DNA of 64,000 nucleotides, taken from assembly GCA_904420445.1 (NCBI GenBank), contig CAJFVJ010000003.1, positions 62,001-126,000 of the forward strand. Direction: 5' to 3'. Shown here one piece after another: positions 1-64,000 of this stretch (the first letter of the stretch is position 1; the number at the start of each line of letters is the position of its first letter). Made by a program: the position numbers and the translations under genes. The notes under the pieces are model-generated. The model did not search any database. It was not told the origin of the DNA and was given only the letters and a program-made list of their open reading frames with translations. The DNA comes from Candidatus Adamsella avium (lineage in GTDB: Bacteria > Cyanobacteriota > Vampirovibrionia > Gastranaerophilales > CAJFVJ01).

Positions 1-105
1 AAAAATTGATATATCAATATTGTTTTGTGATATATTTTCTGATTTTTTTGTATTTATGTCCTCAAAAACGGGAGAAATATTTCTGATTGAATTGTAGTAA
101 GTCAT
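1..105 (-). CDS. Partial CDS, N-terminus of an unknown protein running off the left edge
   Basis: Minus-strand ATG at 105-103 after a GAGAGAG SD-like stretch; open frame MTYYNSIRNISPVFEDINTKKSENISQNNIDISIF... to the window edge. Not in the ORF track because it is truncated. Confidence 0.5.
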   Translation of the reverse strand, partial: MTYYNSIRNISPVFEDINTKKSENISQNNIDISIF

Positions 106-276
106 ATTTAAAAACTCTCTCTTATATTATATATAAAGTATATTTACAAAATATATTTGTTAGATATAAAAAATTTTTTTTACAAATCTTTATGTTACAA
201 AGTGTCTATATAAAGACATAAGTAAATGTTTAAAGTAAAATATCAAATATGCTTTGAATTTTTTATAGAGGGATTT

Positions 277-2058
277 ATGAGATTAACGGATACAACAGCG
301 CAAAATTCTTTTAAATACGGATATTTACTTAAGAGGATATCAAAATATATCCTTCCTTATTGGGATAGAATACTCTTGAATTTTCTGATTGCTATTCCCG
401 TAGGTTTGCTTGATGGCGTTGTTGCTTATGCTCTCAGACCTTATATGGATGAGGTTATCGGAAAAGGCAATGAGCAGCTTGCTTTTTGGATTCCGTTTGC
501 CATAATTTTCTTTGCTTTATTCCAGGGAACTCTCAGATATCTCAACACTTATCTGACTGATTGGACAGGCATGAAGGTGACAAATGCCATAAAACTAGAT
601 TTATTCAAAAAACTTTTGACTATGGATACAAGATTTTTTCAGATAAATTCATCAGGGATTATTCTCGGGCGTTTTCTTGGGGATGCTGATACTGCGTCAA
701 AGGGCATTCTTGATAATATAAAAACTCTTATGGCAACAGGAGCAGGAACGATTGCACTTATCGGTGTTATGCTTTATAACTCTTGGCAGCTTGCTATAGT
801 CGGTGTTGTTGTTCTTGTGTTTGCTTGCGGTCCTGCTATTTTAATCAGAAAGCGTATTAAACGGACATCAAATGCCTGCATGACAGTAGGCGGAGTTATT
901 ACGACAAACTTCAACGAAACCTGCGGCGGGAACAGGATAATCACATCTTATGGTTTGCAGGATTATCAATATCACAAACTCGAGAATCAAATTCATGAAG
1001 CTTTTGATTTGAGCATATCTCTGACCAAAAGAGTCGGATGGATGTCGCCGATTATGTATTTGATAGCCTCTTTCGGGATTGCTATTGTTATGTGTTTCGG
1101 AAACCATCTTATTTTGACGGGGCAGATGACAAGCGGAAGTTTTGCATCTTTTGTAACATCGCTTTTATTGTTGTACAAACCCATAAAGACATTGGGAAAT
1201 ACGCTTACGGGGCTTCAAACAATATTTGTTTCAATGGGACGTGTTTTTGAACTTTTTGATTTGGTTCCTGAAATTCAAAACAGACCTGAGGCAAAAACAC
1301 TTGATAGGGTTTCAAATGACGTATCTTTTGAGCATGTTTATTTTCAATATGAAGAAGGTATAGATGTTTTGAAAGATGTATCTATTGATGTCAAAGTCGG
1401 AGAAACTCTCGCTCTTGTCGGAAACTCAGGAGGAGGAAAGACTACTTTTGTAAACCTCCTTCCGAGATTTTATGATATTTATAAGGGAAGTATCAAAATA
1501 GACGGCATTGATATAAGAGATTATACTCTTGAGTCTTTGAGAAATAATATTTCTATTGTTTTTCAGGATAATTTCTTATTTTCGGGAACAATCAGGGATA
1601 ATATTATGATGGGAGATTTTAATGCGTCTGAAGAGAAGCTTGAAGAAGCAATAAAAGGTGCTCATCTTGATGAGTTTTTATCAACACTCCCGAACGGAGT
1701 TGATACTGTTATCGGAGAAAGAGGCACAACCCTTTCAGGCGGTCAGCGCCAGCGTGTTGCGATTGCCCGTGCGATGGTTAAGGACTCAGCAATTGTAATT
1801 CTTGATGAAGCAACCTCTGCTCTTGATAATAAGTCTGAAGCAATTGTTCAGAAGGCGTTGGAAAACCTTATGAAAAATCGTACCGTCTTTGTAATTGCAC
1901 ACAGACTTTCGACCATTCAGAATGCTGATAAAATTGCTGTCGTTAACGACGGTCAGATAGTTGAAGTCGGAACGCATGAACAACTTCTTTCAAAAGAAAA
2001 CGGCGCCTATAGAACGCTGTATTATTCTCAATTCAACAAAGAAACGGTTATGGCATAA
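277..2058 (+). CDS. ABC transporter, fused permease/ATPase (MsbA/lipid A exporter-like)
   Basis: N-terminal TM domain; Walker A GNSGGGKTT, signature LSGGQRQR, Walker B AIVILDEATSALD. Start chosen at the internal ATG after GAGGG; the ORF track starts at 226. Confidence 0.93.
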   Translation: MRLTDTTAQNSFKYGYLLKRISKYILPYWDRILLNFLIAIPVGLLDGVVAYALRPYMDEVIGKGNEQLAFWIPFAIIFFALFQGTLRYLNTYLTDWTGMKVTNAIKLDLFKKLLTMDTRFFQINSSGIILGRFLGDADTASKGILDNIKTLMATGAGTIALIGVMLYNSWQLAIVGVVVLVFACGPAILIRKRIKRTSNACMTVGGVITTNFNETCGGNRIITSYGLQDYQYHKLENQIHEAFDLSISLTKRVGWMSPIMYLIASFGIAIVMCFGNHLILTGQMTSGSFASFVTSLLLLYKPIKTLGNTLTGLQTIFVSMGRVFELFDLVPEIQNRPEAKTLDRVSNDVSFEHVYFQYEEGIDVLKDVSIDVKVGETLALVGNSGGGKTTFVNLLPRFYDIYKGSIKIDGIDIRDYTLESLRNNISIVFQDNFLFSGTIRDNIMMGDFNASEEKLEEAIKGAHLDEFLSTLPNGVDTVIGERGTTLSGGQRQRVAIARAMVKDSAIVILDEATSALDNKSEAIVQKALENLMKNRTVFVIAHRLSTIQNADKIAVVNDGQIVEVGTHEQLLSKENGAYRTLYYSQFNKETVMA

Positions 2059-2061
2059 GTT

Positions 2062-3423
2062 ATGGAAAAGGTGGAAATTAAATCTCTTGTCTACGGCGGT
2101 GCCGGGGTCGGGCATCTTGACAATGGAAAAACAGTGTTTGTCGATGATGTTGTTGATGGTGATTTTGTAGAAGCAGAGATTTATTCTGATAAAAAACATT
2201 TTGCTTTTGCCTGTATGAAAAATCTTTTGACACCTTCAAAATACAGGATTGACCCTGTATGCAAACTCTCAAAAGTATGCGGCGGCTGCCAGTGGCAGCA
2301 GGTGGACTATGAACACCAGCTTGATGTAAAGACACGGATAGTCAAAGATACTCTTCAAAAAGCATTGAAAAAAGAAATTTATGTTGAAAGAACCATCGCT
2401 TCTCCTGATAATCTGCAATATCGCTGTAAGGTGCAGATGCCTGTTTCGCAGACAAAAACTTCAAAGAGAATTTTGGCAGGATATTTCAAGAAAAATTCTC
2501 ATGAGCTTGTAAACATAAAATACTGTCCTATACAGCCTGATATAATCGGTGAAATTTGCGAGTATTTGAAAGAAGCAATTCAAAAGAAGAATATCAGAGC
2601 GTATGATGAAAAAACTCAAAAAGGTATGATAAGGCATTTTGTGTTCAGATATAGTTCTACAAACAAAAAAATACTTCTGATTTTTGTTGTTAACTCAAAA
2701 AGTACCGCTCCTGATTTAAGGATTGTAGCTGATGAAGTTAGGCATAAATTCCCTCAGATATCAGGCGTGTGTGTGAATTTTAACAAACAAAATTCAAATG
2801 TAATTATGGGAGAGAACTTCGAGCTGATATCAGGAGATGATTTTATCGAAGAAAACCTTGAAGGTCGGATATATCATATATCAAAGGGAAGCTTCTTTCA
2901 GGTTAATCCCCGCTCGGCGCTTAATATTTTCAAAACAGCTGAAGATATGTTGAAATCTCAATTTAATGAGAAAATTCCAGTGCTTTTGGATGCTTATTCA
3001 GGAGTAGGAAGCTTTTCTATATGGCTGAAAGATGCTGCAGAAAGAATAGTTGCTGTCGAGGATTATCCTCAGGCCGTCTGTGATGCGAAGATAAATCTTG
3101 AGAAAAATCAAGCTGAGAATATTTCTCTTTTTGAAGGAGATGCACAAGAAGTCCTTGATAATTTTGTGAAAGAAGGACAGGTTTTTGATGCCGTAATTAT
3201 TGACCCGCCGAGGAAAGGCTGCTCCGAAAAAGCTCTTGAAGCTGTTGCAGCATTATCAAAGAGAAGTATTGTTTATGTCAGCTGTAATCCTGCAACACTT
3301 GGAAGGGATTTGAAAAAACTCGAAGAACTCGGATTTTTCATCAAACGGGTTCAGCCTGTTGATATGTTTTGTCACACCCACCATGTTGAAACGGTGGTAT
3401 TATTAGGTAAAGATGGAGGATAA
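2062..3423 (+). CDS. 23S rRNA (uracil-5-)-methyltransferase, TrmA/RlmD family
   Basis: TRAM-like N-terminus, Cys cluster CKLSKVCGGCQWQ, IDPPRKGC and VSCNPATLGRDL motifs. Confidence 0.92.
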   Translation: MEKVEIKSLVYGGAGVGHLDNGKTVFVDDVVDGDFVEAEIYSDKKHFAFACMKNLLTPSKYRIDPVCKLSKVCGGCQWQQVDYEHQLDVKTRIVKDTLQKALKKEIYVERTIASPDNLQYRCKVQMPVSQTKTSKRILAGYFKKNSHELVNIKYCPIQPDIIGEICEYLKEAIQKKNIRAYDEKTQKGMIRHFVFRYSSTNKKILLIFVVNSKSTAPDLRIVADEVRHKFPQISGVCVNFNKQNSNVIMGENFELISGDDFIEENLEGRIYHISKGSFFQVNPRSALNIFKTAEDMLKSQFNEKIPVLLDAYSGVGSFSIWLKDAAERIVAVEDYPQAVCDAKINLEKNQAENISLFEGDAQEVLDNFVKEGQVFDAVIIDPPRKGCSEKALEAVAALSKRSIVYVSCNPATLGRDLKKLEELGFFIKRVQPVDMFCHTHHVETVVLLGKDGG

Positions 3424-3502
3424 AATAGGCTTGAGTTCCTATAAGATAAAAAAACAGCAAAAGATGTCATAGATAAGTATATAACTTAATAAGGACGCAT
3501 AT

Positions 3503-4000
3503 ATGGATAAAATTTCCTCTATAATAAATGAGATGATTATTTATGAATGCGGTTGTATAAACAGGATTAACCATTTCTTAAAAGTGCACTCTTTTGCAAA
3601 ACTTATTGCAGAAATGGAAAATATTGATGATAGGACAAAGTTCTTGATACAAACTGCTGCTGTTGTCCATGATATTGGTATTAAACCGAGTATGGAAAAA
3701 TATCATTCAAGTGCTGGAAAGTACCAGCAATTAGAAGGAGTATATCCTGCAAAAAAAATTCTAGAAAAACTCTGTTTCGATACAGATATAATTGATAGAG
3801 TATGCTATTTGATAGCTCATCATCATACATATTCGAATATTGACGGTATTGATTATCAAATTCTTGTGGAAGCGGATTTTTTGGTTAATATTTTTGAAGA
3901 AAATATGACAAAAGAAAAAGCTGTATCTGTTGTAGAAAAATATTTCAAGACCGGTAGTTCTAAGTTGTTATTTGAGAATATTTATTCAAATTTTTTATGA
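3503..4000 (+). CDS. HD-domain phosphohydrolase family protein
   Basis: H...HD spacing (AAVVHDIGIK, YLIAHHHTY) typical of small HD proteins. Confidence 0.8.
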   Translation: MDKISSIINEMIIYECGCINRINHFLKVHSFAKLIAEMENIDDRTKFLIQTAAVVHDIGIKPSMEKYHSSAGKYQQLEGVYPAKKILEKLCFDTDIIDRVCYLIAHHHTYSNIDGIDYQILVEADFLVNIFEENMTKEKAVSVVEKYFKTGSSKLLFENIYSNFL

Positions 4001-4127
4001 AAGAAGAAATTATCAGAGTAAAAACTACATAAGCAAATCATTGAAAAAACAAAAGATTTGTGAATACTGGTTTGAAAATTTGAATCTCTATTTAACTTAT
4101 AAAACAATGTTTTTTATTATGTATATA

Positions 4128-4169
4128 AAAAATATCCTGATTTGATGTTCTTGTATCAGGATATTTTTA
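4128..4169 (+). terminator. Rho-independent terminator, possibly bidirectional between convergent genes
   Basis: AAAAATATCCTGAT ... ATCAGGATATTTTTA stem with T tract. Confidence 0.7.
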
Positions 4170-4279
4170 TTTTTAATAATAATGAATACAAGCCTGTCAC
4201 ATTGTACTAAAATAGAACAATATTGCAGAGAAGAATATCTTAACTATTCTATTTTCTGCCACTATGTAAGAGTCGGCGC

Positions 4280-5311
4280 TTAGTTTAACTCATCAGCCAC
4301 CATGCCGGCGATAGAGAGTTGTTTTATGTTTGATGGAGCACCTTCTTTGAGAGGGAGAGAGTCTGTTACAACGACTTCTTTAACAGGGCAGTTTTGGATG
4401 TTTTCATATGCAGCTCCGCTGAATATTCCATGAGTTGCCGCAATATATATATCATTTGCTCCTTTTGATTTGAGCATTTTGACGGCTGCTGTGATACTGC
4501 CTGCAGTATCTATCATATCATCTACGAGGATGCAGTTTTTATCTTTTACATCACCTGAAATTGATACTGCTTCTGCTTTGTTGTGTTCTGCTCTTTCTTT
4601 AGAGATGACGGAAACAGGCGTTCCAAGTTCTTTTGCAAGTTTTTTTGCTCTTTTTTCTCCGCCTGAATCAGGGCTTACGACAACAAAAGAGTTTGGTATA
4701 TCATCATGGTTTTTCTTGAAATAATCAGCAAACATTGGGATTGCCGAGAGATTTTTTACCGGAATATCAAAGAAACCCTGTATCTGCGGGGAATGTAAGT
4801 CAACAGTGATAATTTTATCAGCCCCTGTCCTTTCTAAGTCTTCTGCTACCATTTTGGCTGCAAGAGATTCACCCTCATCTGAAAGTCTATCCTGTCTTGA
4901 ATAAGGCAGATAAGGAACAACAGCCGTAATTTTTTCTGCTCCGTTTCTTTTTGACGCATCTATCAGCTGTCTGAACTCCATAAGATTGTCATTGACAGGG
5001 TCATTTCCTGAGTTGATGACAACGACTGATTTTCCATCAACATCATCGTTTAGTTTGACATAAGTTTCACCGTTTTTGAACTTTTTTGATATTGATTCAT
5101 TTTGCTCTATTCCGAGTTCATTTGCTATATTAGCACCAAGTTCACTGCTGTCTTTGCAGGAGAACAGTTTTGTATCTTTTTTGCTGAGCCCGAAAGACAC
5201 CGTATCTTTGCTGAGGTTGTACTGATAACGCAGCGACGGTGTTTGATGTTTTTGAGGGTTGTTTTTTGCTGATCGGGATAATAATCCGATATTTCTTACT
5301 GCCTGAATCAT
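4280..5311 (-). CDS. prs: Ribose-phosphate pyrophosphokinase with about 45-aa N-terminal extension
   Basis: PYLPYSRQDRL, VDLHSPQIQGFFDIPVKNL, VVSPDSGGEKRAKKLA and LVDDMIDTAGSI motifs. The catalytic domain begins at about TKLFSCKDSSELG; the preceding extension contains DTVSFG. Confidence 0.95.
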   Translation of the reverse strand: MIQAVRNIGLLSRSAKNNPQKHQTPSLRYQYNLSKDTVSFGLSKKDTKLFSCKDSSELGANIANELGIEQNESISKKFKNGETYVKLNDDVDGKSVVVINSGNDPVNDNLMEFRQLIDASKRNGAEKITAVVPYLPYSRQDRLSDEGESLAAKMVAEDLERTGADKIITVDLHSPQIQGFFDIPVKNLSAIPMFADYFKKNHDDIPNSFVVVSPDSGGEKRAKKLAKELGTPVSVISKERAEHNKAEAVSISGDVKDKNCILVDDMIDTAGSITAAVKMLKSKGANDIYIAATHGIFSGAAYENIQNCPVKEVVVTDSLPLKEGAPSNIKQLSIAGMVADELN

Positions 5312-5340
5312 TTTCTCTTCTTCCTTTTTTTCTGCACTAA

Positions 5341-5372
5341 AAAAGCACCGTTAATAAATTAACAGTGCTTTT
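5341..5372 (-). terminator. Terminator/attenuator-like hairpin in the prs 5' leader
   Basis: Minus RNA GCACUGUUAAU/AUUAACGGUGC pairs fully with one U-G wobble and is followed by UUUUUU; it lies about 28 nt upstream of the prs ATG on the same strand. Confidence 0.65.
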
Positions 5373-5523
5373 GATATTCTATACATTCGACATAACACAG
5401 CTGCTTTTGCTTAAAAAACGACGTTCTTATTATGTCTTCAAAATTTTGGGTCAAAATTAAAAAATTTTGATATAAATTAACAAGATAATAAGATTTTTTG
5501 TTCAAATAAAATAATAAATTCAT
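5359..5523 (-). CDS. Putative 54-aa small ORF in the prs leader
   Basis: ATG at 5523 preceded by AAGGAAG; MNLLFYLNKKSYYLVNLYQNFLILTQNFEDIIRTSFFKQKQLCYVECIEYQKHC*. Its stop codon lies inside the hairpin at 5341-5372. Confidence 0.35.
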   Translation of the reverse strand: MNLLFYLNKKSYYLVNLYQNFLILTQNFEDIIRTSFFKQKQLCYVECIEYQKHC

Positions 5524-5661
5524 ATCTTTTATTCACTTCCTTATCTTATGAATTAATTATATTATAAACTTTTTCAAAATAACAGCAAATTTTTTATAAA
5601 AGTTGTGTTTTTAAGCTATAATAATCCTTGTGAGTTAACAGTTTAGGGATGAAAAAGATTT

Positions 5662-6840
5662 ATGAAGATTAATAAAAATTATCAAAAACTGGAAGACAGC
5701 TATCTGTTTTCGACAATCGCTCATAAAGTAGCGGAGTTTACCAAGAACAATCCTGATGCTTCAGTAATAAGACTGGGTATCGGCGATGTAACACTTCCTC
5801 TTGCTCCTGCTGTTGTAAAAGCTATGAACAAAGCTGTTGAAGAGATGGGAGTGAAGGAATCTTTCAGAGGTTATGGTCCTGAGCAGGGCTATGGCTTTTT
5901 GAAAGAAGCAATACAAAAATATTATGCTTCAAGAAACACTCATCTTGAACTTGATGAAATTTTTATAAGCGACGGAGCAAAAAGTGATGTAGGAAATATA
6001 CTTGACTTATTTTCTCAGGATAATACAGTTCTTGTTCCGAATCCCGTGTATCCCGTTTATGTAGATACAAATGTTATGGCAGGAAGAAAAATTGTTTTTG
6101 CTGATGCAAATGAGGCAAACGATTTCCTCCCCATGCCTGATGAAAACATAAAAGCGGATATAATTTATATCTGCTCCCCAAACAACCCGACAGGTGCTGT
6201 TTATACAAAAGAAGGGCTCAAAAAATGGGTTGATTATGCTTTGAAAAATAATGCAATCATCCTCTATGATGCAGCTTATGAATGCTTTATCAAAGATAAA
6301 AATCTTCCACGCAGCATTTTTGAAATCGAAGGTGCCAAAAAGTGTGCGATTGAATTTTGTTCTTTCTCAAAAACAGCAGGATTTACAGGAACAAGATGCG
6401 GCTATACAATCGTTCCTCAAGAGCTTGTTTTTGATGGTGTTCATCTTAACAAAATGTGGCTGAGAAGACAAACAACAAAATTTAATGGTGTTCCATATAT
6501 TGTACAAAGGGGTGCTGAGGCTGTATTCTCTGAAGAAGGACAAAAACAAATTCAGGAAAATATTGCATATTACAGTGAGAATGCAAAGATTATAGCCGAT
6601 ACGCTGAAAGCAAAGGGAATTTATTTTACCGGAGGAACTCATTCTCCTTATATCTGGTTAAAGTGCCCCAATAATATGAGCTCATGGGAGTTCTTTGATT
6701 ATCTCCTTGAAAAGGCTCAGGTGGTTGGAACTCCTGGTGCAGGTTTCGGTGAAAACGGCGAAGGATTTTTCAGACTTACATCTTTTGGTGATCGAGCAAA
6801 AACTATCGAAGCTATGGAACGTTTTTCGAAGTTGTTCTAG
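5662..6840 (+). CDS. dapL: LL-diaminopimelate aminotransferase
   Basis: PLP class I/II aminotransferase; [28 protein letters not shown] and [15 protein letters not shown] motifs characteristic of DapL. Confidence 0.93.
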
Positions 6841-7032
6841 TTTTATAGTTGTTCATATTTTATTAAATACCTATTCTACACAAAATATTTGTTTTGAGTA
6901 GAGTAGGTATGTTTATTTTCGTTTTTTTATATGTCGAATTGTAAAAATACACTCCACAATATATTTAAAAAAATCTTTTTCAGCTTTTTGTATGTATAGA
7001 TAAAAGCTGTATTAATTTTTAGGAGACTTTTT

Positions 7033-7362
7033 ATGAATATCAATAGAGTAAATCAAGCACCGTCATTTGGAAATTTTTTCGTTGCTTGGGAACCTGGGGA
7101 GAAAGATGTAGATAATCCCGTGTTTTTGAATACAAATATTATCAAGGCCGTAGGAACAGAATCCGGAGGTACAACATTGACCCTAGAAGGAGGTCATGGG
7201 AAACTTTTTAAAATTAATCTTTTGAGCTCAGTTAAAAATGTTATAGACTCTCTTGGTCAACACAAGGATTCAAACAAAGTGATGGAAATGTTTACAATAC
7301 AACATCCAAGATCAGATAGAGTTTCTGATGTGGTTGATTCTTTTGAAAAAAGTCGTAACTGA
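7033..7362 (+). CDS. Unknown protein, paralogue 1, with N-terminal PSFG tag
   Basis: RBS AGGAG; MNINRVNQAPSFGNFF...; aligns along its length with the ORF at 7480-7818 (TTLTLEGGHGKLFKINLL / TTLTVEGGQGKLFKINIM). Confidence 0.8.
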   Translation: MNINRVNQAPSFGNFFVAWEPGEKDVDNPVFLNTNIIKAVGTESGGTTLTLEGGHGKLFKINLLSSVKNVIDSLGQHKDSNKVMEMFTIQHPRSDRVSDVVDSFEKSRN

Positions 7363-7479
7363 TTTTAGTTAATGCTGTTTTTTACTGAGGCTGACAATAT
7401 TTTGAGTTTTTGATTATTTTATTTCGAAATTTTTATAGATTTTTACCTATATATCAAGATAATTTTAAGGAGACTTTTT

Positions 7480-7818
7480 ATGAATATTAACAGAATAAAT
7501 CAGACACCATCATTTGGAAACTATTTTACAGTATGGGATTTCGAACGATCTAAGAATGAAAAACCTACTTATCTAGATACAAGTATTATCAAGAAAGTAG
7601 AAAATAATAGAAATCGTTCTTCTGATGGATATACAACACTAACAGTAGAAGGCGGTCAAGGAAAACTTTTTAAAATTAATATTATGGAAAGTATTAAAGA
7701 GATAATGCCCTTTCTTTGTGAACATAAGGATTCAAAAAACGTTATGACATTTACTGAAGATTATAACGATAAGGAAGATAGTATTTATGATGTAGTTGAT
7801 TCATTTAAAAAGCTGTAA
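7480..7818 (+). CDS. Unknown protein, paralogue 2, with N-terminal PSFG tag
   Basis: RBS AAGGAG; MNINRINQTPSFGNYF...; tandem paralogue of 7033-7362. Confidence 0.8.
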   Translation: MNINRINQTPSFGNYFTVWDFERSKNEKPTYLDTSIIKKVENNRNRSSDGYTTLTVEGGQGKLFKINIMESIKEIMPFLCEHKDSKNVMTFTEDYNDKEDSIYDVVDSFKKL

Positions 7819-7856
7819 CTGATTTTAGTTAATGCTGTTTAGTATTGAAACTGGTA

Positions 7857-8855
7857 TTATCTTAGATTTTTTATTATTTCATCCCTAAATTCAGTAGTTG
7901 AAGCACTTCCTCCCAGGTCTTGTGTAAGAATTCTTCCTTCTTCTAAGACTTTATATAGAGCTTGTTTAATTTTTAGAGAAGAGTCTTTTTCTTCAATATA
8001 ATCTAACATCATACAAGCAGAGAGCAAAAGTGCTGTCGGATTTGCTTTATTCTGTCCTTTTATGTCAGGAGCTGAGCCATGGACCGGTTCAAATACGGCA
8101 CAATCTTTTCCTATATTTGCTCCCTGGGCAACGCCCAAACCTCCAATCAAACCTGATGTGAGGTCTGATACGATGTCACCGTATAAATTTGGCAGCACAA
8201 GTACATCAAATTTTGACGGGTTAATAACAAGCTGCATGCAGAGGTTGTCTACAAGAATTTCGTTGTATTCAATCTGCGGATATTTCTTTGCAACAGCTCT
8301 TGCCGCTTCGAGGAATAAACCATCGCTAAGTTTGCAGATGTTCGCTTTTGAAACGGCAGTAACTTTTTTTCTGTTATTTTTTACTGCATAGTCAAATGCG
8401 TAGTCAGCAATTCTTTCGCTTGCTTCTCTTGTTATGATTTTGATTGACTCTGCTTTATTTTCGTCAATTTGTCTTTCAATACCTGCATAGAGATCTTCTG
8501 TATTTTCTCTTACTACAATCAAATCAACGTTGTCAAAGCGGGTTTTTATTCCGGGGATGTTTTTGGCTGGACGCAGGCAGGCATAGAGGTCGAGAGATTT
8601 TCTCAGTGCGACGTTTACACTTCTGAATCCTTTGCCGATAGGTGTTGTGACAGGAGCTTTGAGGGCAATCTTATTTTTTTTGATAGAGTCTATTACTCTA
8701 TCAGGAAGCGGGGTTCCTTCTGCTTCCGCAACATCAGCTCCTGCTGATTGAATTTCCCAGTTAATTTTTACTCCCGCAGCATCAATAATTTTTGTTACGG
8801 CATCTGATATCTCAGGACCTATGCCGTCGCCCGGGATGAGTGTAATTGTTTTCAT
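7857..8855 (-). CDS. NAD-type isocitrate dehydrogenase (isocitrate/isopropylmalate dehydrogenase family)
   Basis: IPGDGIGPEI, VVRENTEDLYAGIE, NLYGDIVSDL and EPVHGSAPDIKGQNKANPTA. The RENTEDLYAGIE segment favours IDH-type over LeuB. Confidence 0.85.
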   Translation of the reverse strand: MKTITLIPGDGIGPEISDAVTKIIDAAGVKINWEIQSAGADVAEAEGTPLPDRVIDSIKKNKIALKAPVTTPIGKGFRSVNVALRKSLDLYACLRPAKNIPGIKTRFDNVDLIVVRENTEDLYAGIERQIDENKAESIKIITREASERIADYAFDYAVKNNRKKVTAVSKANICKLSDGLFLEAARAVAKKYPQIEYNEILVDNLCMQLVINPSKFDVLVLPNLYGDIVSDLTSGLIGGLGVAQGANIGKDCAVFEPVHGSAPDIKGQNKANPTALLLSACMMLDYIEEKDSSLKIKQALYKVLEEGRILTQDLGGSASTTEFRDEIIKNLR

Positions 8856-8867
8856 ATTTTTGTCCTC

Positions 8868-9368
8868 TTAAACCAAATCAAAATCACCGTGTTTTTTCAG
8901 ATGTTCGATTAGACCGCCTTCATTAAGGAGTTTTATCATAACATCAGGCAGCGGCGTAATTTTGATTGTTTCATTTTTGGTAAGATTCTTGATTATGCCT
9001 TCTTTGATATCTATTTCAAGTTCATCCTGAGCATCTATTTTATCAGTATCGCACTCAATCAAAAGCAGTCCAATATTGATTGCGTTACGGTAGAAAATTC
9101 TTGCGAAAGATTTTGCAAGAACTGCGCTTACGCCTGCTATTTTGATGATTTGCGGTGCATGCTCTCTCGATGAGCCAAGACCAAAGTTGTTGCCTGCTAC
9201 GACAAAATCACCTTTATTCATGGATGATGCGAAGTTTTCATCTGCATCTTCAAGTACATGCTTTGCAAATTCCTGCAAGTTTGATCGCAGGTGAAACAGC
9301 CTCCCTGGGGCTATGTGATCTGTGCTTATGTTATCGCCGAATTTCCAGGCTTTTCCTCTTAGTGTCAT
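8868..9368 (-). CDS. LeuD-like small subunit of a two-subunit aconitase / (homo)aconitase family enzyme
   Basis: GDNISTDHIAPGR, NNFGLGSSREHAP, FYRNAINIGLLLIEC. Confidence 0.9.
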   Translation of the reverse strand: MTLRGKAWKFGDNISTDHIAPGRLFHLRSNLQEFAKHVLEDADENFASSMNKGDFVVAGNNFGLGSSREHAPQIIKIAGVSAVLAKSFARIFYRNAINIGLLLIECDTDKIDAQDELEIDIKEGIIKNLTKNETIKITPLPDVMIKLLNEGGLIEHLKKHGDFDLV

Positions 9369-10639
9369 TATGCTAAAACTCCTTTTTTACAAATTTCTCT
9401 CGGGTCAGAGATAACTCCTTTGATTGCGCTGTAGGCAGCTGTTGCAGGTGAAGAAAGGTATATGAAACCGTTTGTGTTTCCCATTCTTCCCTGGAAGTTT
9501 CTGTTTTGTGTTGAAAGACAGACTTCGCCATCTCCAAGAATACCTGCATGAACTCCCACGCATGGTCCGCAACCGGGTGCTACGATTGCTGCTCCGCTTT
9601 CAACAAATGTTGTGATGAGACCTTCTTCTATTGCTTGCAGCATAACATCTTTTGATGCAGGGATAACAAGCAGTCTTACATCAGGGTTGACTTTTTGTCC
9701 TTTGAGGATAGCGGCAGCTATTCTCAAGTCTTCGATTCTGCCGTTTGTACAGCTTCCGATGAAAACCTGATTGACTTTTACATCAGAGAGTTTATCAGCT
9801 GTTGTTGTGTTGTCGACTGTATGCGGGCATGATACTGTCGGCTGCAGTGTAGAGGCATCTATTTTGATTATTCTTTCATACACCGCATCTTCATCAGCGC
9901 AGATTTTTTTGAATTTATCTTCTCTTCCACGTTGTTTGAGGAAAGCTCGTGTTTTTTCATCCGTAGCAAACAAGCCCGCTTTGGCGCCTGCTTCTACAGC
10001 CATATTGGCGAGAGTAAATCTATCAGACATCTCCATATTTTCGATAGTTGAACCGCAAAATTCAAGCGCTTTATAAGTTGCACCATCAGCACCTATCATT
10101 CCGATGAGGTGTAGAATCAAATCTTTTGGGTATACTCCCGGTTGAAATTCTCCTTCGACTTCTATTTTGAAGGTTGGAGGAACCTTCATCCATGTTTTTC
10201 CAAGAGCCATAGCAACAGCAATATCTGTTGAACCCATGCCTGTAGCAAAAGCACCGAGAGCACCTGATGTGCAGGTATGAGAATCAGCGCCCACAAGAAT
10301 TTCGCCAGGGTTAACATAATCTTCAACAAGTCTTTGATGGCAGACGCCTGCGCCGACATCAGAGAGGATTGCGCCTGTTTCTTTTGCAAATTCTCTCAAT
10401 ACCATATGAGTGTTTGAGAGTTCTTTTCTCGGGCTTGGTGCTGCGTGGTCTATGAACAGGATAGAACGAGAGGGGTTAGCGAGAGTTTTTTTGCCGAGTT
10501 TTTTGAATTCAGAAACCATAAGCGGTCCTGTTCCGTCCTGAACTGCAGCTACGTCGACTTTTGCAATAACAAGTTCTCCTACTTTAACATCTTTCCCTGT
10601 ATGCGCAGATAATATTTTTTCAGCTATCGTTTGTCCCAT
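9368..10639 (-). CDS. LeuC-like large subunit of a two-subunit aconitase / (homo)aconitase family enzyme
   Basis: GADSHTCTSGALGAFATGMGSTDIA, VFIGSCTNGRIEDLR, APGCGPCVGVHAGIL, STQNRNFQGRMG. Confidence 0.92.
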   Translation of the reverse strand: MGQTIAEKILSAHTGKDVKVGELVIAKVDVAAVQDGTGPLMVSEFKKLGKKTLANPSRSILFIDHAAPSPRKELSNTHMVLREFAKETGAILSDVGAGVCHQRLVEDYVNPGEILVGADSHTCTSGALGAFATGMGSTDIAVAMALGKTWMKVPPTFKIEVEGEFQPGVYPKDLILHLIGMIGADGATYKALEFCGSTIENMEMSDRFTLANMAVEAGAKAGLFATDEKTRAFLKQRGREDKFKKICADEDAVYERIIKIDASTLQPTVSCPHTVDNTTTADKLSDVKVNQVFIGSCTNGRIEDLRIAAAILKGQKVNPDVRLLVIPASKDVMLQAIEEGLITTFVESGAAIVAPGCGPCVGVHAGILGDGEVCLSTQNRNFQGRMGNTNGFIYLSSPATAAYSAIKGVISDPREICKKGVLA

Positions 10640-10664
10640 AATTTGTTATTTCCTCTTTATATTA

Positions 10665-11978
10665 TTATACAATTGAACCGGGCATTGTTGTGAGATTGCT
10701 GTCTACACGTTTTTTCAACTCTCCTGTCGGGATGTAGTATGGTGTGCAGGTCATAATCTTTGCAGCAACATCAGGATAGTGGTAGATAAATCTGAGTTCA
10801 CTGTCTGTAAGCGGGAGCTGGGTGTGGACGTTTGCATATCTTGTCAATTCGAGGATATTTCTTGCCTCATCTTCATCTTTGAATTCGAGTTCAAGTTTGT
10901 CATAAACATCTCTGAAGCCTTTGATGCCGCCGTATTCTCCTGTGGTAATTGTTCTTCCCGTTTCGACTATTTCCGGTTCTCCTCTTCCCAGTTCTTCATA
11001 GTCATAGAGTTCGTAGTTTCTTCTGTCTTTAAGAGCGCCGTCAGCATGTATGCCTGATTCATGGGCAAAAGCGTTGTCGCCGACAGCTACCTGATTTATT
11101 GGAATTGGTACTTGGAATGCGTAAGCTGTATATTTTGCGAGTTTCCATGCTTTGCTCAGGTCTATGTTCGGGTCTATTTCATATTTTCCGTCAGCAAATC
11201 CGCTTGATTTTTTTATTGCAAGCAGGCAAGAAACAAGGTCTGCGTTTCCTGCTCTTTCTCCCATTCCGTTGATAGCTGTATTGATATATGCATTAACACC
11301 GGCATCTATGGCAGCTTTTGCTCCCATAACCGAGTTACCTACAGCCATACCAAGGTCGTTATGGAAGTGAAGTCCTATATCCATCTGGGTTTCTTTTGCG
11401 ATGGTATAAATTCTTTCATAAGCAATATTCGGAGAGTCATAACCTAGCGTATCGCAGTATCTGAATCTTGTTGCTCCGTGTTTTTTGGCTTCATTTGCGA
11501 ACGTAATCAGATAATCCAAATCGCTTCTTGAAGCGTCTTCTGCGTTCACTCCTATCATCATTGCCCCGCAGGTTTTTGCAGCCTCGACGGCTTCGTTTGT
11601 CATGTTGATGATATCTTCTTTTGTCTTTTTGCCGCCGTATTTACCGTTTATCATCTGGTCAGATGTTGAGACAGAGAGGTTGACGTATTTGAGTCTTGGA
11701 ACATTTTGGAATGATTGTATTACATCAGGTGCAATCCCTCTCATCCATCCGCTGAGGATTGTATTTTTAATTACTCCTCTATCAACAAGTTCAAGGTTTC
11801 CGTTAAGATAATTCAATTCGTGTTTTGTTGTCGGAAAGCCAAACTCTGATTGAGTAATACCCATATTATCAAGCATAAGATTAATAATTGTTTTTTGCAG
11901 TTTTGCAAGACCTAATCTTGATGTTTGAACGCCATCTCTATTTGTAACATCTACAAAATAGATTAAATTTTTTCCCAT
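10665..11978 (-). CDS. HMGL-family synthase: Re-citrate synthase / homocitrate synthase-like
   Basis: VDVTNRDGVQTSRLGLAKLQKT, GVNAEDASRSDLDYL, GLHFHNDLGMAVGNS, GERAGNADLV, HESGIHADG motifs; operonic with aconitase and IDH. Confidence 0.8.
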   Translation of the reverse strand: MGKNLIYFVDVTNRDGVQTSRLGLAKLQKTIINLMLDNMGITQSEFGFPTTKHELNYLNGNLELVDRGVIKNTILSGWMRGIAPDVIQSFQNVPRLKYVNLSVSTSDQMINGKYGGKKTKEDIINMTNEAVEAAKTCGAMMIGVNAEDASRSDLDYLITFANEAKKHGATRFRYCDTLGYDSPNIAYERIYTIAKETQMDIGLHFHNDLGMAVGNSVMGAKAAIDAGVNAYINTAINGMGERAGNADLVSCLLAIKKSSGFADGKYEIDPNIDLSKAWKLAKYTAYAFQVPIPINQVAVGDNAFAHESGIHADGALKDRRNYELYDYEELGRGEPEIVETGRTITTGEYGGIKGFRDVYDKLELEFKDEDEARNILELTRYANVHTQLPLTDSELRFIYHYPDVAAKIMTCTPYYIPTGELKKRVDSNLTTMPGSIV

Positions 11979-12043
11979 AAACCTTCTACCTCTTTGTCTT
12001 ACTATTTTTTATATTACACTATAATTTGTTTTTTTAAAACTTG

Positions 12044-12298
12044 TTATTTTAAAACAGGTTCTTCTTGTATTGCAACGCCTGAAATTTGAGTATCCAATAT
12101 TGAAAATTTTTTGATTGGACCGTTTGTTGTTCTCTCAATCAGCTTTGGATTTGAGTGAGAGGCATTCAGGATTATTTGCTGAAAAGATTTATATTCTGCT
12201 TCAACATCATCAAGGAAGAGAACAACAGGAGCGTTCATTGAGTGAACGAATATCAAAAGAGCTTTTCTTGTTTGTATTTGTTGTTGAAAGTGTTGCAT
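12044..12298 (-). CDS. Small unknown protein inside the nadBC-citrate operon
   Basis: 84-aa ORF fitted between the synthase and nadC on the same strand with short spacing. Confidence 0.6.
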   Translation of the reverse strand: MQHFQQQIQTRKALLIFVHSMNAPVVLFLDDVEAEYKSFQQIILNASHSNPKLIERTTNGPIKKFSILDTQISGVAIQEEPVLK

Positions 12299-12307
12299 TT
12301 TATCCTC

Positions 12308-13153
12308 TTAGTAAATATCAAGTCCGATATCAAGAGCGCCTGCTTTGACTATTGTTGCGCTCGTTGAAATAAAGTCGACGCCTGTTGAGGCGATTTCTTT
12401 GAGATTTTTGAGTTTTATATTTCCGCTTGCTTCAACGAGAGCTCTGTGATTAATTATTTTGACGGCTTTTTCCATATCAGAGCAGGACATATTATCAAGC
12501 ATAATGATATCAACGCCTGCTTCGACAGCTTCTTCTACCTGTTTAAGGTTATCTGTTTCCACTTCTATTTTGTGGGTATAAGATATATGTTTTTTAACTT
12601 TTTCGACCGCCTGTTTTATACCTCCACAGAGGGCAATATGATTGTCTTTTAGCATAACGCAGTCAGAAAGTCCGAAACGGTGAGTTGCGCCTCCTCCTAT
12701 TTGAACGGCATATTTTTCAAAAATTCTGAAGCATGGAGTGGTTTTTCTTGTTTCTACGATTTGAGCTTTAAAGCCTTCGAGTTCCTGGACATATTTATTT
12801 GTCATGGTTGCGATGGCACTCATTCTTTGTATATAATTGAGAGCTGTTCTTTCTGCAGTGAGGATGCCTCTTGCATTTCCTTTGATGATGGCGATATCCT
12901 GACCTTTGCTGAGTTTTTCTCCGTCTTCGATGAGAGTGTTTATTTCTACTGTTTTATCAAGGATTTTGAAGACTTTTTTTGCTACATCGACACCGCAGAC
13001 GATGCCTTCTTCTCTTGAGTTTATAACAGCAGTCAGAGTATGCTCAGAGGCTTCGATATAATCGGTTGATATATCACCGTAGCCGATATCTTCTTCAAGA
13101 GCTCTTTTTATATGTTTTTCGATTATAAAATCATGCAGTAAGTAGCTTAACAT
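12308..13153 (-). CDS. nadC: Nicotinate-nucleotide pyrophosphorylase (carboxylating)
   Basis: EDIGYGDISTDYI, AERTALNYIQRMSAIAT, ETRKTTPCFRIFEKYAVQIGGGATHRFGLSDCVMLKDNH. Confidence 0.95.
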   Translation of the reverse strand: MLSYLLHDFIIEKHIKRALEEDIGYGDISTDYIEASEHTLTAVINSREEGIVCGVDVAKKVFKILDKTVEINTLIEDGEKLSKGQDIAIIKGNARGILTAERTALNYIQRMSAIATMTNKYVQELEGFKAQIVETRKTTPCFRIFEKYAVQIGGGATHRFGLSDCVMLKDNHIALCGGIKQAVEKVKKHISYTHKIEVETDNLKQVEEAVEAGVDIIMLDNMSCSDMEKAVKIINHRALVEASGNIKLKNLKEIASTGVDFISTSATIVKAGALDIGLDIY

Positions 13154-14741
13154 AGTCGAATATATCCTTTTGTGTCAAATAACTTTGTTTGCCATCAGGC
13201 AATGTTTCCGGGTAGTCGCTTCTGTAGTGACCGCCTCTGCTTTCTTTTCTGTTCAGTGCGCTTATGAGGATGGCTTTTGAAGCTAGTATCATATTTTTGA
13301 GTTCATACTCTTCTATGGTTGAGCATATATCACTTTTGAATCTGCTTTCCATTTCTATGATATCATTCAGTGCTTCGAGCATAAGTTTTTCATTTCTGCA
13401 GATGCCTGCTTTAAGCCACATTATTCGTTTAAGTGCAGCTTTTGCCGTTTTGACATCTATATTGTTTTTTTGAGAGTTATCTGAGTATTTTCTGATGATG
13501 TCCCCTACCGGAATTTCTTTTATGCTCAGGTCTTGTGTTCCTAAATATTCAGCCAATTTATGAGCACCGACGACGCATTCCAAGAGCGAGTTGCTTGCAA
13601 GTCTGTTTGCACCATGCAAACCAGTGCAGGCTGTTTCTCCTACTGCGTATAATCCCTCGAGAGAAGTTATTCCGCTCAAAGTGGCTTTGATTCCACCCAT
13701 GCTGTAGTGAGCTGCCGGAGTGATTGGAATGTAGTCTTTTGTGAGGTCAAGACCTTTTTCTTCGCAGGCTTTTGTAATATTTGGGAAACGTTTTTTCATC
13801 TTTTGATAGTCAATTTTTGTGGTATCAAGAAAAACGTTGAAAGATGGATTGCCGTTTGTTTCAGTGAAAATAGCACGTGTAACTATATCACGGGAAGCAA
13901 GGTCTGCTCTTTCATCATATTTATGAGCAAAGAGCTCGCCTTTTTTGTTTCTGAGTTTTGCGCCTTCGCCTCTTACCGCCTCAGAGATAAGGAAGCAGTG
14001 TCCGCTTTTTTCATCAGAGATTGAGGTCGGGTGGAACTGTATGAATTCCATGTTCTGCAGGATTGCTCCTGCTTCGAGAGCGAGGCTTATACCATCTGCG
14101 GTTGCGATTTTCGGGTTTGTAGTATATTCAAAGATTTGCCCTAATCCTCCGGTAGCTAAGACGATAGCAGAAGAGTAGACGATAGAGTATTCGTTGTTGT
14201 TGAATAAAACGACGCCTCGTATTTTATTATCACTATCTTTGATGAGTTCTGTAGCAAAAGTATTTTCGAGAACTTTTATTTTCGGATTTTGTTTGACTCT
14301 TTCGACGAGAGCAGTTTCAATCCCTCTGCCTGTAGCGTCACCGCCTGAGTGAAGAATTCTTCTTGCGCTGTGAGCGCCTTCGAGGGTAATAGAGAAGTTT
14401 TTGTTATCATCGTCTTTATCAAATTTGACGCCGTATTGAATGAGGTTGTCGATAGCTTCGGCGCTTGATTTTGAAATTTCTGTCGCAACTTCGAAGCTTG
14501 TGAGCCCTGCACCTGATCTCAAGGTATCTTTGACATGGAGTTCGATAGAGTCAGCTGTATTAGACGGAAGAACTGCAACTATACCGCCTTGAGCGTATCT
14601 GGAGTTTGATTCGCCGATTGATGATTTCGTGACAAGAAGAATATCTCCTTGAATGTTAGGGTTTTCGCTTATTTTCAGTGCTGTATATAAACCTGAAATA
14701 CCTGAACCGATAATTACGGTTGAATAATTGTATAATTTCAT
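13131..14741 (-). CDS. nadB: L-aspartate oxidase
   Basis: FAD GSGISGLYTALKI, SNSRYAQGGIVAVL, GAHSARRILHSGGDATGRGIE, FIQFHPTS, GLHGANRLASNSLLE, RGGHYRSDYP. Confidence 0.95.
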   Translation of the reverse strand: MKLYNYSTVIIGSGISGLYTALKISENPNIQGDILLVTKSSIGESNSRYAQGGIVAVLPSNTADSIELHVKDTLRSGAGLTSFEVATEISKSSAEAIDNLIQYGVKFDKDDDNKNFSITLEGAHSARRILHSGGDATGRGIETALVERVKQNPKIKVLENTFATELIKDSDNKIRGVVLFNNNEYSIVYSSAIVLATGGLGQIFEYTTNPKIATADGISLALEAGAILQNMEFIQFHPTSISDEKSGHCFLISEAVRGEGAKLRNKKGELFAHKYDERADLASRDIVTRAIFTETNGNPSFNVFLDTTKIDYQKMKKRFPNITKACEEKGLDLTKDYIPITPAAHYSMGGIKATLSGITSLEGLYAVGETACTGLHGANRLASNSLLECVVGAHKLAEYLGTQDLSIKEIPVGDIIRKYSDNSQKNNIDVKTAKAALKRIMWLKAGICRNEKLMLEALNDIIEMESRFKSDICSTIEEYELKNMILASKAILISALNRKESRGGHYRSDYPETLPDGKQSYLTQKDIFDYVKLLTA

Positions 14742-14820
14742 ATTGCTACTTACTTTCTACCATCATTTTATTTTTATAAAATATACAACAAAAATAAAAT
14801 TAAAGATATACTTTTTTGCA

Positions 14821-14970
14821 GGAACTTATATAGCAAATTCCACAGATACTATTAAAAGTCTGTCATTCTGAGGGTTTTATCCAGAAGAATCCTTTTTATT
14901 CAGATACTTCGATAACGCTCAGTATGACGTTGTTTTGGAATTTTTTGGCGGGATTTGCTATATAAATCCC
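14821..14970. mobile_element. MITE-like 150-bp repeat, copy A
   Basis: Termini GGAACTTATATAGCAAATTCCAC / GCGGGATTTGCTATATAAATCCC form an inverted repeat; about 92% identical (12 mismatches by eye) to the reverse complement of 38519-38668. Confidence 0.85.
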
Positions 14971-14999
14971 CTTTTGTAGGCGAAGTTTAATGCATGACA

Positions 15000-15034
15000 G
15001 AAAGCCGTTAATACAAAGTATTAACGGCTTTTTT
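15000..15034 (+). terminator. Hairpin terminator, orientation uncertain
   Basis: AAAGCCGTTAATAC-aaa-GTATTAACGGCTTTTTT. The T tract is better on the + strand, although the gene it follows (15052-16068) is on the minus strand. Confidence 0.6.
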
Positions 15035-15051
15035 GAGTTATTTAATCCTAT

Positions 15052-16068
15052 TTATTTGGTTTCTTCTTCTTTTTCAAGTTCTGCTTTTTCAGCATCCGTA
15101 GTCATAATGCTGTTTTTCAAGTCTTCTTTTTCTTGTCTTTCTATTTCTTCAGTTTCACCTTTTTCTTCTTTTACTTCTTTTTTAGCTTCTTCAGAAGTTT
15201 TTCCGTCTTCTTCGACTTTGTATTCAATTCTTGCTTCTTCAGTAGCCATTACATCAACTTCTTGTTGTTCTTTGATTTCGGCTTCTATTTTTTCTTCCTG
15301 TTTTTCTTCACCTTCTTCAGAGAAGTTTGCCTTTGAAACAACTGTCAGGAAAGTTGAGTTTATAGAAGAATTAGCGTTTTCTGAAATAATTTCTGTATTG
15401 TAGCTTGCAACAAAGTTCATGAAATCGCTTTCGTTTGCTGAACCTTCTGTGCTAGCAGAGGTAGAGAACGGATTATCTTTTTTATCAGCTTTATCTTTCA
15501 TATTGAATTGAACTTTCAAGCTGTTGATTGCTGTTGAAACCTGGCTAAGTGTATCAGCTTTTTGTGTCATATCTTGAACAAGTGTATCTTTTTGAGAAAG
15601 GAGTTCTTCAACTGCATCGAGTGATGGAGCAGATACAGAACTTTCAAGATATTGAGTCAAGAATTCTGAAAAGCTTTTTCTTTCATTTTTATCCTGGTTT
15701 TTGATGCTGTTTTTATATTCTTGAGTAGCTGCTGAAACTTTTGATTGAAGCTGGCTTTCGTAGTTTTTAATTTCATTTTCAATAGTTTCTTCAATTTTTT
15801 CTATTGTTTCAGAAATTTTATCTTTAGTTTTATTTTGTTCTTCAGCAAGTTTATTTTGATCTTTTTCTGCATCTTTTACATTATTCTGAATATCAGATTC
15901 TGAGAGAGTCATGCTTTCGCCTTCTTTACCAGTAGAGAAGGTATAAACATCTCCTGATTCGCCTGCTGATCTTTGTATATTTGTATAACTTGGTCTTGCA
16001 GAGCTTAAAGAACCTTTTGTTGCGATGTTAAAATCAAGATTACTAAAACTTTGAACATCTAATGTCAT
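15052..16068 (-). CDS. Unknown Lys/Glu-rich coiled-coil protein
   Basis: 338-aa ORF, low-complexity K/E/S/T-rich, no signal peptide; ATG preceded by AAAGGTAAT. Confidence 0.75.
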   Translation of the reverse strand: MTLDVQSFSNLDFNIATKGSLSSARPSYTNIQRSAGESGDVYTFSTGKEGESMTLSESDIQNNVKDAEKDQNKLAEEQNKTKDKISETIEKIEETIENEIKNYESQLQSKVSAATQEYKNSIKNQDKNERKSFSEFLTQYLESSVSAPSLDAVEELLSQKDTLVQDMTQKADTLSQVSTAINSLKVQFNMKDKADKKDNPFSTSASTEGSANESDFMNFVASYNTEIISENANSSINSTFLTVVSKANFSEEGEEKQEEKIEAEIKEQQEVDVMATEEARIEYKVEEDGKTSEEAKKEVKEEKGETEEIERQEKEDLKNSIMTTDAEKAELEKEEETK

Positions 16069-16299
16069 ATCGATTACCTTTCATTTATCGCTTACATATA
16101 TATAAAGTATATTCAAAGTATAGAATTTCAATATATTCTTATTTCGTTACATAAGTTTACATATAATCTCAAAAGCCTTATTATAATGGTTTTTGCTCTT
16201 GCATATTCTGATATTTTTGTAAAAAAATGCTACAAATATTCAAGAAAAAGTTCTTTTTTACCGATAAATAAACATGTCAGCAAAGAAGGTTTTCGAATT

Positions 16300-16677
16300 A
16301 TGGATGATTTTAAAGTTAGCGGTTTTAATCCTTTTGAGTTACCGAAAGATTTTGATTACGGACAGGTATCAGGTGCAGAGAATGAGGAGAAAGTTGACTC
16401 ATCTGCCGCCACTCAACAGCAGGGAGTGCAGATAGATAATAATTATTCTTCATCAAATGCAGATAAGGATTTTAAAGCATCCAGCGATGATAGGGAAAGT
16501 GCGATTAAGGCAAGAGAAGAGGCTCAACAGGCTCTTGAGGCTGCAAGCAGTCCTGAAGAAATCGAAAGTGCTCAAAAGTCAATAGAGCAGGCAGAAAAGA
16601 TGCTTGAAAAAGCAGAACTTGCTATGGGAAACGCAAATTCTGATTCTATACTAAGGTCAATTGACGGTTGGAATTAG
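16300..16677 (+). CDS. Unknown small acidic protein with coiled-coil C-terminus
   Basis: MDDFKVSGFNPFELPKDFDYGQVSG...; internal ATG preferred over the ORF-track start at 16186. Confidence 0.6.
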   Translation: MDDFKVSGFNPFELPKDFDYGQVSGAENEEKVDSSAATQQQGVQIDNNYSSSNADKDFKASSDDRESAIKAREEAQQALEAASSPEEIESAQKSIEQAEKMLEKAELAMGNANSDSILRSIDGWN

Positions 16678-16751
16678 TTTATTAAATTATTGATAATATA
16701 TGGTGTTTTCTTCTATAATGCTTTCAGGTAGCGTTTTGAGGAAACATTGTT

Positions 16752-17357
16752 ATGTCAACACCTGATGATGCATTAGAAAGGTTGTTAGAGGGAAACAAAC
16801 GTTTTGTGAGCGGGGCGTCCGTTCATCCGAACAGATGTGAGGAAACGAGAAAAAATCTTGAAAGTGCACAAAAACCTTATGCTGTAATTTTGTCTTGCTC
16901 TGATTCGAGAGTTCCAGTTGAGATAATTTTTGATGTCGGCTTTGGAGAGGTGTTTGTTGTGCGAACAGCGGGGCATACTTTATCTCAGGATGTTATGGGA
17001 AGTATTGAATATGCCGTTCAAGAACTCGGGGTAAAACTTGTGATGATTCTCGGGCATAATAACTGCGGTGCAGTGAAGTCTGCTGTAAAAACTTATTCTG
17101 ATGAAGAAGCAAGAGGAGCCGGTAATGTACAGGCTATTCTTGACCATATTTATCCTGCCGTAAAGAAAACTTGCAGCTGCTGTGAGGCAGGAAGCAAGGA
17201 TTTTATTGACAAAGCCGTAAAAGAAAACGTGAGATATCAGGTATCGGAACTCATAAAAAAAGACCGCTATATTGCGGCCCTTTTGAAATTTAATCAAATC
17301 AAGGTAGTCGGAGCGTATTATGACATAGCTGCTTCGACGATAGAGTTACTTGATTAA
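16752..17357 (+). CDS. Beta-class carbonic anhydrase
   Basis: CSDSRVP, HNNCGAV and FVVRTAGH zinc-site motifs. Confidence 0.93.
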   Translation: MSTPDDALERLLEGNKRFVSGASVHPNRCEETRKNLESAQKPYAVILSCSDSRVPVEIIFDVGFGEVFVVRTAGHTLSQDVMGSIEYAVQELGVKLVMILGHNNCGAVKSAVKTYSDEEARGAGNVQAILDHIYPAVKKTCSCCEAGSKDFIDKAVKENVRYQVSELIKKDRYIAALLKFNQIKVVGAYYDIAASTIELLD

Positions 17358-17900
17358 AGATTGAACTTCTTTGAACTTCGGATGAGAGGCGTTTTTTAGA
17401 AGTTCAAACAGCGCTATTTCAACAGAACTTGGAGATGCTCCATCATTCATCATTCTTTTGAGTCCGAGTTTATGTTCAAATTTGTCGCGGGAGCCGCAGG
17501 CATCTTCGATGATATGTACTTCAAAGCCTTCGTTAATTAAGGCTGCAGCTGTTTGATGAACGCATATATGTGTTTCCACACCGCAGAGAATAATCTGTTT
17601 TTTGCCGAGAGCGGTGAGATATTCTTTGAGTTCTGGTTGTTCGAGGCAGTTGAAGCATTTTTTTTCAAAAGTTTTTGTATCTGATGGCAGTTCTACGCTC
17701 AGTGTTTCATCCGTAACACCCAGTCCCTGCGGATATTGTTCTGTTACGATTGTTTTGATGTTTAAGAGTCTTGCCGCTGCTGCAAGTTTTTTTGTATTTT
17801 TGAGAATTTTTTCTCCCTTCGGCTGTGCAGCGAGGAGGCGTGGTTGGATGTCGATGATTAGCAAAACAGAGTTTTCAGAGTTTAGGATATTTGAGGTCAT
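17346..17900 (-). CDS. Isochorismatase-family cysteine hydrolase
   Basis: LLIIDIQPRL, TEQYPQGLG, LCGVETHICVHQTAAALINEGFEVHIIEDACGSR. Confidence 0.9.
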   Translation of the reverse strand: MTSNILNSENSVLLIIDIQPRLLAAQPKGEKILKNTKKLAAAARLLNIKTIVTEQYPQGLGVTDETLSVELPSDTKTFEKKCFNCLEQPELKEYLTALGKKQIILCGVETHICVHQTAAALINEGFEVHIIEDACGSRDKFEHKLGLKRMMNDGASPSSVEIALFELLKNASHPKFKEVQSLIK

Positions 17901-18050
17901 GTTTCTTTTCTCCTTTGAAGTGTAGTGTTAGAAGTTATTATAATAATATATCATGGCTCAGTGTCAAATTGCTCTTTTGTTGATACTCTTGACTATAAAT
18001 TTTTATCAGGCTACATTATCTAAGCTGAGGCAGAGAGGCAAATTTTTTTT

Positions 18051-19379
18051 ATGGGTAAGAAGATAGAGTTATATAAGAAGTATTTTTTCGAGTTGTTTGT
18101 TTTGTCGATACCATTGATTGTCGGAAACATATCTCAGGTGTTGCTTGGAGCAATTGATGTTTTTGTTGCGGCAAAGCACAGTTTGGACACTTTGTCTTCT
18201 ATAAGCATCGGCAGTTCTGTGATGACGTGTATTTTTATTGTCGGAATAGGGTTTATGTCGAGCATATCTCCCGTTGTTGCAAATTATCGAGGGGCTAGGA
18301 AGCCATCGAAGCAGTATTTATATTCGAGTATTGTTTATTCATTAGTTTTATCTGCTTTTTTCGGAATATTGACTCTTGCGATAGTGCCTCTTGTTCCAAA
18401 GATGGGATTTGAAGAGCATCTTGTTTATCATATTCAAGAGTATATTTTTATATGTGCTTTTTCTTATTTCGGGGCGTATTTGCATTTTTCGCTGAAAGAG
18501 TTTTTGCAAGCTTATGAGATAGTTGTTTTTCCGAATGTGGTTGCTATTTTGGGGATTTTTCTGAACCTTGTTTTGAATTTTGCTTTTGTGTTTGGTTTCT
18601 GGTTTATTCCTTCAATGGGGGTTAAAGGGTTGGCTATTGCTACGCTTGCTGTCAGGACTTTTATGGGATTGATTTTGTTGTGGTATACGCTCCGGTTGAT
18701 GAATTTGAACATAAAGCTGAGCAAGTCTTATTTGACACAGTTGATAAAGGTCGGATATCCCATTTCGATAGCGCTTGCATTAGAGTTTTTTGCGTTTAAC
18801 GGAATAACGATTATTGTCGGACGTATGGGGGGTGTGTTTGCAGCTGCGCAGAGCATAATCATTACGATTTCGTCCATAACTTTTATGGTTCCTCTTGCTA
18901 TATCGAATGCAATAGCTATAAAAGTCGGTTATGCAAACGGAGCAAGAGATTATAGTGAGTTGAAAAGATTTTCCATAGCAGGAGTATTGCTGACGATAGC
19001 GTTTATGTTGTTCTGTGCTTTGTTCTTGAATTCAAGTCCCGAGTTTTTTGTAAAGTTATTTACCGACGAAAAAGAACTTTTGATGGTCAGTGTGCCTGTG
19101 ATTTATGTTGTTGCGCTGTATCAGATTTTTGACGGGGCGCAGGTTGCATTCAGCGGTATTTTGAAGGGGCTTAAGATGACAAAGCTTGTGTCAGCATCAA
19201 TTTTTTGTGCTTACTGGGTGATGGGGCTGCCTCTCGGCTTTTTGTTTGCTTTTCATTATCATATGGATTTGCTTGGTTTCTGGATAGCGCTTGCAATTTC
19301 TCTGTTGATTATGGGTGTTATATTGCTGTCGATAATTCTTGTGAAATTTGCAAAGCTGAGAAAAGAGTTTGAAAAATAG
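18051..19379 (+). CDS. MATE-family multidrug/cation exporter
   Basis: 12-TM pattern; IPLIVGNISQVLLGAIDVFVAA, MGVKGLAIATLAVRTFMG and VPLAISNAIAIKVGYANGA. Confidence 0.9.
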   Translation: MGKKIELYKKYFFELFVLSIPLIVGNISQVLLGAIDVFVAAKHSLDTLSSISIGSSVMTCIFIVGIGFMSSISPVVANYRGARKPSKQYLYSSIVYSLVLSAFFGILTLAIVPLVPKMGFEEHLVYHIQEYIFICAFSYFGAYLHFSLKEFLQAYEIVVFPNVVAILGIFLNLVLNFAFVFGFWFIPSMGVKGLAIATLAVRTFMGLILLWYTLRLMNLNIKLSKSYLTQLIKVGYPISIALALEFFAFNGITIIVGRMGGVFAAAQSIIITISSITFMVPLAISNAIAIKVGYANGARDYSELKRFSIAGVLLTIAFMLFCALFLNSSPEFFVKLFTDEKELLMVSVPVIYVVALYQIFDGAQVAFSGILKGLKMTKLVSASIFCAYWVMGLPLGFLFAFHYHMDLLGFWIALAISLLIMGVILLSIILVKFAKLRKEFEK

Positions 19380-19401
19380 GAGTAAAGCTTAAAAGCTTAC
19401 T

Positions 19402-19773
19402 TTATTTACAAAGTTTTTCACGTACTACATCAAAAATAGAGTTTGGATATATATTCTGCCAGGCTCCTGGTTCATCGAAGGTTCCAAGATGTTGTCCGTT
19501 TGTGCCATAAGCTTTGATAGTACGAATTCTATATTTTTTGTAAGGGCAATCTATTTCTACCTGTGTTAACACATATGAAACCTTTTGATTCTCTATATTT
19601 CCAATTCCTCCATCATTCAAAAATTTCATCCAGAAAGTTGCACCTCTTGCAGTGTATCCATAGCTTGATTTATCAACATCAATATATTGATTTGGCTCAA
19701 GTTCAAACCAGTTTGCGGCAAATGTATTTTGACAGAGCATCAGCAAAACTAAAGTCGTTAAAATCTTTTTCAT
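19402..19773 (-). CDS. Secreted protein of unknown function
   Basis: Signal peptide MKKILTTLVLLMLCQNTFA followed by ANWFELEPNQYIDVDKSSYG... Confidence 0.75.
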   Translation of the reverse strand: MKKILTTLVLLMLCQNTFAANWFELEPNQYIDVDKSSYGYTARGATFWMKFLNDGGIGNIENQKVSYVLTQVEIDCPYKKYRIRTIKAYGTNGQHLGTFDEPGAWQNIYPNSIFDVVREKLCK

Positions 19774-19855
19774 AAATTTTCCTCTGAATTTTTTACGTTT
19801 GTTAATGACGCTATTATATCAATTAGTATAGAATATATCTAATAGATTTATAAAT

Positions 19856-20071
19856 TTATTTTTTCAAAAAGTCTGAGAAATGCAGTGATATATGCAAGAA
19901 TATCAAAATCATCAAAGGAATTACGAAGTGAGTGCGGATGAAACCAGCAACAGAGTATGTCATTATATGCTGGCAGCCGAATTTATCTGTGATGGCAAAT
20001 TCTGCCATAAAATACAGTATGCTTGCTATGGTTAATAGCCAGATGGTGAGTTTTTTAAATTTATTTTTCAT
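19856..20071 (-). CDS. Small membrane protein, unknown
   Basis: 71 aa with two predicted hydrophobic helices. Confidence 0.5.
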   Translation of the reverse strand: MKNKFKKLTIWLLTIASILYFMAEFAITDKFGCQHIMTYSVAGFIRTHFVIPLMILIFLHISLHFSDFLKK

Positions 20072-20146
20072 ATAATATTTTACCTCTGAGAAAATATGGT
20101 TTATTATGTATTATTATATTTGAAATTAGAAAAAGGGGAGATTTTT

Positions 20147-20554
20147 ATGAAAAAAATTTGGTTTATTATTGCTTTGGCGCTTGTTCTATCCGTTGCGTCA
20201 TATGGTATGAAGACGATAGCTTCTACAGATACATCTTCAACTTCTTCTTCAGACAGTGCAGCTCTTGCAGAGGTAAAAGAAGTCAGAGCTGCTCATATTC
20301 TTGTTGATAAAGAAGTTGATGCTATTCACATAAGAAAAGAGATTGTTGATGGTAAAAAAGATTTTTATCAGGCGGCAAGAGAATATTCAAAATGCCCGTC
20401 AGGCAGAAACGGCGGTGACTTGGGCTGGTTTGGCAAAGGGATGATGGTGCAGGAGTTTGAAAAAGTAGCATTTTCAACTCCTGAGGGACAAGTTTCTCAA
20501 CCAGTAAAAACTCAATTCGGATGGCATATAATCAAAGTTATCGGAAGAAGATAG
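20147..20554 (+). CDS. Parvulin-type peptidyl-prolyl isomerase, exported
   Basis: Signal peptide MKKIWFIIALALVLSVASYG; AAHILVD..., CPSGRNGGDLGWFGKGMMVQEFEKVAFSTPEGQVSQPVKTQFGWHIIKV. Confidence 0.92.
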   Translation: MKKIWFIIALALVLSVASYGMKTIASTDTSSTSSSDSAALAEVKEVRAAHILVDKEVDAIHIRKEIVDGKKDFYQAAREYSKCPSGRNGGDLGWFGKGMMVQEFEKVAFSTPEGQVSQPVKTQFGWHIIKVIGRR

Positions 20555-20657
20555 TTTTCTAGAATGGATGTATTATTTACAATTGTTACGTCTATTATTA
20601 CAATGAGAATAAAAGAAGGAGTTATTCCTTCTTAGATATAGGTTAAGGAGAAAAAAA

Positions 20658-23099
20658 ATGGTTTGTATGAAAAAACTGTTTGGTCTTTCCAAAATGGTGT
20701 GGGCATTTTTGCTTTCGCTGTTTGTGATGACCGGAACCGCATTTGCGGGAGAGGCTGATTTGGTTGTGCCAAATATAGCCCAGGATCCAAAATCTTATCA
20801 ACTGTTGATTATCGGTATTGTAATTTCGGTACTCGGTTTGATTTTTGGATTGATTGAATATTTGAAAGTCAAAAGTATTCCTGTACACAAGTCTATGGCT
20901 GATATAGGAAATTTGATTTTCGAAACTTGCAAAACTTATTTGATTCAGCAGGGTAAGTTTCTTATTCTGCTTGAAGTGCTGATTGCAATATGTATCGGTT
21001 TCTACTTCGGCGGATTGCAGCATATGTCCGCTAAAGAAGTATTGATTATTCTTGCATGGTCAGTAATCGGTATATTAGGTTCTTATGCAGTTGCATGGTT
21101 CGGTATCAGAATGAATACACTTGCAAACTCAAGAACTGCTTTTGCCGCATTGAAAGGCAATCCGCTCAATATTTTGAATATCCCTCTGAAAGCAGGTATG
21201 AGCATCGGAGTTTTGCTCGTTAGTGTTGAGCTTATTATGATGCTTGTTATTCTGCTTTTTGTTCCGGGACACCTCGCAGGAGCATGTTTTATCGGGTTTG
21301 CAATCGGTGAATCTCTTGGTGCTTCTGCTCTTCGTGTAGCAGGCGGTATTTTTACAAAGATTGCAGATATCGGTTCTGATTTGATGAAGATTCAATTCAA
21401 AATCAAAGAAGATGACCCGAGAAACCCCGGTGTTATTGCTGATTGTACCGGTGATAACGCAGGTGATTCAATCGGACCTACTGCTGATGGTTTTGAAACT
21501 TACGGTGTAACCGGTGTTGCTCTTGTAAGCTTTATTCTCTTGGGCGTAGCTCAGGATTATCAAATTCAACTGCTGACATGGATATTCACAATGAGATTTT
21601 TGATGATTGTGACATCTGTTGTAGCTTATTTGGTAAACAACATTGCAAATAATGTTTTGTTTGCAAACAAAGATAAATTCGATTTTGAAGCTCCTTTGAC
21701 AAATCTTGTCTGGATAACTTCAATTTTATCAATTGCTATGACCTTCGGTGTAAGCAAATATTTGCTTGCTCCTCTCGGCGGCAATCTCTGGTTAGTACTC
21801 TCTCTTATCATAAGCTGCGGTACTCTTGGCGCTGCTTTGATTCCTGAGTTTACAAAAATATTTACAAGTCCTAAAGCTATTCATACTAACGAAGTTGTTA
21901 CAGCTTCAAGAGAAGGCGGTTCATCTTTGACAATTCTATCAGGTCTTGTATCAGGAAACTTCTCAGGTTTCTGGATCGGTATGGTAATCGTTCTTCTTAT
22001 GGGGCTTGCTTATGTTGCAAGTATTCATATTCCTGAAGATGTAATGATTTATTCTTCTGTATTTGCATTTGGTCTTGTTGCATTCGGTTTTCTCGGTATG
22101 GGACCTGTAACTATCGCCGTAGACAGCTACGGACCTGTTACTGATAATGCTCAATCAGTTTATGAGCTCTCTCTTATTGAAGAAATTCCTGATGTAAAAG
22201 AAAACATCAAAAAAGAATACAATTTTGATGCTGATTTCGAAAAAGCGAAAAAATATCTTGAAGCTAACGACGGCGCAGGCAATACATTCAAAGCAACTTC
22301 TAAACCTGTTTTGATTGGTACTGCTGTTGTCGGTGCTACAACGATGATTTTCTCTTTGATTCTTGTAATCAAAGATACTCTCGGTATTGCACCTGAAGCT
22401 GTTTTGAACCTGCTGAACCCATATACATTGCTTGGTCTTCTCACAGGCGGTGCAGTAATCTTCTGGTTCTCAGGCGCTTCTATGCAGGCTGTTACAACAG
22501 GTGCTTACAGAGCTGTCGAATATATCAAACAGCACATCAAACTTGATGGAGAGTCAGCAAAATCACCTGTTGAAAACTCAAAAGAAGTTGTAAAAATCTG
22601 CACACAATACGCACAAAAAGGTATGTTCAATATCTTTATTGCATTGTTTGCATTTGCACTTGCACTTGCATGTATTTCAGCTCCGATTATGATGGGCGGC
22701 GGAGAACTTGACAGCAAGCCTGTTTCTTTCTTCGTCAGCTATCTGATTGCGATTGCTATATTCGGTCTGTTCCAGGCTGTATTTATGGCTAATGCCGGCG
22801 GATGCTGGGATAATGCGAAGAAAATCGTAGAAGTTGATTTGGATGAAAAGGGCACTCCTCTTCATGACGCAACTGTTGTCGGTGATACAGTAGGTGACCC
22901 GTTCAAAGATACTTCATCAGTTGCAATGAACCCGATTATCAAATTTACAACATTGTTTGGTTTGCTTGCGATGGAGATAGCTATCAACGAATCATTCAGA
23001 GCAATTGCTCCGATTGTCGGTGTTGTTCTATTGATAATAGCTCTAATCTTTGTATGGAGATCATTCTATGCAATGAGAATACCTAACAAAGCTGAGTAA
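20658..23099 (+). CDS. hppA: Membrane-bound proton/sodium-translocating pyrophosphatase
   Basis: DDPRNPGVIADCTGDNAGDSIGPTADGFETYGVTG, GGCWDNAKKIVE, GDTVGDPFKDTSSVAMNPIIK; 813 aa, many TM helices; RBS AAGGAG. Confidence 0.93.
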   Translation: MVCMKKLFGLSKMVWAFLLSLFVMTGTAFAGEADLVVPNIAQDPKSYQLLIIGIVISVLGLIFGLIEYLKVKSIPVHKSMADIGNLIFETCKTYLIQQGKFLILLEVLIAICIGFYFGGLQHMSAKEVLIILAWSVIGILGSYAVAWFGIRMNTLANSRTAFAALKGNPLNILNIPLKAGMSIGVLLVSVELIMMLVILLFVPGHLAGACFIGFAIGESLGASALRVAGGIFTKIADIGSDLMKIQFKIKEDDPRNPGVIADCTGDNAGDSIGPTADGFETYGVTGVALVSFILLGVAQDYQIQLLTWIFTMRFLMIVTSVVAYLVNNIANNVLFANKDKFDFEAPLTNLVWITSILSIAMTFGVSKYLLAPLGGNLWLVLSLIISCGTLGAALIPEFTKIFTSPKAIHTNEVVTASREGGSSLTILSGLVSGNFSGFWIGMVIVLLMGLAYVASIHIPEDVMIYSSVFAFGLVAFGFLGMGPVTIAVDSYGPVTDNAQSVYELSLIEEIPDVKENIKKEYNFDADFEKAKKYLEANDGAGNTFKATSKPVLIGTAVVGATTMIFSLILVIKDTLGIAPEAVLNLLNPYTLLGLLTGGAVIFWFSGASMQAVTTGAYRAVEYIKQHIKLDGESAKSPVENSKEVVKICTQYAQKGMFNIFIALFAFALALACISAPIMMGGGELDSKPVSFFVSYLIAIAIFGLFQAVFMANAGGCWDNAKKIVEVDLDEKGTPLHDATVVGDTVGDPFKDTSSVAMNPIIKFTTLFGLLAMEIAINESFRAIAPIVGVVLLIIALIFVWRSFYAMRIPNKAE

Positions 23100-23124
23100 G
23101 CAGTAGAATCTGTATAAAAACAGG

Positions 23125-23156
23125 AAAGAGAGATGTTTTTACATCTCTCTTTTTTT
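23125..23156 (+). terminator. Rho-independent terminator of hppA
   Basis: AAAGAGAGATGT-TTTT-ACATCTCTCTTTTTTT. Confidence 0.9.
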
Positions 23157-23198
23157 ATCTGATAATAAAGATATAAAAAACGGAGTGAGGAGTAGATT

Positions 23199-24131
23199 AT
23201 GAATTGTTCAAAAATTTGTTCAGCAAAATTTTTCTTGAAAGAAAATAAGTTGTACCTAAGAGTATATTTTTTAGGAATGAGCCACAGATTTTATCTCGGT
23301 GATTTTGTTGAATTTTACTGGGTAGAAAAGTTTGAAGAATATTTCAAAAATAACAATATGAAACAAAAAGTGAAAAATCTGAAAACAGGTATGGATAAAA
23401 TTTCATGCGAATATATTGAGCATTTTATGAAACTTACAGAGTACTGGAAATGCTATAGAAAAAATATCTGGACGAAATATGATATAGAAACAGAGAAGAA
23501 AACCAGCGAGTTTTTGAAAACATTCAAACAGCCTTTCCCGGAAATTTTGCATATTAACCCTTATATGATGGCTAATGCATACGGGCTGATTGATTTACCG
23601 AAGGAAGTTTTTGAAGGTATCAACGGAAAAACTGTTGTCGATGGCGGAGGCTTGAACGGAGATACTGCATTGTTGTTCCATAAATATTTCCCGGAGTCTG
23701 CTGTTTATGTTTTTGAGCCGCTGTCTGCAAATGTTGAAAAGATTAACTCTTTTTTGAAGATAGATAACTGCAATAACAAAATAATTCCTGTTCAAAGAGG
23801 ATTGGGCGAAAAATCCGGGGTTGTTGAAATTTGCTTTGGTGAAAACAAAAATATGGCAGAGATAGTGCCTCTTGATTCTTTCAAAGAAATTTCCTCACCG
23901 GTAGGGTTAATAAAACTTGATACAGAAGGTTTTGAAACAGCTATATTCAAAGGTGCACTTGAGGTTATAAAAAGGGATAAACCTGTTCTTGCTATTGCTA
24001 TGTATCATACTCCTGAAGATTTCTTTGATTTGAAATCAAAAATTGAAGATTTGAATTTGGGATACAAATTTATGATAAGACGCAGCGAGAATATATTGCC
24101 TCAAGCTGATTTGGTGTTGATTGCGTATTGA
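23199..24131 (+). CDS. FkbM-family methyltransferase
   Basis: VVDGGGLNGDTALLF, VYVFEPLSANVEKI, LIKLDTEGFETAIFKGA. Confidence 0.88.
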   Translation: MNCSKICSAKFFLKENKLYLRVYFLGMSHRFYLGDFVEFYWVEKFEEYFKNNNMKQKVKNLKTGMDKISCEYIEHFMKLTEYWKCYRKNIWTKYDIETEKKTSEFLKTFKQPFPEILHINPYMMANAYGLIDLPKEVFEGINGKTVVDGGGLNGDTALLFHKYFPESAVYVFEPLSANVEKINSFLKIDNCNNKIIPVQRGLGEKSGVVEICFGENKNMAEIVPLDSFKEISSPVGLIKLDTEGFETAIFKGALEVIKRDKPVLAIAMYHTPEDFFDLKSKIEDLNLGYKFMIRRSENILPQADLVLIAY

Positions 24132-24133
24132 TT

Positions 24134-24694
24134 TTAGAGCTTGAAAACAGTTGATTTTTCCTGTGAGTCTATTTTATAGATAATTTTTATCAGGATATTA
24201 TCAGCTGAATTGGTTTCCTTGATTGATGAAAACTCAAGCTTTTTCTCATCTTTGAGAAAAATATTTTCCTGTTCTTCGAAAGAGTATTTCTTTGCATTTG
24301 AAGATATGCTTAATTTTTTTATGCCGTCATAAATAATAGCAAAAGGCAGAGATATGATACCTGCAGGAGCGAAGATGACAGGATTTTTGGCGGGTTCTTC
24401 TCCTATGCCTAATCCAATCATTGACAGACAGAGTTCAGAGGCTTTTTCTGTTGAGTCATATTCATTTTTTATATCATCTTTTGTTATGGTGTTATCTATT
24501 TTTATTGATTCTATGGTGATTGGTTCATTTGATATGTTTGTTAGCTCAAAGACATAAGCTGTATACCTGTCATTAAAGAAAAGTTTTTCTTTTTTTATTT
24601 TGAGAACAAAATCATTACTTTGCTCATATCCAAGGCAGATTTGAGAAAAAAATAATATCAAAAGAGATGATGTAAGAAAAAGAAGTCTTTTCAT
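24134..24694 (-). CDS. Secreted unknown protein, paralogue A
   Basis: Signal peptide; KIKKEKLFFNDRYTAYVFELTNISNEPITIESIKID matches its neighbour. Confidence 0.75.
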   Translation of the reverse strand: MKRLLFLTSSLLILFFSQICLGYEQSNDFVLKIKKEKLFFNDRYTAYVFELTNISNEPITIESIKIDNTITKDDIKNEYDSTEKASELCLSMIGLGIGEEPAKNPVIFAPAGIISLPFAIIYDGIKKLSISSNAKKYSFEEQENIFLKDEKKLEFSSIKETNSADNILIKIIYKIDSQEKSTVFKL

Positions 24695-24695
24695 T

Positions 24696-25256
24696 TTATT
24701 TGCTATAACAGAAAGTTTCTATCAGCTCTGTTTCAGGGTTGATGTAGATTATGTCTATATCAGGTGTTTCTCTGTGCGCAGAGAGAGTTGTGAAAGTTAC
24801 TGATTCATTTGGCGCAAGTTCATCTATGTTGAGGTCATAGTCATATCTTTTTGACTCCTGTCTTGCGCCTGTGTTGCCAAAGCAGTTGCCGACGACGACA
24901 AATGGAACGGCGATTATTGAGAGGAATATTGACAGCGACAGCGTTGGCAGCGCAAGAGCCGTGCCAACAGACAGAGTAGAAACAGCAGCTCCGATTGCCG
25001 TTCTTTTTACCGATAAATAAGCGCTTTTTCCGCTGATATTATCTGTTATGACGATATTTTCTATTTCTATCGGAGTTGAAGAAATATTTTTAACTTCATA
25101 CACATACCCGGTGTATCTTTTTGAAAGACGGCTGTGGAGGTGATTTTTGTTTTTTGTGATTTTGAATAAATCTCCTTCCTCCTGTGAAGAAAAAGCCGGC
25201 AGTGATGTATAGAACAAAAACAGGAAACAAAGAATTGATGATAAGATTTTTTTCAT
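24696..25256 (-). CDS. Secreted unknown protein, paralogue B
   Basis: Signal peptide; KITKNKNHLHSRLSKRYTGYVYEVKNISSTPIEIENIVITD; TM hairpin in the middle. Confidence 0.75.
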   Translation of the reverse strand: MKKILSSILCFLFLFYTSLPAFSSQEEGDLFKITKNKNHLHSRLSKRYTGYVYEVKNISSTPIEIENIVITDNISGKSAYLSVKRTAIGAAVSTLSVGTALALPTLSLSIFLSIIAVPFVVVGNCFGNTGARQESKRYDYDLNIDELAPNESVTFTTLSAHRETPDIDIIYINPETELIETFCYSK

Positions 25257-25383
25257 TAAAGCTCCCGAAGATTTTGAGTAATCTCTTTTTCAATCATATC
25301 AGAAAATGAGTGTCATGCCCGTTACAAAATGTAAATATGTAAACTGTTTGCAAAAAAATGCAGAAGTTTGATAATTTATCATT

Positions 25384-25578
25384 ATGAGCGAAGAAGAAAC
25401 AAAAAGAGAGCCGAGAAAATATCTCGGAATATATTTTGAATGCTGCAATGTCTACGGGCGGGTTTATCAAAACAAAGATAAAACGGCTTACAGCGGTTTT
25501 TGCCCGAGATGTATGAGAAGAGTAAACATCAAAGTCGGCGAAGGCGGTACAAACCAGAGATTTTTCAAAGCCTATTGA
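25384..25578 (+). CDS. Small zinc-ribbon-like protein
   Basis: 64 aa; ECCNVYGRVYQNKDKTAYSGFCPRCMRRVNIKVG with CC and CPRC metal-ligand pairs. Confidence 0.7.
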   Translation: MSEEETKREPRKYLGIYFECCNVYGRVYQNKDKTAYSGFCPRCMRRVNIKVGEGGTNQRFFKAY

Positions 25579-26705
25579 TAAGACACTTTGCCCATTATTA
25601 CGGGTCTTTTTGCGCCCGTGCATGATGGGATGTTATTCGGAAGTTTTTTCATCGTAAAATATCCGAGGATGGCAAAAGCAAGAGCTTCTTTATATTTATT
25701 TGGTATTCCAAAGTCTTCATGGGTTTTAATCGGTATATCTTTGAATAATTTTTGAAGATAAGTTATCAAAAATTTGTTGTGTGCTCCTCCACCGCCAAGG
25801 ATAATTTCTTCAGGTATTGCCTTAGGAAAGACAAAATTTTTGTAAGCTTCAAAAATTGAGTGTGCAGTGAGTGCGGTTGCCGTTGAAATTATGTCATAGG
25901 GGTTATCAGGGGCTTTTTTGAGCTTTTCTTCTATATATTTATTGCTAAACAGCTCTCTTCCGGTTGTCTTTGGCGGAGGCTGTTTGTAGTAAGGTTCATC
26001 AAGAAGGTAATTCAGCCAGTTTTCATCTACATGCCCGCAGAATGCATGTTCTCCGTCTTTATCAAAAGGCTTGTGGAAAAGTTTTCTCATGCAGTAGTCA
26101 ATCATCATATTTCCTGCGCCTGTATCAAAAGCGAAGGTTTCTACATCAGGACTAAGTATGGTAACGTTGCCTATGCCTCCGATATTTTGTATTGCACGTG
26201 TTTTGTTTCTTTTGAAGATAATTTCATCCGCAAAAGGTACAAGAGGCGCCCCCTGTCCTCCTGCAGACATATCTTTCGTTCTGAAATCTCCGACTGTCGT
26301 AATCCCTGTTTTGTCTGATATTACAGAAATGTCACCTATTTGCAGCGTGCTGTTTGTTTGAGGGTTGTTATTCATTTTTTGCGGATGATGAAATATTGTT
26401 TGTCCATGGGATGCTATATATGCGATGTCTTTTGGTTTAATACAGGCTTTTTTTAGCAGTTCAAACGTGCATTGAGCATAGATTTCTCCGAGGATAAAGT
26501 TCATTAGGCAGACATCTTTTATGTCCCCTTTGTTGTTTGCCATCTCAAAAAGTTTTGTTTGTATATCTTTCGGGTAATCAAGAGAGCAGCTTTCTTTTAT
26601 TTTGACGTCGCAGCATTCTGATATTTCGACAAGACAGGCGTCGACACCATCTAAGGAGGTGCCTGACATAAGCCCTATAGCAAGTGTATTTTTTGTATCA
26701 GTCAT
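25572..26705 (-). CDS. anmK: Anhydro-N-acetylmuramic acid kinase
   Basis: GLMSGTSLDGVDACLVEI, ASHGQTIFHHP, QNIGGIGNVT, FDTGAGNMMID. Confidence 0.95.
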   Translation of the reverse strand: MTDTKNTLAIGLMSGTSLDGVDACLVEISECCDVKIKESCSLDYPKDIQTKLFEMANNKGDIKDVCLMNFILGEIYAQCTFELLKKACIKPKDIAYIASHGQTIFHHPQKMNNNPQTNSTLQIGDISVISDKTGITTVGDFRTKDMSAGGQGAPLVPFADEIIFKRNKTRAIQNIGGIGNVTILSPDVETFAFDTGAGNMMIDYCMRKLFHKPFDKDGEHAFCGHVDENWLNYLLDEPYYKQPPPKTTGRELFSNKYIEEKLKKAPDNPYDIISTATALTAHSIFEAYKNFVFPKAIPEEIILGGGGAHNKFLITYLQKLFKDIPIKTHEDFGIPNKYKEALAFAILGYFTMKKLPNNIPSCTGAKRPVIMGKVSYQ

Positions 26706-27342
26706 CTATAAAATTCATCTGCAGCGCAAGCAATACCGCCTGAGTTCTTGTTTTTACGTTGAGTTTTTTGAATACACGGTTGAGGTGTGTTTTGATTGTT
26801 GATTCCTGTAAGTTCAGTTTTTTGCTTATATCATCATTTGTTGCACCTTTTGCAACGAGAGAGAGTATTTCTTTTTCTTTTGCAGTAAGAGGTGAAATTG
26901 TGCTCTCATCATATTCAAAGTCGATGTTAATTTTTGCCTTTGCTTTTGCTTCCGCATCTTTCCACTGGGAACGTCTTAGAAGGGATTCTATTCTTGCAAG
27001 CAGATTTGGGAGAACAAAAGGTTTTGTAATGTAGTCATCAGCGCCTGTTCTCAAGCCCAAAACCTGTTTTTGCTCTTCATCAACTGCTGTAAGCATTATA
27101 ACCGGAAGATTTTCGGTTTTTTGGTTGCTCCTGATTCTTTTGAGAGTTTCCCAACCGTCCAAATTGGGCATCATAACATCGAGCAATACGAGATTATATT
27201 GAGGTTTTGCCTGCTGGATAAGCTGGAGGGCTTTTATGCCGTCAGTAGCAACTTCAACTTCATAGCCGTACATGGGAAGGACATCTTCCAAATATTTCGG
27301 GTTGTCGTCTACTATCAAAATTTTAGCCAAAGAGTTCATCAT
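26698..27342 (-). CDS. Response regulator with LuxR-type HTH output
   Basis: Receiver motifs VDDN, LLDVMMPNLDG, TKPF; HTH LTAKEKEILSLVAKGATNDDISKKLNLQESTIKTHLNRVFKKL. Confidence 0.92.
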   Translation of the reverse strand: MMNSLAKILIVDDNPKYLEDVLPMYGYEVEVATDGIKALQLIQQAKPQYNLVLLDVMMPNLDGWETLKRIRSNQKTENLPVIMLTAVDEEQKQVLGLRTGADDYITKPFVLPNLLARIESLLRRSQWKDAEAKAKAKINIDFEYDESTISPLTAKEKEILSLVAKGATNDDISKKLNLQESTIKTHLNRVFKKLNVKTRTQAVLLALQMNFIDD

Positions 27343-27408
27343 TATATCCTGAAAAATATGTCAATATCTGTATTTTAAGATATTTATCGAATAAAATAAA
27401 TAAATTAA

Positions 27409-28089
27409 TTATACGAGATTGTCTTTGAGGGCTTTTATGGCTGCCTGAGTTCTGTCATCTACCGATAATTTTTGTAGAATATTGCAGACATGGGCTTTTG
27501 CAGTATGGATGCTTACATAGAGTTTTTTAGCTATGTCTGCGTTGCTGTACCCGTCTACAATCAATCTCAGAACCTGTGCTTCCCTGTCTGTCAGCTGTAT
27601 TTTATCTTCGTCCTGATTGTTTTGTTCATAAATCGGTGATGGTGCAGATAAATCAGAACCTGAAGTGATTTGTCCGAGAATGAAATTTGATATGGACGGA
27701 TCAAACCATACTGCGCCGTCTTTTACGGTTTCTATGACGGATATAAGGTTTTCTGGTTTTATATCTTTCATGCAATATGCTTTAGCTCCCGCACTGAGAG
27801 CCTGAAGTATTTCTGACTGGTTGTTGTGCGAGGTGAGAATGATGATTTTTGTATCTGGAAGAATTTCTTTGATGCGTGAAGTTGTTTCTATTCCGTCGAT
27901 ACCTGATAACCCCAAGTCCATAAGTATCATATCAGGTTTGTTTTGTTTGGCGATTTCTATTGCGCTTTCACCGTCTTCTGCTTCGAAGATTTCTTCTATA
28001 AAAGGCACTGTCTGCAAGGCTGTTTTAAGCCCGAATCTGGTCAGTGCGTGGTCTTCTACGATTAAGATTTTTATTTTGTTATCAGACAC
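27409..28089 (-). CDS. NarL/FixJ-type response regulator
   Basis: VEDHALTRFGLKTAL, LMDLGLSGIDGIE; LTDREAQVLRLIVDGYSNADIAKKLYVSIHTAKAHVCNILQKL. Confidence 0.93.
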   Translation of the reverse strand: MSDNKIKILIVEDHALTRFGLKTALQTVPFIEEIFEAEDGESAIEIAKQNKPDMILMDLGLSGIDGIETTSRIKEILPDTKIIILTSHNNQSEILQALSAGAKAYCMKDIKPENLISVIETVKDGAVWFDPSISNFILGQITSGSDLSAPSPIYEQNNQDEDKIQLTDREAQVLRLIVDGYSNADIAKKLYVSIHTAKAHVCNILQKLSVDDRTQAAIKALKDNLV

Positions 28090-28100
28090 TTCAAAAATTC

Positions 28101-29126
28101 CTATACTTGTTTGTTATTATAAGTTATTTTGCTTTCTTTAGCAAAGAGATTTTGCGGGATTTCCATCAAAAATTTTGTTCCCTCGTTCGGCTTGCTTGTA
28201 ACGGAGATTGTTCCGTTGTGTTTTTCAACAATTTTTTTTGTTAGATATAAACCGAGTCCTGTGCCGACTTTTCTGAATTTTTTTGATGTAGAGAAATATT
28301 TATCAAAAATTTTGTCGATATATTCAGGTTCGATACCTTTTCCGTTGTCTTCGATTTTCAGGATTATTTTGTGATTTTTTTCTTCGAGAGAAATTTTGAT
28401 TATGCCGTTATTCGGGGTATAAGAGGAAGCGTTGCTTATGAGATTTTTGACTGCTCTTTTGAAGTAGAGTTTATCTAAGTTTATCGGATAAGTTTCCTGC
28501 GGTGCAGAGAGTTCTATGGTCTGGCTTTTGGGTTTAATCAAAAATACGACTTCTTTCAGGCATTCTTCGACAAGTTGTTTCATGCATGTGGTGCTTTTTT
28601 GGAAGTGGAAGCCCTCGACTTCGTATTTGTAAGTATCAAGAAGGCTGTTGAGAAGGTTCAGCAATTCTTCAGAGCTGACCAACATTGTTTCAAGCGCCTG
28701 TTTTTGGATGTCAGAGATTTCTCCGAAGCTTCCGTTGAGAAATAAGTTAATTGCGTTTATTTCTGCTATAACGGGAACTTTCAGGTCATGCATAAGAGTA
28801 GCCGAGAAGTCTTTATGAACCTGGTTTATGTTTTTGAGTTCGTTTTCTAGCTCGCTGCGGTAGGATTTTATCATCGATTCTCTGTCTTCGATTGATTCAA
28901 TCATTTTGTTTATGTTAGAAACAATGGTTGAAGTTTGTTTTATATCGCTTTTTTCAATACGTCTTGATAAATCTCCGTATCTGACCGCATTAGCTGTATT
29001 TGAAACATTCTTTAGAAATTTTTTCAGTTTTATATGTTCATTTTTGAGTTTTCTGTATTTGATGAAATACAAAACAGATAAAAGAAAAAATACAATTACT
29101 GATAATAAAGCGTATTTAAGAAACAA
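28101..29126 (-). CDS. Membrane sensor histidine kinase
   Basis: N-terminal TM, HAMP-like region, MHDLKVPVIAEINAI H-box, NLISNASSYTP N-box, DNGKGIEPEYI, GTGLGLYLTKKIVEKHNG. Confidence 0.93.
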   Translation of the reverse strand: MFLKYALLSVIVFFLLSVLYFIKYRKLKNEHIKLKKFLKNVSNTANAVRYGDLSRRIEKSDIKQTSTIVSNINKMIESIEDRESMIKSYRSELENELKNINQVHKDFSATLMHDLKVPVIAEINAINLFLNGSFGEISDIQKQALETMLVSSEELLNLLNSLLDTYKYEVEGFHFQKSTTCMKQLVEECLKEVVFLIKPKSQTIELSAPQETYPINLDKLYFKRAVKNLISNASSYTPNNGIIKISLEEKNHKIILKIEDNGKGIEPEYIDKIFDKYFSTSKKFRKVGTGLGLYLTKKIVEKHNGTISVTSKPNEGTKFLMEIPQNLFAKESKITYNNKQV

Positions 29127-29240
29127 TTTTTCACTCCATGCAATCTTATTTCTTATTATATTAGTTTCATTTTAACTTAACAATATCTCTTTTCGCTGTT
29201 ATAATAAAAAAATAAAAAGACTAGAACAAGGGTAGGATTA

Positions 29241-29681
29241 TTGAAAAAGTTTATTGCTTTTTTTCTGATTTGCGGATTTTTGAGTGTTTTTCAGATTTGT
29301 TATGCAGGTGTTGACTCTCAAAAAACAGAAACTCCTTCTCAGAATAAGGATAGCGAATTTGCTTTTGAAGTCGGGGAGAAATCATCGACAGATATAAACT
29401 ATCTTTCGGTTATTAGTTCTCTGCTTACAGTTATTTTGCTGATACTCTTATTTGCATGGGTATATAAAAAATTTGTCGGAGTGTCTGCAGAAAAGTTGTT
29501 ATCAGGGAAGATAAAAGAGGCAAAAGAAAACTCAATATCCGTTTTGACAACAACTCCTATAGGTCAGAACAAATATTTACACCTGATAGAAGTAAAAGGT
29601 CAGAAGCTTTTGATAGGTTCTACATCGAATGATATTGTTATGTTGAAAGAAATCTCCGACAAACAAGAGGGGGCAAAATGA
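29241..29681 (+). CDS. FliO-like flagellar biosynthesis protein
   Basis: Signal/TM architecture and FliO-like C-terminus ISVLTTTPIGQNKYLHLIEVKGQKLLIGST. Confidence 0.65.
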   Translation: MKKFIAFFLICGFLSVFQICYAGVDSQKTETPSQNKDSEFAFEVGEKSSTDINYLSVISSLLTVILLILLFAWVYKKFVGVSAEKLLSGKIKEAKENSISVLTTTPIGQNKYLHLIEVKGQKLLIGSTSNDIVMLKEISDKQEGAK

Positions 29682-30565
29682 GAAAAACCGTACAAATAGG
29701 GAATAAACTTGTTGGCGATAATCAAAATTGTTTTATTATTGCAGAGATTGGCATAAATCATAACGGTTCTGTTGATAAAGCAAAGCAGCTTATTGATATA
29801 GCAAAGTTTGCAGGTTGTGATGCCGTCAAATTTCAGAAGAGAACGGTTGATGTTGTCTACACAAAAGAAGAGCTTGAAAGACCGAGAACTTCTCCATTCG
29901 GAGAAACGAACGGCGATTTGAAAAGAGGTCTTGAATTCGGGTATGACGAATATAAAGAGATAGATGAATATTGCAGACAGAAGGATATTCTGTGGTTTGC
30001 TTCATGCTGGGATGAGCAGTCGGTAGATTTTATTGACCAATTTGATGTCCCTTGCTATAAAATAGCCTCGGCATCATTGACCGATGATAATCTGCTTCTT
30101 CATACAAAATCAAAGGGTAAACCTATTCTTCTTGCTGCCGGCATGAGTTCTGAAGAGGAAATTGACCATGCTATAAAGATTCTCGGTGAAGATAATCTTG
30201 TTTTGCTCCAGTGTACATCGACTTATCCTGCAGAGAATAATGAATTGAACCTCAGGGTAATTCAAACATTCAGAGAAAAATACAATATTCCGATAGGCTA
30301 CAGCGGGCATGAAAAGGGTATCATGCCCTCTACAGCAGCTGTTTTGCTCGGTGCATGTGTTGTTGAAAGACATATAACTTTGGATAGGACAATGTGGGGA
30401 AGTGACCATTCGGCTAGTTTAGAGCCTGCAGGGTTGATAAAACTTGTCAGGGATATAAGAAATATCCCTGCTATTTTGGGTTCTCCAAACAAAACTGTAT
30501 TGGAGAGCGAAAAGGCAATAATGAAAAAACTCAGAAGGGTAAAAAACGAGATATGTTGCAACTAG
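29678..30565 (+). CDS. N-acetylneuraminate/pseudaminate/legionaminate synthase family (NeuB-like)
   Basis: FIIAEIGINHNGSVDKAKQLID, CDAVKFQKRT, VLLQCTSTYPAENNELNLRVI, IGYSGHEKG, VERHITLDRTMWGSDHSASLEP. Confidence 0.93.
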   Translation: MRKTVQIGNKLVGDNQNCFIIAEIGINHNGSVDKAKQLIDIAKFAGCDAVKFQKRTVDVVYTKEELERPRTSPFGETNGDLKRGLEFGYDEYKEIDEYCRQKDILWFASCWDEQSVDFIDQFDVPCYKIASASLTDDNLLLHTKSKGKPILLAAGMSSEEEIDHAIKILGEDNLVLLQCTSTYPAENNELNLRVIQTFREKYNIPIGYSGHEKGIMPSTAAVLLGACVVERHITLDRTMWGSDHSASLEPAGLIKLVRDIRNIPAILGSPNKTVLESEKAIMKKLRRVKNEICCN

Positions 30566-31038
30566 AGCATAAAGATAAAATAAAGATGATTATAACGGAT
30601 GTCGACGGTGTGTTGACTGACGGTGGGGTGTATGTGTCTACCCACAGCGAAGAGCAGGTCAAAAAATTGAATTTTAAGGATCTTATGGGGATGGCTCTTG
30701 CTGTAAGACACGGGTATAAACTCGGAATTATATCAGGAGAAAAAAATCAGATTATCGACGGTATAGCAGCACGATTCTCTATAGAAGACGTTCATCAGGG
30801 TATAAGGATTAAACTCCCTGTTTTTCAAAGTATATTGGAAAAATATTCTCTATCTCCTGAAGAAGTTTGCTATATAGGTGATGATGTAAATGATTTGGAA
30901 GTTTTGAAGTTTGTAAAAACAGCAATCACGGTACCTGATGCGAATTTTAAAGTTAAAGAAATAGAAAATATTATTGTTTCAAACTTTTGCGGCGGGCATG
31001 GCGCTTTCCGTGAAGTGGTTGATTCTCTGATTTATTAA
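30553..31038 (+). CDS. KdsC-like HAD phosphatase
   Basis: MIITDVDGVLTDGGVYVSTHSEE, GIISGEKNQIIDGIAARF, VCYIGDDVNDLEVLKFV. Confidence 0.92.
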   Translation: MLQLEHKDKIKMIITDVDGVLTDGGVYVSTHSEEQVKKLNFKDLMGMALAVRHGYKLGIISGEKNQIIDGIAARFSIEDVHQGIRIKLPVFQSILEKYSLSPEEVCYIGDDVNDLEVLKFVKTAITVPDANFKVKEIENIIVSNFCGGHGAFREVVDSLIY

Positions 31039-31051
31039 GGAGAGATTAAAT

Positions 31052-32911
31052 ATGTTCAAAAATAATCTTGAAGCTCTTGAAATAAAAAACAAAGCTCTTG
31101 CAGACAGGATAGCAAAAATAAAACCTGACTCTCTTAAAGATATATCAGCAGCGAGAGCTGAGAACGGCGAGTATATTCTGATTTATAAACAAGTGCCTCT
31201 GCATGATACAAAAGACCCGATGCGTGAGGCAAAGTCTATATGGTTCAGAAATATAAAACAGGAGCTTAAAAATAATGATATTCAGGTTGTTTTTGGCTTA
31301 GGTCTCGGGTATTTATTCAAACGAGCTTATGTCAGCGCAAAGTCAAAAGTCTTTCTTTTTGAGCCGTCGTTAGAGATAATTCGTTTTGTTCTTGAGTATG
31401 TTGATTTTTCAAAAGAAATTCTTGATGACAGGGTGTTTATATTCAACGAGCCTGATGATTTGCTCAAACAATTGAAATCAGATTTTCTGGTCGGTGATAA
31501 CATAGAGTTTATCTATTTGCCGTCGTACGCTGTTTTGTTCAAGGATACTCTTGTAAAACTATCGACAGAGATTTTTGATGTAATAAAAAATAAAACTGTT
31601 GATATGAATACTTTGAGCGTTCACAAAACTTCCACTGCGGTAAAAAATATTCTCCATCATATGAACAACTTTGGAAAAATCAGAGCGGTTGACTCTCTCA
31701 AAGGCTCATTTGAAGGTAAAACAGCTTTAATTGCAGCAGCCGGTCCTTCTTTGAAGGATGATATAGCCGAAATAAAAGCTTCAAGAGATAAGTTTGTTCT
31801 GTTTTCTGTTTCATCTGCGCTTGCTTATTTGATTGAAAACGGAATAACTCCTGATTTTGTCGTTGCTTCTGATATAAACGCAGTTACTTCACGGTATAAA
31901 GATGTTGATAGCAAACAACTTGAAAATATATCTCTTATTTTTGAAGGAAGAGCACAGGGGTATTTGAGCGATAGTCCGTTCAGATACAAAATTTGTTATT
32001 TTTCAAACACGGATAAGATAGCTGATGCCCTTGTTAACAACTTTTCAGGAAATATAAAAACTCATGAATCATCGTTATCTGTCAGTATATTGGCTTTTTA
32101 TGCAGCCAGAGTACTCGGTTTTTCAAACATAATCTATAGCGGGCTTGACCTTGCGATGACTGATAATACTGCTTATGCAAAGAGTGCTTTTTCTGAAATC
32201 GTTTCGAAAGATAAGCTTATTTCTGACTATAATGGTATAAAGGTAGAAAAAAATCTGATTCCTGTTTTATCGGCTGATGGAAAAGAAATTTTGACAAGAG
32301 AAGATTATCTTCTTTTTATCAAACAGTTTGAGGAAATTTTATCAAATGGAGAAAAAATAGTATCAACTGCAAAAAAAGGTGCTCTTGTGAAAGGTATGAC
32401 TTATGAAACTGCTGAGGGCGCTTTAGGAGGTTTGAAAGAGAAATCTCCATGTGTCGAAGAGGTTTTGAACAAGGGTTTTGTTTCTTCAAAAAAAGAATGG
32501 GATGAGTTTTCGAAAAAGGCTTATGAATACCTGTTTTCTCAGAAAGAAATTCTTGATTTGTTGTATCAAAAGACTGTTTATCTCCATGAAAAAACAAAAG
32601 AACTCAAGGATTTTGCAGAAGATGACAACTTTGATTTGAATTTCCTTCAGGAAAAATATGATGAAGAGAAAGACGATTTGTCTTATTTGAGGACGAATAT
32701 TATGAACAATGTTTTCTTGGCGTCATATATGCAGGTTGATTTGCTCAACTATGTTCAGGGATATCAAAAAGAGCATTTACAGAATATTGATATATTTAGA
32801 AAAAATATCTCTTTAGAGCTGGAATTATGTGCTAAAATTATGGATAAATACGAAGACTTGAAGTCTTCTATGGAGTGTGTGCTAAACAATCACTATGAAA
32901 AAAATTCTTAA
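31052..32911 (+). CDS. Motility accessory factor-like (Maf/DUF115, flagellin glycosyltransferase) protein
   Basis: AALIAAAGPSLKDDIAEIK..., LAYLIENGITPDFVVASDIN, YSGLDLAMTDNTAYA; position after NeuB-like gene. Confidence 0.8.
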   Translation: MFKNNLEALEIKNKALADRIAKIKPDSLKDISAARAENGEYILIYKQVPLHDTKDPMREAKSIWFRNIKQELKNNDIQVVFGLGLGYLFKRAYVSAKSKVFLFEPSLEIIRFVLEYVDFSKEILDDRVFIFNEPDDLLKQLKSDFLVGDNIEFIYLPSYAVLFKDTLVKLSTEIFDVIKNKTVDMNTLSVHKTSTAVKNILHHMNNFGKIRAVDSLKGSFEGKTALIAAAGPSLKDDIAEIKASRDKFVLFSVSSALAYLIENGITPDFVVASDINAVTSRYKDVDSKQLENISLIFEGRAQGYLSDSPFRYKICYFSNTDKIADALVNNFSGNIKTHESSLSVSILAFYAARVLGFSNIIYSGLDLAMTDNTAYAKSAFSEIVSKDKLISDYNGIKVEKNLIPVLSADGKEILTREDYLLFIKQFEEILSNGEKIVSTAKKGALVKGMTYETAEGALGGLKEKSPCVEEVLNKGFVSSKKEWDEFSKKAYEYLFSQKEILDLLYQKTVYLHEKTKELKDFAEDDNFDLNFLQEKYDEEKDDLSYLRTNIMNNVFLASYMQVDLLNYVQGYQKEHLQNIDIFRKNISLELELCAKIMDKYEDLKSSMECVLNNHYEKNS

Positions 32912-34721
32912 AGATATAAGAGAAAAAATAAATAATATAAATAAATTTATTGAAGAATATACTTCTCTTGGTAAATCACTCTCACTGCCTGCTAAGGCTT
33001 ATATGAACTGGGGGATTTACCTCGCAAAATTAGGCGACCTTGATAGAGCTATCGAAAAATTTGAAATATCAAATCAGATGTCATCAAAGACTTCTGATGT
33101 TGTTGCAAATCTCGGGATTGCTTTTGCCAAAAAAGGAATGTATGAAGAAGCTATTTTGAAGTTCAAAGAATCTATCAGGATGGACTCTCGATATGTCAAA
33201 GGATATACCCTTCTTGCTGCTGCTCTTGCAGAACAGGGAAGGGATGAAGAGGCATGGCAGTATTATGAGAGTGCAACAAAACTTGCAAAGCACAATTACG
33301 AAACTTATATAAGCTGGGGGATTTCTCTTGCAAAGCGATGCCGGAGGGAGGAGGCTGAAGATAAATTCAGAACAGCTTATTTAATAAATTCTTCCTGCGC
33401 TCAGGCTGTTTTTCTATGGGGGGTGGTCTGCTCAGAGCTGCACAGATATGATGAAGCTGTTGAGAAATTTGATGCAACTCTCAGTTTGGAACCTGAAAAT
33501 TATGAAGCTTTTTATTATAAGGCTTTATCTCTTTTGAAGATGAATAAATTCAAAGAAGCCGAAGAAAATGCAAAACGGAGCATAAATATTCACCCTCAGA
33601 AAATTGAAACTTATATCATTCTTGCAAAATCCTATGTCGGTATGGGTGAAACTGAAAAAGCGCTCAGTTGTTTTGAAACGGCAGAAAAAGTGGAAACTGA
33701 TAATCTCGCTCTGTATTTATCCTGGGCCGAGTGCCTCTACAACGCAGGCATGTATGCTGATACAATTGATAAGCTGAAGATTGCTGAAAAATTAAGTCCT
33801 GATGATGTGACTATGGAGTATTATATGGCGCTTGCTCTCTCCAAAGCCTGTGATGTTGTTGATGCAATAAAATATATGAAGAAAGCTCTGAAAAAACACC
33901 CTAAAGACTTAACGATGATTGCTGATTTGGGAAAATTGTTTTTGCAGAGCAAAGACTATGATAAGGCTATCAGATGTTTTGATGCCGTTCGCAAGAAAAG
34001 CCGTACCAGTACACAGGTTTTTTACAACTATGCGACTGCGTACAGACTGAAGGGCAATCTTGATAAAGCTCTTGAGTATTATAATAAAATGATTGACTAC
34101 AATCCCGAGCATATTCAGTCTTATGTAGATGCTGCGATGATTTATTCTTATATGGGGAATAATAAAGAAGCCATCAGGAAGATGAGAAAAGCCTATCAGC
34201 TGAATAAAGATGACCTCTCGGTTGTTCTTGATTATGCCAAGACTTTGATGAGAGCAGGCGAATTTGTTGACGGTATAGAAAAGCTTGATTATATTCTCTC
34301 AAAAGACCCTGAGTTCATTCCTGCAAATTTATGCAAAATAGAGTCGCTTGTAGAACTCGGAAGGTATAAAGAGGCAGATGAAGTTTTGAAGGGCTTAAGC
34401 GAAAAATATCCGGAAGTTCGTGATGTCAGATTATTCTCTGCTGTATCTTTGATAGAAATAGGGGATAGGCTCAAAGACAATTCTTTTTATACAAGAGCAG
34501 TTGAAGAACTCGAATTTCTGCTCAGGGATGAACCTGACAATATTGATTATTCTTCAAATATTGCATATGCCAGAGCACGCCTTGGAGATATGGACTATTT
34601 TGAGTCAACTTTCCTCAGATTGCTCGAGAATAATCCGGATAAAAAAGAAATTATTTATAAATATTTAAAATTAGCACTCGAAAAACTTGACATTCCTGAT
34701 AGATTTGATACTTTTATATAA
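32895..34721 (+). CDS. TPR-repeat protein
   Basis: Many consecutive TPRs, e.g. AKAYMNWGIYLAKLGDLDRAIEKFEISNQM; overlaps the Maf-like gene. Confidence 0.9.
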   Translation: MKKILKDIREKINNINKFIEEYTSLGKSLSLPAKAYMNWGIYLAKLGDLDRAIEKFEISNQMSSKTSDVVANLGIAFAKKGMYEEAILKFKESIRMDSRYVKGYTLLAAALAEQGRDEEAWQYYESATKLAKHNYETYISWGISLAKRCRREEAEDKFRTAYLINSSCAQAVFLWGVVCSELHRYDEAVEKFDATLSLEPENYEAFYYKALSLLKMNKFKEAEENAKRSINIHPQKIETYIILAKSYVGMGETEKALSCFETAEKVETDNLALYLSWAECLYNAGMYADTIDKLKIAEKLSPDDVTMEYYMALALSKACDVVDAIKYMKKALKKHPKDLTMIADLGKLFLQSKDYDKAIRCFDAVRKKSRTSTQVFYNYATAYRLKGNLDKALEYYNKMIDYNPEHIQSYVDAAMIYSYMGNNKEAIRKMRKAYQLNKDDLSVVLDYAKTLMRAGEFVDGIEKLDYILSKDPEFIPANLCKIESLVELGRYKEADEVLKGLSEKYPEVRDVRLFSAVSLIEIGDRLKDNSFYTRAVEELEFLLRDEPDNIDYSSNIAYARARLGDMDYFESTFLRLLENNPDKKEIIYKYLKLALEKLDIPDRFDTFI

Positions 34722-34753
34722 GTAAATAAGTATGAGGTTAATAGGCAGAAAAA

Positions 34754-35998
34754 ATGAGTATAGTTGTTCAAAAATTCGGAGGAACCTCCGTTGCGGATTC
34801 AGAGAAAATCAAAAATGTCGCACAGGCTGTTATTAAAGAATACAACAACGGCAATCAGGTTGTTGTCGTCGTATCCGCAATGGGACACACAACTGATTAT
34901 CTCGTAGATTTGGCATCTCAGATTTCAAAAACACCGTCTTCACGTGAAATGGATATGCTTCTTGCAACAGGTGAGCAGGTTTCAATAGCTCTATTGACAA
35001 TGGCTTTGCATGAAGCAGGATATAAAGCAATCAGCATGAACGCTTCTCAGGTGGGAATTATTACCGAGAATGTTCATTCAAAGGCAAGAATTATCAAAAT
35101 AGAAACGGAAAAACTGAAAAAGAATCTGGACAATGGTATGATAGTAGTAGTAGCAGGCTTCCAGGGCGTAACCCCCGAAGGAGAAATTACTACTCTCGGC
35201 CGAGGCGGTTCTGATACCTCGGCAGTTGCTCTTGCGGCTGCATTGAATGCAACTCGCTGTGATATTTATACAGATGTTGATGCCGTATACACTGCTGATC
35301 CTCGTATAGTACCAAGAGCATCAAGATTGGATGTGATTTCTTATGAAGAAATGCTTGAACTTGCAAGAGTCGGTGCAAATGTTCTTCATCCTCGTTCAGT
35401 TGAAACAGCAAAACAGTTTAATGTTCCGATGAGGGTGAGAAGCAGTTTTAAACATGATGATGAAGGAACTTTGATTATAGGAGTAAATGATATGGAAATA
35501 TACAGACCAGTAAGCGGTGTAGCTGCTGATTTATCTCAGGTTAAGATTGCAATCTTGAATGTTCCTGATGAACCTGGATTTGCCGCAAAAATCTTTGGTC
35601 AGCTTGCAAAACACAACATCAGCGTTGATATGATTATTCAATCTTACGGTGAAAAAACACTCAAAAGAGATATATCATTTACCGTTGATGATTCTGATTA
35701 TGTAAAAGCCGTATCAATCCTTGATGAAATCAGAAAAGAAGTCGGATTTGGCGAAGTTATTATTGACAAAAACATTGCAAAAGTCAGCATTGTCGGTGCA
35801 GGCATGATTGACAGACCCGGTATTGCAGCTGATATGTTCGAAGCTATCGCTGATGAAGGCATCAACCTCAAGATGATTTCTACAAGTGAAATCAAAATCA
35901 GCTGCGTAATTGATAAGAGTTATGCAAAAGAAGCCGTTCAGGCTCTTCACAAAAAATTTGAGCTTGAATCAGAAGACATCGCTGTTGTTAACGGCTAA
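34754..35998 (+). CDS. lysC: Aspartate kinase with C-terminal ACT domains
   Basis: [53 protein letters not shown], two ACT repeats. Confidence 0.96.
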
Positions 35999-36023
35999 TA
36001 AGATTTTATTTATCGATACCAGA

Positions 36024-36055
36024 AAAGACCCCTCTTTTTAAGAGGGGTCTTTTCA
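36024..36055. terminator. Bidirectional terminator between lysC and sulP
   Basis: AAAAGACCCCTC-tttttaa-GAGGGGTCTTTT with A and T tracts on both sides. Confidence 0.9.
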
Positions 36056-37636
36056 AGAACAACTTTTTGTGCGCTCTGATGCTTTCTTGAGTGCATTTTC
36101 GTAGTCATAGGCTATATCTTTTTTTGTTATGAACTTTGAGAGTCCGAGTTTCAACAGATTAACAGCTAAAGACCTGTTGTTCAAAATTAAAATAACCTCT
36201 GCTTTTACATCATGAAGTCTTGAGATTATATCTTCAAGAGCAAATATTGCAGAAACATCCATTGTTTTGATATTTTTGCAGTCGACAATAAGACATTCAA
36301 CACCAAGCAGCTCTTCTGCTTTTGCAATAATATGCGATGCTGACCCGAAAAAGAAAATACCGTCGATGTGCAGAATTTTTATTTTATCCTGACATTCTTC
36401 CTGCTCAAAGTGCTCAACATCTTTTATATCTATATTCATCTGAGAGGCAACTTTTGCAGCAAACAGCAATGAGGCAAGAATTATGCCTACACCGACAGCC
36501 AGAATCAAATCATAGAATACCGTAATAAAAAATACAATGCTCATAACAAGCAAATCATATTTTGGCATGTATTTTATGAGCTTCAGGAACTTGTAGTCTA
36601 TGATATCAAATCCTACCTTAATCAAAATCCCTGATAAGACGGCAATCGGTATTTTTGATGCAAACGGTGCAAGGAATATTATGACCGATATCAACAGCAT
36701 AGAGTGAACAACTCCTGATACTCTTGTTGTTCCTCCTGATTTGATGTTTACAACCGTTCTCATTGTTGCACCTGCCCCGGGCAATCCTCCGAAACATCCT
36801 GAAAGAAGGTTACCAATCCCCTGTCCGATAAGCTCTTTGTTTGAATCATGCTTTGTTTTTGTAATCGAATCTGCGACAAGCGAAGTAAGAAGAGAATCAA
36901 CAGAACCGAGCAAAGCAAGAGTGAATGCTGTCGGAATTAGAGCAAGCAGCGTTTCAACAGGTATTTTCCCAAGTTGAAAATCAGGGAATGATGAGGGAAT
37001 TTCTCCGATTGTCTTCACATCAAAATGAAGAATAATACTCAAAATACTTACAAAAACCAGTGCAAGTAAAGCAGGTGGGATTTTTTGCGATATTTTTCTC
37101 GGGGTAAAAAATACCGTCAAAATTGTCAAAACACCTAATATTACACTTTGAACATCCAAGTTATGATAAGATTTGATGAAATCTTTAAACGCAAGAACAG
37201 GCGTGCCCTGTGACTCAAAACCAAGCAGAGGACCTGTCTGCAAAATGATTATAATCATGCCTATCCCGCTCATAAATCCTGAAATGACAGGATAAGGTAC
37301 GTAGTTGATGAGTTTGCCTATTTTGCTTATTCCTAGCAAAATTTGAAACAAACCGCCTAAAAATATAGTCCAGAATATTAATCTGAAATCACCCGGGTGT
37401 GTGGCAACAATTGATGCAACGATAACCGTCATTGGACCTGTGGGACCTGAAATTTGGGTTTGTGTTCCGCCGAAGATTGTTGCAAATAATCCGACTATGA
37501 TTGCACCATATAAACCTGATATAGCACCCAATCCGCTTGCTTCTCCGAAGGCAAGCGCAAGCGGAAGCGCAATTACACCGGCTGTAATACCTCCAAACAG
37601 GTTACCTCTCAAATTTCTTGGCAGTCCTTTTTTCAT
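36053..37636 (-). CDS. SulP-family anion transporter with STAS domain
   Basis: GVIALPLALAFGEASGLGAISGLYGAI, GPTGPMTVI; STAS DCKNIKTMDVSAIFALEDI. Confidence 0.92.
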   Translation of the reverse strand: MKKGLPRNLRGNLFGGITAGVIALPLALAFGEASGLGAISGLYGAIIVGLFATIFGGTQTQISGPTGPMTVIVASIVATHPGDFRLIFWTIFLGGLFQILLGISKIGKLINYVPYPVISGFMSGIGMIIIILQTGPLLGFESQGTPVLAFKDFIKSYHNLDVQSVILGVLTILTVFFTPRKISQKIPPALLALVFVSILSIILHFDVKTIGEIPSSFPDFQLGKIPVETLLALIPTAFTLALLGSVDSLLTSLVADSITKTKHDSNKELIGQGIGNLLSGCFGGLPGAGATMRTVVNIKSGGTTRVSGVVHSMLLISVIIFLAPFASKIPIAVLSGILIKVGFDIIDYKFLKLIKYMPKYDLLVMSIVFFITVFYDLILAVGVGIILASLLFAAKVASQMNIDIKDVEHFEQEECQDKIKILHIDGIFFFGSASHIIAKAEELLGVECLIVDCKNIKTMDVSAIFALEDIISRLHDVKAEVILILNNRSLAVNLLKLGLSKFITKKDIAYDYENALKKASERTKSCS

Positions 37637-37694
37637 AATCCCCTCAAATTAACTGATAATACTTATTATAGCCTAAATCAGATATTTATGTATT

Positions 37695-38423
37695 TTAGTA
37701 AAGAAAATGATTTTTGGCAGTTAATATACACAATTTTTCAAGGGTATTCCTGTATTCTTTTTTTATTTCATCTGGCAGATTTGTTTTTTCATAAACTTTT
37801 CTCAGATTATTCCATTTTTTCAACTGCTTTTTGGGAGTAGCTTTCATGTGAGCAAAAATGTTCAAGCCTTCTTCAAGGCACTCTATAGATGAGTTCATAT
37901 TATCAATTTTATCAAAAGCCGAGATAGCTTGCGCATCGATTGAGGCATGTTGTATGTGCTTCAGATAAGAAATCTGCTTTTCTTCCCAGCTTACATTCTT
38001 TTTTGAGTGAGAAACTTCTTGAACAAGATGGGAAACTCTTGAACCGAATTTTTTTTCAAGCTCTTTATACGTTGTATCAGTATCTTCTACTGTATCATGC
38101 AATATGCCTGCAATAACCGTATCTTTCCCGAAACCAGCCTTTTGAAGTTTTTCTCCTACATTTATGCAGTGCGTGACATAAGGTATTTTTTTTGTCGGGT
38201 GTTTTCTATATTTTCCGTCATGTTTTTGTATTGCAAAAATTACCGCTTCTCTTGTTTCAGGGTCAGAAAAAAGAGAACGTTTTGAGGGTATGAATACATC
38301 TCTATCAGGTGATTTTAGCAAGTTGATAGTAGGAGAGGTATAACTCTTTCTTTCTTGCGTAGGTGTTATCCCTCTAAATGAGAGAAAATTATTTGCTGTG
38401 TTAATTTTGTTTATTACTGCCAT
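37695..38423 (-). CDS. Single-domain (p)ppGpp hydrolase-like HD protein (Mesh1/SAH-like) with N-terminal LSFRG tag
   Basis: AIQKHDGKYRKHPTKKIPYVTHCINVG, AGILHDTVEDTDTTYKELEKKFGSRVSHLVQEVS, SAFDKIDNM; starts MAVINKINTANNFLSFRG. The internal ATG is preferred over the ORF-track start. Confidence 0.82.
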   Translation of the reverse strand: MAVINKINTANNFLSFRGITPTQERKSYTSPTINLLKSPDRDVFIPSKRSLFSDPETREAVIFAIQKHDGKYRKHPTKKIPYVTHCINVGEKLQKAGFGKDTVIAGILHDTVEDTDTTYKELEKKFGSRVSHLVQEVSHSKKNVSWEEKQISYLKHIQHASIDAQAISAFDKIDNMNSSIECLEEGLNIFAHMKATPKKQLKKWNNLRKVYEKTNLPDEIKKEYRNTLEKLCILTAKNHFLY

Positions 38424-38518
38424 ATTCAGTGATACCTGATTTTCATGAATCTCTAAGATGATTATATAAAAAAAGAACATAAATATAAATTGATATTACT
38501 TTTTATGTTCTTTTTTTA

Positions 38519-38668
38519 GGGATTTATATAGCAAATTCCACCAAAAATTTCCAAAACAACGTCATACTGAGCTTTAGCGAAGTATCTCAATAAAAAGGAT
38601 TCTTCTGGTTAAAACCATCAGAATGGCAGACTTTTAATAGTATCTGTGAAATTTGCTATATAAATCCC
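38519..38668. mobile_element. MITE-like 150-bp repeat, copy B
   Basis: TIR GGGATTTATATAGCAAATTCCAC / GTGAAATTTGCTATATAAATCCC; inverted copy of 14821-14970, also 150 bp. Confidence 0.85.
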
Positions 38669-38739
38669 TTTATTTAAGAGTTGTAAATATTTTGCCTGCC
38701 TCTATCAAAAAATAATCTTCAAGGACTTAAACCATCTGA

Positions 38740-41700
38740 TTGGACACAAAAGAGTACTTAAGAATGATTATTGAGGCAATAAACTTAAACGGGATTTCTG
38801 CAAAAAAATCTCAGAAAAAATTTGATTCAAAAAAATCTGCTGATGCAGATTTAACAAATAATTATAATTATTTGCAAAATTCAAAACAAAAAGTTGATGC
38901 GCTATCAGCATCAAACTACTTTGATATAAATTTCAAAGGGGTAGAAGAAAACAGACGATTTCGCTCAATGAAAAAAGATTTTGCTCCAAAAACCGAGAAA
39001 ATTCTTGTATATGCTACTCGTATTGCAAAAAGGTTAAACTCTCCTGTTGTTACTCAAGATCATATGTATCTGGCGATTCTGGTTGATTTGGATAAATATA
39101 TTGATGAGTTGAACAACGGTGCAAAATATGAAGAAACTTTTTCAAATGTAGGCTCTGTTCCTGTTTTGGAAGAATACCTCGCTCAGGATTACTTCAAAGA
39201 AAAAGAAGGAAGAGCAAAAATACAACCTGTAATAAAAGATGAAATCAACAATGTCAAAAAATCTATAACACAACAAGCTCAAAATAATCCAAGAGTCAGA
39301 AGATTTGGCACTCCGCCACTGTCGCCTTCTTTGATAAATGATATTTATTTCTTAAACAAAAAACTTGATGCAACTGCTCCATCTCAATCTTCTACCTCAC
39401 TGATTGATGATTCTGTACTTCTTGCCTCTCTGATTGCTTCTGACAGCAAGTCTACCCGTTCAAAAGCGCTTTCTTTTGTGAACAGACTGCAAGAGGCTGC
39501 GATGATTGATGAAGCTCCTCAAAAAGAAAAAATACATCTGCATTTTTATGATGAAAAAGCTGATAACCTCTGGAGAAACTTTGATCTCGGACGCAATATG
39601 TTTGTTCTGTTTGATAAAGATAACGAAAACGCTCCGAAATATCTTCTTCGCAGCTTTGCAAACCTCATAAACAAACCCGGGCAAACATACAAAAATTTGA
39701 ATAAAGATAATGTTGATATAACGTTCTTCAATGATAAAGCTACTTTTGAACTCATAACAAAAAAATATGAGGATGCCAAAAAAGATAAAGATAAAAAACA
39801 TATTTTTGTTCTTGATTGGGCGACGGCAGGGGCTTCTTCATCGACATTAAGAGGAATGGAAGGACGGATATTATTTACTCTTGAAGATTTGAAACTGCTT
39901 GAAAATAAAGATAAAGAGTCAAATGTTCAGTTTTTGGTTCTCTCAAACAAAGATTTTTATTATGGAACAAATCAGAATGCTCTCATAAAAAATGCCGTAG
40001 ATGACTATGGCGAGCTATCATTGCCGATTATGAACGCAGAAGATACAAAAAAAGTGCTGATAGAAAGTCCTGAGTTTATTGATAAAGCAGTGAAGAAACA
40101 AGTTTCAGAGGATGCAATCACTTTTGCGGTTGAGTTATCTAGCGCAGATGACGGTATATATCCTGAGAAAACACTTAAGCTTCTGAAAAATGTTGCATCA
40201 TATTTCGTTGAAAAAGACGAAATAACCTCAGAAGATATTGCTACTTATATCGATGAAACAAAACATCTCTCAAAAACAACCGACTCTGATGAACCGTTCA
40301 AAGTTGTGTTTAATACAGGCAAAACGCTTGATGATATAGTAGGTTCTCCTATGACAAAAGCGGAGGCTGAGAGTATTGTCAATCAGATTAAAAACAAAAG
40401 AATCGGGACAAAAGGGATGACTTTCTTCCTCGATACCGGTTCGTCTTATGGCGGTGGAAGACGTCATACTGCCGAAGCCATAGCAGGCGAAGCTGGTATT
40501 CCTATGATAACAATTAATGCCCGTGATTTTGCGATGAAAGATATCGATGCCATGTCCCAAAATGCAGGACTCTCTGAGATAAAAATCAGAAAGATTATTA
40601 ACAGTGCAAGAACACAGGCTGAGGCAAACCCGAATAAAACAGCGATGATTTTTATCGAACACTTTGATAACTTCGCATCAAATCCGCTTTATGGAATTTC
40701 TTCAATTTATGAACAAAAGGCTTTTTCTCAGCTCTTAGAAGAGATGGAAAATATCAGAAAAAATGAAGATTTGAACATTATTGTCGTCGGATCTACAGAT
40801 ATGCCTGAACTTCTCGATGAAGACATTATGAAACCGCATAAATTTCTCGATCAGGTAATCATATATTCTCCTCGTGATGTCAAAGACAGAGAGGATATTA
40901 TAAAATATTATGCCGATAAAAATAATCTCAAAATAGCAGGTGATACCGAGGAAGAAAAAAATTCTATAATAAAATCAGCAGCCGAAACAACAAGCGGTTT
41001 TACTGTTGTTGATATTTTATATATGCTCGATAAAGCAGATATAATCGCCAAAGAACGGGGTCATGACGCTATTGATAAATCTGATTTTACGGAAGCTTTC
41101 TTGCAGACAACATCAGGCAGGGTTTCATCGGTTAAAGATTCTGCTCACAGGAAAGAACTTGTGACAAAACATGAAGGCGGTCATGCCCTGACGCTGCAGT
41201 TTATGTATGACCTCGCTAAAGAGCAGGAAAAACCATGGCATGTTCCTGATAAAGTGAACTTTATCACACTTGACCCGAGAGGCGACTACGGCGGAGCTAT
41301 GTATCATAAAAATTCAGAGAATGATGAATACAGCTTCGAAAAAGTCTTCAGTGATATAATTTGTGCCTTTGGCGGGCATTCTGCGGAGAAAACATTCTTC
41401 AATATGGACGGAAGCTGGGGAATTACAGGTGATATGCAGAGTGCAACAAATACTGCAAAAATGGCCGTTCAATATATGGGATTAGGTCCCAATACAGGGA
41501 GAATATCCATCTATCCTGCAAGAAACGGGAATCTTGATATATCAGAGAAGATGAGAGATAAAATTGACTCTGATGTTGATGTTTTCTTGAAGAATGCAAA
41601 TGCTGTTTCCGATATGATTGTCAATACTTATGATGGTTTTTTGGAAGAATTCGGACAGAAATATAAAGATAGAGTAGGAACAGGCGATTGCATAATTACT

Positions 41701-41919
41701 GCAGATGAATTCCAGAAAGAACTCTACGATTGGGTAGAAAAACAGCCTGAGTCAAAGAAAAAAGAAATAGAAAAACTAAAACAAGATGTTTTGATGGTCA
41801 TTGATAAAACCAAAAAAGGTATCGTGATTGATAAAGATACTATCAGCGAAGAAAAGAAACACTACGCTCAAAATGAACATCCTCCGGTAAAGGGCGGTCT
41901 TCCTCCCGTTGATGAATAA
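38740..41919 (+). CDS. Soluble FtsH-like (M41) metalloprotease with Clp_N-like N-terminus and degenerate AAA domains
   Basis: TKHEGGHAL protease motif and GHSAEKTFFN...ITGDMQSATNTAKM M41 region; FtsH-like AAA recognisable but lacking Walker A, Walker B acid pair and Arg fingers; N-terminal INFKG tag and no TM helix. The start at 38740 is TTG, with an alternative ATG at 38764. Confidence 0.82.
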   Translation: MDTKEYLRMIIEAINLNGISAKKSQKKFDSKKSADADLTNNYNYLQNSKQKVDALSASNYFDINFKGVEENRRFRSMKKDFAPKTEKILVYATRIAKRLNSPVVTQDHMYLAILVDLDKYIDELNNGAKYEETFSNVGSVPVLEEYLAQDYFKEKEGRAKIQPVIKDEINNVKKSITQQAQNNPRVRRFGTPPLSPSLINDIYFLNKKLDATAPSQSSTSLIDDSVLLASLIASDSKSTRSKALSFVNRLQEAAMIDEAPQKEKIHLHFYDEKADNLWRNFDLGRNMFVLFDKDNENAPKYLLRSFANLINKPGQTYKNLNKDNVDITFFNDKATFELITKKYEDAKKDKDKKHIFVLDWATAGASSSTLRGMEGRILFTLEDLKLLENKDKESNVQFLVLSNKDFYYGTNQNALIKNAVDDYGELSLPIMNAEDTKKVLIESPEFIDKAVKKQVSEDAITFAVELSSADDGIYPEKTLKLLKNVASYFVEKDEITSEDIATYIDETKHLSKTTDSDEPFKVVFNTGKTLDDIVGSPMTKAEAESIVNQIKNKRIGTKGMTFFLDTGSSYGGGRRHTAEAIAGEAGIPMITINARDFAMKDIDAMSQNAGLSEIKIRKIINSARTQAEANPNKTAMIFIEHFDNFASNPLYGISSIYEQKAFSQLLEEMENIRKNEDLNIIVVGSTDMPELLDEDIMKPHKFLDQVIIYSPRDVKDREDIIKYYADKNNLKIAGDTEEEKNSIIKSAAETTSGFTVVDILYMLDKADIIAKERGHDAIDKSDFTEAFLQTTSGRVSSVKDSAHRKELVTKHEGGHALTLQFMYDLAKEQEKPWHVPDKVNFITLDPRGDYGGAMYHKNSENDEYSFEKVFSDIICAFGGHSAEKTFFNMDGSWGITGDMQSATNTAKMAVQYMGLGPNTGRISIYPARNGNLDISEKMRDKIDSDVDVFLKNANAVSDMIVNTYDGFLEEFGQKYKDRVGTGDCIITADEFQKELYDWVEKQPESKKKEIEKLKQDVLMVIDKTKKGIVIDKDTISEEKKHYAQNEHPPVKGGLPPVDE

Positions 41920-41945
41920 AAAATATAAAAAAATATAAATTTTTG

Positions 41946-41981
41946 AAACAAACAGGCAATTTTTTATGCCTGTTTGTTTTT
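41946..41981 (+). terminator. Rho-independent terminator after the FtsH-like gene
   Basis: AAACAAACAGGCA-attttttta-TGCCTGTTTGTTTTT. Confidence 0.85.
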
Positions 41982-42023
41982 ATATAAATATAAGGGTTAT
42001 AGTGAAAGGTTAACTTCAAGGTT

Positions 42024-42410
42024 ATGAGCAACGGAGTGAAAAATACGAGGTATGCTCAGGCAATTAACGTAAATCCTATGTCGTTATATACGCCTGACAG
42101 TATATTCAGAGCAAATCTTATGACACCTGTTTACGGTGATATGTATATTCCATCACGTCCTCTTGATAATCGGACGCTTGATAAATACGAATCACCCGAC
42201 CCATCATCTCCTATGTGGACGACAAACAAACAAATAGGACTTGCTGCAGGTGTTGCATACGGTATTATCGGTGTTCTGACCAGAGGCAAGAGTATAAAGG
42301 CAACAGGCAGGTTGCTTATGAATATAGGCAATAAAATATTCGGAGGTATTAACAGGTTTAGAACTTCAATAGCGAACTATATTATAGACAATAATTATTA
42401 TAAGCGATAA
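42024..42410 (+). CDS. Unknown small protein with one hydrophobic segment
   Basis: 128 aa; hydrophobic QIGLAAGVAYGIIGVLTRG; ends IANYIIDNNYYKR. Confidence 0.65.
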   Translation: MSNGVKNTRYAQAINVNPMSLYTPDSIFRANLMTPVYGDMYIPSRPLDNRTLDKYESPDPSSPMWTTNKQIGLAAGVAYGIIGVLTRGKSIKATGRLLMNIGNKIFGGINRFRTSIANYIIDNNYYKR

Positions 42411-42453
42411 TTTTTGTCAAAAACCACAGCGGTTTTTTTATAAATAAAAAAAT

Positions 42454-42485
42454 AAAAACTGAAGAAAAGCTCTTCAGTTTTTATT
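42454..42485. terminator. Hairpin terminator between convergent genes
   Basis: AAAAACTGAAGA-aaagc-TCTTCAGTTTTTA. Confidence 0.8.
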
Positions 42486-42502
42486 TTATGAAACAGTGTT
42501 TG

Positions 42503-43963
42503 TTATTTTTCTTTTATATGCAGCTCGATAGTCATCGGATTGTGAGAAGATATTTGTTTTGCGAATGCTGTTGAGAACATATCGAGCGTTTTGGGATTAT
42601 AAGGATATAAAACTTCATCTGGTTTTACGAAAAACCAGTCTAGTTTGTATTCTTCATATCCTATCAGAGCTTTTTTCGAGTAAGTCGGAACAAATCCCTT
42701 CAGCCCTCTTTCGTTTGTTGTTCCGAGGTAATTATCATAACTTGCATTATCTCCGATAGTTCGTTCACGTTTGAATTCAAAAATTTCTTTATCATCAAAT
42801 CTGAAATCCTGAAATAAATCAAATGTGGCTTTTTCTTTGTTGTTTGCAAAAATCGGCACGCTCGGGCTTGTCGGGTCGTTTTTAACTCTTGAAGAGTTGA
42901 ATATTCCTGTTGCTGATGAGATTATGCTTCCGTTTTGTACAAATTTTGCTGATATATTCTTAATCATATTCTGTCCGTCGAAATTTTTTCTGAAAAATCT
43001 CTTCGGGTCATTAGGCGATGTATCCTGATTGTTTGTGTTGAGGTTTGCGCCGATTACGACAGGATTTGAAATGTCTTTAATTCTTGAAAGAAAGTATTGT
43101 ACCTGAATGGCTCTGTTTTTTGGTTTTGTTCTGTCTTCTGTTTCGATTGCTATCAAGGTTGTTTTTACATCGCCTGGCAGAGTTACATCAGCAAGAAGAG
43201 CTATTCTTCCGCCTATTTTTACATCCGTAGGTTCAGGTTTGACGGGAAGATTTTTCTCTTTCATTGATGCCATATCTTTTGCGTATTCTTTTTCATCATC
43301 ATACCAGTTGTAAGCATCAGGAAGTCTGATAATTCTTACATTAGACAGAGGGTATTTTGAGAGGATGGCATGACCTGAGAGTCCTCTGTATTGGGATTTG
43401 TTTATCTCTTTGTTGTATTTCCCTTCATAATCAGGCTGAACGCCGAGAGTGTAAGGGTCTGTTCCTATAAAATCCACTCCGAAGGCGTAGTTATATCCGA
43501 GAGCATGAGCGAGTTCATAGGCAACATTTTTGTATCCGCTTTCAGGTCTTCCCCAGTCAACATCCGTAAGAAATATTATATCAGGTCTTTGCAGACTTTT
43601 TATTTGAGTTTGCAGGGCGATTTTTTTCTCTCTGTCTTTCAGAATTTTTTCATCTGCGAGTGATATAACTTTATCCCCGTTCAAAAATAATGCCGATATC
43701 TGATGCAGCTGCGCACCGCCTTCGAGGTTCCAGTTTATGACCTTCATTGTATGGGGAAGAACATCTTCTGACCCAAAGGAGTTATCAACAACAGGTGTAT
43801 TCAGGATGGTGTCTATTTTATTCTGAATTTCCGGTGTTGTTGTCTTTGACTTTGACAGGCTTACATACTCGTCAAATGACAGCCTTGGCAGTGCAAACGC
43901 TGATGAGGCTGCAAGGAAGAAAATTCCTGCCGAGAGTATACCTGATAAGATTTTTTTATTCAT
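42503..43963 (-). CDS. Secreted endonuclease/exonuclease/phosphatase (EEP)-like protein
   Basis: Signal peptide; MKVINWNLEGG, RPDIIFLTDVDWG, GLSGHAILSKYPLSNVRIIRLP, NPVVIGANLNT. Confidence 0.75.
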   Translation of the reverse strand: MNKKILSGILSAGIFFLAASSAFALPRLSFDEYVSLSKSKTTTPEIQNKIDTILNTPVVDNSFGSEDVLPHTMKVINWNLEGGAQLHQISALFLNGDKVISLADEKILKDREKKIALQTQIKSLQRPDIIFLTDVDWGRPESGYKNVAYELAHALGYNYAFGVDFIGTDPYTLGVQPDYEGKYNKEINKSQYRGLSGHAILSKYPLSNVRIIRLPDAYNWYDDEKEYAKDMASMKEKNLPVKPEPTDVKIGGRIALLADVTLPGDVKTTLIAIETEDRTKPKNRAIQVQYFLSRIKDISNPVVIGANLNTNNQDTSPNDPKRFFRKNFDGQNMIKNISAKFVQNGSIISSATGIFNSSRVKNDPTSPSVPIFANNKEKATFDLFQDFRFDDKEIFEFKRERTIGDNASYDNYLGTTNERGLKGFVPTYSKKALIGYEEYKLDWFFVKPDEVLYPYNPKTLDMFSTAFAKQISSHNPMTIELHIKEK

Positions 43964-43987
43964 AAAAATATACCTCTTCTATCTCTT

Positions 43988-45709
43988 TCATACATTGAAT
44001 AATTCGGTTACTTCAAATTTATTTGCGTCAATAAGTCCTTTATCAGTGATTTTTAGCTCGGGAATTACCGACAGTGATAAAAATGCCATACTCATAAACG
44101 GGTCGTTGATTGTGCAACCGATTTCTTTTGCCGCTATATTCAGCTCATTGACTTTTTTAATAACCTCTTCAAGTGGCTTATCAGACATGAGTCCCGCTAT
44201 CGGAAGAGGAAGATGGGCAAGAGTTTTGCAGTTATTGACAACGATTTTTCCTCCCTGCGATTTCACGAGTTCTTTTGCAGCATAGTACATATCTTCGTCA
44301 TTTGTTCCGATTACAATCATATTGTGCGAGTCATGAGCGACTGTTGAGGCAATTGCTCCTTGTTGGAGTCCAAAACCTTTTACAAATCCGAGTCCGATGT
44401 TGCCGCTTGCTCTATGACGCTCTATGACTGCTATTTTCAAAACATCATCAGCAATATTTGATTGAGCAAGGTTGTTATCATCAATTTTTATGTGCTCGAC
44501 AGACATCTTTGTAATCAGCTGATGAGGAAGCACGTTGATTGTTTTGACCGAATTTGATTTTGCTTCTATCTCAAAAGCATTTTTATCAAGATTGACGTTT
44601 ACAGACCCTCTGACAGATGGGATATGAACATAATCAAGGTTTTGAATTAATTTGCCGTCTTTAGCTACGAGTTTTCCTTCTTTGAATACCATCGACGGTT
44701 TGAAGTCTTTTAGATTCGGCAAAACCACCATATCAGCTTTATACCCTGGAGCAATTGCTCCGAGGTTTGCTATTTTGAAATATTCTGCCGTGTTGATTGT
44801 TGCCATCTGTATTGCGCTGATTGGGTCAACACCTGCCTCAACTGAGTGTTTTATCATACTGTTTATGTGTTCAAAGAGGTCAGCGGGGTGTCTGTCATCA
44901 GTTACAAACATGCATTTTCTTGTGTTTCTGTCTTTCAAGACGGGAATTAGGGCATCGAGGTCTTTTGCAACTGTTCCTTCTCTGACCATAAGATACATCC
45001 CGAGGCGCATTTTTTCCATTGCTTCTTTAGGGGTTGTGCATTCATGGTCTGATGTCACGCCTGCACCGACATAAGCGCAAAGGTTTTTCCCGCTTAGCCC
45101 CGGGGCATGTCCGTCAATTCGTTTGCCTTTTTCAAGCCCGAGTTTAATTTTGCTCAACACGCTGTTATCACAGCTAACGACTCCGGGGAAATTCATCATC
45201 TCTGCAATCCCTAAAACCCACGGGCGGTCAATCAGAAGAGCCAAATCATAGCTGTTAAGGTCTACGCCTGATGTTTCGAGGTCTGTAGCAGGAACGCATG
45301 ATGGTAGCATCATATAGACATCAAGCGGTAAATCATAGGTTGATTCCCTCATAAAGCTTATACCCTGCAAGCCGAGGACGTTTGATATCTCATGCGGGTC
45401 AGCGATTACCGTTGTTGTTCCTGATGGTAGTACTGCTCTTGTGAATTCCGTCGGCAGCATCATGGAGCTTTCGAGGTGGACATGTCCGTCGATAAATGAT
45501 GGTGAGAGATAAGCTCCGTTGATATCAATTTCTTCTTTGCCGTGGTAGTTTTCGCCTATACCTGCAATTCTGCCGTTTACGACAGCAACATCGCCATGGT
45601 AAACTTCTTCAGAGAAGACATTGATTATGTTCGCATTTTTTATAACCAAATCAGCAGGAATTTCTCCTGTTGCGACTTTTATTGTTGTATCGAGATTCAT
45701 ATGCTGCAC
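43988..45709 (-). CDS. ade: Adenine deaminase
   Basis: PSFIDGHVHLESSMMLPTEFTRAVLPSGTTTVIADPHEI, DGHAPGLSGKNL, ASTVAHDSHNMIVIGTND. Confidence 0.95.
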   Translation of the reverse strand: MQHMNLDTTIKVATGEIPADLVIKNANIINVFSEEVYHGDVAVVNGRIAGIGENYHGKEEIDINGAYLSPSFIDGHVHLESSMMLPTEFTRAVLPSGTTTVIADPHEISNVLGLQGISFMRESTYDLPLDVYMMLPSCVPATDLETSGVDLNSYDLALLIDRPWVLGIAEMMNFPGVVSCDNSVLSKIKLGLEKGKRIDGHAPGLSGKNLCAYVGAGVTSDHECTTPKEAMEKMRLGMYLMVREGTVAKDLDALIPVLKDRNTRKCMFVTDDRHPADLFEHINSMIKHSVEAGVDPISAIQMATINTAEYFKIANLGAIAPGYKADMVVLPNLKDFKPSMVFKEGKLVAKDGKLIQNLDYVHIPSVRGSVNVNLDKNAFEIEAKSNSVKTINVLPHQLITKMSVEHIKIDDNNLAQSNIADDVLKIAVIERHRASGNIGLGFVKGFGLQQGAIASTVAHDSHNMIVIGTNDEDMYYAAKELVKSQGGKIVVNNCKTLAHLPLPIAGLMSDKPLEEVIKKVNELNIAAKEIGCTINDPFMSMAFLSLSVIPELKITDKGLIDANKFEVTELFNV

Positions 45710-45819
45710 TTTATAACGCTGATAATTTCATATTATATCATATGAGCGTCAAATATTTTTTATATGTAAATAATCGGGTGTCTGGTATAATAGCAGTGAT
45801 ATTTTTGAGGTTTTGCAAT

Positions 45820-47121
45820 ATGATTTCAAAGTTTTTCGGGCTTAAGAATTTGGGAACCGACATCAAAACAGAGCTTGTCGGGGGATTTACCTCTTTTATT
45901 ACGATGGCATATATGCTTATCATAAATTCCAAAATTCTTGAGATGGCCGGGATGCCATTTGAGGCGTCTATGGCGGCTGTAATTTACACTACATTCATCG
46001 GGTGTATGATTATGGGGTTTTATGCAAACAGACCTTTTGCCGTGGCTCCTCTCGTCGGTGAGTGCGCTTTTTTTGCATACACTGTTGTCATTCTGATGGG
46101 CTTCAGCTGGCAGGTGGTGCTTGGGGCTGTTTTCTTAAGCGGGGTTGTATTCTTATTGCTTACAGCTTTGAATATCCGTCCCTGGCTTGTGAACTCGATG
46201 CCAGAGAGTTTGAAGATGTCTTTTGGCGCCGGGCTGGGAATTTTTCTTGCACTGCTCGGGCTGTTGAAATCAGGTATTGTAGAAGCAGGTAATCATGAAA
46301 TCCCCGTGCATATCGGAAACTGGCAGGAACCAAAGGTTATGCTTGCTGTGTTCGGTGTTGTTTTGATAGTTGTACTGCTTGCAAAAAAAGTAAAGGCGGC
46401 TCTGCTTTGTGGGATAGTTGTTTTGACGATTATTTCTTTTCTCTTCGGGCTCAGCGAGATACCTGAGTCTTTTATATCAGCTCCTCCTGATATAAGACCC
46501 GTCCTCGGGAAGCTTGATATAGCCGGGGCTCTTGATTTGAAATTCCTTCCCGTGTTGTTTGTAATTTTTGTTGTTTTTTATGTTGATACAATGGGAACGT
46601 TGATAGGTGTGTCTTATAAAGCGGGATTTCTTGATGAAAAGGGAAATCTCCCCGAGATTAAGAAGCCTATGTTTGCCGATTCTTTGACTACCGTTCTTGC
46701 GTCGATTCTTGGAACTACAACAAGCGGGGTTTTTCTTGAGTCTGCTACAGGTGTGCAAACAGGTGCCCGTTCCGGTTTAAGCACCGTATTTGTCGGGATT
46801 TTATTTTTGCTCGGGTTGTTTTTTGCGCCTTTGTTCACATCAATCCCGCCCGAGGCGTATGCTCCGGCATTGATTGTTGTCGGGCTTCTAATGATAAGCG
46901 GGATATCACGTGTTGATTTTTCTGACCCGACAGAGTATATTCCCTCATGTCTTGCGATTGTGTTGATGGTGTTTACTTACAACGCAGGCATCGGGATGGC
47001 GGCGGGGTTTGTAGCTTATCCTTTGATGAAATTGTTCTCAGGACAGAGAGAAAAAACAAATCCCGCAAACTGGATTTTGTGTGTTATATCAATAATATTT
47101 TTTGTGTTATACCCCTACTAA
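45820..47121 (+). CDS. AzgA-like NCS2 purine permease
   Basis: ELVGGFTSFITMAYMLIINSKILE, AVAPLVGECAFFAYTVV, LGTTTSGVFLESATGVQTGARSGLST; internal ATG start chosen. Confidence 0.9.
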   Translation: MISKFFGLKNLGTDIKTELVGGFTSFITMAYMLIINSKILEMAGMPFEASMAAVIYTTFIGCMIMGFYANRPFAVAPLVGECAFFAYTVVILMGFSWQVVLGAVFLSGVVFLLLTALNIRPWLVNSMPESLKMSFGAGLGIFLALLGLLKSGIVEAGNHEIPVHIGNWQEPKVMLAVFGVVLIVVLLAKKVKAALLCGIVVLTIISFLFGLSEIPESFISAPPDIRPVLGKLDIAGALDLKFLPVLFVIFVVFYVDTMGTLIGVSYKAGFLDEKGNLPEIKKPMFADSLTTVLASILGTTTSGVFLESATGVQTGARSGLSTVFVGILFLLGLFFAPLFTSIPPEAYAPALIVVGLLMISGISRVDFSDPTEYIPSCLAIVLMVFTYNAGIGMAAGFVAYPLMKLFSGQREKTNPANWILCVISIIFFVLYPY

Positions 47122-47136
47122 TGAGAGTTTCATAAG

Positions 47137-48960
47137 ATGAAAAACAAAAAAAAGACAATAGAGCTTTTAGCTCCCGCAAAGGATAAAAAGACAGCTTTTG
47201 CAGCAATTGACTGCGGTGCTGATGCTGTTTATATCGGTTCTCCAAAGTTCGGGGCAAGGGTAAACGCTTCAAATTCTCTTGATGATATAAAAGAGGTTAT
47301 TGAATATGCTCACATGTTCAGGGTAAAGGTTTATGTGACAATCAATACAATTATGTCAGATGATGAGCTGAAAGAGGCAGTAGAGTTGATTTATCAACTT
47401 TATGATACCGGGGTTGATGCGCTCATTGTTCAGGATATGGGTTTGCTTGAGTGCAAGCTTCCGCCAATCAAGCTGTTTGCAAGCACGCAGTGCCATAACT
47501 CGACTCTCGAAAAGGTGAAGTTTCTTGAAAAAACAGGTTTTTCCCGTGTTATTCTTGCAAGAGAGCTGTCTTTAGATGAGATAAGAAAAATTGCAGATAA
47601 TACTGATGTTGAGATAGAAACTTTTATCCATGGTGCTTTGTGCGTGTCATACAGCGGGCAGTGTTATATGAGTTATGCAATAGGCGGCAGAAGTGCAAAC
47701 AGAGGCGAGTGTGCGCAGCCTTGCAGAAAAAAATATTCTCTTGTTGATTCTGAAGGGGTTGTTGTTGCAAAAGATAAGCATCTTTTGTGTTTGAGGGATT
47801 TGAATTTTTCCTCTGATATAAAAGATTTGATAGACGCAGGCGTCAGCTCTTTCAAGATAGAAGGGCGGTTGAAGGATGAAGATTATATAAAAAACGTGGT
47901 AGGTTTTTATCGCAGGAAAATTGATGAAGTCATAGCAAACACAGAATATGAAAGAAGCTCATCAGGGTATAGCGTTCCAGGGTTTGAACCTGATGTAAGC
48001 AAGACTTTTAACCGGGGATATTGTGAGTATTTTTTGCATGGAAGAAATAAAAACATCACGTCTTTTGACACTCCAAAGTCGAGGGGGGAATATGCAGGAA
48101 GGGTAAAAGAGGTTTTTGCGAAATATTTTCTCTTTGATGGGTGCGAGCTGAACAATGCTGACGGGATATGTTTTTTTGATGAGAGAGGAGAGCTAATAGG
48201 AACAAGTGTGAACAAAGCAGAGGGAAACAAAATTTTTCCGCAGTCGATGAACGGGCTAAGAAAGGGAGCCGAGGTTTTCAGAAATTATAATCATAAGTTT
48301 TCGAAGATGCTGGAAAGTGCAAAAGTTTTGAGAAAGATTGCGGCGTCAGTTCGTTTTGTTGAGAAGGCGCAATGCTATGAGCTTTCTGTTGTTGATGAAG
48401 ATGGTGTGAGAGTTGTTGTTGAGGCTGGCAAGAATTATGATAAGGCGATGAATCAAGAGCTTGCCAGGAATAATATAATCAAGTGCCTCAAAAAAGCCGG
48501 CGATAGCTGTTTTGACATCAAAGATGTGATGGTTGAGGTTGAAGTTTATCCTTTTATTCCTGTTTCAGAGTTGAACGAGCTGAGACGGGGGCTTCTCAAA
48601 AAACTCGAAGAAGAACGCCTTGCCACTTATGAAGTTGAAAAATCAGAAGGTGTTTCTATCAGCCCTTATTTTGAGAGGGAGTTGTTTTATGATGCGAATA
48701 TTATGAATGAGAAGGCAAAAGAGTTTTATGAGAAGCGGGGTGCGATATGCAGGGAGTATGCTCTTGAGAAAACAGGTGAGAGTGAGGGGAAGATTTTGAT
48801 GACAACGAAGCATTGTTTGAAGTTTTCTCTCGGGTTGTGTTCAAAGGAAGGTAAAAAACACAGATACAGGGAGCCTTTTTTTCTTGTTGATTCTCACGGC
48901 AAGAGATATAGGCTGCTCTTTGAGTGTAAAAGTTGTTGTATGAAAATACAAAACTGCTAG
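47137..48960 (+). CDS. Peptidase U32 family protein (tRNA/rRNA hydroxylation-type)
   Basis: ELLAPAKDKKTAFAAIDCGADAVYIG, FASTQCHNST, GALCVSYSGQCYMSYAIGGRSANRGECAQPCRKKY, FKIEGRLKDEDYI. Confidence 0.92.
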   Translation: MKNKKKTIELLAPAKDKKTAFAAIDCGADAVYIGSPKFGARVNASNSLDDIKEVIEYAHMFRVKVYVTINTIMSDDELKEAVELIYQLYDTGVDALIVQDMGLLECKLPPIKLFASTQCHNSTLEKVKFLEKTGFSRVILARELSLDEIRKIADNTDVEIETFIHGALCVSYSGQCYMSYAIGGRSANRGECAQPCRKKYSLVDSEGVVVAKDKHLLCLRDLNFSSDIKDLIDAGVSSFKIEGRLKDEDYIKNVVGFYRRKIDEVIANTEYERSSSGYSVPGFEPDVSKTFNRGYCEYFLHGRNKNITSFDTPKSRGEYAGRVKEVFAKYFLFDGCELNNADGICFFDERGELIGTSVNKAEGNKIFPQSMNGLRKGAEVFRNYNHKFSKMLESAKVLRKIAASVRFVEKAQCYELSVVDEDGVRVVVEAGKNYDKAMNQELARNNIIKCLKKAGDSCFDIKDVMVEVEVYPFIPVSELNELRRGLLKKLEEERLATYEVEKSEGVSISPYFERELFYDANIMNEKAKEFYEKRGAICREYALEKTGESEGKILMTTKHCLKFSLGLCSKEGKKHRYREPFFLVDSHGKRYRLLFECKSCCMKIQNC

Positions 48961-49016
48961 ACTATTCTGTTTGAGGACGTTATAATCAATATGAGTTCAG
49001 AGAGGAATGATTTTTT

Positions 49017-49802
49017 ATGAAAAAAACGATTTCTGTTGTAATACATACATATAATTCTGAGAAATATCTCGAGAGATGTCTTGAGTCCGTGAAAGACGCT
49101 GATGAGATAATCATCTGCGATATGCACAGCAAGGACAGGACGATTGAGATTGCAGAAAAATTCAACTGTAAGATTGTATATCATGAAAATGTCGGATATG
49201 CTGAGCCTGCAAGAAATTTTGCAAACTCTCAGGTGACATCAGATTATTTTTTGATACTTGATTCTGATGAGTATGCTTCAAGCGGTTTGCTGAAATATCT
49301 GAGAGCCTACATCGAACGTGAAAATCCTGCTGAAGGTGTTCGAATTCCATACAAAAACGAGCTTCTCGGAAAAGTTTTGCATTCTTATTCAAAGAGAGGG
49401 ATTTTGAGATTTTTCAAAAAAGGATGTGTAAGTTATCAGGCTCATGTCCATGGCGCTCCAGAGGTAAAAGGAAGAGAAGAGTATATTCCGAATGAGAAAG
49501 GGGAAGTATTCATCACTCATACGATGGTTGATGAGCTGAATCCTTTTATTATCAAGTGGAATTATTATACAACGCTTGAGCTTGAAAAATTGACAGCGAG
49601 AAACAAGCATTTTTCGATGACATTTCTTGTGACCCGTTCCGTTCTTGAGTTCATCAAGATGTATTTTATCAAACAGGGGTTCAGGGATGGTGTTCACGGG
49701 TTCATCTTTGCCATCATAGCTGCGCACTACAAGTTTATGGCTATAGTGAAGCTTTGGGAATATGAGATGAAGAATGAAGATTATCGACTCAAGAGAAAAT
49801 AA
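49017..49802 (+). CDS. Family 2 glycosyltransferase
   Basis: SVVIHTYNSEKYLERCLESVKDADEIIICDMHSKDRTIEIAEKF, YFLILDSDEYA. Confidence 0.9.
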   Translation: MKKTISVVIHTYNSEKYLERCLESVKDADEIIICDMHSKDRTIEIAEKFNCKIVYHENVGYAEPARNFANSQVTSDYFLILDSDEYASSGLLKYLRAYIERENPAEGVRIPYKNELLGKVLHSYSKRGILRFFKKGCVSYQAHVHGAPEVKGREEYIPNEKGEVFITHTMVDELNPFIIKWNYYTTLELEKLTARNKHFSMTFLVTRSVLEFIKMYFIKQGFRDGVHGFIFAIIAAHYKFMAIVKLWEYEMKNEDYRLKRK

Positions 49803-49810
49803 GCAAAATG

Positions 49811-49840
49811 AAAAAGAGAGCTTCAGGCTCTCTTTTTATT
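49811..49840. terminator. Bidirectional hairpin terminator
   Basis: AAAAAGAGAGC-ttcag-GCTCTCTTTTT. Confidence 0.88.
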
Positions 49841-49854
49841 AGAGGTATTTGTGT

Positions 49855-51720
49855 TTAGGATATTTTTGAGAAATTCGCTCCATATTGTGCATCTGCGTCG
49901 GCTTGAGTGTTCGGACCTTTTTCTCTCAAGATGGCTGCTGCTGTCTGGAGTTTGTTTATGAGTTCCTGATTATGGCTGTTTTTTGCCTTCAGCGCTTTTG
50001 CACGAGCATCAGGCATATTCATACCGTAGCCGTCAGAAAGCTGCTGATAGTAGAAAGATTCGTAGTCAGTCGGAATTCTGACAGTCCAGTTGTTTGAATC
50101 TACGCCGTTTTGAGTGCCGGGCTGGTTGATTTTTTCTGACATTCCGAACATATCAGGCAGAGTGAAGAATTGATTTTTTGTAGTGAACAGCTCTGCTGTT
50201 TTTGCGTTTCTGAAGTTTTCTTCGCTGCCGACCAGTTCATGTGTGTTGAGTTTCAAATCTTTTGAGAGAAATTCGCTCTGCTCAAGTCTTGTTTCTTTGT
50301 TTGAAGCGAGTTCTCTCAATGTTATGTCATCGTGTGTGCCTACGCCGATTGTGTAGTCACCCGGTTTGTAGCCCTGAGTTTCATAATAAGCAGGTCTTCC
50401 CCAGGTTTTGTGAGCATATCTTGTGATATGTATGTGGGGATATTTGCCCTGAGTGAGTTTTATGCCTTCCTGTGCATTTTCGCCGAGGAGTTCGAACAGA
50501 AGGCTGTCTTTGTCAAGTTTGCCCGCTTTTGAAGCTGATTTTTCGATTATTTTTATGACATTATCTCTGAGTTTCGGTTGATTTTTGACTTCTTCAGGTG
50601 TTCCGTTGTTCATTGTGTAGGTGTAAGGATTGACAATTTGCCATGCGGCGTCTATTCTTACGCCATCGTAGCGTTTGAAGAAGCTGTCAAATTTATGGGC
50701 AAGGAGTTCTCCTGTTTCCCCCGGGTGGTCTGGTGTTCCGAGTTTTGAATAATCAAGAGCCGGAAATCCCCAGGTTTGAACTGTTTTATCAGAATTTTTG
50801 CAGCCCATGTATTCATTATCTTTGAAGCAGGATTTGTGTGCCCATCTTTCTTTGTCCGAAAATCCGACTAGGCAGTCGCCGTAGGTTTTGAACCCTTTGT
50901 CGTTATATTGTTTTTTTGCTGCCTGCTGTTGTTTGTCTATCAAAAATTGATTGAATTCTTTTTGTTCAATAAGGTCAGCGTATTTTGATTTTAGTTCCGA
51001 GACTCTTTTGTTGACATCATGTTTTGAGTATTTTCCAGAGAACAAATCTCTGTCTTTTTCAGGCCATTTTGTTGAGTCAGTGACACCGTGTTCCTGAGCA
51101 AGTGCATCGTAAAGTGCGTCTTTTTCAAGCCAGTAGGTGTTATCTTTTTTGAACTGAGCAAATTCTTTTTTCAGTTTTGAGTGTTTCGGAAGATTTTGAA
51201 AGTTTTCGAAAGCTTCATTGAGAGCAATGTTTTGAACGCCGGGGTCATAGTTATCGCCGATTACGTAGCCGTAGTCAACCTTTTTGTCCCTTCTTCTCGG
51301 GTCGCCGTCATAGTCCCTGTCAAATTGCTGAACTCTTTCAAGCGGCAATATGTTGCCGTAGTCATCTCCTGAGAGAAGTTTCAGGTCAATGAGATGTTCT
51401 CCGAGAGAGAAAGTAGTCCCTGAATAAGGACATGTGTTGAATGAGCTTATTTGCCCCTGAGGACCGAGCAGCATTGCATTTGCGCCTGTCATATCCTGCA
51501 CGAAGTTCATAAAACCCTGTGAGTTTTCAGAAAGGGTTGTTCCTATTGCCGTGTTATATCCGTGTTCCGAAGGAATATTGAAGTCGAAGACAACAGCTGT
51601 AGTTCTCCCAAGTCCGAGTTCCTGTCTTGATTGTTGTTCGAGTTGTTTCCATTCTTGTTTTTCTTTTGTCGTAAAAGCTCTACCGAAAGAAGCGGTAGCC
51701 CCAATTCTTGAAATTTCCAT
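49855..51720 (-). CDS. Divergent 4-alpha-glucanotransferase-like (GH77) enzyme with N-terminal ASFG tag
   Basis: RYDGVRIDAAWQIVNPY, LLFELLGENA and IGVGTHDDITLRELAS; starts MEISRIGATASFGRAF. Start chosen at the second Met. Confidence 0.75.
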   Translation of the reverse strand: MEISRIGATASFGRAFTTKEKQEWKQLEQQSRQELGLGRTTAVVFDFNIPSEHGYNTAIGTTLSENSQGFMNFVQDMTGANAMLLGPQGQISSFNTCPYSGTTFSLGEHLIDLKLLSGDDYGNILPLERVQQFDRDYDGDPRRRDKKVDYGYVIGDNYDPGVQNIALNEAFENFQNLPKHSKLKKEFAQFKKDNTYWLEKDALYDALAQEHGVTDSTKWPEKDRDLFSGKYSKHDVNKRVSELKSKYADLIEQKEFNQFLIDKQQQAAKKQYNDKGFKTYGDCLVGFSDKERWAHKSCFKDNEYMGCKNSDKTVQTWGFPALDYSKLGTPDHPGETGELLAHKFDSFFKRYDGVRIDAAWQIVNPYTYTMNNGTPEEVKNQPKLRDNVIKIIEKSASKAGKLDKDSLLFELLGENAQEGIKLTQGKYPHIHITRYAHKTWGRPAYYETQGYKPGDYTIGVGTHDDITLRELASNKETRLEQSEFLSKDLKLNTHELVGSEENFRNAKTAELFTTKNQFFTLPDMFGMSEKINQPGTQNGVDSNNWTVRIPTDYESFYYQQLSDGYGMNMPDARAKALKAKNSHNQELINKLQTAAAILREKGPNTQADADAQYGANFSKIS

Positions 51721-51868
51721 ATTTATAACCAAAACCTCTAATATCTACTATTTTATTAGTATGCAATGAATAATTTTTTTTGCTAGTTTGTAAAAGAATA
51801 TTTACAAATTCTGTTTGAAAAAATTTTTTTCGATTGTAGCAGAAATTTTTTTTTACTAAAATGTAGCA

Positions 51869-52210
51869 ATGATTAAACATCTTACACCTGTTGTATTACT
51901 CACAATATCCAATATATTCATGACGTTTGCGTGGTACGGGCATCTCAAACATAAGAATGCTGCGTTATGGATTGTTATTCTTACAAGCTGGATGATTGCG
52001 TTTTTTGAATATTGCTTTCAGGTGCCAGCAAACAGAATAGGGCATCAGTATTATGAAGCTGCGCAGCTGAAGACCATGCAGGAGGTTATAACCCTTGTTG
52101 TATTCTGTTTCTTCTCTGTATTTTATTTGAAAGAGGGGTTGAAGTGGAATTATATTGTAGGTTTTGCGCTTATTATACTCTCAGTGTTTTTTGTGTTCAA
52201 AAAATGGTGA
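51869..52210 (+). CDS. DUF486/DMT-type small membrane protein
   Basis: TPVVLLTISNIFMTFAWYGHLK, FFEYCFQVPANRIGHQYYEAAQLKTMQEVITLVVF. Confidence 0.88.
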   Translation: MIKHLTPVVLLTISNIFMTFAWYGHLKHKNAALWIVILTSWMIAFFEYCFQVPANRIGHQYYEAAQLKTMQEVITLVVFCFFSVFYLKEGLKWNYIVGFALIILSVFFVFKKW

Positions 52211-52214
52211 ATTT

Positions 52215-53186
52215 ATGTCAAAGAAGCTGCAAATCCTTGCTATTATGCCTGAGAGTATAGGAGGTCGTCTGACTTCTTCGAGTTTATTCGACGGATTCAG
52301 GCTTTTAGGTCATGATGTTGAGGTATTTGATACGCTGTTTGAGCCTGTTGATGCGGTGAAATCTTTGGTTGAGGAGAAAGATTTTGATTTCGTTGCGAGT
52401 TATGATTATACGGCGATAATATACAAAACTAAGCTCGGGTTAAAAATCCCTTCCATAAACTATTTCTCTGATGTTATTGATGATGAGCATTCAGGGAAAT
52501 ACTGGAGGGAGTATTATGATTTTCTCAATGAGGATGAGAACTATGTCTTCTACTGGGATAGGGAGCTGTGTGAGAAGAAAAAAAATGAGATAAAGAATCT
52601 TTTTTATATGCCTCATTTTGTGAATACCATGGTGTATAGAAATCTTGGTTTAAGAACAGAATATGAGCTTATGTTTGCGGGGCGGCTTGATAGTGATTTC
52701 AGATTGAGAACTGTTGTAACGCTAATGAAAAAATTCAAACATCTGCGCTTCGGGTGGTTCGCTCATCAGAAGCATTTTGAGCAGGCGCTTTTGCGTCTTG
52801 ATTCAGATGAAGAAAAAGAGCTTTTGAAAAAAAATTATCGGGGGTTTGTTGATACAGAAGAGAAGATGTCAAAGGTGATAAACAAGTCAAAGATTGTGTT
52901 TAATTACAATGCTCAGGGTGCAGGGTCTTTGAATTATAGGACATATCAGGTGATGGCGTGCGAAAAGTTGCTTCTGAGCGATTATCGAAAAGAGGGAGAA
53001 GAGTTGTTTTCGCCTGGGGAAAATTTTGTGATGTTTTCGTCTTTTGATGATTTATGCCTGAAAATAGACTATTTCCTGAATAATGAGGAAGAATACAAGA
53101 GAATTGTCCATGCCTGCAGGGAAGTCGTTGAGAAGAATCATTCCTCAAAAGTTTGTGCAGCGAAGATGATTGATTGTATTTTGTAA
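52215..53186 (+). CDS. CgeB-like glycosyltransferase
   Basis: LFDGFRLLGHDVEVFDTLFEP, KIVFNYNAQGAGSLNYRTYQVMACEKLLLSDYREGEELF-like C-terminal region. Confidence 0.8.
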   Translation: MSKKLQILAIMPESIGGRLTSSSLFDGFRLLGHDVEVFDTLFEPVDAVKSLVEEKDFDFVASYDYTAIIYKTKLGLKIPSINYFSDVIDDEHSGKYWREYYDFLNEDENYVFYWDRELCEKKKNEIKNLFYMPHFVNTMVYRNLGLRTEYELMFAGRLDSDFRLRTVVTLMKKFKHLRFGWFAHQKHFEQALLRLDSDEEKELLKKNYRGFVDTEEKMSKVINKSKIVFNYNAQGAGSLNYRTYQVMACEKLLLSDYRKEGEELFSPGENFVMFSSFDDLCLKIDYFLNNEEEYKRIVHACREVVEKNHSSKVCAAKMIDCIL

Positions 53187-53281
53187 CAAAATGTTTCAAT
53201 ATTCGTATTAATCATAAAGATTTTTGAGTTTTATCCGATAAATTTATTGAGGATTAAAATATAGCGGAAATACGTTGTTTT

Positions 53282-54202
53282 ATGATTAGAATTGATACAG
53301 AAGAATTATTAAAACTGAAAAATTATTACCTCATAGGAGGTACTTCTGCTGTCAATTCTTCGTCATCCTCAAAAGAGAGCGGGGAGACAGATACATCTTT
53401 ATCTCTTGAAGATGCGCTGAGAATTTTACCGAAAGATCCCAAAAAGCTGATAGAGTTGTTTAATCTTGATGATCCGAACAACCGCTATATCCTCTTGAGG
53501 TTATTAGGAAGAGATTATCTTGAAAAACTGACAGAAGAACTTGATAAGAGTTCGATGCTTTTGATTATGCAGTTTTTCACTGTTGCAAAACTTATGTCCA
53601 TGCTGCAAAAGCTTCCGAAGATGAAGCTGCTTGAGATGTTGCAGCAAATTTTTACGCCAGAAGAAATGCTCAAGATGATGCCAGAGAAATACATGGACAA
53701 ATTTTTGACAAATGACGGTCTGAAAAAAGAAGAACTTTTAAAATCGCTGATGGGGTTGCCTCCAGAGGCTCTGTCGAAGATGATACAGTCAGTAACAGGC
53801 AAACCCCCTCAGAACGTAAACCCTTCTATGAGCAAAGACGAGCAGTCAGCTGCTATGGTTCAGGAACTTTCGCAGATGAATCCTCAGAACTTCAAAAAAG
53901 CTCTTGTTTCGATGGAAAAAGAAGAGAAAATAAAAATCATTATGGATTTGACTGAGAAAGACAAAGACAAATGGCTTCTCTTCCCTCAGGAAGCGTATCT
54001 CTCTACAGTCGAGATGCTCCCGAAAGATATGATGATTCAGAGTATGAACGCTCTTGAGACATCTGATATGGCTGAGATGATAAACATCCTTCCCGATGAG
54101 ATGCTCACACAGTCTTTGACTCTTGTTCATCCGGAGGTATTTGCAGAGTCGCTGCTTCAAAACAACACTGACCTCTTAGCACAGCTTTTGACAGCGGCCT
54201 AA
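53282..54202 (+). CDS. Unknown all-helical protein (MgtE-N/FliG-like helical repeats)
   Basis: 306 aa; repeated amphipathic LP.D.....L..L units (LRILPKDPKKLIELFNL, VEMLPKDMMIQSMNAL, INILPDEMLTQSLTLV). Confidence 0.7.
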   Translation: MIRIDTEELLKLKNYYLIGGTSAVNSSSSSKESGETDTSLSLEDALRILPKDPKKLIELFNLDDPNNRYILLRLLGRDYLEKLTEELDKSSMLLIMQFFTVAKLMSMLQKLPKMKLLEMLQQIFTPEEMLKMMPEKYMDKFLTNDGLKKEELLKSLMGLPPEALSKMIQSVTGKPPQNVNPSMSKDEQSAAMVQELSQMNPQNFKKALVSMEKEEKIKIIMDLTEKDKDKWLLFPQEAYLSTVEMLPKDMMIQSMNALETSDMAEMINILPDEMLTQSLTLVHPEVFAESLLQNNTDLLAQLLTAA

Positions 54203-55449
54203 GAATTCAGCTCATTGATGATTATTTCTCTGAGAAAGTGCATTGCATCTGATGCTGTTCTTTCTCTGATTTCATACCTCGGAAGACCTGAAGGATAGTT
54301 CTTTTTGAGGACATAAGTGTCTTTTTGACCGGCTACTCCGATATAAACAAGACCAACTGGTTTTTCTTCACTGCCTCCGGTTGGACCTGCTATTCCTGTT
54401 GTTGAGATAGCATAATCCGTTTCTGCAAGTTTTTTAATACCCTCTGCCATTTGTTTTGCGACTTCCTCGCATACGGCGCCTTTTTCTGAAAGTGTTTGGG
54501 AGTTTACTTTGAGGATTTTTTCTTTTGCTTGATTTGAATAGGTCACAACATCAAGCTTGATATATGATGAACTGCCTGATACATCTGTCAGGTATTTGCT
54601 GATTAGACCTCCTGTACAGGATTCTGCCGTTGAAACGGTAAGAGAGTTTTTTCTCAGAAGTTCTGATAATATTTCTTCTATTTCCTGCTCATCTCTGCCG
54701 TAGAAATAATCTCCTATCAGCTTGAGAATTTGTGTTTCGCAGTCATTTAGGAGTTCATTTGCCTTTTCATAAGAATTTGTTCTTGCAGTGATTTTGAGTC
54801 GTGCTTCGCCTCTATTAGGGAGGTAGGCTATTTCTATTTCAGATTTTTTTTCGAGTGAATTTAGTTTTTCATTCATCAGGGCTTCTGATAGATTATGGAA
54901 TTTGAGCATTCTGCTGATAATTTTTTCTTTTGACATATTTGATAAGAAATTTTTCAGATAGTTTTCGAAAAAGTATTCAACTTCTGCAGGAACACCGGGG
55001 AGGAAGATGAAATATCTGCCTTCTTTTTCGACTATGCTCATGGGGGCGGTGCCTGATTTATTCGGGATTACCGTTGCGCCTTTTGGAACATAAGCTTGTT
55101 TTTTGTTGCTTTCAGGCATTTCTATATTGCGTTTTTTGAACATATCTTTGATATTTTCAAAGATATCAGAGCGAAATTCAACATTTAACCCCAGAGCAGA
55201 TGAAGCGCATTCTATTGTTATGTCATCATCTGTAGGTCCAAGCCCGCCTGTAATAAATATAAGGTCTGAGCGTTTTTTTGAGGTGTTGATTGCTGATGAG
55301 ATATCTTCTTTGTCATCTTTTATAGAGAGGTGAAAGCGGCAGTTTATTCCGAAGTTTTTTAAGATTGATGAAATATATCTGCTGTTGGTGTTGAGAACAT
55401 CCCCGTAGATAATTTCGTTGCCTATAGTAATTATTTCAGCATTAAGCAT
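54199..55449 (-). CDS. cinA: CinA-like competence/damage-inducible protein, NMN amidase domain
   Basis: AEIITIGNEIIYGDVLNTNSRYI, FITGGLGPTDDDIT, LPGVPAEVEYFFEN; C-terminal STAESCTGGLISKYLTDVSGSS, ISTTGIAGPTGGSEEKPVG. Confidence 0.95.
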   Translation of the reverse strand: MLNAEIITIGNEIIYGDVLNTNSRYISSILKNFGINCRFHLSIKDDKEDISSAINTSKKRSDLIFITGGLGPTDDDITIECASSALGLNVEFRSDIFENIKDMFKKRNIEMPESNKKQAYVPKGATVIPNKSGTAPMSIVEKEGRYFIFLPGVPAEVEYFFENYLKNFLSNMSKEKIISRMLKFHNLSEALMNEKLNSLEKKSEIEIAYLPNRGEARLKITARTNSYEKANELLNDCETQILKLIGDYFYGRDEQEIEEILSELLRKNSLTVSTAESCTGGLISKYLTDVSGSSSYIKLDVVTYSNQAKEKILKVNSQTLSEKGAVCEEVAKQMAEGIKKLAETDYAISTTGIAGPTGGSEEKPVGLVYIGVAGQKDTYVLKKNYPSGLPRYEIRERTASDAMHFLREIIINELNS

Positions 55450-55451
55450 AT

Positions 55452-56138
55452 TTAGTTGAGAGGTACATCCAAAGAGTCTATCAGCATAACACTGAAGACA
55501 TCTCCTTTTTTCAAAGTGACCTCATTTCCTTTCATAAATACATCAACAGCCGATTTCCCGACGAACATAAGAACGGATGCACATGTTCCGCCGACAGCCG
55601 TAATAGGAACCGTTGCGATTCTCGGATAACCATTCCAGAATTCACCAATGTCAAACCCGAGGTCAACTGATGATTTGACCAGATCTACGCTGTCATCAAA
55701 GTTATCTTTGACTTTTGTGTAATAGTTTCCGCCGCCGCTTACTGCGCCGTCTTTTGTAAGATTATTAAAGTTTACGAGTCTGACAACAATAGGAATTTGT
55801 CGTCCCATCGGTGTCACTACATGGTCAAAGCTCAGAACAACAGCCCCCGGTCTTTTGGCTATTCCTGTATGTTTAACTTTTTTTACCGTGCCTCTAAGAA
55901 TTGTACCGGCGGGGAGAACGACCGTGTCTTTGACGATGACATCTTCTGCAAGAGTTGCGTTGAATTGATCTCCTGATACTGATGAGATTGTGCTAACCAT
56001 ATCCTGAAATTTCAGTTTCATAACAGTGCCTGCAGGTATTCTCTCAGTACGTGCATCAACCTGATATGCAGCTAAAACAGGAGTTGTGCAAAAAGATATT
56101 AAAAGAAAAATCGTCAGTATTATTTTTTTGAATCCCAT
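55452..56138 (-). CDS. Secreted protein of unknown function
   Basis: Signal peptide MGFKKIILTIFLLISFCTTPVLA; AGTVMKLKFQDMVSTISSVSGDQFNATLAEDV. Confidence 0.75.
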   Translation of the reverse strand: MGFKKIILTIFLLISFCTTPVLAAYQVDARTERIPAGTVMKLKFQDMVSTISSVSGDQFNATLAEDVIVKDTVVLPAGTILRGTVKKVKHTGIAKRPGAVVLSFDHVVTPMGRQIPIVVRLVNFNNLTKDGAVSGGGNYYTKVKDNFDDSVDLVKSSVDLGFDIGEFWNGYPRIATVPITAVGGTCASVLMFVGKSAVDVFMKGNEVTLKKGDVFSVMLIDSLDVPLN

Positions 56139-56364
56139 ACCAAATCCTCTGATATTATAACGGTTACATTTTTATAATACATCAACTTGTTATCCCTTGG
56201 CTAAAAAATAACAGTTTGTAATAAAAATTAATATATCAATATTATGAATTAATTATTTTTTGTAAAGATTTATTAAATTATGAGTATATATTGAAATCCT
56301 ATAATATATTTCGTTTTTATATATATGTGGTCGAATAATGTATGTGTAAAACAAGGAAACAAAA

Positions 56365-56700
56365 ATGGGTTATGTCGTTGCTCATGGAACTGATTTGGTC
56401 TTAAGCCAGCAGGCAGCAAATATAGAATATGAGATGATGATTATAAGTGAAGACTTACAGATGTTATCTCAAGATGCTGCTGTGCTTATGAGCGAATATA
56501 GCAGGACATCAACAAACGGTGGTACTGAAGGCGTTCAACCTGATGCTTATGCAAAATTGGCGGAAATTGAGGCCAAGGAGAAAGCCTTGCAGGCTGAGTT
56601 GAAAGTCCTTGAAACACAACATTCCGCCATTCAACAAAATATGGAAGCTACTGAAAAATTGATTGATGAGAATGTCAAGAAATCAGCAGCCTGGTCTTAG
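56365..56700 (+). CDS. Unknown small coiled-coil protein
   Basis: 111 aa; heptad-rich AEIEAKEKALQAELKVLETQHSAIQQNMEATEKL; AAGGAAAC upstream. Confidence 0.7.
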   Translation: MGYVVAHGTDLVLSQQAANIEYEMMIISEDLQMLSQDAAVLMSEYSRTSTNGGTEGVQPDAYAKLAEIEAKEKALQAELKVLETQHSAIQQNMEATEKLIDENVKKSAAWS

Positions 56701-59309
56701 GATACTGTTTTGATATCAAGCTCATCATTGTGAACATCGATTTCGATTTTACTTATGGCATTATTAGCAAGAATTTTTTTCGCCATAGGATTTTCTATAT
56801 ATTGCATTATTGTTCTCTTTAGAGGTCTTGCACCATAAGCAGGGTCATAGCCTCTTGTTGCGATGAATTCTTTTGCTTCGTCGCTGACATAGAGTTCGAT
56901 GTCTTTTTCTTCAAGACGTTCTTTAAGATGATTAAGCTGAATATCAACGATTTTTGACAAATCAGGCAGTGTCAAACCTTTGAAGAACACAATATCATCA
57001 ATACGGTTCAAAAATTCAGGTTTGAAAGTCGATTTCATGATATTCATAACTTCTTCTTTTGTCTTTTCAAAGTCAGAAGCTGAGAATAGAGAGTTCATTG
57101 TATTTTCGAGGATTAAAGAACTTCCTATGTTGCTGGTCATGATTATGACGGTATTTTTGAAATCAACTGTTCTTCCTTTTGAGTCTGTCAGACGTCCGTC
57201 ATCGAGGATTTGCAGCATAATGTTGAACACGTCCGGGTGAGCTTTTTCGATTTCATCAAAGAGAATTACGCTGTATGGTTTTCTTCTGACGTATTCTGTG
57301 AGCTGACCGCCTTCGTCATATCCGACATAACCGGGAGGCGCACCTATCAATCTTGCGACTGCGTGTTTTTCCATATATTCTGACATATCTATTCTTATCA
57401 TTGCATCTTCAGAGTTAAAGAGAAATTCTGATAAGCTTTTTGCAAGTTCTGTTTTTCCGACACCGGTAGGTCCAAGGAAGATGAATGAACCGATAGGTCT
57501 TTTCGGGTCTTTGAGTCCTGAGAAGGCTCTTCTTGTTGCATCAGAAATGGCATCAACCGCTTCATCCTGACCTATAACACGTTTGTGCAGATATTCTTCC
57601 ATATTCAGAAGTTTTTGTTTTTCGCTTTCGATAAGTTTGTTAACAGGGATACCCGTCCATTTGCTTACGATTTTTGCAATTTGTTCTTCTGAGACTTCTT
57701 CTTTCAGCATAGTGTTTTTGTCATTTCTTGCTGAGAGTTCTTCTTCGTATTGATGAAGTTGTTTCTGCAGTTCGATGAGTTTGCCGTATTTGAGTTCAGC
57801 AGCTTTCTCAAGGTCTGCGTTTCTTTCTGCAACATCGATTTCCTGTTTTACTTTTTCTATTTCTTCCTTTATTGATGCACTCTGTGTGATTGCTTCTTTT
57901 TCTTTTTTCCATTGAGCGCTCAGTTTGTCCACTTTGTTATTAAGCTCACTGATTTCTTTATCAAGCTCTCCGACTTTTTTCTTCGAGTCGTCGTCTGTTT
58001 CTTTTTTCAGGGCTTCTCTTTCGATTTCAAGCTGAGTTTTTTCTCTTACGAGCTTATCAATTTCAGCAGGCATACTGTCTATATCTATTCTCAGAGAAGA
58101 AGCTGCTTCATCAATGAGGTCGATAGCTTTATCAGGGAGAAATCTGTCGGTGATATATCTGTCAGATAATTTTACCGCTTCGATGATTGCAGAGTCTTTG
58201 ATTCTGATTCCGTGGTGTACTTCGTATTTATCCTTAAGACCACGCAGAATGCTGATGGTGTCTTCTATTGACGGTTCATTTACCATAATAGGCTGGAATC
58301 GTCTTTCAAGAGCAGGGTCTTTTTCGATATATTTTCTATATTCGTTTATGGTTGTAGCGCCTATACATTTCAGAACACCTCTTGCAAGCATAGGTTTGAG
58401 AAGGTTTCCTGCGTCCATTGAACCGTCTGATGAACCTCCGGCGCCTACTACTGTATGTAGCTCATCTATAAACATAATAATTTCGCCGTTGCTTGATTCA
58501 ACTTCTTTGAGGAGAGCTTTCAATCTTTCTTCGAATTCTCCTCTGAATTTTGCGCCTGCAATCAACGCACCTATATCTACTGATATAAGCCTTTTATGCT
58601 TCAGTGTTTCAGGAACGTCGCCTTTTACTATTCTCTGGGCAAGACCTTCGATGATAGCAGTTTTACCGACTCCAGGTTCACCTATCAGTACAGGGTTGTT
58701 TTTTGTTCTTCTGTTAAGAACCTGTATAATCCTTCTGACTTCCGTATTTCTGCCTATTACGGGGTCAAGTTTGCCTTCTCTTGCAAGTTTTGTCAAATCA
58801 ACGCTGTATTTTTCAAGAACTTTATATTTTTCCTCAGCGTCTTCAGAATCCAATTTTGCGTTGCCTCTGATGTCTTTTAAGGCGATTAAAACAGATTGGG
58901 TAGTTACATTAAGGGAGTCGAGAATTTTTGTCGTTTCTGACGATTTATCTTCGAGAATAGCAAGCAAGATATGTTCGTTTCCGATAAATGTATCACCGAA
59001 GTTTTGCGCTTGCACTGCTGCGTTGTCAAAAACACGTTTCAGAGCAGGAGAAATAAATATCTGCCCGCTGTCATAAGCATTTGCCAGCTTGGGTTTTTGA
59101 GAGAGTATTCTTTCTATATCATTTTTCAGTTGATTTTCATTTACTTTGAGTTTTTCAAATATATCTTTTACAACATTTTCATCAGACTCAAGAAATGCGA
59201 GCATAACATGCTCAGCGTCCATCTGATTGTTTTGATAACGATGCATTATCTCCTGAGAGAGAAGAATCGTATTTTGTGCAGATTTTGTGAATTTTTCAAA
59301 ATTAAACAT
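56697..59309 (-). CDS. clpB: ClpB-type AAA+ disaggregase
   Basis: Clp_N repeats, GEPGVGKT and GPTGVGKT Walker A motifs, long coiled-coil middle domain. Confidence 0.95.
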   Translation of the reverse strand: MFNFEKFTKSAQNTILLSQEIMHRYQNNQMDAEHVMLAFLESDENVVKDIFEKLKVNENQLKNDIERILSQKPKLANAYDSGQIFISPALKRVFDNAAVQAQNFGDTFIGNEHILLAILEDKSSETTKILDSLNVTTQSVLIALKDIRGNAKLDSEDAEEKYKVLEKYSVDLTKLAREGKLDPVIGRNTEVRRIIQVLNRRTKNNPVLIGEPGVGKTAIIEGLAQRIVKGDVPETLKHKRLISVDIGALIAGAKFRGEFEERLKALLKEVESSNGEIIMFIDELHTVVGAGGSSDGSMDAGNLLKPMLARGVLKCIGATTINEYRKYIEKDPALERRFQPIMVNEPSIEDTISILRGLKDKYEVHHGIRIKDSAIIEAVKLSDRYITDRFLPDKAIDLIDEAASSLRIDIDSMPAEIDKLVREKTQLEIEREALKKETDDDSKKKVGELDKEISELNNKVDKLSAQWKKEKEAITQSASIKEEIEKVKQEIDVAERNADLEKAAELKYGKLIELQKQLHQYEEELSARNDKNTMLKEEVSEEQIAKIVSKWTGIPVNKLIESEKQKLLNMEEYLHKRVIGQDEAVDAISDATRRAFSGLKDPKRPIGSFIFLGPTGVGKTELAKSLSEFLFNSEDAMIRIDMSEYMEKHAVARLIGAPPGYVGYDEGGQLTEYVRRKPYSVILFDEIEKAHPDVFNIMLQILDDGRLTDSKGRTVDFKNTVIIMTSNIGSSLILENTMNSLFSASDFEKTKEEVMNIMKSTFKPEFLNRIDDIVFFKGLTLPDLSKIVDIQLNHLKERLEEKDIELYVSDEAKEFIATRGYDPAYGARPLKRTIMQYIENPMAKKILANNAISKIEIDVHNDELDIKTVS

Positions 59310-59377
59310 CTACAACACCTCCAATTATTTTTATTTTAACGAAGATTCTTAAAAAAACTTAAAAAATTTATCTTTAC

Positions 59378-60238
59378 TTAACATTTTATTTTGTAAAAAG
59401 CTTCTGACGCTTTATATGAGCTGCGTGCAAGCGGTGCAAAGACAGCTTGTTTGAGTCCTGACGCAAGAGCTTTTTTTTGTAGGCTTTCAAATTCATCAGG
59501 AGCGAGATATCTTTTTACTTCGATATGTTGTTTTGTTGGCTGAATATATTGTCCTGCTGTGAGGATGTCGCATTTTACGGAAACCAAATCATCAAACAGT
59601 TCAAGAATTTCCGGTTCCGTTTCTCCAAGTCCGAGCATTATGCCTGTTTTGGTAATTATATGCGGTGCATATTCTTTTGAAAATTTAAGGACGCCTAAAG
59701 AACGTATGTAGTCAGCTTGAGGTCTTACTGTTTTGTAGAGTGCTTTGACAGTTTCGACGTTGTGGTTGAGAACATCAGGGGACGCCTCAAGAACTGTTTT
59801 TAGAGCTTCTTTATTCCCTTGCATGTCTGATATAAGGACTTCTGTCTTTATTTGCGGGTTGATTTTTTTTATTTCTCTTATGGTTTTTGAAATATGCTCA
59901 GCGCCGCCGTCAGGCAGGTCATCTCTTGTAACCATTGTGATGACGGCGTATTTCAGTCCGAGTTCTTTTATTGCATTTGCAACAAGTTCAGGTTCTTGAG
60001 GGTTTGGAGGAAGAGGTTTATCTGTTGTAACAGAGCAGAATCTGCAATTTCTGGTGCATCTGTCGCCAAGAATCATGAAAGTTGCACTATTGCAGGAATA
60101 GCATTCATTTCTGTTCGGACATCTTGCTGCGTCGCAGACTGTTGTAAGTCCGCTTTCTTTCAGAAGGCGTCTTACTTTTCTTGTTGCATCAGTGTCGATG
60201 ATTCCTCTTCTAAGATATTCGGGGAGTCGCTGCTTCAT
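59378..60238 (-). CDS. lipA: Lipoyl synthase
   Basis: CDAARCPNRNECYSCNSATFMILGDRCTRNCRFCSV double Cys clusters; DVLNHNVETV. Confidence 0.96.
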   Translation of the reverse strand: MKQRLPEYLRRGIIDTDATRKVRRLLKESGLTTVCDAARCPNRNECYSCNSATFMILGDRCTRNCRFCSVTTDKPLPPNPQEPELVANAIKELGLKYAVITMVTRDDLPDGGAEHISKTIREIKKINPQIKTEVLISDMQGNKEALKTVLEASPDVLNHNVETVKALYKTVRPQADYIRSLGVLKFSKEYAPHIITKTGIMLGLGETEPEILELFDDLVSVKCDILTAGQYIQPTKQHIEVKRYLAPDEFESLQKKALASGLKQAVFAPLARSSYKASEAFYKIKC

Positions 60239-60245
60239 ATTTACC

Positions 60246-61571
60246 TCATAAGTGTATTGCTTTGTTATTCAGACCCAGTATTGCTTCTTGGATACCTTCT
60301 GCATAAGTCGGATGTGCAAAAATCAGGTGTTCTAAGTCATCCACGGGGATTTCGTTTTTTATCGGAAGGCTAAAGTTGTGAATGAGTGCAGATGCCTCTT
60401 TTGAAACGATATGAGCGCCTTTGATGATGTTGTTTTGTGCGAGAACTTTGATGAAACCGTCAGGTTCGTCGTCTGCTGCTGATTTTCCAAGGACAGACAT
60501 AGGAAAATATGATTTTTGATATTCTCCTGATAAATCCTGTTCCCGAAGACCTATTGCAGCTATTTCAGGTTTTCCGTAAATAATTGACGGTACGATGTTG
60601 TAGTTTATGTCTACAGGTTTGTTTTCGAGGATATGTTCAACGACGGAAACTCCTTGATGAGAAGCAACATGCGCCAGCTGCAGCTTTCCTGTTACGTCGC
60701 CTATTGCATAGATGTTATTTTTGTTGGTTTGAAAGTTTGTGTTGACAGAGATAAAACCTTTTTCTGTTTTTATATCAGCTTTGATGAAATCAAGATTCGG
60801 TTTTCTTCCTGCTGCAAGAAAAATCAGGTCAGGGGTTAGAGTTTCTCCGTTTGATAGAAATACTGTTTTATCCGTAATTTTGTCTATGGTTGTGCTTGTG
60901 TAGAATTTGATTTTTTGTGATTTGAAGTTTTTTTCTGCAAATTCAGATACTGATAAATCAGCTGCCGGCAATAGATTTGGTGCGACTTCGATGATTGTTA
61001 CATCAACGCCCATTGCATTGAAAATTCTTGACCATTCGATGCCGATAGCCCCGCTGCCAATAATGAGAATTGATTTTGGAAGTTCAGGCAGGTTTAGAAT
61101 GTCATCAGAGTTGAGGATAAACTCTCCGTCACGTTTTATATTCGGGAGATTTTGCGGTTCTGTTCCGCTTGCGATAATCAGGTTTTTGCAGTCTATTTTT
61201 TCTTCATCAGCAAACAGAGAAAAATCCTCTTTGATAGTTGCAGAGGCTTTGATGAGAGTAATCTGATTTTTTGAGATAAGATTTTCTATGCCTTTTCTCA
61301 GTTTCAAGATAGTGATATCTTTTCTTTTGGAAGCTTTTGAGAAGTCGAAGGAAATTTCTCCAGTTGATATTCCAAGTTTTTGGAGTTTTTTCAGGTCATT
61401 GATTTTATCAGCCGAGTTGAGAAGAGTTTTTGTCGGGATGCATCCTCTGTTGAGGCAGGTGCCTCCTGTGTGGCCTTTTTCTATGATTAAAGTCTTTGCT
61501 CCGAGTTGGGCTGCTTTGATTGCTGCTGTATATCCCCCGGGGCCTGAGCCGATTATTGCTATATCAAACAT
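60246..61571 (-). CDS. lpd: Dihydrolipoyl dehydrogenase
   Basis: GSGPGGYTAAIKAAQLG, GGTCLNRGCIPTK, GSGAIGIEWSRIF, YAIGDVTGKLQLAHVASHQG, FAHPTYAEGIQEA. Confidence 0.95.
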   Translation of the reverse strand: MFDIAIIGSGPGGYTAAIKAAQLGAKTLIIEKGHTGGTCLNRGCIPTKTLLNSADKINDLKKLQKLGISTGEISFDFSKASKRKDITILKLRKGIENLISKNQITLIKASATIKEDFSLFADEEKIDCKNLIIASGTEPQNLPNIKRDGEFILNSDDILNLPELPKSILIIGSGAIGIEWSRIFNAMGVDVTIIEVAPNLLPAADLSVSEFAEKNFKSQKIKFYTSTTIDKITDKTVFLSNGETLTPDLIFLAAGRKPNLDFIKADIKTEKGFISVNTNFQTNKNNIYAIGDVTGKLQLAHVASHQGVSVVEHILENKPVDINYNIVPSIIYGKPEIAAIGLREQDLSGEYQKSYFPMSVLGKSAADDEPDGFIKVLAQNNIIKGAHIVSKEASALIHNFSLPIKNEIPVDDLEHLIFAHPTYAEGIQEAILGLNNKAIHL

Positions 61572-61671
61572 GGATATCTCCCACAAAAAATGCACTAATG
61601 CTTTACATTTTACACTTAATTTGTTTTTTTTGATATTATATTTTTTTAAGAAATAAAATAAGGAGTATTTT

Positions 61672-62187
61672 GTGAAGAAGGTTTTAGTTTTATTGGTTTT
61701 ATTATTCTTTATAAATACTGCACTGGCTCAGGAGTGGAAAGAGGTTGTCCCCGGAACCTGGGTCGGAACGTCAGTTGAGAGTATTTCAGCCGATGTAAAG
61801 AGAATTTCCGTCAAAAAATTGAATGAGTATTATCTCAACCTGAGTCCGATGAATGAAATTGTTTATGCAAAGATGGCAAACTACTGTGAAAAACAGGCGG
61901 GACCTTCGAAGAAGGAGTGTCTTGCTTATGTGAAACAGAGCGAAAATACTGCAAAAAACACATATTATAGCATTGTAGAGTACGATGTACATTGCAAAGA
62001 CAAAAAACTCTGTACTCATTGTGCAAAAGATTATTCCAAGGATAATAAGCTTCTGAAGGAAACTGATATGGAGTCATCTGATATGGATGAAGAGGTCAAA
62101 AAATCGCTTGCCGAAATAAGATGCACCGATATCAAATTCGCCAGCTTCGGCGAGCGCCTGTGGAAATATTCCTGTGAAAATAAATAG
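61672..62187 (+). CDS. Secreted Cys-rich protein of unknown function
   Basis: Signal peptide MKKVLVLLVLLFFINTALA; multiple Cys (YCEKQ, ECLAY, HCKDKKLCTHC, RCTD, YSCENK). Confidence 0.75.
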   Translation: MKKVLVLLVLLFFINTALAQEWKEVVPGTWVGTSVESISADVKRISVKKLNEYYLNLSPMNEIVYAKMANYCEKQAGPSKKECLAYVKQSENTAKNTYYSIVEYDVHCKDKKLCTHCAKDYSKDNKLLKETDMESSDMDEEVKKSLAEIRCTDIKFASFGERLWKYSCENK

Positions 62188-62208
62188 ATTTTAAGATAAA
62201 ATAATCTT

Positions 62209-63810
62209 ATGGATGATTTTATAATCAAAGATATATTATCTCTAGACGGCAATCTGAGCATAAAAGAGTGCAGGGTTATTGTCGGGAATCAGGATTTTGC
62301 ACTTGGGATTCTTGATGAAAACAGGGAGCTTGCTTCTTTTGTTTTGAGAGAATCTCTAGATAAGATGATTTTCTTCGGGTTTGAGAACAAGCCTGTTTCT
62401 TTGATTGCTTCTCCTTCAAAGATTTATTCTCAAGAAGAAGCAGAAAATGTCTCCGAGCATTCGTTTTTTGTTTATGACGGAGAAAAATACAAGTTGTTTA
62501 TACGCAGCTGTATACCAGCGCCTTATATAAATCTTTTGCATAAATATGAGCAAATTTTGCCTTCATCAGTGAAGAAAGCGCTGAGTTTGTGTTCAAAAGC
62601 CGCTGATGAGATAAATATGCCCGTGTATTTGATTGGCGGTGTAGTCAGAGATTTGATTATGGGGAAAGCCTCCGTTGATACTGATATTTCCGTAGAAGAA
62701 AATGCTGTTGAGTTTGCTGAGTTTATGAAGAAGAAATACGGCGAGCTTGTTGACATAAAAGAAATCCATGACGACTTCAAGACGGTAAAAATGCTCTTTC
62801 ACGTTGAAGAAGATGTTCAAGTAGATATAGCAAGCACGAGGGAGGAAACTTATCCTTATCCATCATCTCTGCCTTCTGTAAAGAATATAGGATGTTCTCT
62901 TGAGGCTGATGTTGTAAGACGTGATTTTTCGATTAATGCCATGGCTGTGTCATTGAATAAGCAGACATTTGGCAATCTTGTGGATTATCTCGGCGGATAT
63001 GAAGATATGAAAAACCGCAGTTTGAAAATACTCCACCCTCTGAGTTTTGTTGATGACCCTTCTAGAATTTTGCGAGGGTTGAAGTTCAGCGCAAGGTTTG
63101 ATTATTCTCCGGATGAGAAAACAAAATATCTCGAAAAGCAATGTCTTGAAAGCGGGATATTTGATAATCTTGCGACGGATAGAATAAAACTCGAGCTCAG
63201 GCAGACTCTGAACTTGAATATGGCTGGTGTATATGACCGTTTTTTGAGTGAAGGAATATACCGCCTTGTGAGTACAGATTTTGATGTTGCAAATTTGCCT
63301 GAAGGAAAGGTTATATTTGAGAATATAGAGAAATACGGTGCCTACTTGGAAGATAGTGAGCATATATGGCTGATTTATCTCGGGGTAATGTGTGCATCCC
63401 TTGAAAAAGAGCAAATACTTGAGCTTTCGAAAAAAATGAATTTATCAGGTGTCGAGTTGAAAGTGCTGTTGTATACAAACAGTATAGTCAAACATGAGGA
63501 AGAAATATCAAAATTTGAAACTATGTTTGATGTTTATGAGTTTTTTGAGTGTTATTTCAACGAGTCTGTTGCAGCGGCTGTTTCGTTGTTTAAAAATAAT
63601 CGTGCACGAGAGTTTGCCGATGTTTATTTGAACAAGCTGCAATTCATAACAATAAATACAACCGGAAAGGATTTGATTGCGAGAAATATGACACCGTCGC
63701 CTTTGTTTGGTGAAATTTTGCGAGATATTTTGAAAGAGAAAATAAACGGAAATATAAAAACTCCCGAGGAAGAATCAATTTTTGTTGATAAAGTCCTCGG
63801 AAAGAGATAA
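62209..63810 (+). CDS. tRNA nucleotidyltransferase / poly(A) polymerase family
   Basis: VYLIGGVVRDLIMGKASVDTDISVE, VDIASTREETYPYPSSLPSV, DVVRRDFSINAMAVSLN, FVDDPSRILRGLKFSARF. Confidence 0.93.
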   Translation: MDDFIIKDILSLDGNLSIKECRVIVGNQDFALGILDENRELASFVLRESLDKMIFFGFENKPVSLIASPSKIYSQEEAENVSEHSFFVYDGEKYKLFIRSCIPAPYINLLHKYEQILPSSVKKALSLCSKAADEINMPVYLIGGVVRDLIMGKASVDTDISVEENAVEFAEFMKKKYGELVDIKEIHDDFKTVKMLFHVEEDVQVDIASTREETYPYPSSLPSVKNIGCSLEADVVRRDFSINAMAVSLNKQTFGNLVDYLGGYEDMKNRSLKILHPLSFVDDPSRILRGLKFSARFDYSPDEKTKYLEKQCLESGIFDNLATDRIKLELRQTLNLNMAGVYDRFLSEGIYRLVSTDFDVANLPEGKVIFENIEKYGAYLEDSEHIWLIYLGVMCASLEKEQILELSKKMNLSGVELKVLLYTNSIVKHEEEISKFETMFDVYEFFECYFNESVAAAVSLFKNNRAREFADVYLNKLQFITINTTGKDLIARNMTPSPLFGEILRDILKEKINGNIKTPEEESIFVDKVLGKR

Positions 63811-63824
63811 TGTGTTTGATTGTC

Positions 63825-64000
63825 CTAAACAGACACAACAGAAATGAGTGTATCACAAGTATTGTATTTTTTTAGTATTGATTGATAGATATAAGACGGG
63901 AATATCTTATCAATCAGTCCCCATTTTTTATGACCGTCCGGTCTGTTTGTCAAAAGCCAGTGGAGATGGTTTGAAAAGGGGAATTTTTGGATTTGTCTTA
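63825..64000 (-). CDS. C-terminal part of an unknown CDS running off the right edge
   Basis: Minus-strand open frame ...RQIQKFPFSNHLHWLLTNRPDGHKKWGLIDKIFPSYIYQSILKKYNTCDTLISVVSV* ending with TAG at 63825-63827. Confidence 0.5.
   Translation of the reverse strand, partial: RQIQKFPFSNHLHWLLTNRPDGHKKWGLIDKIFPSYIYQSILKKYNTCDTLISVVSV

Follow-up and report, generated by a model that had tools for sequence, protein, structure and literature searches.

A gene of Candidatus Adamsella avium, lying within the 64,000-nucleotide stretch of DNA that was analysed (the window), encodes a Clp-FtsH fusion protein whose sequence establishes an M41 relationship, an intact zinc site and the loss of both ATPase sites. 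Its modules follow one another in the order Clp_N-like domain, pseudo-D1, pseudo-FtsH-AAA and M41 protease, the fold of the front half being a predicted one. With both AAA motors lost and the protease site kept, the protein probably cuts polypeptides without ATP; this independence, which had also been proposed in a first-pass annotation made from the sequence, we infer from the residues at the former motor sites. The motifs quoted in that annotation were all found at their positions when the sequence was checked, while the extent of the family and the precedent of LonC had been missed.

The reading frame from 38740 to 41919 on the forward strand is open and has no interruption; its start was corrected. 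Because relatives begin with MIxKI, and their N-termini align with ATG 38764, this ATG is the preferred and more likely start, giving 1051 amino acids, with TTG 38740 a possible one. The features of the gene are collected in Table 1. A search of positions 38300-42600 for RNA families returned two matches far below the gathering score, which were taken as chance. Just upstream of the gene (window 38518-38669) lies a MITE-like element of about 151 bp with 24-nt terminal inverted repeats (96%), copies of which, at least 40 of them near full length and with 84% identity or more, are spread over all three contigs. An 870-residue ClpB-type disaggregase, assigned by its N-terminal sequence and alignment, is encoded at window 56697-59309 on the reverse strand, 15 kb from the fusion gene.

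Table 1. Features of the fusion gene, in window coordinates; residue numbers in the last column, other than model residues, are counted from the TTG start.
Feature	Position	Strand	Basis or remark
Whole gene	38764..41919	+	1051 aa; Clp_N-like, pseudo-D1, pseudo-FtsH-AAA, M41 zinc protease
N-terminal linker, disordered, Asn/Ser/Lys-rich	38764..38925	+	pLDDT <50 (model residues 1-59); conservation 0.29
INFKG tag (hydrophobic-[SN]-F-x-G)	38926..38940	+	Tag-like motif in 63/71 long forms
Clp_N-like helical domain	38950..39168	+	ClpC N profile matches, hhalign, AF2, Foldseek; sequence alone weak
Degenerate Hsp100 D1-like AAA module with AAA_lid_9-type lid (predicted)	39538..40278	+	Without Walker A or B
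Degenerate FtsH-type AAA module	40306..41118	+	Pfam AAA, residue table (n=74), dN/dS, conservation
Former Walker A FFLDTGSSYGGGRRH	40423..40467	+	Residue table, 74 members; FFLDTGSSYGGGRRHT at residue 562 (40423)
Former Walker B FIEHFDNF	40651..40674	+	Residue table, 74 members; residue 638 (40651)
Former SRH/arginine finger MKPHKFLDQ	40828..40854	+	Residue table, 74 members; residue 697 (40828)
M41 metalloprotease domain	41131..41733	+	Pfam M41; PDB matches to FtsH
HEGGH zinc site	41170..41184	+	HExGH in 74/74
Third zinc ligand Asp in GITGDMQS	41431..41433	+	Asp in 74/74; GITGDMQS at residue 894

The protease half is readily recognized by profile searches. Pfam Peptidase_M41 (PF01434) matches with E=1.6e-15 and 57.9 bits against a curated cut-off of 29.9, Pfam AAA matches above its curated cut-off with E=1.5e-13, and the NCBIfam FtsH model (TIGR01241, an equivalog) covers residues 528-970 with E=9.6e-41 at 140 bits, far below its cut-off of 600. 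Residue counts were taken from an alignment of 74 family members, every one of which has the HExGH motif and the third-ligand Asp; other M41 positions, namely PRG and GGxxAE, are kept in the family as well. At the former Walker A site a G-x-G-R is retained throughout, Arg stands in for the Walker A Lys in 74/74, and the Ser/Thr that should follow is Arg or Lys in 70 of them; the Walker B Glu is absent in all, with Asn, Lys or His found instead. Nearly all of the 74 have other residues for the sensor/SRH arginines, and the FVG pore motif of FtsH is not kept, both in places where the alignment is less certain. The lost ATPase with a retained M41 site, initially read from one protein, is thus a pattern of all 74 aligned members, and no classical P-loop, including the displaced functional one that the first-pass annotation had considered, was found at any place in these proteins. 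Positioning of HEGGH as an M41 active site, the other point on which that annotation had made its proposal depend, agrees with the predicted structure: in the 1051-residue numbering, helix 794-820 holds HEGGH and helix 885-904 holds the third-ligand Asp, and the C-terminal half of the full-length model finds FtsH, AFG3L2 and YME1 as structural matches. The protein also appears to be soluble, as proposed, with no transmembrane-like stretch (maximum 19-residue hydropathy 1.06, versus 2.92 for canonical FtsH) and none of the 70 long forms of the family exceeding a hydropathy of 1.6.

The front half resembles ClpC, ClpB and Hsp104 by predicted fold and weakly by sequence. When its profile was compared with PDB sequences, the best matches, though weak, were to the N domains and D1 lids of ClpC, and among 29 members searched against Pfam the commonest matches were Clp_N (6/29, best E 0.005) and AAA_lid_9 (5/29). 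Alignment by hhalign to the ClpC and ClpB proteins of the same genome (N repeats) gave E values of 0.002-0.03, with 0.15 for a reversed control, and aligned the same two places as the PDB profile search. AlphaFold2 modelled the N-terminal half alone with pLDDT 90.5 and pTM 0.87, and all 50 of the best listed PDB matches of this model by Foldseek were ClpC, ClpA, ClpB or Hsp104, with E down to 8e-11. A further degenerate AAA-like segment had been noted at the outset, and its presence was upheld; its identity, which had been missed, is that of a predicted Hsp100/ClpC-type D1 fold with its lid. Where the Walker motifs of D1 should stand, the family alignment shows neither a P-loop nor an acidic DE pair. 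For the full-length protein the model has pLDDT 81 and a pTM of only 0.50, and therefore lends no support to a particular domain arrangement or to ring formation.

The fusion is one of only two M41 genes in its genome (2.1 Mb, 3 contigs), the second being the canonical membrane FtsH of 608 residues whose existence the first-pass annotation had asked after. Among 85,462 species genomes scanned there were 130 relatives, of which 80 were fetched as further loci; the titles of the relatives are nearly all Candidatus Gastranaerophilales, Cyanobacteria (the former phylum placement of the order) or gut MAGs. The long form is present in 25 of 98 related genomes and, in searches with profiles through the class and the phylum, was confined to families f1 and f2 of Gastranaerophilales, an order of gut bacteria, in one copy per genome. 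Elsewhere in the class the whole-family profile detected FtsH-sized proteins only, and the N-half profile had no match outside Gastranaerophilales in 293 genomes of the phylum. The N-terminal half is always joined to the protease half, with the sole exception of one genome in which the gene is cut by contig ends. No conserved gene partner or neighbour was found across the family, and a 128-residue open reading frame downstream is shared with the nearest species only. Two loci titled Clostridiaceae or Clostridia (L063 and L093) carry the family, L063 falling inside the Gastranaerophilales clade; these are probably mislabelled MAGs, with transfer as the alternative. A phage or plasmid origin was rejected, as no relative was found in viral contigs and the phage and plasmid matches involved the C-terminal half only, at 25-28% identity and of an ordinary FtsH-like kind.

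The gene is under strong purifying selection. Identity to the Adamsella protein is only 33-50% for most members, and comparison with the nearest species (94% identity) gave a dN/dS of 0.087 overall, with 0.035 for the pseudo-AAA, 0.09 for the M41 domain and 0.125 for the N-terminal half. Since these values are low in all modules, every module is evidently kept for a function. Across the family, conservation peaks in the pseudo-AAA core (mean majority fraction 0.69, with 0.62 for M41), as would fit a structural role, and a dead motor so strictly kept is doing something. Decay of a single gene, or an assembly error, is ruled out by the many independent genomes together with the dN/dS of 0.09.

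Phylogeny of the architecture, a check that had been suggested for it, was carried out on the AAA-M41 part. All 22 dead-motor rows formed one clade and the 21 canonical FtsH rows a separate one, each with support 100/100. Between them fell soluble, tagged AAA-M41 paralogues of 600-900 residues from other Gastranaerophilales (L028-L038), most with intact Walker motifs and some half-degenerate; they make up a further group of soluble FtsH-like proteases, likewise undescribed. These paralogues belong to the same bacterial order as the fusion and share its N-terminal xFxG tag, with a retained M41 site and, in those tested, no transmembrane helix, but most differ from it in keeping an intact P-loop and Walker B. 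Three of them from family f4 (L031, L033 and L034) keep the P-loop, have Asp for the Walker B Glu and show no recognisable SRH motif, and are intermediate. Together this suggests that the motor was lost stepwise from a soluble paralogue. In the tree the three join the dead-motor clade at 94/88, a placement given no weight, as it involves long branches.

The N-terminal tag of the fusion recurs on unrelated proteins. It consists of a hydrophobic residue and [SN]F-x-G, preceded by a short segment rich in Asn and Ser, and the protein often begins in the form M-x-I-x-x-[IV]. Over 800 kb of the genome, residues 8-70 of open reading frames show an 8-fold enrichment of it (21/44,516 positions versus 8/134,087), a figure somewhat flattered because the motif class was drawn up after examples had been seen. 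Proteins that carry it include starch synthase-like, DHH, HD hydrolase, AAA and M41 proteins and weak PARP matches, and in one lipoprotein-like reading frame the tag precedes the signal peptide; examples in G000:C3 are C3:49848, 306891, 407482, 441009, 511207, 515660 and 796299. A 261-residue HD-domain protein, similar to the hydrolase part of RelA/SpoT and encoded divergently from the fusion gene at window 37695-38480 on the reverse strand, is also tagged (NNFLSFRG).

With FtsH and the m-AAA and i-AAA proteases the fusion shares the C-terminal AAA-M41 order, sequence similarity at E of about 1e-30 to 1e-41, the fold and the zinc ligands; unlike them it has no transmembrane helix, Walker A Lys, Walker B Glu or FVG pore motif, its arginine fingers are mostly gone, and its Clp-like front half adds about 450 residues. 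The N domain and D1 of the Hsp100 proteins ClpC, ClpA and ClpB match that front half (in predicted fold, and weakly by profile), whereas in the fusion D1 is without Walker motifs, there is no Clp-type D2 and no ClpP, and the front half is attached instead to an FtsH-type AAA and M41 protease. Plant FtsHi proteins are likewise degenerate FtsH relatives kept by selection, but with HEXXH lost or altered (PMC8197885, PMC9020784), the reverse of the fusion with its lost ATPase and retained protease site; the contrast with FtsHi had been correctly drawn in the first-pass annotation (PMC8197885). LonC, although unrelated, is by analogy the nearest functional precedent: it is hexameric and joins an AAA-like domain without ATPase to a live protease, and MtaLonC, which has no ATPase activity, degrades unfolded proteins (PMC3391209). 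An ATPase-dead AAA-like domain joined to a protease is thus common to LonC and to the fusion, in the latter as known from sequence. LonC differs in its Lon-type (S16) proteolytic domain, which Pfam did not detect in the fusion, finding an M41 domain instead, and in having no Clp-like front half. The open-licence full-text literature searched contained no account of an M41 family with a dead ATPase and a live protease, nor of a Clp-FtsH fusion.

The fusion is probably a soluble, ATP-independent, oligomeric M41 zinc protease for unfolded or delivered substrates, built of ClpC-like and FtsH-like units in which both AAA modules are dead. As FtsH proteolysis requires oligomers (PMC9020784) and LonC digests without ATP, we infer a ring-shaped protease whose pseudo-AAA entrance is fixed. 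In such an assembly the two pseudo-AAA layers would serve as scaffold and as a gate that does not move, recruitment of substrates or adaptors would fall to the Clp_N-like domain, possibly also to the N-terminal tag, and the M41 site would cut polypeptides that enter without forced unfolding, in the manner of LonC. The genome's canonical FtsH and its ClpB and ClpC homologues would remain responsible for energy-driven proteolysis. Counted against this explanation are the conserved G-x-G-R and pseudo-AAA core, which could reflect retained nucleotide binding.

The main rival follows from this last point, because LonC binds nucleotide: the pseudo-AAA modules may bind ATP or another nucleotide without hydrolysis, with binding switching the protease on or off. 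The Walker A Lys contacts phosphates, and its replacement by Arg in 74/74, together with Arg or Lys for the next Ser/Thr in 70/74 and the absence of a D1 P-loop, makes such a switch rather unlikely, even with G-x-G-R invariant in 74/74 and the pseudo-AAA core the most constrained part of the protein. Nucleotide binding has been demonstrated for LonC only, the ATPase-dead MtaLonC holding six nucleotides per hexamer (PMC3391209). More doubtful still is a hetero-complex in which an active AAA partner (canonical FtsH, ClpB or ClpC) supplies the unfolding force. Canonical FtsH and homologues of ClpB and ClpC are found in the same genome, and plant FtsH12 and FtsHi do form mixed complexes (PMC9020784); among the chloroplast FtsHi proteins FtsH12 may supply the force. 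However, a partner here would be membrane-bound or differently built, the genome itself has no second soluble M41 protein, and neither a conserved gene neighbour nor anything else in the genome context points to one. A last reading takes the protein for a scaffold or holdase without proteolytic activity, its zinc site being a relic or of structural use only, as might be supposed from the loss of all energy-using parts and the greater conservation of the pseudo-AAA than of M41. This is very improbable when the catalytic Glu and three ligands are invariant in 74/74 members, most of them only 33-50% identical, and PRG and GGxxAE are kept besides.

In summary, an ATP-independent M41 protease of this kind would, as far as has been searched, be the first case of an M41 family that, in many species, has dispensed with its motor while retaining the protease, and Clp-like and FtsH-like units are naturally fused in it. 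Tentatively, it may even represent a new class, an energy-independent compartmental zinc protease in which a stacked pseudo-ring of ClpC-type D1 and FtsH-type AAA gates an M41 chamber and is directed to substrates or to a site by the xFxG tag, which would be specific to the lineage and common to many unrelated Gastranaerophilales proteins. With intact, half-degenerate and fully dead relatives in a single order, loss of the motor can be traced step by step, and the family offers a natural test of what an AAA ring does for an M41 protease beyond ATP-driven pulling, whether as scaffold, gate or allosteric switch.
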